This document shows positions 1 to 40,054 of a stretch of 40,054 nucleotides of DNA, one piece after another. Made by a program: the position numbers and the translations under genes. Positions within the stretch are counted from its first letter, which is position 1, and each line of letters begins with the position of its first letter. The notes below the pieces were generated by a model. It ran no database searches. It saw only the letters and a list, made by a program, of their open reading frames with translations, and was not told the DNA's origin. This DNA comes from Desulfobulbaceae bacterium (GTDB taxonomy: Bacteria; Desulfobacterota; Desulfobulbia; Desulfobulbales; Desulfobulbaceae), in the NCBI GenBank assembly GCA_015489765.1, contig WFZC01000337.1:1-40054 (forward strand), written 5' to 3'.

Positions 1-133
1 CAACGATAACAGTTGAAATATGATGATTCATTTCGTTTGGTGAAATGATAAGGCATGGTCTGGTTTTTTGTATTTCATGTCCAACTGTTGGATCAAGGTT
101 GATGAGAAATACTTCGAAACGATTTATTTCCAT
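1..133 (-). CDS. MazF/PemK-family toxin, N-terminal part, cut by window edge
   Basis: This reading frame is too short for the ORF track because the window ends inside it. Reading the minus strand from ATG at 133 gives about 44 residues, including INLDPTVGHEIQKTRPCLII. This is the hallmark N-terminal strand region of the PemK/MazF endoribonuclease fold (LDPxxGxEixKtRPclIvs). Members cleave mRNA and are held in check by the cognate antitoxin. The start overlaps the last codons of the upstream antitoxin by 10 nt, the usual coupled arrangement of mazEF/pemIK. An in-frame ATG six bases upstream (139) is possible, but an AGGA-like site fits the 133 start better. The C-terminal part lies outside the window, so integrity cannot be judged. 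Confidence 0.85.
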   Translation of the reverse strand, partial: MEINRFEVFLINLDPTVGHEIQKTRPCLIISPNEMNHHISTVIV

Positions 134-372
134 TCCCATTCTTCCTTTTCCCACCGACTTTCTGGAAACTCTATCAACCTGTCATCTTCATTCTTTGCCA
201 TTGCCTTGAAAGCTTTTTCCCAGTTTTTTCTGGACTGCGTAGTTGGCCTAATGACAAGTTCATTGTCGTGTACCTCAAGGTCGACTTCTCCACTGAGGCC
301 GCACTGTTTTAGAATGGGTTTTGGGATTCTGAGTCCTTGGGAATTACCAATTTGAATTATAGAAACCTTCAT
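124..372 (-). CDS. MazE/AbrB-type antitoxin
   Basis: An 82-residue protein with an N-terminal SpoVT/AbrB swapped-hairpin DNA-binding domain: KVSIIQIGNSQGLRIPK, then the hydrophobic strand pattern VDLEVHDNELVIRP (residues about 1-45). The C-terminal half is acidic and Trp/Glu-rich, as expected of the segment that wraps around a MazF dimer. I chose ATG at 372 over the GTG at 381 because AGGTGG lies five bases before it. It would neutralise the overlapping toxin and repress their shared promoter, where palindromes sit between the -35 and -10 boxes. The surrounding DNA is AT-rich compared with the rest of the window, which suits a horizontally acquired module. Confidence 0.85.
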   Translation of the reverse strand: MKVSIIQIGNSQGLRIPKPILKQCGLSGEVDLEVHDNELVIRPTTQSRKNWEKAFKAMAKNEDDRLIEFPESRWEKEEWEWK

Positions 373-404
373 AATTGCCACCTGTTGGTTAGTTTTATAG
401 ATAC

Positions 405-433
405 ATTGTAATTACATTGGTGGCCAATGTCAA
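405..433 (-). promoter_or_regulatory. mazEF promoter with internal palindromic operators
   Basis: On the minus strand TTGACA (433-428) and TACAAT (410-405) are separated by exactly 17 bp, close to the sigma-70 consensus, 33 bp before the antitoxin start. The spacer holds a perfect inverted repeat with 7-bp arms, ACATTGG-TGG-CCAATGT (414-430). Next to it is a 10-bp palindrome TGTAATTACA (407-416) that overlaps the -10 box. Binding of the MazE-MazF complex there would block RNA polymerase; the operator role is inferred from the position. Confidence 0.7.
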
Positions 434-458
434 TTTTGTTTTTCAAACGCACAACTGT

Positions 459-510
459 CTTTTTACTTAGCCATCTTTAAGCATTGTCTGGATTTTTTAC
501 GAGTTCATCT
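459..510 (+). mobile_element. Truncated right-end copy of the MITE-like element
   Basis: The segment shares CTTTTTACTTAGCCATCTTTAA and the terminal TTTTTTACGAGTTCATCT pattern with the right ends of the full elements at 1153, 17139 and 24769. The left two thirds of the element are missing, so it is read as a decayed remnant. No flanking duplication is visible. Confidence 0.6.
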
Positions 511-692
511 TCCATGACATAGTTTGGATATTTTTTCTTGGACAGTCCGTCCGGTCAAAGCCACATAGTAGTATTTGGAAATAATATATTTTTTTTGTAT
601 TTTGCAGCATAACGTTCATGAGTTAGGGAATTTTTTTTATCGCAGGCTTTGCTCACAAGTGGTATTTATATAAATTTCAGGTTTTGTTTATC

Positions 693-723
693 CGAAAATA
701 GCATTTAACACGTTGTATTTTCG
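693..723. repeat. AT-rich inverted repeat in gene-free region
   Basis: Perfect 8-bp arms CGAAAATA and TATTTTCG are separated by 15 bp. The surrounding 511-890 stretch is AT-rich, has no credible reading frame, and shows nothing else that I can assign. The function is unknown. Confidence 0.35.
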
Positions 724-894
724 TACTTTTGACAAGCGGGAAAACATTATGCGACATTCATAGTTCTAACTTGCTGAAAATGCGTATTTTTATTGTTTGT
801 TGTGCCGCCGGGGCATGCCAGTTTATTCGAAAATAAGGTTACGCATGTTTTTGTAACTACTCAATAACTGATGGTAAGTTGTTGCTAATTATAT

Positions 895-978
895 GGATTC
901 CGGCCAACAACCTGCCGGAATGACCCAGTTGCAGGCAATTCAGAGCGTCATCCCCGCAGTCTGTTGGGCGGGGATCCA
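895..978. repeat. Pair of REP-like hairpins
   Basis: Two imperfectly related hairpins lie in opposite orientation. ATTCCGGC/GCCGGAAT (897-904 with 914-921) is followed by TGAC, and ATCCCCGC/GCGGGGAT (950-957 with 968-975) is preceded by CGTC and followed by CCAG. The GGATTCC..GGAATGAC and GTCATCCCCGC..GCGGGGATCCAG forms are typical of dispersed intergenic palindromes in many proteobacteria. No gene is present here. Confidence 0.6.
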
Positions 979-1152
979 GACATATATCACCACTTATTGA
1001 GAATTCACTGTTTTTTTAGCGTAACCTGTTGATTTTCATTGTTTGTTGTGGTTGGCCAATTTGGCACAGCCATGCTGGTTTGTCGGTTGGCGGCATTGGG
1101 GGCAGTGCAAAAACATGTCCACCCGAGAGGCGATGCCTTTCTGATTGGTTGA

Positions 1153-1335
1153 TGGCGTCGTAAAAACTTCGATCTACTGCGTCGGGTGTCCCGGGGCGAT
1201 TCGCGGGCATACTACCTGTATAGTTGAGACCCGCCCCGGAACACTACTCCTCGGAGTCTCCGCTCCGCTTATCTGTATGTCTATGTTTTTACTTAGCCAT
1301 CTTTAAAAATTATTTAGACTTTTTACGGGATCACC
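1153..1335 (+). mobile_element. MITE-like element copy 1 (183 bp)
   Basis: The element starts TGGCGTCGTAAAAACTTCG and ends CTTTTTACGGGATCACC. It is flanked on both sides by the 8-bp direct repeat TTGGTTGA (1145-1152 and 1336-1343). The ends are imperfect inverted repeats sharing the core CGTAAAAA. Inside is a 13-bp stem with one mismatch, GTGTCCCGGGGCG (1186-1198) with CGCCCCGGAACAC (1232-1244), and a small ACTCC-TC-GGAGT hairpin. It encodes no protein: the 64-residue minus ORF across it is not conserved in the other copies. This copy lies about 60 bp before the DUF202-receiver gene. Confidence 0.8.
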
Positions 1336-1398
1336 TTGGTTGAATTTATTGATTTTTTTAAAGGAAACCCTTTTGGGGCTGCAGGGGAACAATAAAAG

Positions 1399-2451
1399 AT
1401 GGAGCAGAGTGACGTCCACAACGGTCAATTAGGCGAGGAGCGAAAGGCCGTTTTTCATCCCATTGAACTGGCGTTGAAACATCAGCGCTTGACGGAAAAA
1501 CGCACGGATTTTCTGGAGGAGTTATTCCCCGCTCGTAAGATATATGCCGAGGAACTGAAGCGTGATCTCGATGAAATAATGCAGGCCATTATTGAGGAGG
1601 AATCTCTGGACAAGGCCTTGTCTCTGCTCGGCACCAAGTATGCCATTGAACGGACACTGCTGGCCGAAGAGCGCAATATCATGGCCGAGGAGCGGAACCT
1701 GCTTGGTGAAAAGCGTACCCGCCGTTCCCGGATCCGGACCGAACTGGCTGAAAAGCGAAGCGGACTTGCCCGGATCCGGACGCTGCTGGCAAGAAATCGT
1801 TCTTTTCTGGCGGAAAAACGCACCTCCATGGCCCAGCAGCGGACCACCCTGGCCAAGGCACGCACCCATCTCGCCTTCATCAGGACCGGTGTCGCCCTGG
1901 TCGCGCTGGGCAGTGCCCTGACCCGGTATTTTGCCCTTGGCTGGTGGACGATCATGGATGTCAGTATCCTGATTCTCGGTGTTGTCATGGTCGGCATGGG
2001 AATCTACTTTTATTTGCCGACCAGAAAGGAAGAGGGGCGTCTGATTGATATCATGCGCCAGAAGGAAGAGGAACTGATGCGGCGTAAGCCCCGTATTCTT
2101 GTTCTGGATGACGAGCTGGCTGTCTGTAAGATGGTAAAGCTCTATCTTGAGAAGGCAGGCTATGAAGTTGAGGCCTTTACCAATCCACATGTTGCCAAGC
2201 AGCGGCTTGAAGCCAGCCAGTTTGACGTGGTCATTACCGATCTGATGATGGAGGGAATGACCGGTAAGGAAATCCTGCAGCTTGTCAAGCGGATCTCGCC
2301 CCAGACCCAGGTCATCATGATTACCCACATGGAAGAACACTTTATTGAAGAGTTCAAGGGAGAGCTTTTCGCCTATTTTTCCAAACCGGTTGACATCAAG
2401 AAATTGCTGGCCTGTGTCAAGCGTGCGGTTGAAGAACGGATGCTGGTGTAG
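1399..2451 (+). CDS. DUF202-like membrane protein with heptad array and C-terminal receiver domain
   Basis: A 350-residue protein of unknown function with a clear architecture. Residues 1-84 are charged and helical. Residues 87-163 are eleven consecutive 7-residue units of the type xLAxxRT (LLAEERN, LLGEKRT, FLAEKRT, HLAFIRT). The last units resemble the conserved ERTxLAxxRTxLA start of DUF202 proteins. Two membrane segments follow (about 164-184 and 187-208). Residues 232-345 form a response-regulator receiver with acidic pair D237/D238, phosphoacceptor D281 in VVITDLMMEGM, and K329. There is no DNA-binding output domain, so phosphorylation would be read by the membrane part or a partner. 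It starts a four-gene co-directional locus, 12 bp before the PEP-synthase-like gene, and GGGGAAC lies upstream of the ATG. Confidence 0.8.
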   Translation: MEQSDVHNGQLGEERKAVFHPIELALKHQRLTEKRTDFLEELFPARKIYAEELKRDLDEIMQAIIEEESLDKALSLLGTKYAIERTLLAEERNIMAEERNLLGEKRTRRSRIRTELAEKRSGLARIRTLLARNRSFLAEKRTSMAQQRTTLAKARTHLAFIRTGVALVALGSALTRYFALGWWTIMDVSILILGVVMVGMGIYFYLPTRKEEGRLIDIMRQKEEELMRRKPRILVLDDELAVCKMVKLYLEKAGYEVEAFTNPHVAKQRLEASQFDVVITDLMMEGMTGKEILQLVKRISPQTQVIMITHMEEHFIEEFKGELFAYFSKPVDIKKLLACVKRAVEERMLV

Positions 2452-2463
2452 AGGGAGCAGACA

Positions 2464-5031
2464 ATGATCAGACTATGGAAATCACTGCACGACGATAAGA
2501 AGGTAAAGGCTACCAATGCCGAAAGACTTGTTCGTAAAAAATATGAGGCATTTTTAACCGTATTGGCAGAAAATTCCCATGCCCTTGAACTGATGACGGA
2601 GCTGGAAAAAAATCTTCTTGAGAATCGTCTTATCAGTATTCCCTATTTGAAAAATATGGTGAAAAACCTGTCCAAAAGCGTTTTCAGTGTTATTGACAAT
2701 CTGGAACGTCTGTCTGGAAACAGATATACCATCCTGACCGATGCCTATGATACCATCGAGCGTGAAATCAGGACCATACTAACCGGCTCCAAGATTCCTG
2801 TCTACACGCCTGCGGTCATACCCATGGATGATATTCACTGCGGCCATATCGACAAGGTCGGCAGTAAAATGGCCAACCTTGGTGAGCTGCGTAATCATTT
2901 TAATATCAACGTTCCCGATGGCTTTGCCCTGACTGCCTGTGCCTACACCCATTTTGCCGAATACAATGATCTTTCCAGGAAGATCAATAGAATTCTGGCA
3001 CGACTCGATATTGAGAACAGCCAGCAGCTCCTGGAGACGGAAAAGGAGATCAAGGCGATCATTGCGGAGGCGGTGATCCCGCCGGAGATAGAAGAAGCCG
3101 TGCAGACGATAAGTCGGGAACTGGAAGAAAAACACGGCCGTAAGATGTATTGGGCCGTGCGTAGCAGCGCCATCGGCGAGGACCTGGAAAATTCCTTTGC
3201 CGGCCAGTTTTCCAGCATATTGAATGTGCCCACCGATCGGTTGTTGGAAAAATACAAAGAGGTGGTTGCCAGCAAGTATAACGCCCGCAACATGCTCTAC
3301 CAGCGCATGAAGGGTATCCGACCCGATGATGTCAACATGAGTGTTGGTATCATCGAGATGGTGCGGCCCATGACCTCGGGTGTTCTCTATACGGTTGAGC
3401 CCATGCGACCGGACTCGGGAGAACTTGTCGTTTCCGCCATCTGGGGCTTGGGGCAGTTGCTGGTGGAGGGCGTGACCTCGGCCGATATGTTTGTCATCAG
3501 GAGAGAGCCGGGTTTTCCGCTGGTCAAGGAAGAGATTGCCCGCAAGGAGATGTGCTTGATATCACTGGATGCGGGTGGGGTTGAGCATGACATGACCTGT
3601 GAAGATGATTGCCGTATCCCCTGTTTGACCCACGAGCAGCTGCAGATCCTCGGCGAAACCGGACTCAAGATAGAAAAACACTTCAAGTCGCCCCAGGACA
3701 TTGAATGGTGCTTTGACCAGGATGGGAAGTTGGTTGTGGTCCAGACCCGGCCGCTTCATGTGCTTGACCATAGCAGCAGGCGGAAGCTGAAGGCGCCCAT
3801 CACCGCACCGGTTATTGCCAGAAACGCACGGGCGGTTGCCGGTGGCGTCGGGGCGGGTGTGGTTTGCAAGGTAACAGATATTCATGAAATATTTACCTTT
3901 CCCGAGGGCGGCATCATGGTGTTGAAAAATTCGTCACCGCGCTTTATCGGCGCCCTGACAAAGGCCGCCGCCGTTGTTGTTGAAAAGGGGAACCGTACCG
4001 ATCACATGTCTTCTGTGGTCCGGGAACTTAATGTCCCCTGTCTTGTGAAAATACCGGAAATTTTTTCCACCCTGCAAAACGGCCAGGAGATTACCGTTGA
4101 TGCCACTGAAGGGACCATTTATGAGGGGAAGGTCACCGAATTGCTGGAAGCGGATGATACTGCGGTCAAGGATCCGTCCGTCGATGTTTCGCAAACCGAG
4201 TCTCACTGGCTGCTCTCGAGAATGGCGGAATATATTTTTCCACTGCATCTGACGGAACCGCAGGTAAGCGATTTTCAGGAAAGTAGCTGTACGACCTGGC
4301 ATGATATTCTTCGTTTCTGTCATGAGACTGCCCTCAATGAAATTTTTCTCCTTAAGGAGAAAGGCAAGGTTAGTTCCATAAAAAATGTCTATCGGATCAG
4401 CACGGATCTTCCTTTTACCCTGTTTGTCTTTGATCTCTTCGGCACCACCATCCAGGGTGGCGGTCAGGGCGGAACAATTGAACCCGGGCAGATCAATGCC
4501 CGGCCCTTTCGCGAGCTCTGGAAAGGTATGACGGCACCGGATGTCAGCTGGAATGGACCAGCGCAGCAGATGGGAGCCAGGGACCTGATGTCGGCGATGA
4601 CACGAACAACCGCTTTCGAAGCAGGATCGGAGGACAGCAGAAGTTACGCCGTTGTTACCCCGGAATACCTTAATCTGAGCCTGAGCCTGGGGTATCATTA
4701 TGTGACCCTGGACTGTTACATAGCCGAAGATCCCTATAATAATTACATCACCCTCTCCTTTAAGGGAGGCGCTGCCGATATACAAAAAAGAAAGTTGCGG
4801 GTTCTGCTTCTTGCCGAAATACTCAAAACGCTCGGATTTGATGTAACGGTGAACAATGATTTTCTCAAGGCCAGGATCAAGGCCGAGGGCAGTGAAGAAC
4901 TGTTACGGATAGTCTATGAACTGGGCCGGATGCTCGGTGTGACCAGACTGTTGGATGTGGCTCTGAAAGACGAAACCATGATCAAGGAATGTGCCCGGAG
5001 GTTTCAGGATCGCAAACCACTGTTGGAGTAG
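2464..5031 (+). CDS. PEP synthase/PPDK-related phosphotransfer protein lacking the PEP-binding barrel
   Basis: An 855-residue protein. Residues 1-115 are helical. About 120-430 match the ATP-grasp-like N-terminal domain of pyruvate phosphate dikinase and PEP synthase (VGSKMANLGELR, WAVRSSAIGEDLENSFAGQ, QDIEWCFDQDGKLVVVQTRPL). About 480-570 form the swivelling phosphohistidine domain, with H514 in GNRTDHMSSVVRELNVPCL (family form GGxxSHxAivaRElgiPav). The usual C-terminal PEP/pyruvate TIM barrel is absent; a 280-residue region I do not recognise takes its place. By family knowledge the first two domains could move phosphate from ATP to the histidine, but the acceptor is unknown. GGGAG precedes the ATG. 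Its place between a receiver protein and a two-component pair suggests signalling rather than gluconeogenesis. Confidence 0.75.
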   Translation: MIRLWKSLHDDKKVKATNAERLVRKKYEAFLTVLAENSHALELMTELEKNLLENRLISIPYLKNMVKNLSKSVFSVIDNLERLSGNRYTILTDAYDTIEREIRTILTGSKIPVYTPAVIPMDDIHCGHIDKVGSKMANLGELRNHFNINVPDGFALTACAYTHFAEYNDLSRKINRILARLDIENSQQLLETEKEIKAIIAEAVIPPEIEEAVQTISRELEEKHGRKMYWAVRSSAIGEDLENSFAGQFSSILNVPTDRLLEKYKEVVASKYNARNMLYQRMKGIRPDDVNMSVGIIEMVRPMTSGVLYTVEPMRPDSGELVVSAIWGLGQLLVEGVTSADMFVIRREPGFPLVKEEIARKEMCLISLDAGGVEHDMTCEDDCRIPCLTHEQLQILGETGLKIEKHFKSPQDIEWCFDQDGKLVVVQTRPLHVLDHSSRRKLKAPITAPVIARNARAVAGGVGAGVVCKVTDIHEIFTFPEGGIMVLKNSSPRFIGALTKAAAVVVEKGNRTDHMSSVVRELNVPCLVKIPEIFSTLQNGQEITVDATEGTIYEGKVTELLEADDTAVKDPSVDVSQTESHWLLSRMAEYIFPLHLTEPQVSDFQESSCTTWHDILRFCHETALNEIFLLKEKGKVSSIKNVYRISTDLPFTLFVFDLFGTTIQGGGQGGTIEPGQINARPFRELWKGMTAPDVSWNGPAQQMGARDLMSAMTRTTAFEAGSEDSRSYAVVTPEYLNLSLSLGYHYVTLDCYIAEDPYNNYITLSFKGGAADIQKRKLRVLLLAEILKTLGFDVTVNNDFLKARIKAEGSEELLRIVYELGRMLGVTRLLDVALKDETMIKECARRFQDRKPLLE

Positions 5032-5104
5032 CGGACACCAGGGACAATCCGTCAAGGAGCCGGGTAGAATCAATGAAAAATAAAGGGGTGCAAAGCAGCC
5101 GGCT

Positions 5105-7057
5105 GTGAAATTCAAGGAATTGAAACTGCCCACCAAGTTCATGCTTGGCCTGGGACTGATCCTTCTTGGAACCAACTGTATTATTTCCATTTTTTTTTAC
5201 AGCTATGTGAAAAACCTCTATCTCGAGGAACTTTATCAGAAAACAGAATTTACCCTGGGTTATATTGACGCGACCATGGAGTTTGTCCGTGACGATCTCC
5301 GGCCCAGAATGCTGCACTTTCTCCCCAGAGATGAGTTTATCAGCGAGGCCATGTCCACATCGGTGGTCAACAAGAAGATCATGGCCCGCTTCATCAAGAG
5401 ATTTCCCCGCAATGTCTACCGCCGGGTTGCCCTCAACCCCATGAATCCGGCAAACAGGGCCAATGCGTTTGAGCGCGCCCACATTGCCCGCTTTAATGAG
5501 GAACCTGATCAGACACCTGGTTGGCAGGGACTGGTTTCAAGGGATGGTCTCCAGTATTTTGTCCGCATGCAGGCGGTTCGAATGGAAAAGTCATGTCTCC
5601 TCTGTCATGGCGATCCCTCCATGGCTCCCCGTTCACTTGTGCGGCGTTATGGAGCGGAAAACGGCCATAACTGGAAGATCGGGCAGGTCATTGGCCTGGA
5701 ATCCATTGCCATTCCCGTGGCGCAAACCTTCTATCAGATACGTCAGGCCGCCCTGGTGATTTTTATTGTCGGCCTGATCGCCCTCTCCGTTGTTCTTGTC
5801 TTGATCAACTATTTTCATTTTGTAGTGGCGGTGCGTCCTCTGCGCCGGGCCAGCGCCTTTTTCAAGTCCGTGGTCAGCGGCGAAAAGGGATTGGATAGCC
5901 GTTTCGAGGTCCACGGCAGTGATGAGATCGCGGAGCTTGGAGATTCGTTCAATCGGATGATCGGCCATCTGAAACAGTCCCAGGAGGAGGTTCGTTCATC
6001 CGAGGCCAAGTACCGGCAGATTTTCGAGGGCTCCAAGGATGGCATCATCGTCACCGATTGCGAGGGGTTGGTCGTGGATGTCAACAATGCCGGTATCGAG
6101 CTGTTCGGCTGCAAGAACAGGCGGGAATTCATGCGCAATGTGACGATTCATGACTTTTTTGTTCATCGGCAAGAGCGCAATAATTTTCTGGTCCGCATGG
6201 AGGAGCAGGGATATGTCAAGGATTTTGAAGCCCTGTTCCGCAAACGGGACAACTCGGAGTTTGAGGTGCTTATCACCGCCACCCTCCAACGTAAGGAGAA
6301 AGAACCGGGGTGCCTGTATGAGTGTATTGTCCGGGATGTCAGCGAACGCAAGAGCATGGAGATGCAGATCCGCCAGGCCGAAAAACTGGCCTCCATCGGT
6401 CAGCTTGCCGCCGGGGTAGCCCATGAAATCAACAATCCGCTTTCCATCATCCTTGGCTATACCGGCCTGCTTTTGAAAGAAAACCGGGATGACAGGCAGG
6501 CAGGGGACCTTGAGATAATCCGTAACAATGCCGGCATGTGCAAAAAAATCGTTGAAGACCTGCTCAACTTTTCCCGGCAGACCGACACCCGGTTTGTGCG
6601 GGCGGATATTGGTGAAACCGTGGCATCGGTTATTGACGTTCTTGAGGGTGAATTTTCCGGCAAGGGAATTGCAATCATAACCGATTTTGCCGACGATATT
6701 CCTGCGGTTCCCATGTCTGTGGACAAGATCAGGCAGGTCTGCCTAAATCTCATGATCAACGCGGCCCAGGCCATTGAGGGAGAGGGCACCATCCAGGTGG
6801 TTGGCCGCTACGAGGCACGGGACAACATGGTGCGGATTTCCTTTATCGACACCGGCTGTGGTATTCCCTGCAAGATTCAGCACAAGATATTCGAACCGTT
6901 TTTTACCACCAAGGAACCGGGCCAGGGCACCGGGCTGGGCACTTCGGTCAGTTACGGGATTATCGAGGAGCATGGCGGGGAGATAGCCTTTACCAGTGAA
7001 GAGGGCAAGGGCACGACCTTCTGGATACGATTGCCCCTGAAGGAGCAGCCTCAATGA
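5105..7057 (+). CDS. Sensor histidine kinase with DUF3365 heme-binding sensor, HAMP and PAS domains
   Basis: A 650-residue membrane kinase. The first membrane helix (about 12-33) is followed by a periplasmic domain of DUF3365/Tll0287 type carrying a c-type heme motif CLLCH (C164, C167, H168). A second membrane helix lies at about 215-240, then HAMP (about 240-295) and PAS (about 300-415). The HisKA box has H440 in GVAHEINNPLSIILGY. The ATPase domain shows N box NLMINAAQAIEG, DTGCGIP and GTGLGTSVSYGI. It probably senses redox state, ligands or NO through heme and phosphorylates the downstream regulator. The start is GTG at 5105 with a weak ribosome site. A mini-ORF (5073-5108) ends in a GTGA overlap with it. 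The stop overlaps the next gene by ATGA. Confidence 0.88.
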   Translation: MKFKELKLPTKFMLGLGLILLGTNCIISIFFYSYVKNLYLEELYQKTEFTLGYIDATMEFVRDDLRPRMLHFLPRDEFISEAMSTSVVNKKIMARFIKRFPRNVYRRVALNPMNPANRANAFERAHIARFNEEPDQTPGWQGLVSRDGLQYFVRMQAVRMEKSCLLCHGDPSMAPRSLVRRYGAENGHNWKIGQVIGLESIAIPVAQTFYQIRQAALVIFIVGLIALSVVLVLINYFHFVVAVRPLRRASAFFKSVVSGEKGLDSRFEVHGSDEIAELGDSFNRMIGHLKQSQEEVRSSEAKYRQIFEGSKDGIIVTDCEGLVVDVNNAGIELFGCKNRREFMRNVTIHDFFVHRQERNNFLVRMEEQGYVKDFEALFRKRDNSEFEVLITATLQRKEKEPGCLYECIVRDVSERKSMEMQIRQAEKLASIGQLAAGVAHEINNPLSIILGYTGLLLKENRDDRQAGDLEIIRNNAGMCKKIVEDLLNFSRQTDTRFVRADIGETVASVIDVLEGEFSGKGIAIITDFADDIPAVPMSVDKIRQVCLNLMINAAQAIEGEGTIQVVGRYEARDNMVRISFIDTGCGIPCKIQHKIFEPFFTTKEPGQGTGLGTSVSYGIIEEHGGEIAFTSEEGKGTTFWIRLPLKEQPQ

Positions 7058-8454
7058 GCAGACAGGCGGTATTATTGGTTGATGACAAGAAAGATATGCT
7101 CACCATGTTGACCAGGCTTTTGCATACGGAGCTGGACGTGGATATTCACTGCGCCGGCGGCGGTGAAGAGGCCTTTGCCTTTCTTGAGAATAATCCCTGC
7201 GATGTGGTGGTGACCGACATCCGCATGCCGGGAATGGATGGTATGGAGCTCCTGCGCCGTATCAGGAAGGGGGGCTCCAGGATCATGGTTATCATGATGA
7301 CGGCCTATGGAAGTATTGACAACGCGGTGGAATCCCTGAAACTCGGGGCCTATGATTTCATCACCAAGCCCTTTGACGAGGAGCGTCTGGTGCATGTTAT
7401 CCGCAAGGGCCTGGAGCATGGGGTCCTGCAGCAACAAACCAGAAAGCTGGAACAGCGCATCCGGGAGCAGAAGGTCAACGAGCGCTTCATCGGCCAGTCT
7501 ACCGCGTTGCGCAAACTGACCGAAATGATCAACCTCGTTGCCAGGACCGATGTGCCGGTGCTGATTACCGGCGAAACCGGCACCGGCAAGGAACTGGCCG
7601 CTTCGATGATTCATGATTTAAGTGACCGGGCAGACGGCCCCCTGGTGACAGTCAACTGCGCGGCCATACCCGAGGACATCCTGGAAAGCGAGTTGTTCGG
7701 ACACCGCAAGGGTGCCTTTACCGGTGCTGCTGCCGACAGGGCTGGTCTCTTTGCCGCTGCCGAGGGCGGCAGTATTGTTCTGGATGAAATCGGCGATATG
7801 CCCATTCTCCTGCAGTCCAAGCTGTTGCGGGTCCTGCAGGAGAAAAAAGTCCGGCCGCTGGGCGCTGACCGGAGCCGCACCATTGATGTGCGTATCATTG
7901 CCTCGACCAACCAGAATCTGCCGGAAAAGATCATGGCCGGGAAATTTCGGGAAGACCTGTACCACCGGCTGGCCTGTGTCGCCCTAAACACCCCGCCTCT
8001 GCGTGATATCCCCGATGATATCCCGCTGATCGCCAACCATTTTCTCAGCCGCTATACCGAGGAATTCGGGTTGGAGAAGACGATGTCCGAACAGGCCCGG
8101 CGTTATCTGATAACCAGAAAATGGACAGGTAATGTTCGGGAACTGCAGAACGCCATTAAACGGGCACTGATATTTTCCAAGGGGGATGAGCTGTTGTCCG
8201 AGGATTTTGACTGTGCCCTCGGTATGCTGCCGCGTGGTGATGGCGGGTCAGAAGAGTTGTGTGACCTGACCTATCGGGAGGCCAAGGAAAAAATCCTGGA
8301 AAAGTTTACAACCCGGTACATGACCAGTCTGCTGGAACAGACCGGCGGCAATGTTTCCCGGGCCGCCAAAAAGGCTGGGATCGAGCGCCAGTCCATGCAA
8401 CAGCTTTTGAAAAAATATGGTATTTCAGCGGCCCGCTTCCGGGAGAAGGCATGA
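7054..8454 (+). CDS. NtrC-family sigma-54-dependent response regulator
   Basis: A 466-residue protein with the full NtrC layout. The receiver domain (about 1-125) has phosphoacceptor D55 in VVVTDIRMPGMDG and K near TKPF. The AAA+ domain (about 145-385) has Walker A GETGTGKE (173-180), the sigma-54 contact loop GAFTGA (220-225), Walker B IVLDEIGD and an arginine-finger region. The C-terminal Fis-type helix-turn-helix is NVSRAAKKAGIERQSMQQLL. It overlaps the upstream kinase by four bases (ATGA), so the two form a translationally coupled two-component pair. It would activate sigma-54 promoters; rpoN itself lies at 20889, and a candidate site lies upstream of the YeiH gene. The target genes are unknown. 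Confidence 0.93.
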   Translation: MSRQAVLLVDDKKDMLTMLTRLLHTELDVDIHCAGGGEEAFAFLENNPCDVVVTDIRMPGMDGMELLRRIRKGGSRIMVIMMTAYGSIDNAVESLKLGAYDFITKPFDEERLVHVIRKGLEHGVLQQQTRKLEQRIREQKVNERFIGQSTALRKLTEMINLVARTDVPVLITGETGTGKELAASMIHDLSDRADGPLVTVNCAAIPEDILESELFGHRKGAFTGAAADRAGLFAAAEGGSIVLDEIGDMPILLQSKLLRVLQEKKVRPLGADRSRTIDVRIIASTNQNLPEKIMAGKFREDLYHRLACVALNTPPLRDIPDDIPLIANHFLSRYTEEFGLEKTMSEQARRYLITRKWTGNVRELQNAIKRALIFSKGDELLSEDFDCALGMLPRGDGGSEELCDLTYREAKEKILEKFTTRYMTSLLEQTGGNVSRAAKKAGIERQSMQQLLKKYGISAARFREKA

Positions 8455-8580
8455 TTATGGGCAAGAGGTTGCCGGCAGCGACTACTGCATAAGACCGGAT
8501 TGAAGGCCTGTTGCCGTTTTTGCGAATTTGCGGCCAGGCGGGAGGGAGCGGCCCCGCCAGCGCCCCCAAAAAAGTCAGGG

Positions 8581-8610
8581 GCGGGACCGTTCCATCCCGC
8601 TTGCTTTTTT
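8581..8610. terminator. Rho-independent terminator between convergent genes
   Basis: The stem GCGGGA (8581-8586) with TCCCGC (8595-8600) is followed by TTGCTTTTTT on the plus strand and ends the regulator gene. Read on the minus strand the same stem is followed after a few bases by TTTTTT, so it may also serve the convergent transporter gene. A second GC-rich stem, GGCGGG/CCCGCC, lies just before it. Confidence 0.75.
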
Positions 8611-8611
8611 C

Positions 8612-9991
8612 TTATCCATGCATCCCCAGGACATAATATCTGAGCCAGACATAAATCATGGCGATGAAGACCGTGATCAGCATGATCGGAAGACTGTAGG
8701 CCATGAATTTGAGAAAGCTGATTTTATGACCTGCCTTTTCCGACATACCAACAACAATAACATTGGCCGAGGCGCCGATGGCCGTGCCGTTGCCGCCGAG
8801 ACAGGCCCCCAGTGCCAGGGACCACCAGATGGGCATCAGGTCCGGATGCTGAAGCAGGGCCAGGCCGGTCTGATGGGGCCAGAGTTCCCGGGCCATGTCC
8901 ACGATAAGCGGATTCATGGTGGCCACATAGGGGATATTGTCGACCACGGCCGAGGCAATAGCGGAAAACCACATGATGACCATGGAGGTGGAGAACAGGT
9001 TGCCGTGGGTCAGGGCAAGCATTTTTTCGGACATCAGCTTGATGGCCCCGACTTTGACCAGGCCGCCGACCATGATAAACAGACCGATAAAAAAGAAGAT
9101 AACCGGCCACTCGACCTCGGCCAGGATGTGGTGGGGCTCATCGGTCCCGGAGAGGAGCAGGAGCAGGGCGGCGCCGAACAGGGCAATCGTTGCCGGTTCA
9201 TAATGGAAAAATCCGTGCAGGATAAAGCCGATCAGGACAATACCGAGCACCACCAGGGATTTTGTCAGCATGACCGGGTCCTTGATCGCCTCGTTTTCAT
9301 CCATTTGCATGATACGGTTTTTGAGTTCATCCCTGGTCTTGAGTTTCCTGCCGAATATGAGTTTCAGGATCAGGATGAGGACCCCCATGATAAAGATAAC
9401 GGCAGGGGTCAGGTGAATGATAAAGTCCATGAAATCGAGTTTTGCCTTGGAGGCGATCATGATATTGGGTGGATCACCGATCAGGGTCGCGGTGCCACCG
9501 ATATTCGAGGCAATTGCTTCGACAATCAGATAGGGAACAGGATCGACTTCCAGGGCGTCGGCAATGAGCAGGGTGACCGGTGCCAGCAGAAGAACAGTGG
9601 TGACGTTGTCAAGAAATGCCGACAACACGGCAGTAATGACGGCAAAAATGATCATTATCCGCATCGGCTCACCGCGCCCCGCCTTGGCCGAGCGGATGGC
9701 GATATATTCAAACAGGCCGGTTGGCCGGATGAGGTTGATGATGATCATCATGCCGATCAGCAGAAAGATGACATTCCAGTCAACGCCGAATTCTTCAAGA
9801 TGAAAGGCATCGTGCTGCTCAAGAATCTTCAAGACAAGGATGAGGGAGGCGCCGAACAGGGAGATAATGGTCTTGTGGATTTTTTCCGACATGATGATGG
9901 CAAGGGCCAGGAAAAAAATACCGCAGGCAAGGTAAAACTGGGTGTTCATCACCACGGTATGCACGGCCTGTGCCGTCTCAACAGGTTCCAT
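8612..9991 (-). CDS. ArsB/NhaD-type ion transporter (IT superfamily)
   Basis: A 459-residue inner-membrane protein with about 11-12 hydrophobic segments and a hydrophilic loop near residue 230. The diagnostic half-repeat motifs are SAFLDNVTTVLLLAPVT and ASNIGGTATLIGDPPNIMI, mirrored in the second half by ASAVVDNIPYVATM and LGACLGGNGTAIGASANVI. They place it in the ArsB/NhaD/P-protein group of Na+/H+ or anion transporters. The substrate cannot be told from sequence; there is no arsR or arsC nearby. Start ATG 9991 has GAGGGCAG upstream and overlaps the end of the CBS protein gene by 14 bp, so they are coupled and are probably transcribed together with the ClC gene. Confidence 0.85.
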   Translation of the reverse strand: MEPVETAQAVHTVVMNTQFYLACGIFFLALAIIMSEKIHKTIISLFGASLILVLKILEQHDAFHLEEFGVDWNVIFLLIGMMIIINLIRPTGLFEYIAIRSAKAGRGEPMRIMIIFAVITAVLSAFLDNVTTVLLLAPVTLLIADALEVDPVPYLIVEAIASNIGGTATLIGDPPNIMIASKAKLDFMDFIIHLTPAVIFIMGVLILILKLIFGRKLKTRDELKNRIMQMDENEAIKDPVMLTKSLVVLGIVLIGFILHGFFHYEPATIALFGAALLLLLSGTDEPHHILAEVEWPVIFFFIGLFIMVGGLVKVGAIKLMSEKMLALTHGNLFSTSMVIMWFSAIASAVVDNIPYVATMNPLIVDMARELWPHQTGLALLQHPDLMPIWWSLALGACLGGNGTAIGASANVIVVGMSEKAGHKISFLKFMAYSLPIMLITVFIAMIYVWLRYYVLGMHG

Positions 9992-10463
9992 CTTTCTGCC
10001 CTCCCTTGCTCAGATAGTCTGCAACGATATCGAATATATCTCGGATATACACAATGCCGATAATGTTACCATCTCCATCGGTAACCGGTAATCGTTGCAC
10101 CCCTTTTTTGATCATCAGGTCGGCGCATTCCATAAGCGGCGCATCGGCGTCAATGGTGAATACTTTTTTTACCATGATGTCGGCGACCTGCTTGTCCGCT
10201 GCCCGGGCGGTCATCTCTTCGAGCATATTTTCCCAGGAAAAGATGGAGATATCCGGAGACAGATAACTGGGGATGACTGCTGCCAGGATATCTTTAATGG
10301 ACAGGATTCCCACCACGGTACCCCGTTCATTTTTTACAAGCATACCCTTGATAGGGAGACCGTGGGAACGTTTTATTTCCCGCATGGTGGTCACCGCTTC
10401 GCACAGTGTCATCTCAGGGGTGAGATATTGGGTGACGGGTGACATTAAATCTTTTGCTTTCAT
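9978..10463 (-). CDS. CBS-domain pair protein
   Basis: A 161-residue soluble protein made almost entirely of two CBS motifs (about 1-62 and 88-150): MKAKDLMSP..GILSIKDIL and VADIMVKKVFTIDADAPL..GIVYIRDIFDIV. A Bateman module of this kind binds adenine nucleotides and acts as an energy or ionic-strength sensor. It is sandwiched between the ClC channel, which has its own CBS pair, and the ArsB/NhaD-type transporter, overlapping the latter. A role as a regulatory subunit of one of these transporters is inferred. Start ATG 10463 has GAGGTAACAC upstream. Confidence 0.88.
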   Translation of the reverse strand: MKAKDLMSPVTQYLTPEMTLCEAVTTMREIKRSHGLPIKGMLVKNERGTVVGILSIKDILAAVIPSYLSPDISIFSWENMLEEMTARAADKQVADIMVKKVFTIDADAPLMECADLMIKKGVQRLPVTDGDGNIIGIVYIRDIFDIVADYLSKGGQKDGTC

Positions 10464-10503
10464 GTGTTACCTCAACGATTTGAAAAAGTCATGCTGCCAT
10501 GGA

Positions 10504-12285
10504 CTATGATGCCGAACAGAGCATGCGGATGGTTTCGGCTTTTTCGCTTATGCCCCGTTTCAGCAACTCATGATTGTAGGCGGTAATGACGTCCGATCGC
10601 TTCAGCATTCCGAGAATCCATGGTTCCTTGGTGCTCTCTACAACGGGAATTTCTTCAATGCCTTTAATATCGAACAGGATCATGGCGTCATAGAGATTAT
10701 CGTCAGGGGTCAGGGTGATGACATCACGGGTGCAGATAGCGCCGACCAGATAGCAGACTCGTTGTTCTTCATCGTGGAGGATATTCTTGATATCCTGCAT
10801 GGACACCACCCCAACCATCAGGCCCTTGTAATTGACAACCGGGAAATAAAAGGTGTCCCTGGAATAGCGGAAGAGTTCAAGGAGTTGGTTGATATTGGCG
10901 TTTTCACTTATGAAATCAACATCCTCGGTCATGGCGCTTCCCACCTTGATTGATTTCATGATCGCCACTTCCCGACCCTCGTGCAGGTTAATGCCCTGGC
11001 GGGTGAAGTCAACCGTATCAATGGAGTCGTGATACAGCCGTGTGGCGGTTATGGTGCTGAGAATGGAGACCAGCATAACCGGGATGATAATGACATAGTT
11101 GCCGGTCATTTCAAAGAGTAGAAAGATGGCGGTCATCGGGGCATGGGTGGAGGCAGCGAGAAAGGCGCCGATGCCGATGGTGGCGTAGGCGCCGGGTGAG
11201 GCGGTATAGGCGGGCCACAGGGCATGGACAATAGCGCCGTAGGCCCCGCCGCATACCGCGCCTATAAAAAGCGCCGGTGCAAATACACCGCCGGAACCAC
11301 CCGAGCCGAGAGTAATGGCGGTGGCAATGGATTTAAGAAAGATAAGCGCCAGCATGACCGTGGCCACGGTATGGCCGGTAAGAGCTTTTTCAATATAGTC
11401 ATAGCCGTCCCCCATTACCTGAGGAAAGGCGATACCTATTGATCCGACCAGTATGGCGCCGAGGATAGGTTTGAGCTGCGGATGCAGGGGCAGTTTTTGG
11501 AAGGAATCACGGCAATAATAGAAAAAACGGATATGGAGAACAGCCAGAAACCCGACAATCAAGGCCATAATCGCATAAAGCGGCACTTCAACAAAGGGAT
11601 TGACCATGTGATAGGCCGGAATGGGAAAGGTCGGCGAATGACCGAACCAGGAACGGGTGACTACGGTTGCGAGGGCAGAGGCGATGACCAAGGCGGAGAA
11701 AGATGAAATTTCATAGGTGCCCAGGAGGACAATCTCGGCCGCGAAGAAGAGCCCGGCCAGCGGCGCGTTGAAAATTCCCGCGATGCCACCGGCGCAGCCG
11801 GCCGCGATATAGACCTTCATTCGTCGGCCGGACACCTTCCTCTTCTGGCCGATGAGCGATCCAAGACTGCCGCCGATCACGGCAATGGGACCCTCCACAC
11901 CGGCGGAATTGCCTGTTCCTATGGTCAGGGCCGTGGAAATGATTTTCAGGATAATGTTTCTGGCCCGGATCACACCATTTTCCAGATTGACCCGCTGGAG
12001 AAATTTTGGGAATCCATACCCGTTGACCAGCCCGGGGAAGGCCAGTGAAAAGGGAATAAGGAGAATCATACCGGTCACGGGCAGCAGGGGAAGCAACAAT
12101 TTATGCCAGCCGCCCTCGCCGATCCTAAAAAATTCATACAAACGGTCAAAAATCTGTGCATGGACCAGTTCGACCGCTTCACGAAAAACTATAATCGCAC
12201 AACCGGACAAAAGCCCGATCAGGGCGGCAATAAGGATCATTCTGGTATTTTTGCCGGGGAGAAAAAATTTTATAGATTTATTCAT
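10504..12285 (-). CDS. ClC-family chloride channel/antiporter with C-terminal CBS pair
   Basis: A 593-residue protein. The membrane part (about 15-430) carries the ClC selectivity-filter segments: GTGNSAGVEGPIAVIGGSLGS, which matches the GxEGP motif, GSGGSGGVFAPALFIGAVCG, and a late AFLAASTHAPMTAIFLLFE helix. Residues about 445-585 form two CBS motifs (VGSAMTEDVDFISENANI, GAICTRDVITLTPDDNL) on the cytoplasmic side. Members move chloride or other small anions, some as H+ antiporters. The first gating glutamate is retained in GVEGP, which favours antiport. It is the first gene of a minus-strand set with the CBS protein (40 bp apart) and the ArsB/NhaD transporter. Confidence 0.92.
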   Translation of the reverse strand: MNKSIKFFLPGKNTRMILIAALIGLLSGCAIIVFREAVELVHAQIFDRLYEFFRIGEGGWHKLLLPLLPVTGMILLIPFSLAFPGLVNGYGFPKFLQRVNLENGVIRARNIILKIISTALTIGTGNSAGVEGPIAVIGGSLGSLIGQKRKVSGRRMKVYIAAGCAGGIAGIFNAPLAGLFFAAEIVLLGTYEISSFSALVIASALATVVTRSWFGHSPTFPIPAYHMVNPFVEVPLYAIMALIVGFLAVLHIRFFYYCRDSFQKLPLHPQLKPILGAILVGSIGIAFPQVMGDGYDYIEKALTGHTVATVMLALIFLKSIATAITLGSGGSGGVFAPALFIGAVCGGAYGAIVHALWPAYTASPGAYATIGIGAFLAASTHAPMTAIFLLFEMTGNYVIIIPVMLVSILSTITATRLYHDSIDTVDFTRQGINLHEGREVAIMKSIKVGSAMTEDVDFISENANINQLLELFRYSRDTFYFPVVNYKGLMVGVVSMQDIKNILHDEEQRVCYLVGAICTRDVITLTPDDNLYDAMILFDIKGIEEIPVVESTKEPWILGMLKRSDVITAYNHELLKRGISEKAETIRMLCSAS

Positions 12286-12301
12286 TTGTTTTACTTGTGC
12301 G

Positions 12302-12640
12302 ATGCAAAATTTTTACCGCAGGCTTAATGCAACGTGCATCCAGGAGGAACGTATTCCCGTCCGCTCCGCCGAGGACGCCTTCGCCGGACAGAATGTTCGG
12401 CGAATCGGACAGGGCTGCCCCCTGATTTTGGTCTACCTGAAGAATCGTCAGTTCATGGACCGCAGCCGGTACATATTGAACCAGGAAACAGCATCGGACG
12501 ATCCCTGCTGGCTGCGTTGTCTGGTGAACGCTGAGATAAGGGTAATTCGGGGGCAGCATGGCCAAATATCGAGTTTTAGTCCATCAGGATTATTGGAGAG
12601 GGTCAGGACGGCATGGGAATTATTCCAAGAATTGCAATAA
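12302..12640 (+). CDS. Possible small hypothetical protein (doubtful)
   Basis: An open frame of 113 codons in the gap between two minus-strand genes. From about codon 17 its codon use resembles the neighbouring genes (GAG GAC GCC TTC; GTC TAC CTG AAG; CTG GTG AAC), which argues for coding. No family is recognised. The ATG at 12302 has no ribosome site. A perfect AGGAGG sits inside the frame five bases before an ATT codon at about 12353, which is not a normal start. The 3' end overlaps the convergent DUF1634-like gene by 38 bp. It may be a remnant or a gene with a wrongly placed start. Confidence 0.25.
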   Translation: MQNFYRRLNATCIQEERIPVRSAEDAFAGQNVRRIGQGCPLILVYLKNRQFMDRSRYILNQETASDDPCWLRCLVNAEIRVIRGQHGQISSFSPSGLLERVRTAWELFQELQ

Positions 12641-13028
12641 AAACCACAATTCCTCCGATAAGAGCCAATGTTCCATACACCATATCTTTTTCCTTGTAAA
12701 GGGCCAGCGCCGACAGGAGAAGAGCGGGCAGAACCGCAAAGACACCAAAGGAAATCCCAAAGGAACATAATCCGTCCCCGGTCGTCAAATGGGAGAGATA
12801 CCAGTGTCCGTGCGGCAGGGCGCCGGTAGCTCCTTTCCAGATTTCATGAATTGATTCCCCCTTCCAGATGGTCGACAGCCAATAGGAAGTGGCAACATAA
12901 TTATCACGGGATATAAAGGCGATAATGGATCCTATCATGACTATGACGGAGCCGAGTAAAACTCCCCAGTAAACGATTTCTCCATAAACGAGGGCGGCAA
13001 GCGGCGCTTTAGGTTTTTGTTCTTCCAT
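12603..13028 (-). CDS. DUF1634-like small membrane protein, partner of TauE/SafE exporter
   Basis: A 141-residue protein with about four hydrophobic segments (around 13-37, 75-85, 88-108, 113-136). The ORF track starts 18 codons early. ATG 13028 is chosen because GGAG lies 7 bp upstream and the protein then starts at MEEQKPKAPL. The pattern of a small multi-helix protein directly following a TauE/SafE gene (13 bp gap) fits the DUF1634 family, which is found beside these exporters. A helper or second subunit in sulfite or sulfonate-related export is an inference, and the family match is tentative. Confidence 0.6.
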   Translation of the reverse strand: MEEQKPKAPLAALVYGEIVYWGVLLGSVIVMIGSIIAFISRDNYVATSYWLSTIWKGESIHEIWKGATGALPHGHWYLSHLTTGDGLCSFGISFGVFAVLPALLLSALALYKEKDMVYGTLALIGGIVVFIAILGIIPMPS

Positions 13029-13041
13029 GTCTTTTCTCCTT

Positions 13042-14079
13042 CTAAAAATGCAGTGAAATTCCAAATGCCCCTTCAACTCCACGCATGATGAGTTTTATGG
13101 AGGAAACCAGCAGAATAATAATCAGAATTTTTCGGACAAAACCGGCATTGATGCTGATCAAAAGGTAGGCACCGAGAATGCCGCCAACGACCTGGCCAAG
13201 CATCCAGGGGGCGGCAAAAACAGCGATCAAGGCCCCATAGGAAATATATGTCCAGATTGCGGTGGCATTGCTGATGGCAAGTAAAACACCGCTGCATGCG
13301 GCGGCAATTTTTACCGGGGCCATCATGACGAGGTTGAGTGTCGCCGTCAGGAAAGCGCCGCCGCCGAGGCCGAAGAAACCGGCGATAAAGCCGAGGAAGA
13401 TGAACATGATCGCGCCGGGGATGGCCCTGGTCAGGTCATAATGGACAACCGTGCCAAGGGATTCTTCCCAGTAGTAATTGCTCAGGCCCAGTTTTTTGGC
13501 AATGGGGTCAATCCGTTTGGGTTTGGGGGATTCCGTGGCACCGCCTCCGGAAATAAGAAAATAGGCCACAATGAGCATGAGGATACCAAGGGAAAGCCGG
13601 ACATATCCGTCTCCCACCGGGCCCATATATTTATGCAGGTAGATGGCGGCCACACTGCCGGCAAGAGCGCCGACGGTAATGGGAACTCCACAGAAAAAAA
13701 CGAGTTTTAAATCGGCAAGTTTTGTGCGCATGAAAGGGCCTGATGAAATCAGGCCGCTGAACATGGCGACCACAAGGCCGGTCGAGCGGACAACCAGGCT
13801 GTCAATGTGGGTGAAACCCAGCATAATCGGGGTGAAAATCACACCGCCGCCGATTCCGCCGATGACGGCAAGGACGGCTATTAAGGTGCTGATTACAAAT
13901 GACGCCACTATGATCAGCCACATATCTCCCGGACTGAGCACCGCAGTGGGCTGGACCTTGGAGAAAATTCCCATAACCGTGTAGCCCGCAACAATAAGCA
14001 GGATAAGAAGGGTAAGCTCGGGAACCTTGGTCAGCAGACCCCATAACTTGCCCTTCTCCTTTTTCATCACCTGTTCCAT
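13042..14079 (-). CDS. TauE/SafE-family sulfite/sulfonate exporter
   Basis: A 345-residue inner-membrane protein with eight or more helices. It has the repeated glycine-rich signatures of the family: AVIGGIGGGVIFTPIMLGF in the first half and GFIAGFFGLGGGAFLTATLNL in the second. Proteins of this group export sulfite, sulfoacetate or related anions. The ORF track begins 26 codons too early; ATG 14079 follows GAGGAGGAGGAT, a very strong ribosome site. It is followed by the DUF1634-like gene, and another candidate sulfur-oxyanion exporter (YeiH type) lies about 1 kb upstream on the same strand. Together they fit a cell that handles sulfite or sulfate in bulk. Confidence 0.88.
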   Translation of the reverse strand: MEQVMKKEKGKLWGLLTKVPELTLLILLIVAGYTVMGIFSKVQPTAVLSPGDMWLIIVASFVISTLIAVLAVIGGIGGGVIFTPIMLGFTHIDSLVVRSTGLVVAMFSGLISSGPFMRTKLADLKLVFFCGVPITVGALAGSVAAIYLHKYMGPVGDGYVRLSLGILMLIVAYFLISGGGATESPKPKRIDPIAKKLGLSNYYWEESLGTVVHYDLTRAIPGAIMFIFLGFIAGFFGLGGGAFLTATLNLVMMAPVKIAAACSGVLLAISNATAIWTYISYGALIAVFAAPWMLGQVVGGILGAYLLISINAGFVRKILIIILLVSSIKLIMRGVEGAFGISLHF

Positions 14080-14810
14080 ATCCTCCTCCTCTGAAAAATA
14101 AATAAAAAGTACAAGACGTTCAAATCCGGTAGTCAAGTTGTACCAGGACACCGGCAATTCAAACGGAATGGATCAGGTTTTGTCGGGATCCTGGGGTCGT
14201 GCCGTCTGAGAAATGGGTGAATGTCCGGTAAGGACTATTGATATTTATGACTGTGATCGGAGTGTCCGCAGGGCATCAGCGATGAACAGATTTTCAGGCG
14301 GCAGTGGTGGTGGGGGGTGATTCAACCGCCGGGAGGGCTTCCTCGTTCGACAATGCAGGCCTTCTGCACTATGGGCCGCATTAATTGCAAAAGATGTATT
14401 TTGAACAGCGGAATCGTGTCCATAATATCAAGGGGTGTCGTTGCATACGGATTGTCGTTTTTTTCAATCTTTTTGTTTTCTGAGCGATTTCAAAAAATAT
14501 TGAAGCCAACAATCAGCTCAGCTGATTTGGGGGTATCTTGTATCACTCTTTTGTGATTTTGTCTACGATAAGATGACGGGAAATGAAATTTTTTTTGCAC
14601 TGGATAACAGAGTGCTACGTTGTCGAAAGGAGGGTAGGGGTCGGGACGGAAAATGGGTCGCCAAATGTCCGTGGCCCGATTTTCCATAATGATGATAAGA
14701 GTGATTATTTTAACTGCCGATTGTATGAGGGGATAGCGACAATTATTTAAGTTTTCCGGCATGATTGCAACGGTTCGGGCCGTACCCGCCACAGCGAGGT
14801 ATCTTGTCGG
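14080..14810. other. Intergenic region, 731 bp, no credible gene
   Basis: The short ORFs on both strands here (79-100 codons) show no family features, no ribosome sites and biased residue content, so I call none. The stretch presumably contains the tauE promoter. Its one clear feature is the 17-bp palindrome at 14511-14527. Confidence 0.5.
14511..14527. promoter_or_regulatory. Operator-like 17-bp perfect palindrome
   Basis: AATCAGCT-C-AGCTGATT has two perfect 8-bp arms around one central base, in a T-rich gene-free stretch. Its size and symmetry suit a dimeric repressor or activator site. The loop is too short for an RNA hairpin. The cognate regulator is unknown. Confidence 0.35.
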
Positions 14811-15032
14811 TCATTCCACTGTCCGTCCGGCCTGGAACTGGTCACAAAAGTCCTGGGCGCCAAGGTATTCTTCATGCCGGCAACAGATGCCGTCATCCTT
14901 GCGCACCGAGCCATAGGCCGAGCCCAGGGTGATCCAGCCCTCGAATTCCTTCTCCAGGTACTTGGGATCATTACGAAAGAACATGCAATTCAGGCAGATT
15001 TTCTTCTTTTTCTTTGTTTGTACGGATAGCAT
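14811..15032 (-). CDS. Small Cys-rich protein of unknown function
   Basis: A 73-residue protein that starts with a lysine run (KKKKK, 7-11) followed by C13-x2-C16, then C50-C51 and C63. Five cysteines plus H53 suggest a small metal or Fe-S site, but I recognise no named family. ATG 15032 is preferred to the upstream ATG at 15062 because GAGGGT sits 7 bp before it, and the upstream start falls in a hairpin. It lies 79 bp downstream of the YeiH-type exporter on the same strand, separated by that hairpin, so transcription may be reduced rather than independent. Confidence 0.6.
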   Translation of the reverse strand: MLSVQTKKKKKICLNCMFFRNDPKYLEKEFEGWITLGSAYGSVRKDDGICCRHEEYLGAQDFCDQFQAGRTVE

Positions 15033-15050
15033 GTTTTTACCCTCGAGGAA

Positions 15051-15091
15051 ATGGATATCCACAGCCCGGGCTTCGGGCCGCGGATATCCAT
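15051..15091 (-). terminator. Large hairpin after the YeiH-type gene
   Basis: A 10-bp perfect stem ATGGATATCC/GGATATCCAT encloses a second stem GCCC/GGGC. It lies just past the stop of the 15112-16545 gene. There is no strong U tract, so it may act as an attenuator or an mRNA 3' end stabiliser rather than a full terminator. Confidence 0.5.
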
Positions 15092-15111
15092 GTGATTGAG
15101 ATTATCTTCCG

Positions 15112-16545
15112 TTAATGGGACAGGTTCTGCCAGTAATGGGCAAAAACAATGGAAGAGAGAATAAAACCCAGAATGACATTGACGACAACGCCGCTGGTAA
15201 AGGCCCAGAACGGTTTGGTTCCGGCCGAGGCCAGTTCGCGGAAACGGGTGGTCAGGCCGATGGAGAAAAAGCAGAAGATAAAGGCCCAGGTACGCAGCGC
15301 CTTGATCGGGCCGACCAGCATGGGTTTGAGTACATGGTTATAAGTATCCAGGGTGTAATGACTGGAGATCAGCGTCATGATGATTGAGGCCACGAAAAAG
15401 CCGAGGACGAATTTGGGAAAGCGCCACCAGATCTCTGCAGGATTTGGTTTTGTCCCACTTTTACGTTCCCAGAGCGTGGTGGAGATAATGGCCATGACAA
15501 AGGCCCAGATGCCGATCCAGATATCACGGCCGACAACCTTCATCAGGGTGAATCCCCAGACCGCATCATCGGGACTGCCCGGAATACCGGGAACATGGGC
15601 GGCCATGTCGCCATAGGCCTGGGCAGCGGCAAATCCCGCGGCATCGGCAAACTCCGAAGTGCCGACCCAGGCGCCGACCACGCCGGTGTGCAGATGCATC
15701 AACCGCGAGACCAGAGGCAGGAAAAAGATCATGACAATGGCCCAGAGGATGACCATGGTGATGGCGATGGGCGCGTGTTCTTTTTTGGCGCCAACGGCGC
15801 CGGCAATGGCAATGGAGCCGGAAACGCCGCAGACCGCTCCGCCTGCTCCGAGGGTTGCGCACAGCCTGCGGTCAAGCCCCATCTTACGGCCGACAAAAAA
15901 GATAACCAGAAAGGTGGAGACCGCAACGATGGAGGCCTGGCCGATGGCCACCGGTCCGGCCCAGATTATCAGGGTGAGCGGCAGGGTGGCGCCGAGCAGG
16001 ATGATGCCCACCTTGATATAGTACTCTACCCGGAAACCCGCATCCATCCAGCGGGGCAGGCCAACCAGGTTGGCAATAAGCATACCCAGCGCCAGGGCAA
16101 TCAGCGGTGGTTCAAGGTTGTAGTGATGGGCATGTTCCCAGGCGCCGACGATGAAGATAAGAATGGAACAGATATAGACAAAGACAAACGACGGGATAAA
16201 CTCTTTTGGTTTGATGCCCATCACCTTCAGACTGCCGGTAAAGACGATCAGCCACATGATGAACTGGGCAATATACTGGATTGCGTGTTTGCCAAGATCA
16301 GCGCCTACCTGGGAGAGATTGCTCCAGCGGGCAGGGTGCACGGCGATCCACTTGATAGAGCCTCCGGCCAGGAAAAAGGCGTAGGCCACAAAGATGAGAC
16401 CAAGGGAGAGCCAGATGGCCCACCAGTCCTCCTTGAGATAGAGTTCCTTCCAGCCAACAGACTTGACCTTCAGGTCATCGGCCTCTTCATCCCATGCCTT
16501 TTCGGTTTCGGTCAATTCAATATCATCCTTTTGCTTTTCCGACAT
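15112..16545 (-). CDS. YeiH/UPF0324-family putative sulfate exporter
   Basis: A 477-residue inner-membrane protein with about 11 helices after a charged 45-residue N-terminus. Family signatures are GAGGAVCGVSGSIAIAGAVG, the adjacent KEHAPIAITMVILW, and TGVVGAWVGTSEFADAAG. The family is annotated as putative sulfate exporter (PSE); direct functional proof is thin. It is longer than the usual 330-350 residue members because of N-terminal extra helices. The start is ATG 16545, preceded by AAGGAGGATACAT, which makes the 31 codons added by the ORF track unlikely. A sigma-54-like promoter lies about 90 bp upstream, so expression may answer to an NtrC-type regulator. Confidence 0.85.
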   Translation of the reverse strand: MSEKQKDDIELTETEKAWDEEADDLKVKSVGWKELYLKEDWWAIWLSLGLIFVAYAFFLAGGSIKWIAVHPARWSNLSQVGADLGKHAIQYIAQFIMWLIVFTGSLKVMGIKPKEFIPSFVFVYICSILIFIVGAWEHAHHYNLEPPLIALALGMLIANLVGLPRWMDAGFRVEYYIKVGIILLGATLPLTLIIWAGPVAIGQASIVAVSTFLVIFFVGRKMGLDRRLCATLGAGGAVCGVSGSIAIAGAVGAKKEHAPIAITMVILWAIVMIFFLPLVSRLMHLHTGVVGAWVGTSEFADAAGFAAAQAYGDMAAHVPGIPGSPDDAVWGFTLMKVVGRDIWIGIWAFVMAIISTTLWERKSGTKPNPAEIWWRFPKFVLGFFVASIIMTLISSHYTLDTYNHVLKPMLVGPIKALRTWAFIFCFFSIGLTTRFRELASAGTKPFWAFTSGVVVNVILGFILSSIVFAHYWQNLSH

Positions 16546-16633
16546 ATGTATCCTCCTTGTTTTGTAGTTTACGGCGATTGCACAACCTTTGTTGTTGCAC
16601 AGGGCAGTTTTTTTCTGCCGTTGCCGGATAAAA

Positions 16634-16648
16634 TGCAAGCGGTGTTCC
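16634..16648 (-). promoter_or_regulatory. Candidate sigma-54 promoter of the YeiH-type gene
   Basis: The minus strand reads GGAACACCGCTTGCA. The GG and the GC are 10 bp apart as required, the -12 box TTGCA is perfect, and the -24 box is GGAAC against GGCAC. The predicted transcript leader is roughly 80 nt, long enough for the strong ribosome site. rpoN and an NtrC-type activator are both encoded in this window. Confidence 0.5.
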
Positions 16649-16810
16649 TTAATTGTTTCTGTTTGTAATGTATTGAAAACAGAGCGATAATTACATCCGG
16701 AGTTACCGGAGGAGGCAAGGTGTAGACCGGATATGTGCAGGAATCATCTTGCAGTGGAAGGAAAATACTGCACCGGATGGAATGGTGGGAACTCGATGAA
16801 AACCATGTAA

Positions 16811-16984
16811 ATGGAGGTTGAATGGATAGATAAATTTTTACCCATCTCTATGGCCATTTTTATGGCAGGTTATTATATTCCTATAATTTTAATACGTTAC
16901 TGGTTGGTTAAGAAAGACTTTTTGTCCTGCCAGCTATGGGGAACAAAAGTATTCGTTTTGGGATGCAAAGAATTTGCAATTTGA
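16811..16984 (+). CDS. Possible 57-residue single-pass membrane protein
   Basis: A short frame missed by the ORF track. It encodes one long hydrophobic segment (about residues 8-34, with FMAGYYIPIILIRYWLV) followed by KK and a C-terminal tail with two cysteines. A charged N-terminus, one membrane span and positive residues just after it is a believable small membrane protein topology. However, an in-frame stop directly precedes the ATG and no ribosome site is visible. The DNA is more AT-rich than its neighbours. I do not recognise a family. Confidence 0.35.
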   Translation: MEVEWIDKFLPISMAIFMAGYYIPIILIRYWLVKKDFLSCQLWGTKVFVLGCKEFAI

Positions 16985-17009
16985 CAACTGTGCTAAAATA
17001 CGATAAATT
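16981..17009 (+). promoter_or_regulatory. Candidate sigma-70 promoter upstream of acsE
   Basis: TTGACA (16981-16986), a 17-bp spacer and TAAATT (17004-17009). It lies about 320 bp before the acsE start, and the MITE-like element now separates the two, so the original leader would have been about 150 bp shorter. Confidence 0.45.
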
Positions 17010-17138
17010 ATCAAGTTCGGTATAAGAAAAAAATGGGTCTGGACTGATGGAATCAACCATTTTTTTCGATATCAGGTTGGTTTTCAGGGGCTTTTTCGTT
17101 GCCGGTTGTACGGACGGGCCGCTTGAAGGGTTATATGA

Positions 17139-17299
17139 TGGCGTCGTAAAAACTTCGATCTACTGCGTCGTGTGTCCCGGGGCGATTCACAACATACATA
17201 CCTGTATAGTTGAGACCCACCCTGGAACGCAACTCCTTGTATATCTGTGTTTTTGATTGGCCATCTTTAAGAATTGTTTGGACTTTTTATGAGATCATC
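17139..17299 (+). mobile_element. MITE-like element copy 2 (161 bp)
   Basis: The element starts TGGCGTCGTAAAAACTTCG and ends ACTTTTTATGAGATCATC. It is flanked by the perfect 8-bp direct repeat TTATATGA (17131-17138 and 17300-17307). Relative to copies 1 and 3 it lacks about 20 bp after the inner stem, and the right arm of that stem has decayed (CACCCTGGAACGC), so this looks like an older copy. It sits in the acsE leader, 33 bp before the start codon. Confidence 0.8.
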
Positions 17300-17332
17300 T
17301 TATATGACAAGATTACAGGAAAGGAGAGCACA

Positions 17333-18229
17333 ATGGCATTAACGGTTAAGGCTATCGCCGAGAGTATAAATATCATGGGAACCCGCAGTGGTAACGCCAT
17401 GAAGGAACGAAATCCGGAACCGATCCAGGAGATGGCCAAGGAAGAGACGGCCGCCGGGGCCGCCTATCTTGATTTGAACATTGGACCAGCCCGCAAGGAC
17501 GGCACCGAACTTATGCCCTGGGTTGTTGAGACCGTGCAGGCAGCGGTGGACACTCCCCTGTGTCTGGATTCCACCAACACCGATGCCATGGCCGCCGGAT
17601 TCAAGGTGGTCGCCAATAAGAGCCAGGCAATTATGAACTCCATTTCCGCCCAGCCGGAACGCATGGAGGCCCTGATTCCCGTTGCCGCCGAAGCGGGTTG
17701 CGATGTCATTGCCCTGCTTTGGGGACCGGACGGTATGCCGCGTGATTCCAACGAGCGGGCCGCTATGGCGGTTGACCTGATGATGGCCTTAAACGAGGCC
17801 GGGATACCCAATGAGAAGATTTTGTTTGATCCCATCGGAACGCCAATTACCCTTGGCGCCGACCAGATCGCCTCCGGCCTTGAGTTTATGATGATGCTTG
17901 GTGATATCGCCCCCGGTTCCGGTTCCACGGTTGGTCTGTCAAACGTCTCCAACGGCGTTGCCGATCACCTGCGCAAGTACCTGGATCGTACCTATCTCAT
18001 CATGTTGATGAAATATGGTATTTCCACCGCCATCGTCAACTCCTATGATAAGGAACTGATGGCCATTTGCAGGGGTGAGCGTCAGGATCTGGTTGATCTG
18101 GTCCATGGCATGATGGACGGCAATGAACCTGATCCCGCCTCGCTCGAGGGAGCGGCGCTTGAGCATTACAAGACCTACAAGGCCCTGTCCGGCCAGACCG
18201 TTTTTTCCGAGTCCTGGCTTGAGCTGTAA
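17333..18229 (+). CDS. acsE: Methyltetrahydrofolate:corrinoid/iron-sulfur protein methyltransferase
   Basis: A 298-residue cytosolic TIM-barrel enzyme of the pterin-binding (DHPS-like) family. It moves the methyl group of methyl-tetrahydrofolate to the cobalamin of the corrinoid Fe-S protein in the Wood-Ljungdahl pathway. Visible signatures are ETAAGAAYLDLNIGPARKDG, PLCLDSTNTDAM, NSISAQPERM and GSTVGLSNVSNG, matching MeTr rather than MetH or folate synthase. The ORF track starts too early; ATG 17333 follows AAGGAGAG. The rest of the acs/cdh cluster is not in this window. A small HsdR_N-like protein follows after 24 bp. A MITE-like element occupies its leader. Confidence 0.9.
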   Translation: MALTVKAIAESINIMGTRSGNAMKERNPEPIQEMAKEETAAGAAYLDLNIGPARKDGTELMPWVVETVQAAVDTPLCLDSTNTDAMAAGFKVVANKSQAIMNSISAQPERMEALIPVAAEAGCDVIALLWGPDGMPRDSNERAAMAVDLMMALNEAGIPNEKILFDPIGTPITLGADQIASGLEFMMMLGDIAPGSGSTVGLSNVSNGVADHLRKYLDRTYLIMLMKYGISTAIVNSYDKELMAICRGERQDLVDLVHGMMDGNEPDPASLEGAALEHYKTYKALSGQTVFSESWLEL

Positions 18230-18253
18230 CGGGTCATAATCCGGACGGAATTT

Positions 18254-18823
18254 ATGGTCAAGCGGACTGTCTCGGGACACCATATTGTCTATGGTGTCCT
18301 GCAGGATTATCTGACCGGTGAAGAGCTGCCTGATACCGATGATGAACGGACCCGGCAATGGCTGGCCAGGATGCTGGTTGAGGAAAAAGGGTACTCCAGG
18401 GATGAGCTTGAGCCGCGCTTGTGCATTGAAACGACCTTTAATCATATTTTTGTCCGGTCCATTATCGATCTGACCGTACGCATAGAGGGGAGGCACCTGT
18501 TTATTCTTCGATACGGTCCGGGATCCCTGGTCACCCGGGAGAAGTCTGTTATTGCCGCAGCCCGGGTCCTTGATCCCGACTATCGCATTCCCTACGGGGT
18601 GATTACTAATGGCCGGGATGCGGAACTGCTGGAAACAGCCCGGGGCAAGGTGCTGGCCAGAGGCATGGAGGCCATTCCCGACCGGCGGCAGGCGGAAAAA
18701 CTGTTGCAAGAGGCCCGGTTTGAGCCCTATGACGATCCCGGACAACGGGAAAAAGCTCTCAGGGTGTTAAACACCTTTGATCTTGAAATTTGTTGTCGGG
18801 GTGACAGTTGTAAGCTTCCGTAA
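18254..18823 (+). CDS. HsdR_N-like protein of unknown function
   Basis: A 189-residue soluble protein similar to the type I restriction enzyme R-subunit N-terminal domain (HSDR_N): RQWLARMLVEEKGYSRDELEP, then a beta-strand pair SIIDLTVRIEGRHLFILRYGPG and IPYGVITNGRDAELLE. The nuclease core of that fold needs D-x(n)-ExK. Here the D remains, but the ExK position reads ILRYGP, so nuclease activity looks lost. No methylase or specificity subunit is nearby. Its 24-bp spacing after acsE suggests co-transcription with the methyltransferase, so a non-restriction role is more likely. The C-terminal CC-x5-C (CCRGDSC) could bind metal. Confidence 0.65.
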   Translation: MVKRTVSGHHIVYGVLQDYLTGEELPDTDDERTRQWLARMLVEEKGYSRDELEPRLCIETTFNHIFVRSIIDLTVRIEGRHLFILRYGPGSLVTREKSVIAAARVLDPDYRIPYGVITNGRDAELLETARGKVLARGMEAIPDRRQAEKLLQEARFEPYDDPGQREKALRVLNTFDLEICCRGDSCKLP

Positions 18824-18870
18824 TTGATTTTTTGTAAAATGAGGTTGTATTTTCAGCTAAGACAGGTTTT

Positions 18871-18936
18871 GCCCGCAACCAGAGCCTGCAGGAGCGGGGT
18901 TAGCCGCGAATGCAGCGTTTAATTTGGATTGCGGGC
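18871..18936. repeat. REP-like palindromic element
   Basis: An outer perfect stem GCCCGCAA (18871-18878) with TTGCGGGC (18929-18936) encloses CTGCA/TGCAG and GCGG/CCGC. The inner text CTGCAGGAGCGGGGTTAGCCGCGAA closely resembles the GGAGCGGCxxTAGCCGCGA REP sequences known from pseudomonads and other proteobacteria. It lies in the gap before DAHP synthase; a leader-RNA role cannot be excluded. Confidence 0.5.
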
Positions 18937-19015
18937 AATGCTCGTGTTAGTTGCTTGTGGCTGTCGTCGGGAAAGTGGCGTTGGCCATGTTGGTTAATCA
19001 AGGATGTAGAATATC

Positions 19016-20362
19016 ATGACTGAAACAAGTACGTGGACAAAAACAGGATGGCGGAGTCGTCCTATTTTACAACAGCCGAATTGGCCGGACAAGGAAAGGC
19101 TGGAGGAAATTTTAGCGACCATCGCCACCCTGCCGCCGCTGGTGTTTGCCGGTGAAATCAGGGACCTGAAGGAGCAGCTAGCCCAGGCGTCACGCGGGGA
19201 GGCCTTTCTGTTGCAGGGCGGGGATTGTTCCGAGGAATTTGCCCGTTGTACGGCGCCCAATATCCGGGAGACCTTGAAGGTCCTTCTGCAGATGGCGGTT
19301 ACCCTGACCTATGCCGGCGGCAAGCCGGTGGTCAAGGTTGGCCGCATAGCCGGTCAGTATGCCAAACCGCGTTCTTCCGACACCGAAATAGTAAACGGAG
19401 TCGAGCTGCCGAGTTACCGGGGAGACATGGCCAATTCTATTGAGCCGACCCTGGAAGCGCGAACTCCTGATCCGGCCCGCCTGCTGCAGGGATATAATAT
19501 GTCGGCTGCTACTCTGAACCTGTTGCGGGCCTTTACCAAAGGGGGATTCGGCGCCCTGCACCGGGTCCAGGCCTGGAACCAGGAATTTGTCAAGCAGTCT
19601 CCCATGGGCAGGTCCTATGAGAGACTGGCCAAGCAGATCAGTCAGGCCCTGGCCTTCATGGAAACTATTGGTATAGACACTGACACACCCCAGCTTAAAC
19701 AGGCGCAGTTTTATACCTCCCATGAGGCCCTGTTCCTTGGCTACGAAGAGGCGTTGACCCGTGAGGATTCAACCCGGGGCGGCTGGTATGACTGTTCCGG
19801 CCATATGCTGTGGATTGGTGACCGTACCCGCCAGATTGACGGCGCTCATGTCGAGTTTCTGCGGGGAGTGCTTAATCCCATTGGCATGAAGGTGGGGCCC
19901 AAGCATGATATTGATGATATCCTGGCCATCATCGAGCGATTGAATCCCACCAATGAACCGGGCCGAATGACCCTGATTGCCCGGTTTGGGGCCCGTGATA
20001 TTGAAAAATACCTGCCGCCGCTTATTCGGGCGGTGAAAAAAGAGGGGTTGAATGTGTTGTGGAGCTGCGATCCCATGCATGCCAATATCCGCAAGGCAAA
20101 AAGCGGGCATAAGACCAGGAGTTTTGATGATATTTTATCGGAATTGCGATGTTTTTTTGAATTGCACTGGTCCGAGGGGACCATACCAGGCGGCGTTCAT
20201 TTTGAGTTGACCGGCGACAATGTTACCGAATGCACCGGCGGGGCCCGGCAACTGGCCGATGCCCAGCTGGGAGAAAATTATCTGACCACCTGTGATCCGC
20301 GTCTCAACGCAGAACAATCCCTGGAAATGGCCTTTCAGATAGCTGAAATGATACGCAGTTGA
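19016..20362 (+). CDS. Class II 3-deoxy-D-arabino-heptulosonate 7-phosphate synthase
   Basis: A 448-residue cytosolic enzyme for the first step of the shikimate pathway, joining phosphoenolpyruvate and erythrose 4-phosphate. Class II (plant/AroA-II) signatures are plain: W-x-S at the N-terminus, FLLQGGDCSEEFA, VGRIAGQYAKPRSSD, LPSYRGDMAN, YDCSGHMLWIGDRTRQIDGAHVEF and GGVHFELTGDNVTECTGG. Length matches the 440-460 of the class. No allosteric ACT or chorismate mutase domain is attached. It is preceded by a REP-like element and is followed by a strong terminator, so it is probably a single transcription unit or the end of the acsE unit. Confidence 0.95.
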   Translation: MTETSTWTKTGWRSRPILQQPNWPDKERLEEILATIATLPPLVFAGEIRDLKEQLAQASRGEAFLLQGGDCSEEFARCTAPNIRETLKVLLQMAVTLTYAGGKPVVKVGRIAGQYAKPRSSDTEIVNGVELPSYRGDMANSIEPTLEARTPDPARLLQGYNMSAATLNLLRAFTKGGFGALHRVQAWNQEFVKQSPMGRSYERLAKQISQALAFMETIGIDTDTPQLKQAQFYTSHEALFLGYEEALTREDSTRGGWYDCSGHMLWIGDRTRQIDGAHVEFLRGVLNPIGMKVGPKHDIDDILAIIERLNPTNEPGRMTLIARFGARDIEKYLPPLIRAVKKEGLNVLWSCDPMHANIRKAKSGHKTRSFDDILSELRCFFELHWSEGTIPGGVHFELTGDNVTECTGGARQLADAQLGENYLTTCDPRLNAEQSLEMAFQIAEMIRS

Positions 20363-20390
20363 TTCTTTTTTCTGTCCTGCCTGTCATCCG

Positions 20391-20424
20391 GCCCGTCGAA
20401 ATATTTCGGCGGGCTGTTTTTTTT
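20391..20424 (+). terminator. Rho-independent terminator after DAHP synthase
   Basis: The stem GCCCG-T-CGAAA/TTTCG-G-CGGGC is nearly perfect and is followed by TGTTTTTTTT. It separates the plus-strand gene from the convergent ptsN gene. Confidence 0.9.
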
Positions 20425-20435
20425 GGGGGAGGATG

Positions 20436-20882
20436 TCACAGCTGGTCGCTGTTGAAAAGATCGAGGATCTGCTGTTTGTCCGTGGCCTGCATCAGGATCC
20501 TGCGATTGGCCTCATGTTTCAACAGCTGGCTGACCCTGGCCAGAGAGCGCAGATATTCATCGGCCCTGCCCGTGGGTGAGAGGATCTGCACAAAGAGATG
20601 AACAGGCCTGTTGTCAATGGCCTCAAAGCTGATGCCGGCGCTTGAGCGTCCGAAGCAGAGAACCGGACGGTTCAGGCCGGGTACCTTGGCATGGGGTATG
20701 GCAACCCCGTTACCAACGCCGGTGGATCCCACCTGTTCCCTTTCCTGCAGAACATTCACCAACATGTCCGGATCAATATCCCCGCAGCAGGTCTGTACGG
20801 CGGAGGCAAGTTCCCGCAGGGCCTCGTCCTTGCCGGTTGATTGCATCTCCAGGATAATGCATTGGTGGCCGAGTGTAAGCAT
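20436..20882 (-). CDS. ptsN: PTS system nitrogen-regulatory IIA protein (PtsN)
   Basis: A 148-residue EIIA-Ntr/fructose-type PTS domain. The phosphorylated histidine is in GVGNGVAIPHAKV, followed by the conserved strands RPVLCFGRSSAGISFEAIDN and PVHLFVQILSP. In the nitrogen PTS it takes phosphate from NPr and regulates by protein contact, for example potassium transport and stress responses. It sits 6 bp after rpoN, its common neighbour. The hpf (sigma-54 modulation) gene that often lies between them is missing here. Confidence 0.92.
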   Translation of the reverse strand: MLTLGHQCIILEMQSTGKDEALRELASAVQTCCGDIDPDMLVNVLQEREQVGSTGVGNGVAIPHAKVPGLNRPVLCFGRSSAGISFEAIDNRPVHLFVQILSPTGRADEYLRSLARVSQLLKHEANRRILMQATDKQQILDLFNSDQL

Positions 20883-20888
20883 GTTGTT

Positions 20889-22340
20889 CTAAGTCCTTGC
20901 CTGACGCCGATGTTTGACCGGCAGAATTTTCATCTGATCTCTGTACTTGGCCACGGTACGCCTGGCGACCTTGATCTTTTCTTCGGCCAGCATTTGCGAG
21001 ATTTTATTGTCGCTGAGTGGTTTGGTCGGGTCTTCAGCGGCAATATAACGGCGGATTTTTGTCTTGATGGCCTCGGCGGCAACAACGTCACCATCGGTGG
21101 TGGCCACGGCTGTTGAGAAAAAATATTTCAACTCATAGATACCCTGGGGGGTATGGGCATACTTATGGGAGGTGACCCGACTGACCGTTGATTCGTGCAT
21201 GCCAATATCATCGGCGACATCGCGCAGGATGAGGGGCTTGAGGTAGCCCGGGCCCCGTTCAAAGAAGTCCCGTTGAAATTTGAGTAAACTCTCCATAACC
21301 TTGTAAATGGTACGTTGCCGCTGGTGGATGGACTTGATGAACCATTCGGCATTGCGTTTTGATTCACGCAGATAACTCTTTGATTCGCTGGACATGGAGT
21401 TTTTTTGCTTAAGCAGGGCCTTGTACTCTTCCGAGATCTGGAGCTTGGGCAGACCGTCGTCGTTGAGCTGGATGACAAAATCATCGTCAACTTTATATAC
21501 ATAGACGTCGGGAATTACGTAGTTTGTCTGTTCGTTGCTATACTCGTTTCCGGGGTAGGGCTGGAGCTGCTCGATGATTTTGACCGCCTCCTTGACCAGC
21601 CGGACCGAGGAACCGGTTTCCCGGGCGATCTGGGCATAATTTTTTGTCTGCAGCAGGTTAATATGGGTATCGATAATTGAGTAAGCAAGGGTCTCCTCCA
21701 GTCCCTTGCGCTCAAGTTGCAAAAGCAGTGATTCACGGATATCGCGGCCGGCGATTCCGGGTGGATCAAGACTCTGGACAAGGCGAATGGCGCCTTTGGC
21801 CTCTTTTTCCGAACAGTTGCCATAGGCGGCAATGTCTTCAACGGTTGCCTCCAGAAAACCATGACCGTCGAGATTGCCGACGATAAAATGGGTTAATCTG
21901 GTGTCAAGTTCGTCAAGGTCCATATGGGTCAGCTGCCAGAGCAGGAAGGAATCAAGCCCCGGTGCCTTGGAAATAAAATCGAACTGGGAAGGGGCATCGG
22001 CCGGGGGGGTTTCCCGGGCAAAAGAAAAATCGGTGTCAAAGGTGTTGGCATAGTCATCCCAGTTGACCTCCGCCACTTTGGCCGGGTCTTCTCCCTCTAC
22101 CTGGCTGGTAACGGGCTCTTCCACCCTTTCCCTGTTCTCGGCGGCACTCAGTTCATCCGGATTGGTTTTTTCTTCCCGGGTGGGCACCACTTCTTCCAGC
22201 ATGGGATTCTGCTCAATTTCGGCCTGCAGGGCATCGGTGAGCTCCAGGCGATTGAGCTGCAAAAGCTTGATGGCCTGCCGCAGCTGCGGCGTCATAACCA
22301 GCTTTTGGGCAAGTTTGAGGTTTTGGCGAAGATCAAGCAT
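20889..22340 (-). CDS. rpoN: RNA polymerase sigma-54 factor
   Basis: A 483-residue sigma factor. Region I is the Gln/Leu-rich start LRQNLKLAQKLVMTPQLRQAIKLLQL, the contact point for NtrC-type activators. It is followed by an acidic region II (about 55-110), the core-binding domain, and the C-terminal DNA-binding part with helix-turn-helix MHESTVSRVTSHKYAHTPQG. The RpoN box ARRTVAKYR (about 459-467) reads the -24 element. It is required for the GAFTGA activator at 7054 to work. It lies 44 bp after lptB and 6 bp before ptsN in a minus-strand operon. Confidence 0.97.
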   Translation of the reverse strand: MLDLRQNLKLAQKLVMTPQLRQAIKLLQLNRLELTDALQAEIEQNPMLEEVVPTREEKTNPDELSAAENRERVEEPVTSQVEGEDPAKVAEVNWDDYANTFDTDFSFARETPPADAPSQFDFISKAPGLDSFLLWQLTHMDLDELDTRLTHFIVGNLDGHGFLEATVEDIAAYGNCSEKEAKGAIRLVQSLDPPGIAGRDIRESLLLQLERKGLEETLAYSIIDTHINLLQTKNYAQIARETGSSVRLVKEAVKIIEQLQPYPGNEYSNEQTNYVIPDVYVYKVDDDFVIQLNDDGLPKLQISEEYKALLKQKNSMSSESKSYLRESKRNAEWFIKSIHQRQRTIYKVMESLLKFQRDFFERGPGYLKPLILRDVADDIGMHESTVSRVTSHKYAHTPQGIYELKYFFSTAVATTDGDVVAAEAIKTKIRRYIAAEDPTKPLSDNKISQMLAEEKIKVARRTVAKYRDQMKILPVKHRRQART

Positions 22341-22384
22341 TGTTCGTGTTGGTACGCATGGTTCCGAGAGTCAAAGGTATCCGC

Positions 22385-23119
22385 CTACATGCTGAAATTT
22401 TCACCAAGATACATTTTTCGGGCCAGGGCGCTCTGGGTGATATCAACGGCAGCGCCGCTGGTCAGGATCTGCCCGTCATTCATGATATAGGCAAAGTCAC
22501 AGACCTGGAGTGTTTCGCGAACATTATGGTCGGAAATCAGGACCCCTAAGTTTTTCTCTTTCAAACTACGGATGATCTGCTGCAGGTCAGCCACCGACAG
22601 TGGATCAACCCCGGCAAAGGGTTCATCGAGCAGGATAAATCTGGGCCGGGTGGCCAGGGCACGCATGATCTCCACTCGCCGCCGTTCCCCTCCGGACAGG
22701 GCGTGCCCCTTGTTGTCCGCCAGGTAGCCAATTTTGAGCTCATCCATCAACTCCTCAATGCGGTTGTTGATTTCGTTTTTCGGCAGTCCCAAAGGTTCCA
22801 GGACGATGCGGACATTTTCAACCACGGTCAGTTTCTTGAATACCGATGGCTCCTGGGCCAGGTAGGTAATGCCGCGTGAGGCCCTTTTGTGGATGGGCAG
22901 GGCTGTAATATCCTCACCGTCCAGCAATATAGAACCGGATGTCGGCCGGATAAAGCCGACCATGGAGTAGAAGGTTGTGGTCTTACCGGCGCCGTTGGGG
23001 CCCAACAGGCCGACAACCGAGGCTGCGGTAACCTGCAGGTTGACCTGGTCCACCACCCGCCGGTTGCGGTACTCCTTGACCAGGTTTCTGGTTTCAAGCA
23101 GAGAGCAGTCAGCGGTCAT
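22385..23119 (-). CDS. lptB: LPS export ABC transporter ATP-binding protein
   Basis: A 244-residue ATPase. Walker A is GLLGPNGAGKTTT (about 37-49), the signature is LSGGERRRVEIMRAL, Walker B is FILLDEPFAGVDP, and the H-loop is VLISDHNV. The sequence around FYSMVGFIRPTSG and HKRASRGITYLAQEPSVF is specific to LptB rather than to other ABC ATPases. With LptFG it powers lipopolysaccharide extraction from the inner membrane. Start ATG overlaps the stop of lptA by four bases, so the two are translationally coupled, and rpoN follows. Confidence 0.95.
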   Translation of the reverse strand: MTADCSLLETRNLVKEYRNRRVVDQVNLQVTAASVVGLLGPNGAGKTTTFYSMVGFIRPTSGSILLDGEDITALPIHKRASRGITYLAQEPSVFKKLTVVENVRIVLEPLGLPKNEINNRIEELMDELKIGYLADNKGHALSGGERRRVEIMRALATRPRFILLDEPFAGVDPLSVADLQQIIRSLKEKNLGVLISDHNVRETLQVCDFAYIMNDGQILTSGAAVDITQSALARKMYLGENFSM

Positions 23120-23646
23120 TTTTTTGTGTCCGATTCCGGATGAATGACCGCCGTGACCCGACCGGATTTTTTCCTGTCCTGCTCGACAATGGAGCGCTTT
23201 TCATCGAGATAGTAGGTGATTGTCTTGCCCGATACCATGTTGGGACCCTGCCATGCCTTGGCATTGCCGCTGAGGATTACCTTGCGGTCCCTGGCAAAAT
23301 AATCCATGCGATTGCCGGTGCCGAGCCAGTCACCCTGGGTGATTTCCACATTTTTTCTGCAGATGAGTTTTTTGACCTCGCTGGAACTGTTCCGGCCCTT
23401 TTTTTTGCCCTTGTCCTGGGTGTAGTAGACGGTCATCTCCTGGCAACGAATGGTCAGGTTACCCTGGCTGGCATCAACGTTGCCGAGAAATATGACCGAA
23501 TTTTTCTGTTCCTGGGAGATCATCCGGTCCGCTTCGATGTGGATGGGTGCCGATGCCTTGTCGGCTCCAAAGGCGGTGACCGAAAGTAACAGAAGAATCG
23601 CCGGTAGAATGAGCAGCGGAATATTTTTTATCGTTAGTGTTTTCAT
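23116..23646 (-). CDS. lptA: LPS-bridge protein LptA
   Basis: A 176-residue periplasmic protein with an N-terminal signal peptide (residues 1-27, cut after AFGA). The OstA-like beta-jellyroll follows: APIHIEADRMISQEQKNSVIFLGNVDASQGNLTIRCQEM and the repeated strands VEITQGDWLGTGNRMDYFARDRKVILSGNAKAWQGPNMVSG. It forms the bridge that carries LPS across the periplasm. AGGTT lies before ATG 23646. lptC, usually just upstream, is not here: the next 237 bp are the divergent gap to argB, so lptC must lie elsewhere or be diverged. Confidence 0.92.
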   Translation of the reverse strand: MKTLTIKNIPLLILPAILLLLSVTAFGADKASAPIHIEADRMISQEQKNSVIFLGNVDASQGNLTIRCQEMTVYYTQDKGKKKGRNSSSEVKKLICRKNVEITQGDWLGTGNRMDYFARDRKVILSGNAKAWQGPNMVSGKTITYYLDEKRSIVEQDRKKSGRVTAVIHPESDTKK

Positions 23647-23883
23647 AACCTATTATATGTATGTTTTTTCTAAAAAAAGCAGGGAGTATATGTATCCGGT
23701 TTGTTTTTTGCAAAGGCAATTGTACAAGGTCATCGAATAAAAGTAAAGAGGTTCCGGCGCGGTTTTCCTCTGCGTAATCCTGCAATACAACTGTTTACAG
23801 CCGTTTGCGGGACGGGTAATATAGCTTGTTTCTACCCGTGTCGGAAAAACCGGCCCATTGTGATCATTTGATGTGGAGATGGT

Positions 23884-24768
23884 ATGGAAAAAAGCATAGC
23901 CAAGGCCAAGGTCCTGATAGAGTCGTTGCCATATATACGTGAATTTAACGAAAAAACTGTGGTGATCAAGTATGGCGGCCACGCCATGGTGGATGAGGAG
24001 CTCAAGAAGAATTTCGCCCTTGATATCATTTTGATGAAGTACATCGGTTTGAATCCGGTTATTGTCCATGGCGGCGGGCCGCAGATCAACCGTTTCCTTG
24101 AAAAGATGCAGATCACGCCCAGCTATATCCAGGGAATGCGGGTGACCGACGGCGAAACCATGGACGTGGTCGAAATGGTACTGGTGGGCAAGGTCAACAA
24201 GGAAATCGTCGGCCTGATCAACCACTGCGGCGGCAAGGCGGTTGGCCTGTCCGGCCGGGACGGCGATCTTGTCCAGGCGAGGAAGATGCGCATCCACAGT
24301 AAATCCGACGATGCCAACCGACCGCCTGAACTCATTGATCTGGGCCGGGTCGGCGAGGTGACCAGGATCAATCCGGATATTCTGCAAACCCTGGACAGTC
24401 AGGATTTTATTCCGGTCATTGCGCCGGTGGGCGTGGGTGAGGACGGGCAGGCGTTTAATATCAACGCTGATCTGGTGGCAGGTGCCATTGCCGCCGAGCT
24501 CGGCGCCGTCAAGCTGATCCTGCTCACCGATGTGGAAGGGGTGAAGAATTCCGAGGGTGATCTCCTGTCCACCATCCACCGGGATGAAATAGAGACCCTG
24601 ATTGACCAAGGTGTTATCGGCGGCGGCATGATCCCCAAGGTTCGTTGCTGTCAGGCGGCCCTGGATGGCGGCGTAACCAAGACCCATATTATCGATGGGC
24701 GCCGGGAGCATGCCGTGCTGTTGGAAATTTTTACCCCGGAAGGTATCGGGACGGAGATTATATCATGA
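23884..24768 (+). CDS. argB: Acetylglutamate kinase
   Basis: A 294-residue cytosolic amino-acid kinase, the second step of arginine synthesis. It phosphorylates N-acetylglutamate. Signatures are [11 protein letters not shown] at the start (KxGG phosphate loop), [68 protein letters not shown] and [11 protein letters not shown]. The arginine-sensitive type has an N-terminal helix, and the first 20 residues ([22 protein letters not shown]) match it, so feedback by arginine is likely. GGAG precedes the ATG. The last four bases ATGA would overlap the argD start if the MITE-like insert were removed. Confidence 0.97.
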
Positions 24769-24943
24769 TGGCGTTGTAAAAACTTCGATCTACTGCGTCG
24801 TGTGTCCCGGGGCGATTTACAACATACTACCTGTATAGTTGAGACCCGCCCCGGAACACTACTCTTCGGAGTCTACGCTTCGCTCCGCTTACCTGTATAT
24901 CTGTGTTTTTACTTAGCCATCTAAAAAATTGGACTTTTAGGGT
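24769..24943 (+). mobile_element. MITE-like element copy 3 (175 bp) inserted between argB and argD
   Basis: The element starts TGGCGTTGTAAAAACTTCG and ends GGACTTTTAGGGT. It is flanked by a perfect 12-bp direct repeat ATTATATCATGA (24757-24768 and 24944-24955). The left repeat contains the argB stop and the right repeat contains the argD start. The inner stem GTGTCCCGGGGCG (24802-24814) with CGCCCCGGAACAC (24847-24859) is intact. There is no reading frame. The insertion separates two genes that would otherwise share an ATGA overlap. Confidence 0.85.
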
Positions 24944-24951
24944 ATTATATC

Positions 24952-26148
24952 ATGAGTAATGCGGATTGGGCGGCACGGGGAGAGCAGGTGTTTATAGGGA
25001 CCTACAGCCGGTTTCCGGCGGCAATGGTAAAGGGCAGGGGGTGCAGGCTCTGGGATGATGACGGCAGGGAATATCTTGATTTTCTGGCAGGGATTGCCGT
25101 CTGTTCACTGGGCCACTGCCATCCGGCCGTCACCCGGGCGGTCTGTGAGCAGGCGCAGGAACTGATGCATGTCTCCAATCTCTTTCATACCAAACCGCAG
25201 ATTCGGCTGGCGGAGCTGCTCTTGGCCAATACCTTTGCCGACAAGGTGTTTATGGCCAATTCAGGGGCCGAGGCCAATGAGGCGGCCATCAAACTGGCCA
25301 GGATTCACAGCGGTGCCGGACGCTATGAGATTATTTCGCTGTCCGGTTCTTTTCATGGCCGTACCCTGGCCACGGTTGCCGCCACCGGTCAGCCCAAGTT
25401 TCACCAGGGGTTTGAACCGCTGCCCGAGGGATTTGTCCATGCCCGTTTTGGTGATCCGGCGGAGGTGGAACGGCTGATCAATGAAAAGACCTGCGCCATC
25501 CTCTGTGAGCCGGTACAGGGTGAATCAGGGGTCCGGCCCCTGGACAGGGAATATCTACAGGCCATTCGCGCCATGTGCGATGAATGGGGACTGCTGCTCA
25601 TCTTTGACGAGGTACAAACCGGCATGGGACGGACCGGAACCCTGTTTGCCTATGAGCAGCTCGATGTTGTTCCTGACATAATGACGGCGGCCAAGGCCCT
25701 GGGCAATGGTCTGCCCATCGGCGCCATGCTGACCACCGACAAGATTGCCGCGTCTCTTGGGGTGGGAACCCACGCCTCCACATTCGGCGGCAATCCGGTG
25801 GCGGCGGCAGCAGCGGTTGCGGTAATGGAAACCATGCTGGCACCGGGATTTTTTGAGGGGGTTGCCGAGCGGAGCCGTTATTTTATCCATCGTCTCGAAG
25901 AGCTGGCGGTGAAATTTCCGCAGCTGGCAACCGGCGTTCGCGGTCGGGGCATGCTGATAGGATTGGTGCTGACGGAAAAAGGCAGGGAGCTGGGGGCTGA
26001 AATCGTGGGCAGGCTTTTTGAACGGGGTGTGCTGATCAACTTTGCCGGAATGCGGGTGCTCAGGTTTATTCCACCGTTGACCGTCAGCCGGGACGAGATT
26101 GACCAGCTCATTGAGCAGTTGACCAGAGTGCTGGCCGAATTTTCCTGA
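24952..26148 (+). CDS. argD: Acetylornithine aminotransferase
   Basis: A 398-residue PLP enzyme of class III aminotransferases that converts N-acetylglutamate semialdehyde to N-acetylornithine. Features include DFLAGIAVCSLGHCHPAV, NSGAEANEAAIKLARIH, SGSFHGRTLATVAATGQ, the cofactor Asp in LLIFDEVQTGMGRTG, and the PLP lysine in TAAKALGNGLPIGAML. Length is typical. The start codon lies inside the right copy of the 12-bp duplication. The element next to it offers no clear ribosome site (TAGGGTATTATATC), so its translation may have changed since the insertion. mntP follows after 11 bp. Confidence 0.96.
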   Translation: MSNADWAARGEQVFIGTYSRFPAAMVKGRGCRLWDDDGREYLDFLAGIAVCSLGHCHPAVTRAVCEQAQELMHVSNLFHTKPQIRLAELLLANTFADKVFMANSGAEANEAAIKLARIHSGAGRYEIISLSGSFHGRTLATVAATGQPKFHQGFEPLPEGFVHARFGDPAEVERLINEKTCAILCEPVQGESGVRPLDREYLQAIRAMCDEWGLLLIFDEVQTGMGRTGTLFAYEQLDVVPDIMTAAKALGNGLPIGAMLTTDKIAASLGVGTHASTFGGNPVAAAAAVAVMETMLAPGFFEGVAERSRYFIHRLEELAVKFPQLATGVRGRGMLIGLVLTEKGRELGAEIVGRLFERGVLINFAGMRVLRFIPPLTVSRDEIDQLIEQLTRVLAEFS

Positions 26149-26159
26149 ATCCTCTGTAA

Positions 26160-26726
26160 GTGGACCTGACCTCTCTGCTTGCCATTGCCGTGGCCCTGGC
26201 CATGGATGCCTTTGCCGTTTCCCTTGCCGCAGGGGCCGTGCTCTGCCCGGTGACCTGGCGCCACTGCTTTCGTCTGGGATTTCATTTCGGCCTTTTTCAG
26301 GGGTTGATGCCGATCATCGGCTGGCTGGCCGGCAGGAATGTTCAGCAATACATTCTTTCCTGGAATTCCTGGATAGCCTTCAGCCTGCTCTTGTTCCTGG
26401 GCCTTCGCATGATTCATGAAGCAGTATCCGATGAGCGGCCGGACAAACCTGCCACTGATCCCAGCCGCGGCCTTACTCTGGTTGCCCTTTCCATCGCCAC
26501 CTCAATTGACGCCCTGGCCGTAGGCCTGACCCTTGCCATGATCGGGGTTACCATCTGGATGCCTGCGCTTGTCATCGGTCTGGTCGCCCTTGTCTTTTCC
26601 GTGGCCGGGGTGCTGCTCGGCAATCGCATCGGTTCCATATGGGGCAGCCGGGTCGAGGTCCTTGGAGGCCTGATCCTTATCGGTATCGGCGGTAAAATTT
26701 TATTGCAGCATCTTGCCGCCGGATAA
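26160..26726 (+). CDS. mntP: Putative manganese efflux pump MntP
   Basis: A 188-residue inner-membrane protein with six predicted helices in two homologous halves. Each half carries the conserved acidic motif of the family: AMDAFAVSLAAG (about 15-26) and SIDALAVGLTLA (about 117-130). MntP exports Mn2+ and protects against manganese excess. The start is GTG 26160, 11 bp after argD; no ribosome site is visible, so translation is probably coupled to argD. The yybP-ykoY riboswitch that often controls mntP was not seen, in keeping with its place inside the arg operon. Confidence 0.9.
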   Translation: MDLTSLLAIAVALAMDAFAVSLAAGAVLCPVTWRHCFRLGFHFGLFQGLMPIIGWLAGRNVQQYILSWNSWIAFSLLLFLGLRMIHEAVSDERPDKPATDPSRGLTLVALSIATSIDALAVGLTLAMIGVTIWMPALVIGLVALVFSVAGVLLGNRIGSIWGSRVEVLGGLILIGIGGKILLQHLAAG

Positions 26727-26747
26727 TTGCGTCTGGAGAGAGGGATT

Positions 26748-27938
26748 TTATAACAACAGGGCCGAGACAACGGCGCCGATCAGCACCACATAGAGGATAT
26801 TGACCTTTTTAAGAAGGGCGATCAGGGCGCAGGCTGCGATCAGGGCCGAGAGCGGTGTCCAGTGGACAGCGAGTCCGAAGCGGATGGTGACGGCCAGCAG
26901 CAGGCCGACAAAGGAGACCAGAACTCCACGCAGGGCACGTTGCAGGGATGCGTTGTGCTGCATGCGGTCAAAGTAGGGGACAACAAGCAGGAGCAAAAAG
27001 AGAGACGGGGTAAAGATGGAAATGGTGCCGACAAGAGCGCCGGGGACATTTGCCAGCAGGTAACCGGCAAAGGTGGCGGTGATAACGATGGGGCCGGGTG
27101 TGACCTGACCCAGGGCAATACCGTCCATCAGGGCCTGGTTGCTCATCCAGTGATGCACCTCGACGATTTCGTGGAAGAGAAGCGGCACCGAGGCATAGCC
27201 GCCGCCAAAGGCAAAGAAATCAATCTTCATCATCAGGACCGAAAGGGAAAAGAGATCACGGCGGATGAAAAAGAGCAGCCCGAGACAGGTTACGGCGGCA
27301 AGCCCCAGCAAGAGGGCCGGCTGCAGCGCTTTCCAGGTTGTTGTTGGGAGTTCAACGGCCTGCAGTTGAGAGGTGTCTTCCTTGACATGTGATCTGTAGA
27401 GGAGAAGGCCGATGAGTCCCGATGTCAGGATAGCGATGATCGGGCTGCCGCCAGCGGCGAGAAAGAGCGAGGCTCCCGCAACGAGCAGGACATCCTGTTT
27501 GGCTGTAAGATAGCGGCGGCCAAAGCTGATGGCAGCCGCCGCAACCAGGGCGACCACAATGACCTGCAGGCCTGAGAACAGGGCGATGACCCGGGGCAGG
27601 TCATGGGTTCTGGTGTACATGGCCGAAAGGGTGAGCATGAGGAAAAATGCCGGCAGGCCAAAGGCGGTGTAGGCGGCAACCGCACCCCATGGTCCGCCTG
27701 CGCGCAGGCCCGCATAGGCGGCCGCCTGCATGGCGGTGGCGCCTGGAATTGTCTGGCAGAGGGCAATACCTTTTTTAAAGGAGTCCTCTTTGACCCATTT
27801 CCTGTCCTTGACCGCCATCCTTCTGATGTAGGCGACCATTGCCGGGCCACCGAAAGCCGTAAGGCCCAATCGCAAAAAGGCGAGAAAAATAGCAGAGATT
27901 GTGGCCGGGTATTTTTTTTCAGTTATTATTGGTTCCAT
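26748..27938 (-). CDS. chrA: Chromate transporter (CHR family, two-domain)
   Basis: A 396-residue inner-membrane protein with two CHR domains. The first has FLRLGLTAFGGPAMVAYIRR and ALCQTIPGATAMQAAAYAG; the second has KIDFFAFGGGYASVPLLFHEI and GIALGQVTPGPIVITATFAGYL. The duplicated G-GG and PGP motifs define the long-chain ChrA type, which exports chromate and may move sulfate. It is the last gene of a minus-strand trio with the SNase-like protein (13-bp overlap) and hemerythrin. Chromate resistance is inferred from the family only; no chrB regulator is present. Confidence 0.92.
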   Translation of the reverse strand: MEPIITEKKYPATISAIFLAFLRLGLTAFGGPAMVAYIRRMAVKDRKWVKEDSFKKGIALCQTIPGATAMQAAAYAGLRAGGPWGAVAAYTAFGLPAFFLMLTLSAMYTRTHDLPRVIALFSGLQVIVVALVAAAAISFGRRYLTAKQDVLLVAGASLFLAAGGSPIIAILTSGLIGLLLYRSHVKEDTSQLQAVELPTTTWKALQPALLLGLAAVTCLGLLFFIRRDLFSLSVLMMKIDFFAFGGGYASVPLLFHEIVEVHHWMSNQALMDGIALGQVTPGPIVITATFAGYLLANVPGALVGTISIFTPSLFLLLLVVPYFDRMQHNASLQRALRGVLVSFVGLLLAVTIRFGLAVHWTPLSALIAACALIALLKKVNILYVVLIGAVVSALLL

Positions 27939-28432
27939 TTTTTTCGCCGTGATGATTGTTGTTCGGTATCAGCCCATATGCCTCGGTGACGAGTGCGGGC
28001 AAACCGTTCATACCGCAGCCACTGCTGACAGGCGGAAGAGCGACATTGTTCCCTGTTGACAAAGGCGTAGCCTGATCGAAGAAGAAACTCGTTGAAATTT
28101 TGACCATTTCTGAAAACCATGGCAATGATATGGCCTTGGGAATCCGTTGTTATCGGATTGATTTTGATCTTGTTGCCGGTGATTGAGGCAGCGGCAAATT
28201 TTCTGGCCTTTTCTCCCGGCATCGTCTGTGGATCGGGTGATTTGATGCCATACAGGGTGATGGCGCGGTGTGTATCCTGCCAGGAGACAATCAGGGTGTC
28301 CCCGGCCAAAACTTTTAGTACCCGGCCGTTCCAGGCAAGGGCAGGGGCAGCGGAAAAGAGGATCAGGGCGCATAACATGCCGACCGACCAGCTCGGTTGC
28401 ACCAATCGTTGAGGGTGGCGAAGATAGACCAC
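27926..28432 (-). CDS. Secreted SNase-like protein with degenerate active site
   Basis: A 168-residue protein. GTG 28432 is chosen because AGGGGA lies 7 bp upstream; the TTG used by the track would put the start inside the previous gene. A signal peptide (about 1-33, SVGMLCALILFSAAPALAW) leads to a thermonuclease/SNase fold: VLKVLAGDTLIVSW, ITLYGIKSPD, NEFLLRSGYAFVN and ARTRHRGIW. Aligned by eye with staphylococcal nuclease, the catalytic R35 and R87 positions read T and H, and the calcium-binding D40 position reads K, so nuclease activity is doubtful. It starts 4 bp after the hemerythrin stop and overlaps chrA by 13 bp. Confidence 0.75.
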   Translation of the reverse strand: MVYLRHPQRLVQPSWSVGMLCALILFSAAPALAWNGRVLKVLAGDTLIVSWQDTHRAITLYGIKSPDPQTMPGEKARKFAAASITGNKIKINPITTDSQGHIIAMVFRNGQNFNEFLLRSGYAFVNREQCRSSACQQWLRYERFARTRHRGIWADTEQQSSRRKKWNQ

Positions 28433-28436
28433 AGGT

Positions 28437-28835
28437 TTATCCCCTGGATTTATAAAAACGGCCAAATTGTTGGTCCATGCCGGTCACATGATCGCGTATC
28501 CAGCCGCTCAGTTCCTGCTGCAGCAGATTGGTGAGGTCTGCGCTTAGGCCATCGGTGGCAAGTTGTTGGTGCAGCGAGTCAAAACAATCGACAAATTCGG
28601 CATGGGCCTGCTGTTGTTCCCCAAGGCCCTCATAGTTCAACTCCGCCATATGTCTTTCTTCCAGGGTAAAATGCATGGCCGCATATTGTTTGAGCCGTTT
28701 GAGAAGGGCGTCCAGATCTTGCGGCCCGATACCGCCTGCCAGGGCAGCATCAAGATCATCACTTAACCGGAAGAGCTGTTTGTGCTGCGCATCGATGGCA
28801 CCAATACCCAAGGCATATTTTTTATTCCATTTCAT
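28437..28835 (-). CDS. Bacteriohemerythrin
   Basis: A 132-residue four-helix protein with the complete set of diiron ligands: IDAQHKQLF, HFTLEERHM (H and E), HAEFVDCF and WIRDHVTGMDQQF (H and D). It binds oxygen reversibly and may deliver or buffer O2 or sense it. Translation from MKWNKKYALGIGAIDAQH (ATG 28835) matches the usual family start; the longer track ORF runs through non-coding sequence. It lies first in a trio with the SNase-like protein and chrA, and is divergent from the MBL hydrolase and cytochrome bd genes, which suits a local oxygen-handling theme. Confidence 0.93.
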   Translation of the reverse strand: MKWNKKYALGIGAIDAQHKQLFRLSDDLDAALAGGIGPQDLDALLKRLKQYAAMHFTLEERHMAELNYEGLGEQQQAHAEFVDCFDSLHQQLATDGLSADLTNLLQQELSGWIRDHVTGMDQQFGRFYKSRG

Positions 28836-29064
28836 CGTAATCTTCGATAGAGTTTCGCGTGTGGGCGGAAAACGCCTTTGCATATTCCTCATCGGGTATT
28901 GTGCCACCTTTATTCGGGTAAAGCAATCAGGGAAAATACATTGCTTCACTGTAAGTGGACAGAGGCACAGGTGTTGTATGTCCCATGGGAATGAGTTTTT
29001 ACTATTGTAAAAAAGGAAATGATGCCGGATAGATGCTGTCCTGCGGCATAAATGAGGTACATCC

Positions 29065-29907
29065 ATGACAACTCTTCTTGACCTGGGATCCATGGAGGTC
29101 TCCTGGCTTGGCGGCGGTGAATTTGAACTGGACGGCGGCACCATGTTTGGTGCGGTGCCGAAAATACTCTGGCGGAAAAAATACCCGCCCGATGAGGAGA
29201 ATTATATCAAACTGCTCAACGCCCCCCTGCTGGTAACGGTAGAAGGTCACAATATTCTGATCGATACCGGCCTGGGGAATAAACTTACCGTCAAACAGAA
29301 GCAGATCTTCCGGGTATACCGAGACTGGTCACTGGTGGAGGACCTGGCGGCAAAGGGTCTGGCAAGGGAGGATATTGATATCGTCATCCTGACCCATTGT
29401 GATTTTGATCATGCCGGCGGCGTGGTCATGCGCAAAGGTAACGGCCAGTTGGAGCTGACCTTTCCCCGTGCCCGGCATATCATACAGAAACGGGAATGGG
29501 AGGATGTCTGTGTACCCAATATTCGTTCGGCCCATACATACTGGCCGGATAACTTTTCCGGGCTTGCCGACAGCGGCCAGCTGGAACTTGTGGATGGTGA
29601 TGCGCAAATTGTGCCGGGCATCACTGTGAGTCTTACCGGGGGCCACACACGGGGGCATCAACTGGTGGCCATGGAGGGCGAGAAAGAATGCGCCGTCCAC
29701 CTCGGTGATCTTTTCCCCACCCATACCCATGCCAATCCCCTGTGGATCATGGCCTATGACAACTTTCCCCTGGATGTGGTGCGGATAAAAGAGAGTCTGC
29801 TGCCGGAGTACATTCGCAACCAATGCTGGTTTACCTTTTATCACGATATCTATATGAAGGCCTGCCGGCTTGACGGAGAGGGACGGGTGGCCACATCCCT
29901 GGTATAA
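29065..29907 (+). CDS. MBL-fold metallo-hydrolase
   Basis: A 280-residue protein of the metallo-beta-lactamase superfamily. The N-terminal strands EVSWLGGGEFELDGG and LLVTVEGHNILIDTGLGNK are followed by the metal motif ILTHCDFDHAGG, then SLTGGHTRGHQLVAM and VHLGDLFPTHTHANP, with WFTFYHD at the end. The canonical HxHxDH reads H-C-D-F-D-H, with Asp in the second ligand place, a variant seen in some lactonase-like members. No signal peptide is present. The layout resembles lactonase/AttM-type and related hydrolases; the substrate is unknown. GAGGTACATCC precedes the ATG. It lies 139 bp before cydB. Confidence 0.8.
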   Translation: MTTLLDLGSMEVSWLGGGEFELDGGTMFGAVPKILWRKKYPPDEENYIKLLNAPLLVTVEGHNILIDTGLGNKLTVKQKQIFRVYRDWSLVEDLAAKGLAREDIDIVILTHCDFDHAGGVVMRKGNGQLELTFPRARHIIQKREWEDVCVPNIRSAHTYWPDNFSGLADSGQLELVDGDAQIVPGITVSLTGGHTRGHQLVAMEGEKECAVHLGDLFPTHTHANPLWIMAYDNFPLDVVRIKESLLPEYIRNQCWFTFYHDIYMKACRLDGEGRVATSLV

Positions 29908-29954
29908 TCAGCATGGGGCCAGAAAATCGATGCCAATCCCGCTATTTTTCTTCC

Positions 29955-29998
29955 TTGACAGAAAATCAGTTTTTCAATATAAGACCAAATCAATCTTA
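29955..29998 (+). promoter_or_regulatory. cyd operon promoter with overlapping inverted repeat
   Basis: TTGACA (29955-29960), a 17-bp spacer and TATAAG (29978-29983) make a near-consensus sigma-70 promoter 62 bp before the cydB start. An inverted repeat TAAGA-N9-TCTTA (29980-29998) covers the -10 box and the likely start point. It is a plausible operator for the Rrf2-family protein encoded in the same operon. Confidence 0.65.
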
Positions 29999-30045
29999 AA
30001 TGTCTTTGTTCGATATTTTTTCAGCTACTTCAAAGGAGTAAACTC

Positions 30046-31191
30046 ATGATTGCCTTATGGATTCAAAATGCAAGCCATGCCCAGTTACAGGAACTCTGGT
30101 GGTTGCTCTGTTCCGTGGTTGGTTCCCTGTTTCTCTTTCTGACCTTTGTTCAGGGCGGGCAGACACTGCTCTGGCAGGTGGCGGAGACAGATACTGACAA
30201 GGACCTGATCATCAACTCACTGGGAAGAAAATGGGAGTTGACCTTCACAACCCTGGTCCTGTTCGGCGGCGCCCTGTTTGCTGCCTTTCCCAAATTTTAC
30301 GCGACTTCATTCGGCGGTGCCTACTGGGTATGGATTCTCATTTTGTTTACCTTTATTATTCAGGCGGTCAGCTACGAGTATCGCAAAAAGCCCGGTAACA
30401 TCCTGGGCGCAAGGGTTTACGAGGGATTTCTCCTGGTAAACGGCGTTGTCGGTATCCTGCTTATCGGGGCAGCCGTCGGCACCTTTTTCACCGGTTCCAA
30501 TTTTGTTTTGAGCCAATACAACCTGGTGACCTGGACCAGCTCCCTGCGCGGGCTCGAGGCCGCCTTTTCCCTGTTCAACCTTTCCGTTGGCCTGTTTCTG
30601 GTCTTTAATGCCCGCGCTTTAGGCGCCATGTACCTGCTGAATAATATTGATTTCACCGACAACGACGGCCTGGAGGAGCGGTTACGGGCCGCAGCCTATA
30701 AAAATTTTCTCTACAGCCTGCCCTTTCTCGGCTGGTTTGTTCTCCAGATTATCCCAATGGACGGCTATGGTATTGGCCAGAACGGGGAGATTGTTCGTGT
30801 CACCTTTAAGTATTTTCTCAATCTCATCGAGGTGCCGGCCCTGTTTATCTCGTTGGTATTCGGGCTGCTGCTGGTCGTGACCGGGGTCATGCTGACGGCC
30901 AAAACATCTGCCAGGTGCGGTATCTGGTCATCCGGGCTGGGCACGGTGTTGCTGGGCCTGGCCATCTTTGGAATGGCCGGGTTTAACAATACGGCCTTTT
31001 ATCCCTCAAAGGTTGATCTCCAGTCCAGTCTGACCATCTATAATGCCTCATCCAGTCTCTATACCCTGCAGGTGATGACCTGGGTGGCCCTGCTCATTCC
31101 TGTTGTCCTTGCCTACGTGATCTATGTCTGGAAATCCATGGACAGCAAGAAGATGAGCCTGGTGGACCTAGGTGGTCGCGGTTCCTATTGA
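30046..31191 (+). CDS. cydB: Cytochrome bd-type quinol oxidase subunit II
   Basis: A 381-residue membrane protein with about nine helices. CydB traits are LQELWWLLCSVVGSLFLFLTFVQGGQ at the N-terminus, IINSLGRKWELTFTTLVLFGGALFAAFPKFYATSFGGAYW, and QAVSYEYRKK, matching the family pattern MINTIGPxWxxNxxWLixxGGAxFAAFPxxYAT. The subunit supports the heme-bearing CydA in reducing O2 with quinol, here most likely for oxygen detoxification. The AAAGGAG site precedes the ATG. The order is unusual: cydB comes first and is separated from cydA by the regulator and DUF4492 genes. The heme subunit alone carries the catalytic ligands. Confidence 0.9.
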   Translation: MIALWIQNASHAQLQELWWLLCSVVGSLFLFLTFVQGGQTLLWQVAETDTDKDLIINSLGRKWELTFTTLVLFGGALFAAFPKFYATSFGGAYWVWILILFTFIIQAVSYEYRKKPGNILGARVYEGFLLVNGVVGILLIGAAVGTFFTGSNFVLSQYNLVTWTSSLRGLEAAFSLFNLSVGLFLVFNARALGAMYLLNNIDFTDNDGLEERLRAAAYKNFLYSLPFLGWFVLQIIPMDGYGIGQNGEIVRVTFKYFLNLIEVPALFISLVFGLLLVVTGVMLTAKTSARCGIWSSGLGTVLLGLAIFGMAGFNNTAFYPSKVDLQSSLTIYNASSSLYTLQVMTWVALLIPVVLAYVIYVWKSMDSKKMSLVDLGGRGSY

Positions 31192-31244
31192 TTCTGGATG
31201 GCATCGTTTATAACCATCCCCTATCAGATAAACCGTTTCTTGGT

Positions 31245-31736
31245 ATGCGACTGACACGCGCCGCCGAATATGCCATCCGCTGTATGGTGTATTTGGCTAA
31301 ACAGGGCAGGGGAGTGCTGACCAGCAGGCAGGAGATTGCCGAGCGGGCCGATATTCCCACCCATTTTCTGGCAAAAATCGCCCAGGACCTTGCCCGGGCC
31401 GGATTTATCGAGATCAGGCAGGGGGCTCGCGGCGGCTTTGTTTTGCTGAAAAAGGCCGCCGACATTTCGCTGCTTGAGGTGGTGGAAACCATGATCGGTG
31501 AAATTTCCCTCAATGACTGTGTCGCCCGGCCGGCATCGTGCAAGATCACCTATGTCTGTGCCGTCCACCGGGTATGGGCAGACGCCCGCGACCAGTTGCG
31601 CGCCACCCTTGCCCAGGTCACCTTTGCCCAACTGGTCAACGAGGAATCCTGTATTTCTTCGTTTCCGTCCGACAAAATGATAGCGTCGGATTCCCTGGAA
31701 CAGGCCATGGTGAATGATTCGGGTAAACTGCAATAA
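31245..31736 (+). CDS. Rrf2-family transcriptional regulator
   Basis: A 163-residue protein. The winged-helix part MRLTRAAEYAIRCMVYLAKQ..TSRQEIAERADIPTHFLAKIAQDLARAGFIEIRQGARGGFVLLKKAADISLLEVVE is typical of Rrf2. Three cysteines follow with spacing C-x6-C-x5-C (NDCVARPASCKITYVC), close to the Fe-S cluster ligands of IscR and NsrR, so it may sense O2, NO or cluster status. ATG 31245 matches the usual family start; a TTG at 31188 overlapping the cydB stop is an alternative. Auto-regulation of the cyd operon through the repeat at 29980 is inferred. Confidence 0.9.
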   Translation: MRLTRAAEYAIRCMVYLAKQGRGVLTSRQEIAERADIPTHFLAKIAQDLARAGFIEIRQGARGGFVLLKKAADISLLEVVETMIGEISLNDCVARPASCKITYVCAVHRVWADARDQLRATLAQVTFAQLVNEESCISSFPSDKMIASDSLEQAMVNDSGKLQ

Positions 31737-31806
31737 ACACGGCAGGGTCGCTACCGATTTATGTCCGGAAAGAGTAACCGGAAGTAACTTCATAATAAAA
31801 ATCGTC

Positions 31807-32088
31807 ATGATAACAGAGGCTATGGGAAAACAGCCGTCCCGGACACTGGCCGTCAAGGTCCTGGAGTTTTATATTGACGGTTTTCGGCGGATGACCGTGG
31901 GCCGTACCCTGTGGAAGGTCATCCTTATAAAACTGTTTATCATGTTTGCTGTTTTGAAATTATTTTTTTTCCAGGATTTCCTGGATGCCCGTTTTACAAC
32001 CGACCAGCAGAAGGCCGATTATGTCCTGGAACAGATTACTGCGCCTGTTCAGGCTCAACCAGCTTTACAACAAGGAGGAGAATTATGA
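31807..32088 (+). CDS. DUF4492 protein associated with cytochrome bd
   Basis: A 93-residue protein with one membrane helix. The core FYIDGFRRMTVGRTLWKVILIKLFIMFAVLKLFFFQDFL (quoted here in pieces: FYIDGFRRMTVGRTLW and KLFIMFAVLKLFFFQDFL) is the DUF4492 signature. This family is found next to cydA genes in several anaerobes and may be a small accessory subunit. Its stop overlaps the cydA start by ATGA, so translation is coupled. The start is less sure: ATG 31807 is used, and ATG 31822 is an alternative. The ORF track starts 31 codons earlier, inside the Rrf2 gene. Confidence 0.75.
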   Translation: MITEAMGKQPSRTLAVKVLEFYIDGFRRMTVGRTLWKVILIKLFIMFAVLKLFFFQDFLDARFTTDQQKADYVLEQITAPVQAQPALQQGGEL

Positions 32089-33620
32089 TCGAGAATGTTA
32101 ACCCTGCCATGGTGAACTGGGCCAGGGCGCAATTCGCCCTGACGGCCATGTATCACTGGATATTTGTACCCCTGACCCTGGGGATCACCTGGATTATCGC
32201 ATTTTATCACACTATTTATGTGAAAACGGGCAGTGAGGAGTGGAAGAACCTGACCCGGTTCTGGATGAAGCTGTTTGGAATCAACTTTGCCATTGGTGTT
32301 GCCACCGGCATTATCATGGAATTTGAGTTCGGCACCAACTGGTCCAATTACTCCTGGATGGTGGGGGATATATTCGGCGCCCCGCTTGCCATCGAGGGCA
32401 TTGCCGCCTTTTTCCTCGAGGCGACCTTTTTTGCCGTCATGTTTTTCGGCTGGAATCGCGTTTCCAAACGTTTCCATCTGTTTTCCACCTGGATGGTCGC
32501 CATCGGCTCCAACCTGTCGGCTGTCTGGATCCTGGTGGCCAATGCCTGGATGCAGCATCCGGTCGGCCAGGCCTTTAACCCACAAACGGCCCGCTTTGAA
32601 ATGCATAACTTTGCCGACGTGGTCTTCAATCCGGTGGCTGTTTCCAAGTTTACCCATACCACCAGCGCTTCCATGCTCTTTGCCGCCCTCTTTATCATCT
32701 CGATTTCGTCTTACTATCTGTTGAAGGGGCGCCATGTGAAAATGGCAAAACGGTCCATCGTGGTAGCCGCTGTCATCGGTTTGCTGGCCTCGGGCTTTGT
32801 CGGGTTTACCGGTGATGAAGCAGCCTACGAAGACGCCCAGCATCAACCGATGAAGCTGGCGGCTTTCGAAGGGCTGTACCAGGGCAAGAAAAATGCCGGT
32901 CTGGTGGCTTTTGGCATGATCAATTCCGGTAAAAAGGTCGGTGATGATCAGGATCCCTTCCATTTCGAAATCCGGGTGCCTGGTATCTTGAGCATGCTGG
33001 CAAATCGAAAATTCGGCTCCTTTGTTCCCGGCATCAATGATCTGGTTTACGGTAATGCCGAGCAGGGAATCATGGGCGCTGCCGAAAAGATAGAAAAGGG
33101 CAGGGTGGCCATTGCCCAGCTCGATGCCTATAAAAAGGCCACTAAGGCCGGGGATGCGGCAGCCGCCCAGGCCGCCCTTTCCCTGTTTGACCAGAACAGA
33201 GAGTATCTTGGGTACGGTTTCCTGGAAAAACCTGAAGATGCGGCGCCACCGGTTGGTCTCTCCTTTAACGCCTTTCATGTGATGGTCGTTTTAGGGACCA
33301 TTTTTCCGCTGGTTTTTCTGGCCTTTCTCTACTATTCCTACAGGGGTACCCTGGCGGAGCAGAAATGGTTGCTGGCAGGCGGGACAATCATGTTCTTTCT
33401 GGGCCTTGCCGCCCATGAGGCGGGATGGGTTGTCGCTGAAGTCGGCCGTCAGCCATGGGCCATTCAGGACCTGCTGCCAGTGACCGTGGCCCGCTCCAAC
33501 CTGACCGCCGGAACTGTACAGACGACCTTTTTCATGTTTTTGATTTTGTTTACCATCCTCCTGGTGGCCGAGGTCAGTATTATGTTGAAACAGATCAGCA
33601 TCGGTCCGGAAGAAAATTAA
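32085..33620 (+). CDS. cydA: Cytochrome bd-type quinol oxidase subunit I
   Basis: A 511-residue membrane protein with about nine helices that carries the hemes. Conserved features are the N-terminal MVNWARAQFALTAMYHWIFVPLTLG with the axial His, KFTHTTSASMLFAAL with the heme b558 His, the quinol-binding stretch GDEAAYEDAQHQPMKLAAFEGLY, and the C-terminal GRQPWAIQDLLPVTVARSNL. It oxidises quinol and reduces O2 to water. A strong site AAGGAGGAG fixes ATG 32085; the track's earlier start is in the DUF4492 gene in another frame. It overlaps DUF4492 and is followed by a 30-residue membrane peptide gene. Confidence 0.96.
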   Translation: MIENVNPAMVNWARAQFALTAMYHWIFVPLTLGITWIIAFYHTIYVKTGSEEWKNLTRFWMKLFGINFAIGVATGIIMEFEFGTNWSNYSWMVGDIFGAPLAIEGIAAFFLEATFFAVMFFGWNRVSKRFHLFSTWMVAIGSNLSAVWILVANAWMQHPVGQAFNPQTARFEMHNFADVVFNPVAVSKFTHTTSASMLFAALFIISISSYYLLKGRHVKMAKRSIVVAAVIGLLASGFVGFTGDEAAYEDAQHQPMKLAAFEGLYQGKKNAGLVAFGMINSGKKVGDDQDPFHFEIRVPGILSMLANRKFGSFVPGINDLVYGNAEQGIMGAAEKIEKGRVAIAQLDAYKKATKAGDAAAAQAALSLFDQNREYLGYGFLEKPEDAAPPVGLSFNAFHVMVVLGTIFPLVFLAFLYYSYRGTLAEQKWLLAGGTIMFFLGLAAHEAGWVVAEVGRQPWAIQDLLPVTVARSNLTAGTVQTTFFMFLILFTILLVAEVSIMLKQISIGPEEN

Positions 33621-33698
33621 CGACAACTCCGTTGCCTGCCCGGTCCGGGATGTTTCAGGAGCGGCCGGCAGGTCGAACAAGCTCCAAGGAGAAAAAAT

Positions 33699-33791
33699 AT
33701 GAATGCTTTTCTACTGTTGTCCTGGCTGGCGGTTATTGTTGTTTCCTACCGCCTGTCCGTCCTTTTGTTGAAGAAGATTGAGCTGTTGTAG
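33699..33791 (+). CDS. 30-residue membrane peptide, probable small subunit of cytochrome bd
   Basis: It is too short for the ORF track. The start has an excellent ribosome site, CAAGGAGAAAAAAT-ATG. The peptide is a single membrane span (residues about 3-25: FLLLSWLAVIVVSYRLSVLLLKK in part) ending in KKIELL. Position directly after cydA, size and topology match the small subunits known in cytochrome bd complexes (CydX, CydS, CydH). The sequence is not the CydX consensus, so the assignment rests on position and form. A hairpin follows 37 bp later. Confidence 0.65.
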   Translation: MNAFLLLSWLAVIVVSYRLSVLLLKKIELL

Positions 33792-33827
33792 CATTATTAC
33801 TGTTCTGTAACAGGAACCGTCCACGCC

Positions 33828-33864
33828 CGGGCAGTTGGCGCCTCTCCTCCGTGCCAGCTGCCCG
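33828..33864 (+). terminator. Hairpin ending the cyd operon
   Basis: CGGGCAGTTGGC pairs with GCCAGCTGCCCG over 12 bp with one G-T pair. The following CTATTCCTCTCCCTCTTC is pyrimidine-rich but not a strict U tract, so termination may be partial. Confidence 0.6.
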
Positions 33865-33899
33865 CTATTCCTCTCCCTCTTCAACCATGGAGAAACCCC

Positions 33900-36158
33900 A
33901 TGCCCAAAGTTCTGCTTCTTGGTTCCAATGTCCAGATCTACAATCTGCCGATCAAGGAGGTAAGTCTGCTTAGAGAGGGAAGCCTGCCTGCCTATGGCTA
34001 TAATCCTGGAGATGATATCGAACTACTTGCCGGTAAGGTGGCCGAGGTTGGAGGACGTCTTGAGGAATGTCTGACCTGGCTGGCTTCGTATCTTACCACC
34101 TCGGAGTTGTCGCCGAGGATCCATTCACTGACCTATGGCCGGGAAAAAAAGGTCTACCAGATATTCAAGAAACGGGTTTTCCGCCAGCGCCGCGCCGAGG
34201 ACCGGGACAGGAGAGAACATGGCTGGTTCATGGTCAAGCAGATCCTGCCCGCCGAGGGGCGCGGTTTTCACAAGGACCATTTTGTATTCACCGATGAAAA
34301 TCGTGCTGCCTTAACTAACAATGACGGCATTGTTCTTATCGATGATTCGGGCGTACCGCCTCAGATCAGTGACGAGATAGCGGCAATGAACCCAGGCCTC
34401 TGGTGTATTGCCATGGGCATTTCCGTGGCACACTGGCAACAATGGGCCAGGCACCTGGGCGATCGATTCACCCTGTTCTGCCGCCTGTCCGATCTTGAGA
34501 CCACCCGGATGGAGATGGACAGCTCAGTCAACTGGGAAAGCATTGTCGCCATGTGTCTGCGGGCCCTGAGGACCCCGGAAGTCGGGCTCTGGGACAAGCG
34601 TCATAATCGCTTTTTCTGTCATATTATCGTTGAGATGTTTCCGCACGGTATCCTCTATGTCGGGCCCGGCGGTTCCTATTTCCGCTATCGAAAAGGATGT
34701 CTGCCCGAGAAGAGTTCCCCGCGTCAGAGAGGGTCGGTTCCCTGCTATGATACCATGGTCACCTCCATGTTGACCATGGATGCGCTCCGGTTTAACGGCT
34801 TTTCCTTTTCTCGCAACTGCTTTTATGACCTCTCCAAACGGGTACTGCTGAATTGGGAAGTCCTCTCGCAAAACGGCTATGCCTTTGATGACGGCCTGGA
34901 GTTCCCGGACCTTGATTTTTCTTCCACCTATCCGGATGGCTCTCCCTGCTCATTTCTGGAGAATTGCCAGGACCCCACCTTTGTCGAGCTTCCGGCATTT
35001 TCGGCTGATTTCGATTCCACCCTTGAACTGGTTGCCGGCCAGGTCTGGAATGAGGAGAAAAAAAAGGCCCTGCGCTCATTTTTTCGTATTCCGTTGCTGC
35101 CCCCGGTTCGCGAGAATGGCGGTCTAGGCTATGACTACCTTGATATCATCGTCTCGGTGTTGCACTATCTCAAGGAAGAGGTGAACCGGGGAACCGGTTT
35201 TAACAATCTGCCGATTTTCCAGTTGGGCCATCTGCGCACCACTGATCCTGCCGAAATTGACCCGGTTATCACCCTCCATAACGTGATGGACTCCTATGTG
35301 TCCAAATCAAGCGTCCTGAGGCCACTCTGTATCGGGGTGTTCGGCCCCCCAGGTTCCGGCAAATCCTTTGCCGTCAAACAGGTGGCCAATGTTATTTCAA
35401 GGAATTTCTCCGGTAATCCCTTTGATTTTTTTGAGTTCAACCTCACCCAGTTTGCCGACCCCGACGAGATTAACTCGGCCATTGATCCCATCCGCGCATC
35501 GGTGGCCCAGGGCAAGGTACCGATAGCCTTCTGGGATGAATTTGACTGCCGCTATGACGGCAACGAGTTCGGCTACCTGCGTTATTTTCTGCCCGCCATG
35601 CAAGACGGTGTTACCTATGTGCATGGTATCCCCTATCATATCGGCCGGGCCGTCTTCGTCTTTGCCGGCGGGGTCAAGGCCAGTTATACGGATATGGAAA
35701 AACTGCTGCATCCCGCTGATCCCAAAGAGCTGGAGATGACCAAGACCTTGAAAATACCTGATTTTATGAGTCGTCTGCGGGTGGTCCTTGATATTGACGG
35801 CATTGAAATCGCGGAACACCTGCTCCGAGATTCGGCCAATGAGGACGAACTTGAAGAGCTGCAACGTATTCTTTTGAAACGTGCCTTTATTATTGCTCAC
35901 CAGATGCAGACCCACTGGAAGACAGCGGCCCGCAAGACCTCGGGCCTTTTGCTTCGTCTGTTACTGGCCGAATACAAATTCGGCGCCCGGTCGATAGAAG
36001 CGGTCATCGAGGCCAGCCGGGCGGCGGACCGTCTTGTTTATGGTCTGCCGGAACTTATCGCGCCGTCGGCGGCCCGCATCCACGCAAGCTGGCGGGTTGA
36101 GCTGGAACGGCGCATCGATCAGGTGCGCAAGAGCAAGGGGTTACGGGCGGTCTGGTAG
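33900..36158 (+). CDS. Large AAA+-type ATPase with unrecognised N-terminal half
   Basis: A 752-residue soluble protein. The C-terminal half (about 430-720) is a P-loop ATPase: Walker A GPPGSGKS (482-489), Walker B PIAFWDEFD (541-549), and a later region MSRLRVVLDIDG suggesting AAA+ sensor positions. The first 400 residues are not recognised with confidence. Segments ILYVGPGGSYFRYRKG followed by PCYDTMVTSML (around 250-290) recall the end of ribokinase/PfkB-like domains, where GPGG-like text precedes a DTxGAGD anion hole; here Asp 284 is kept but the glycines are lost. This half could be a degenerate sugar-kinase fold used as a sensor. It starts ATG 33900 after GGAGAAACCCC, convergent with the hybrid kinase gene. 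The role is unknown. Confidence 0.7.
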   Translation: MPKVLLLGSNVQIYNLPIKEVSLLREGSLPAYGYNPGDDIELLAGKVAEVGGRLEECLTWLASYLTTSELSPRIHSLTYGREKKVYQIFKKRVFRQRRAEDRDRREHGWFMVKQILPAEGRGFHKDHFVFTDENRAALTNNDGIVLIDDSGVPPQISDEIAAMNPGLWCIAMGISVAHWQQWARHLGDRFTLFCRLSDLETTRMEMDSSVNWESIVAMCLRALRTPEVGLWDKRHNRFFCHIIVEMFPHGILYVGPGGSYFRYRKGCLPEKSSPRQRGSVPCYDTMVTSMLTMDALRFNGFSFSRNCFYDLSKRVLLNWEVLSQNGYAFDDGLEFPDLDFSSTYPDGSPCSFLENCQDPTFVELPAFSADFDSTLELVAGQVWNEEKKKALRSFFRIPLLPPVRENGGLGYDYLDIIVSVLHYLKEEVNRGTGFNNLPIFQLGHLRTTDPAEIDPVITLHNVMDSYVSKSSVLRPLCIGVFGPPGSGKSFAVKQVANVISRNFSGNPFDFFEFNLTQFADPDEINSAIDPIRASVAQGKVPIAFWDEFDCRYDGNEFGYLRYFLPAMQDGVTYVHGIPYHIGRAVFVFAGGVKASYTDMEKLLHPADPKELEMTKTLKIPDFMSRLRVVLDIDGIEIAEHLLRDSANEDELEELQRILLKRAFIIAHQMQTHWKTAARKTSGLLLRLLLAEYKFGARSIEAVIEASRAADRLVYGLPELIAPSAARIHASWRVELERRIDQVRKSKGLRAVW

Positions 36159-36185
36159 AGGAGTTGGAACTTGCCGCTCCTGGAA

Positions 36186-38360
36186 TTATGAGGTTTTTTT
36201 CAGGGTTTTCTTAATGTATTCCAGTAGTTTGTTCATGCTGATCGGTTTGCGGAGCATGGCAGCTATATCAAGCCGGACAAAGTCATGGGCTGAAATATTT
36301 TCACTGTACCCGGTGGCCAGGATGGTCGGAAGATCGCCGCGAATTTCCCGTATCTTTGCAATAAGATCCATGCCGGTCATCTTCGGCATATTTTGATCGG
36401 TGACCACCAGGTCCCATTGCTGTGGATTAGCGCTGAAAATTTTCCAGGCCTCCTTACCATTTTTGCAGGTTGTCAGTAGAAAACCGTATTTTTCCAGATA
36501 GGTTTTTACAAGATCACGGATCGCCTGTTCATCATCGGCAAAGAGAATGGAGGCTCTGCGTCCCTCTCCGGCAACGGAAGAATCGGCATCCTTTTTCCCG
36601 GTAGCGGTATGGGCGGGCATGGAAGGTGCGACCGGAAAATAGATAATGAAAATGGTTCCCTTGCCCGGTTTAGAGCGTACCTTGATGCCGGCCCCGTGAC
36701 TTTGAAGAATACCGTGTACCACTGCCAGCCCCAGGCCGGTGCCCTTTCCGTATCCTTTGGTGGTGAAATAAGGATCAAAGATCTTCTTAATGACCTTGGA
36801 CGACATACCGTGTCCCGTGTCCCGGACCACCAAGCGCACATATTTTCCGGGCGGCAACTCAGGACCGCCACCGGTATTCTTTTTCGGGGCATAGGAGATG
36901 TCCTGCAGGCTGACCGTCAATACGCCGCCGTGTTCTTTCATGGCATGCAGGCTGTTGGTGCAGAGATTGACAATAAGCTGATGGATCTGGGTCGGATTTG
37001 CCAGCACAAGAGAGGTTGAGGTGATATCCTGGTAGATTTTGACTGTTTTTGGCGCCGATGAGCGGAGCATCTGTACTGCTTCCTGTATGATCAGGGAGAT
37101 CTGCACCGCCTGCTTTGCCTGGTCTTCCTTGCTGCTGAAAGTCAGTATTTGCCGGACCAGTTCACTGGCGCGTTGTGCTGCTATCTGGACTTGATGTAAT
37201 GAGTCGGCAATGGGCGATGTCTTTTTCACCTTCATCAGGGCCAGGTCGGTATAACCCATGATGGCGGTCAAAATATTATTAAAATCATGGGCAATGCCTC
37301 CGGCCATGGTGCCGATGGCCTCCATTTTCTGGCTCTGGCGCAACTCTTCTTCAAGTTGTTTTTCCGTGGTCATGTCCTTCATCGAGACGTGGAGAATCTT
37401 GCCGCTGGCTGTGGGCACACAATGGACATTGGCTTCGGTCAATCGGACGGTACCCTTGCGCGAGCGGATGTACCACTGACAGGTGACTGTTTCTCCCGCA
37501 AAGGCCTGCTCCTTTATTTCACGTATTTTCTGAAGGGTCGGCGTGCCGTCGGGTTGAATCTCCGGTGCGAACGCATCGGAGGGCAGGCCAATAAGCTCTC
37601 TCTTGTCCTTGCAGTCCAACAATTCCAGGCCTGCTTTGTTGCTGTCGAGATAACGCCAGTTTTTAAAGAGAAAATGGGCGTCGTGTGAGGATTCAAACAG
37701 GGCTTGATAGAGTCGTTCCTTTTCTTCCAGCCTGTTTTCCGCCCTGTTGAGGGCGCTGACATCGATACCGATACAGAGCAGTTCCAGAAAGGAGCCATCT
37801 TCACCGGTGATAACCTTGTTGCACCACTGAATGTGCGCACGGCTGCCGTCCCTGCGCAGATTGTTCAGGGTACAGCTGCGGAATCGGGTGGGATTCCGGA
37901 GGATCCTTTTCATCAGTCTGTTGATGAATTTTTTCGGGTCCGGTCTTGTTGGGAGAATGGTCCCCAGAATGCTGTGATCAACGAGATCATCATGGGTAAA
38001 TCCGAAGAAATCCAGCCCGTATTGGTTGATAAAGAGGATTTTGCCCTGAGGATCAAGTCGGAGAATAATACTGTTGCTGCTCTGGACCAGTTCCTGATAC
38101 AGTCGTTGCTGATGGTGGAGACGGCCTATTTTTTTGCGCAGGCTTTCATTGACCGAAGAGAGGATGTCGGCCAGCATGTTGATGTCGCTTTCCGCAAGAG
38201 CGGTTGTCCCGTCCATTCCGGGAACCGAGATCGGTTCGGGCTGTTTTTCTTTAAACGCGGGCCGGATAAGTGTGAACAACAGCCAGCACAGCAGGGCGAT
38301 GATCAGGATGATCGTCAGCACCAGCAAAATGGCAAGGATGTTGAGAAGGGAGAGTATCAT
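36186..38360 (-). CDS. Hybrid sensor histidine kinase with two PAS domains and receiver
   Basis: A 724-residue protein. One N-terminal membrane helix (about 5-33) has no periplasmic domain. Two PAS domains follow (about 82-205 with [19 protein letters not shown], and 215-335). The HisKA box is [20 protein letters not shown]. The ATPase shows VRDTGHGM and [17 protein letters not shown]-terminal receiver (about 605-720) has D-D-E at ILFADDEQ, phosphoacceptor in [13 protein letters not shown], and LRKP. No DNA-binding regulator is adjacent, so output partners lie elsewhere. The gene lies 53 bp after a lipoprotein gene on the same strand and converges on the AAA+ gene. Confidence 0.9.
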
Positions 38361-38413
38361 GATAAAAAGGGTGGGTTACAGGCATGCGATCCGTAACCTC
38401 CTCCAGTCAGCCG

Positions 38414-38914
38414 TCAATGACAGCGCAGGAAGGCGGCCTGCAGCATTACCGGATAAGGGAAGGAAACATTTCTGTTGCCCCACTGGCCAAGACCTATACC
38501 AACGAATTCACCCTGTCTGTCCCAGACATCAAAGCTGTATTTCCAGCCGCACCACTGATCGTTGCAGCGATATTCCCGGCCGGGTCCAAAATAGGCAAAG
38601 GTAAAACCCGGATTATCTTTCATCCTGCGGGCCTGGCCAATAAGGACCAGGTCAGCCCCGTGTGCCTTTGCCTCCCGGTCAAGTTCTGCGCGCATTGCGG
38701 CGCCATCCGTTCCTGCCGGCATACTGACCAGTAATTCGGCGAAAACCCGGCATGGTGGAGCGGCCTGGTCCGCCTGAAAGATGTATTGTACCTTGTCGGT
38801 CGGTGGATAGACAGGGCCGTGAAACGCATAGGGATTGACCTCTTTTCCGCCGCAGGCGGAGAGAAGGAGTAGCGAACAGAACAGTAAGAGAAATGGAGAG
38901 AGTTGTTTTTTCAT
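38414..38914 (-). CDS. Hypothetical lipoprotein
   Basis: A 166-residue protein starting MKKQLSPFLLLFCSLLLLSAC, a signal peptide with lipobox LSAC, so it should be lipid-anchored after cleavage before Cys 21. The mature part is alpha/beta-like with AELDREAKAHGADLVLIGQARR and four further cysteines, two of them in YRCNDQWCGWKY. The AAMRAELDREAKAHGADLVLI stretch resembles envelope lipoproteins with a small conserved C-terminal domain, but I cannot name a family. ATG 38914 replaces the earlier track start, which has no signal peptide. No ribosome site is obvious. Confidence 0.65.
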   Translation of the reverse strand: MKKQLSPFLLLFCSLLLLSACGGKEVNPYAFHGPVYPPTDKVQYIFQADQAAPPCRVFAELLVSMPAGTDGAAMRAELDREAKAHGADLVLIGQARRMKDNPGFTFAYFGPGREYRCNDQWCGWKYSFDVWDRQGEFVGIGLGQWGNRNVSFPYPVMLQAAFLRCH

Positions 38915-38993
38915 AGGTGTTTTTATGGTTTGTTGAAAAACAGATGGATTCGTTTTACCGGGTTTCGGGTGTGGAGTCAGCCTCTGTGGGTGA

Positions 38994-39947
38994 TTGTTGA
39001 ACAGGTCATGTAAAAAAAACAGAACATTAGTGAGATTGCAAGAAGAAAAACACACGCTTGTGGTTGCCGATTTCCTTTTGCTGGTAACCGCCCTGGTCTG
39101 GGGTTTTGGATTTGTCGCCCAGAGGGCCGGAATGGAGTATGTCGGCCCGTTTACCTTTAACGGTATCCGCTTCCTGCTCGGTGGGATATGCCTGCTGCCG
39201 ATGAGTGTGCGGGCGGATCACACCATGGCAAAGGAAGTTGGCGCGGCCATGCCACCTGGAAAGGCAGGCCTTTTTGCGGGTTGTCTCTTGTTTGTCGGGG
39301 CCAGCCTGCAACAGGTCGGCCTTTTGTATACCAGCGCCGGCAAGGCGGGATTCATTACCGGGCTGTATGTTATTTTTGTTCCCATCTTTGGTCTTGTCCT
39401 CGGCAGGCGGACCAGTTGCGGCACCTGGCTTGGGGCATTGCTGGCAACAATAGGCATGTATTTTCTCAGCGTCCGCGAGGATTTCACCATCGGCGCTGGA
39501 GATCTCCTGGTCCTGGCCGGCGCCGGGGTCTGGGCCCTGCATGTGCTGTTACTTGGCTATCTTTCGCCGCGTACCCATCCCATCCGTCTTGCCATGACCC
39601 AGTTTCTCTACTGCGGCCTGTTCAGCCTGATCGTTGCCCTCTGTTTCGAGACAATTTCGCTGCCTGCTGTTTATGGTGCAGCCATACCCATCCTCTACGG
39701 CGGCCTCTGTTCGGTCGGGATCGGCTACACGCTGCAGACGGTTGCCCAGCGCTGGGCCCATCCCGCCCATGCATCCATTCTTCTCAGCCTTGAAGCCGTA
39801 TTCGCAGCCGTTGGCGGCTGGTGGCTGCTTGGGGAAACACTCACCGGGCGGGGATTATTCGGTTGCGCCCTGATGCTCGTCGGGATGCTGTTTTCCCAGG
39901 TATATCCGCTTCTGCGCAGGAAAAGAGTTCCTTTGGTTTATAACTGA
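38994..39947 (+). CDS. EamA/DMT-superfamily transporter
   Basis: An inner-membrane protein of about 300 residues with ten predicted helices in two EamA halves: LLLVTALVWGFGFVAQRAGMEYVGPFTFNGIRFLLGG in the first (in part), and LSLEAVFAAVGGWWLLGETLTGRGLFGCALMLVGM with the typical E-x-V-x(n)-GE-L signature in the second. Members export amino acids, nucleotides or other metabolites; the substrate is not predictable. The start is uncertain: TTG 38994 is the longest, and GTG 39030 fits equally well; there is no clear ribosome site. It is divergent from the lipoprotein gene. Confidence 0.85.
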   Translation: MLNRSCKKNRTLVRLQEEKHTLVVADFLLLVTALVWGFGFVAQRAGMEYVGPFTFNGIRFLLGGICLLPMSVRADHTMAKEVGAAMPPGKAGLFAGCLLFVGASLQQVGLLYTSAGKAGFITGLYVIFVPIFGLVLGRRTSCGTWLGALLATIGMYFLSVREDFTIGAGDLLVLAGAGVWALHVLLLGYLSPRTHPIRLAMTQFLYCGLFSLIVALCFETISLPAVYGAAIPILYGGLCSVGIGYTLQTVAQRWAHPAHASILLSLEAVFAAVGGWWLLGETLTGRGLFGCALMLVGMLFSQVYPLLRRKRVPLVYN

Positions 39948-40054
39948 GGCAGTTTTGCATGACAGGTCCTTCTGTCCGGCTCCTGGGTAATTGTTCTGTA
40001 AATATTTCCTTCCCTTCTTTTGAATCATCTTCTTGTCTGGTATACTGTAAAAAC

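Follow-up and report, generated by a model that had tools for sequence, protein, structure and literature searches.

A high-copy MITE family of Desulfobulbaceae with a covarying hairpin core, probably mobilised in trans by an IS1182-type transposase

A Desulfobulbaceae genome carries a high-copy family of non-autonomous, MITE-like elements that is very probably moved in trans by an IS1182-type DDE transposase into ANNNNT targets. The family has defined ends, duplicates its target, is missing from corresponding sites in relatives, and has both its ends and its duplication size in common with an IS1182-type insertion sequence (IS). Every feature testable here supports its classification as a MITE. 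The left part of the element is a palindromic core whose pairing is maintained across dozens of genera, and DNA-level causes of this maintenance are somewhat favoured over RNA function.

Element copies and boundaries

The window, meaning the whole stretch of 40,054 nucleotides that was analysed (contig WFZC01000337.1), contains three full copies and one remnant (Table 1). The first-pass annotation had reported the three copies together with their flanking direct repeats. All are present where it placed them, and a search of the window with a covariance model of the family returned exactly these three as full copies. Its right ends stand, whereas its left starts give way to those in the table.

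Table 1. Features of the MITE family in the window
Feature	Start	End	Strand	Remarks
Fourth-copy remnant	459	509	+	consists of right end (CTTTTTACTTAGCCATC...TTTTTTACGAGTTCATC), lacks left part
Left target duplication, copy 1	1145	1150	.	TTGGTT
MITE copy 1	1151	1335	+	185 bp, GATGGCGTCG...CGGGATCACC
Palindromic core, copy 1	1151	1301	+	outer stem GATGGC/GCCATC and inner covarying hairpin; model R1, 71.8 bits
Right target duplication, copy 1	1336	1341	.	TTGGTT
Left target duplication, copy 2	17131	17136	.	TTATAT
MITE copy 2	17137	17299	+	163 bp, without small nested insert; covariance model 99.7 bits
Right target duplication, copy 2	17300	17305	.	TTATAT
Left duplication, copy 3	24757	24766	.	ATTATATCAT, 10 bp, above usual length
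MITE copy 3	24767	24943	+	177 bp, right end decayed; in ATGA overlap of amino-acid-kinase and aminotransferase genes
Right duplication, copy 3	24944	24953	.	ATTATATCAT, into downstream start codon (ATG at 24952)

End alignment of 30 copies from the host genome placed the boundaries at a start GATGG(C) and an end (C)ATC, outside which 6 bp are duplicated. Every duplication in the window had been seen to end in TGA before TGGCG, and it had been left undecided whether these letters belonged to the target or to the element. Since the aligned copies start at GATGG, GA is element sequence and only T belongs to the target. The inverted ends noted earlier are likewise present, but the terminal repeat GATGGCGTCGTAAAAA / GATGAACTCGTAAAAA fits them better than the "CGTAAAAA core" first described. 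The copies measured are 109-216 bp long (163-185 bp in the window), below the 500 bp that bounds a MITE, which leaves no room for a transposase gene.

The duplications themselves are shorter than the 8-12 bp of the first-pass annotation. The 118 distinct copies compared come from many genomes; 65 of them carry an exact 6-bp duplication, compared with 1.0 expected when flanks are randomly re-paired, and 16 carry an exact 7-bp duplication (0.2 expected). Flanking duplications are thus also found at other genomic copies. Copy 3, with its 10-bp duplication and decayed right end, is an outlier. The copies with an exact 6-bp duplication define a target preference ANNNNT, the first base being A in 53 of 65 and the last base T in 59 of 65.

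Other small repeats lie in or near the window copies. A very short palindrome, AGGTAAGCG-(variable)-AGACTCCG, of 18, 23, 25 or 28 nt, is inserted at positions 1250-1274 and 24867-24894. It gives 50 exact pattern matches in the host genome. Many MITE copies contain it, though not all do, and so does a hairpin repeat of another kind (L052), which gives it the look of an independent mini-repeat that inserts into hairpins. Another palindromic repeat, (T)GTAACTWCTCAATAA...TTATTGAGAA(GTTAC) with the interior CGGAATGACCC...GGGGATCCAG, occupies about 852-1008 and recurs at L052 and L068, in both cases inside a MITE copy. A 54-bp repeat (GATTTTCATTGTTTGTTGTGGTTGGCCAATTTGGCACAGCCATGCTGG...) at 1029-1084 is found dozens of times in the host genome and also in other genomes of the genus.

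Copy number, placement and empty sites

In the 3.9 Mb of the host genome, the left end of the MITE was found about 125 times (58 forward, 67 reverse; one control match) and the right end 128 times (15 control matches). The plus orientation common to all window copies, which had been remarked upon earlier, is a matter of chance given this near balance. Insertions avoid open frames, with 20 of 64 inside them compared with 210 of 256 control positions, and are not biased in their orientation relative to the genes beside them (9 vs 8). A terminator role was dropped, as the hairpin of copy 1 is weak and the copies have no orientation bias towards genes. A promoter-like site was looked for in copy 1 and none was found. 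At two loci of the host genome (L054 and L062), another palindromic element, AACCTCGTAAAAAGTCTCCCTGGAGGCG...GGGAGACTTTTTACGAGTCCATC, combines the right end of the MITE with an unrelated interior.

For window copies 2 and 3, the two flanks were joined and searched for in the eight genomes of the genus. The site of copy 3 is empty, with a single target copy, in five of them; the closest match is ATTATATCATGA in L209. The site of copy 2 is empty, again with a single target copy, in two. Relatives therefore show the one target copy that the first-pass annotation had proposed for uninserted sites. For copy 1, a clean two-sided empty-site match was not found in same-genus genomes.

Copy 3 lies in the ATGA at which the stop codon of an amino-acid kinase gene overlaps the start codon of a class-III aminotransferase gene; gene order suggests that the two are argB and argD. 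The T of the target, followed by the GA that opens the element, restores the stop codon. The duplication in turn preserves the start codon, and both frames therefore survive. In another genome (G038), contigs C4, C14, C60, C76, C88 and others end within 12-30 bp of near-identical MITE copies, which suggests a recent burst that has fragmented the assembly. The family is a hidden cause of broken assemblies and of insertions into operons in these bacteria.

An IS1182-type element as mobilising partner

The first-pass annotation had seen no transposase in the window and had inferred mobilisation in trans. We have now found an IS, probably of IS1182 type, whose terminal sequence is that of the MITE. 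Mobilisation in trans therefore has a candidate enzyme, whose action on the MITE we infer. The IS1182-type elements are about 1.89 kb long and combine MITE-like ends with a 6-7 bp duplication. The complete genome of a relative, G156, contains 15 copies of 1886-1887 bp with ends GATGACCTCGTAAAAAGT and GATGGCGTCGTAAAAAGT, of which GATGGCGTCGTAAAAAGT is identical to the left 16 bp of the MITE. Exact duplications of 6 bp flank 11 of these 15 copies and of 7 bp another two. Elements in three further genomes (G130, G164 and G175) agree with them in ends and duplications. The transposase has the domains PF05598, PF01609 and PF13751, with PF13751 above its cut-off. Its best NCBIfam match is IS1182 (NF033551; 2e-46), at 158.9 bits against an equivalog cut-off of 270.

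The host genome assembly contains no intact IS; its ends lie on separate contigs, and the frames are incomplete. Several contigs end in ...AACTTTTTACGAGTCCATC, preceded by a C-terminal transposase part with PF13751, and a matching left end, GATGGACTCGCAAAAAGTC, is present in contig C291. The ends of these partial copies are closely similar to those of the intact IS in relatives. The host genus would be predicted to carry an intact IS1182-type element bounded by GATGGACTCGTAAAAAGTC ends and flanked by 6-bp duplications. Across 25 MITE-rich genomes, MITE-type ends lie beside few or almost no IS1182-type genes, so IS and MITE are not regularly found together in draft bins. When one IS1182-type transposase was used as a query, the order yielded matches in only 19 of 194 genomes. 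Both the MITE-rich genomes and those of the order are mostly draft bins, which lose IS. Only about 16-18 bp are common to MITE and IS; hence the MITE did not arise by simple deletion from the IS found.

In the proposed mechanism, the ends GATGGCGTCGTAAAAA...TTTTTACGAGTYCATC would be recognised in trans by the DDE transposase of an IS1182-type IS with the same terminal repeat. The transposase would act on the MITE by cut and paste, delivering it to A+T-leaning intergenic ANNNNT targets, and insertion would duplicate 6 (or 7) bp of the target. The interior is a hairpin that has stayed paired as its sequence changed.

Other owners of the end sequences were considered. ISL3-type fragments beside them, and an IS200-type fragment read by eye, were set aside because they look nested rather than owning, with their own ends inside or adjoining the GATG ends. 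The same IS200-like fragment, which adjoins one end-sequence copy in contig C328, could be taken with the palindromic, intergenic and high-copy nature of the MITE to suggest that the family consists of repetitive extragenic palindromes moved by an enzyme of RAYT/IS200 type. This identity is extremely improbable and is already refuted by the target duplications: the terminal repeats are flanked by 6-bp duplications, an IS1182-type DDE element has the same ends, and HUH enzymes are not known to make such target duplications.

G156 also harbors a second MITE family (L311 and L325-L348) of about 101 bp, GATGGCTTCGTAAAAAGT...ACGAGAACGAC, with 6-bp duplications and thus co-resident with the IS1182-type element in one complete genome; its left end GATGGCTTCGTAAAAAGT is nearly the same as the IS/MITE end. 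At one locus each in G156 (L318) and G006 (L073), an IS1182-type element lies exactly between two opposed MITE-like ends at a distance of 6 bp on either side, which would fit a preference for the 6-bp duplication next to an existing element as a new target.

A hairpin core that keeps its pairing

The left 127 bases of the MITE form an imperfect palindrome. Within the outer stem GATGGC/GCCATC lies a second stem, GTAAAAANTNCGAT.TAC / GTA.ATCGAAATTTTTAC, followed by an inner hairpin with the loop CATACNNNNNGTATG. The second end, TTTTTACGAGTYCATC, comes about 20-35 bases after the core. The inner stem is G+C-rich in the host genus and A+T-rich in other families, and it pairs in both. Over all aligned copies, with their kinship ignored, stem cells are paired in 89.1% (78.8% when shuffled), 22 of 43 stem pairs have changed on both sides, and stem covariation reaches 0.311. 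The shuffled value is 0.139, and partners slid by 1-3 columns give at most 0.123. Matched double changes are found even among copies in one genome (CCCGGGGCG/CGCCCCGG vs CCTGTGGCG/CGCCACAG in the two arms), and conserved mismatched positions and the conserved loop persist through divergence. In alignment A1, the opposed internal-loop columns 33 and 100 covary as C/T or T/G (GCGTC with CTACTCC, GCGTT with CTACGCC), forming a Watson-Crick pair on neither strand.

The cause of this maintained pairing can be sought in the DNA or in a transcript. Arms may be kept alike by template switching, by hairpin repair from arm to arm or by a cruciform that transposition needs, with no RNA function involved, and we regard this explanation as evenly poised between right and wrong. 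The core is a long imperfect palindrome, matched double arm changes occur within one genome, and an orientation preference is absent, all of which fit; DNA-level arm correction can, moreover, mimic covariation. Simple arm correction would, however, erase the conserved mismatches and loop that persist, and the strand asymmetry of folding energy also speaks against it. That asymmetry is consistent across three subfamilies, in which the reverse-strand fold is more stable in 13 of 15, 31 of 31 and 2 of 2 non-redundant members.

A DNA cruciform does not predict such an asymmetry, which, together with the 22 of 43 pairs changed on both sides and covariation twice the shuffled value, favors the alternative that the element is primarily a structured RNA, or a hairpin for RNA processing, and spreads as a MITE, its covariation reflecting selection on the transcript. 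This alternative nevertheless appears doubtful. The wobble counts on the plus strand disagree between subfamilies, with G.T exceeding A.C by about 24 to 4 in copies of the host genus and A.C exceeding G.T in the order-wide type. Because of this conflict, the reverse-strand energy bias was not taken as proof of an RNA, and the bias may also rest on a few shared ancestral mismatches. The lack of gene-orientation bias and of a promoter-like site in copy 1 points the same way, as does a search of Rfam that gave no match up to E = 1. A broader proposal, in which the core is a functional RNA across much of Desulfobacterota that rides on MITE ends, is dispersed by an IS1182-type transposase and has stayed paired through deep divergence, is unlikely. 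On balance, DNA-level causes of the kept pairing are somewhat favoured over RNA.

Distribution across the order and phylum

Within the order, covariance model R1 detected the core in 75 of 116 genomes, which represent 34 of 50 genera. Of 198 genomes sampled from across the phylum, 68 carry it, in 47 of 145 genera. Five distant members (L270, L274-L277) have GATG ends and exact 6-bp duplications and are for this reason homologous transposable elements and not chance palindromes. Occurrence within the genus is very uneven: several species have over 90 candidates, whereas two others gave no match. Left-end matches in named collections fall mostly in metagenome-assembled genomes labelled Desulfobulbaceae or Deltaproteobacteria, so that the host probably belongs to the Desulfobulbales, probably as a relative of Desulfobulbus not yet in culture. 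Plasmid and phage collections gave no MITE match.

Descriptions of prokaryotic MITE families usually stay within one species or genus. Here, one architecture, consisting of an end, a 127-base palindromic core, a second end and a 6-bp duplication, extends across dozens of genera with strong covariation. Such a wide, covarying family offers a test case for whether MITE folds are by-products of palindromes or selected.

Comparison with known systems

A search of the accessible literature returned no description of such elements in Desulfobulbaceae. QMITE of Coxiella, Correia and ERIC elements are likewise small non-coding repeats, found in different hosts, and their ends differ from those of this MITE. 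For QMITE, a stable predicted transcript structure and 7-9 bp direct repeats have been reported (PMC10969869).

The IS1182 family has a DDE transposase (PF13751/PF01609/PF05598), and the terminal repeat and 6-7 bp duplication of the IS1182-type elements found here are common to the MITE, which, unlike the IS, carries no gene. IS1272, treated in connection with this family, is reported to replace stem-loops without duplications (PMC5678879). The IS1182-type group described here makes ordinary 6-7 bp duplications and thus contrasts with IS1272.

Among reported MITEs, Chunjie of Geobacter uraniireducens (Chen et al. 2008) measures 178-235 bp and is present in about 38 full and 57 partial copies, with terminal repeats, direct repeats, a mostly intergenic location and one copy in an operon (PMC10969869). 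Compared by description only, it is alike to the present MITE in size, repeats, intergenic placement and operon copy, and its host genus was once classed in the same Deltaproteobacteria. Numerous palindromic, intergenic multicopy families are also reported from Geobacter metallireducens and G. bemidjiensis, of the same former class; the accessible portions of these reports do not describe them as duplicating transposons or tie them to such an IS (PMC2700814, PMC2996986). Judged by their descriptions, Chunjie and the Geobacter multicopy sequences may be relatives of this MITE, a variant that merits further attention for its covarying core of phylum-wide reach.
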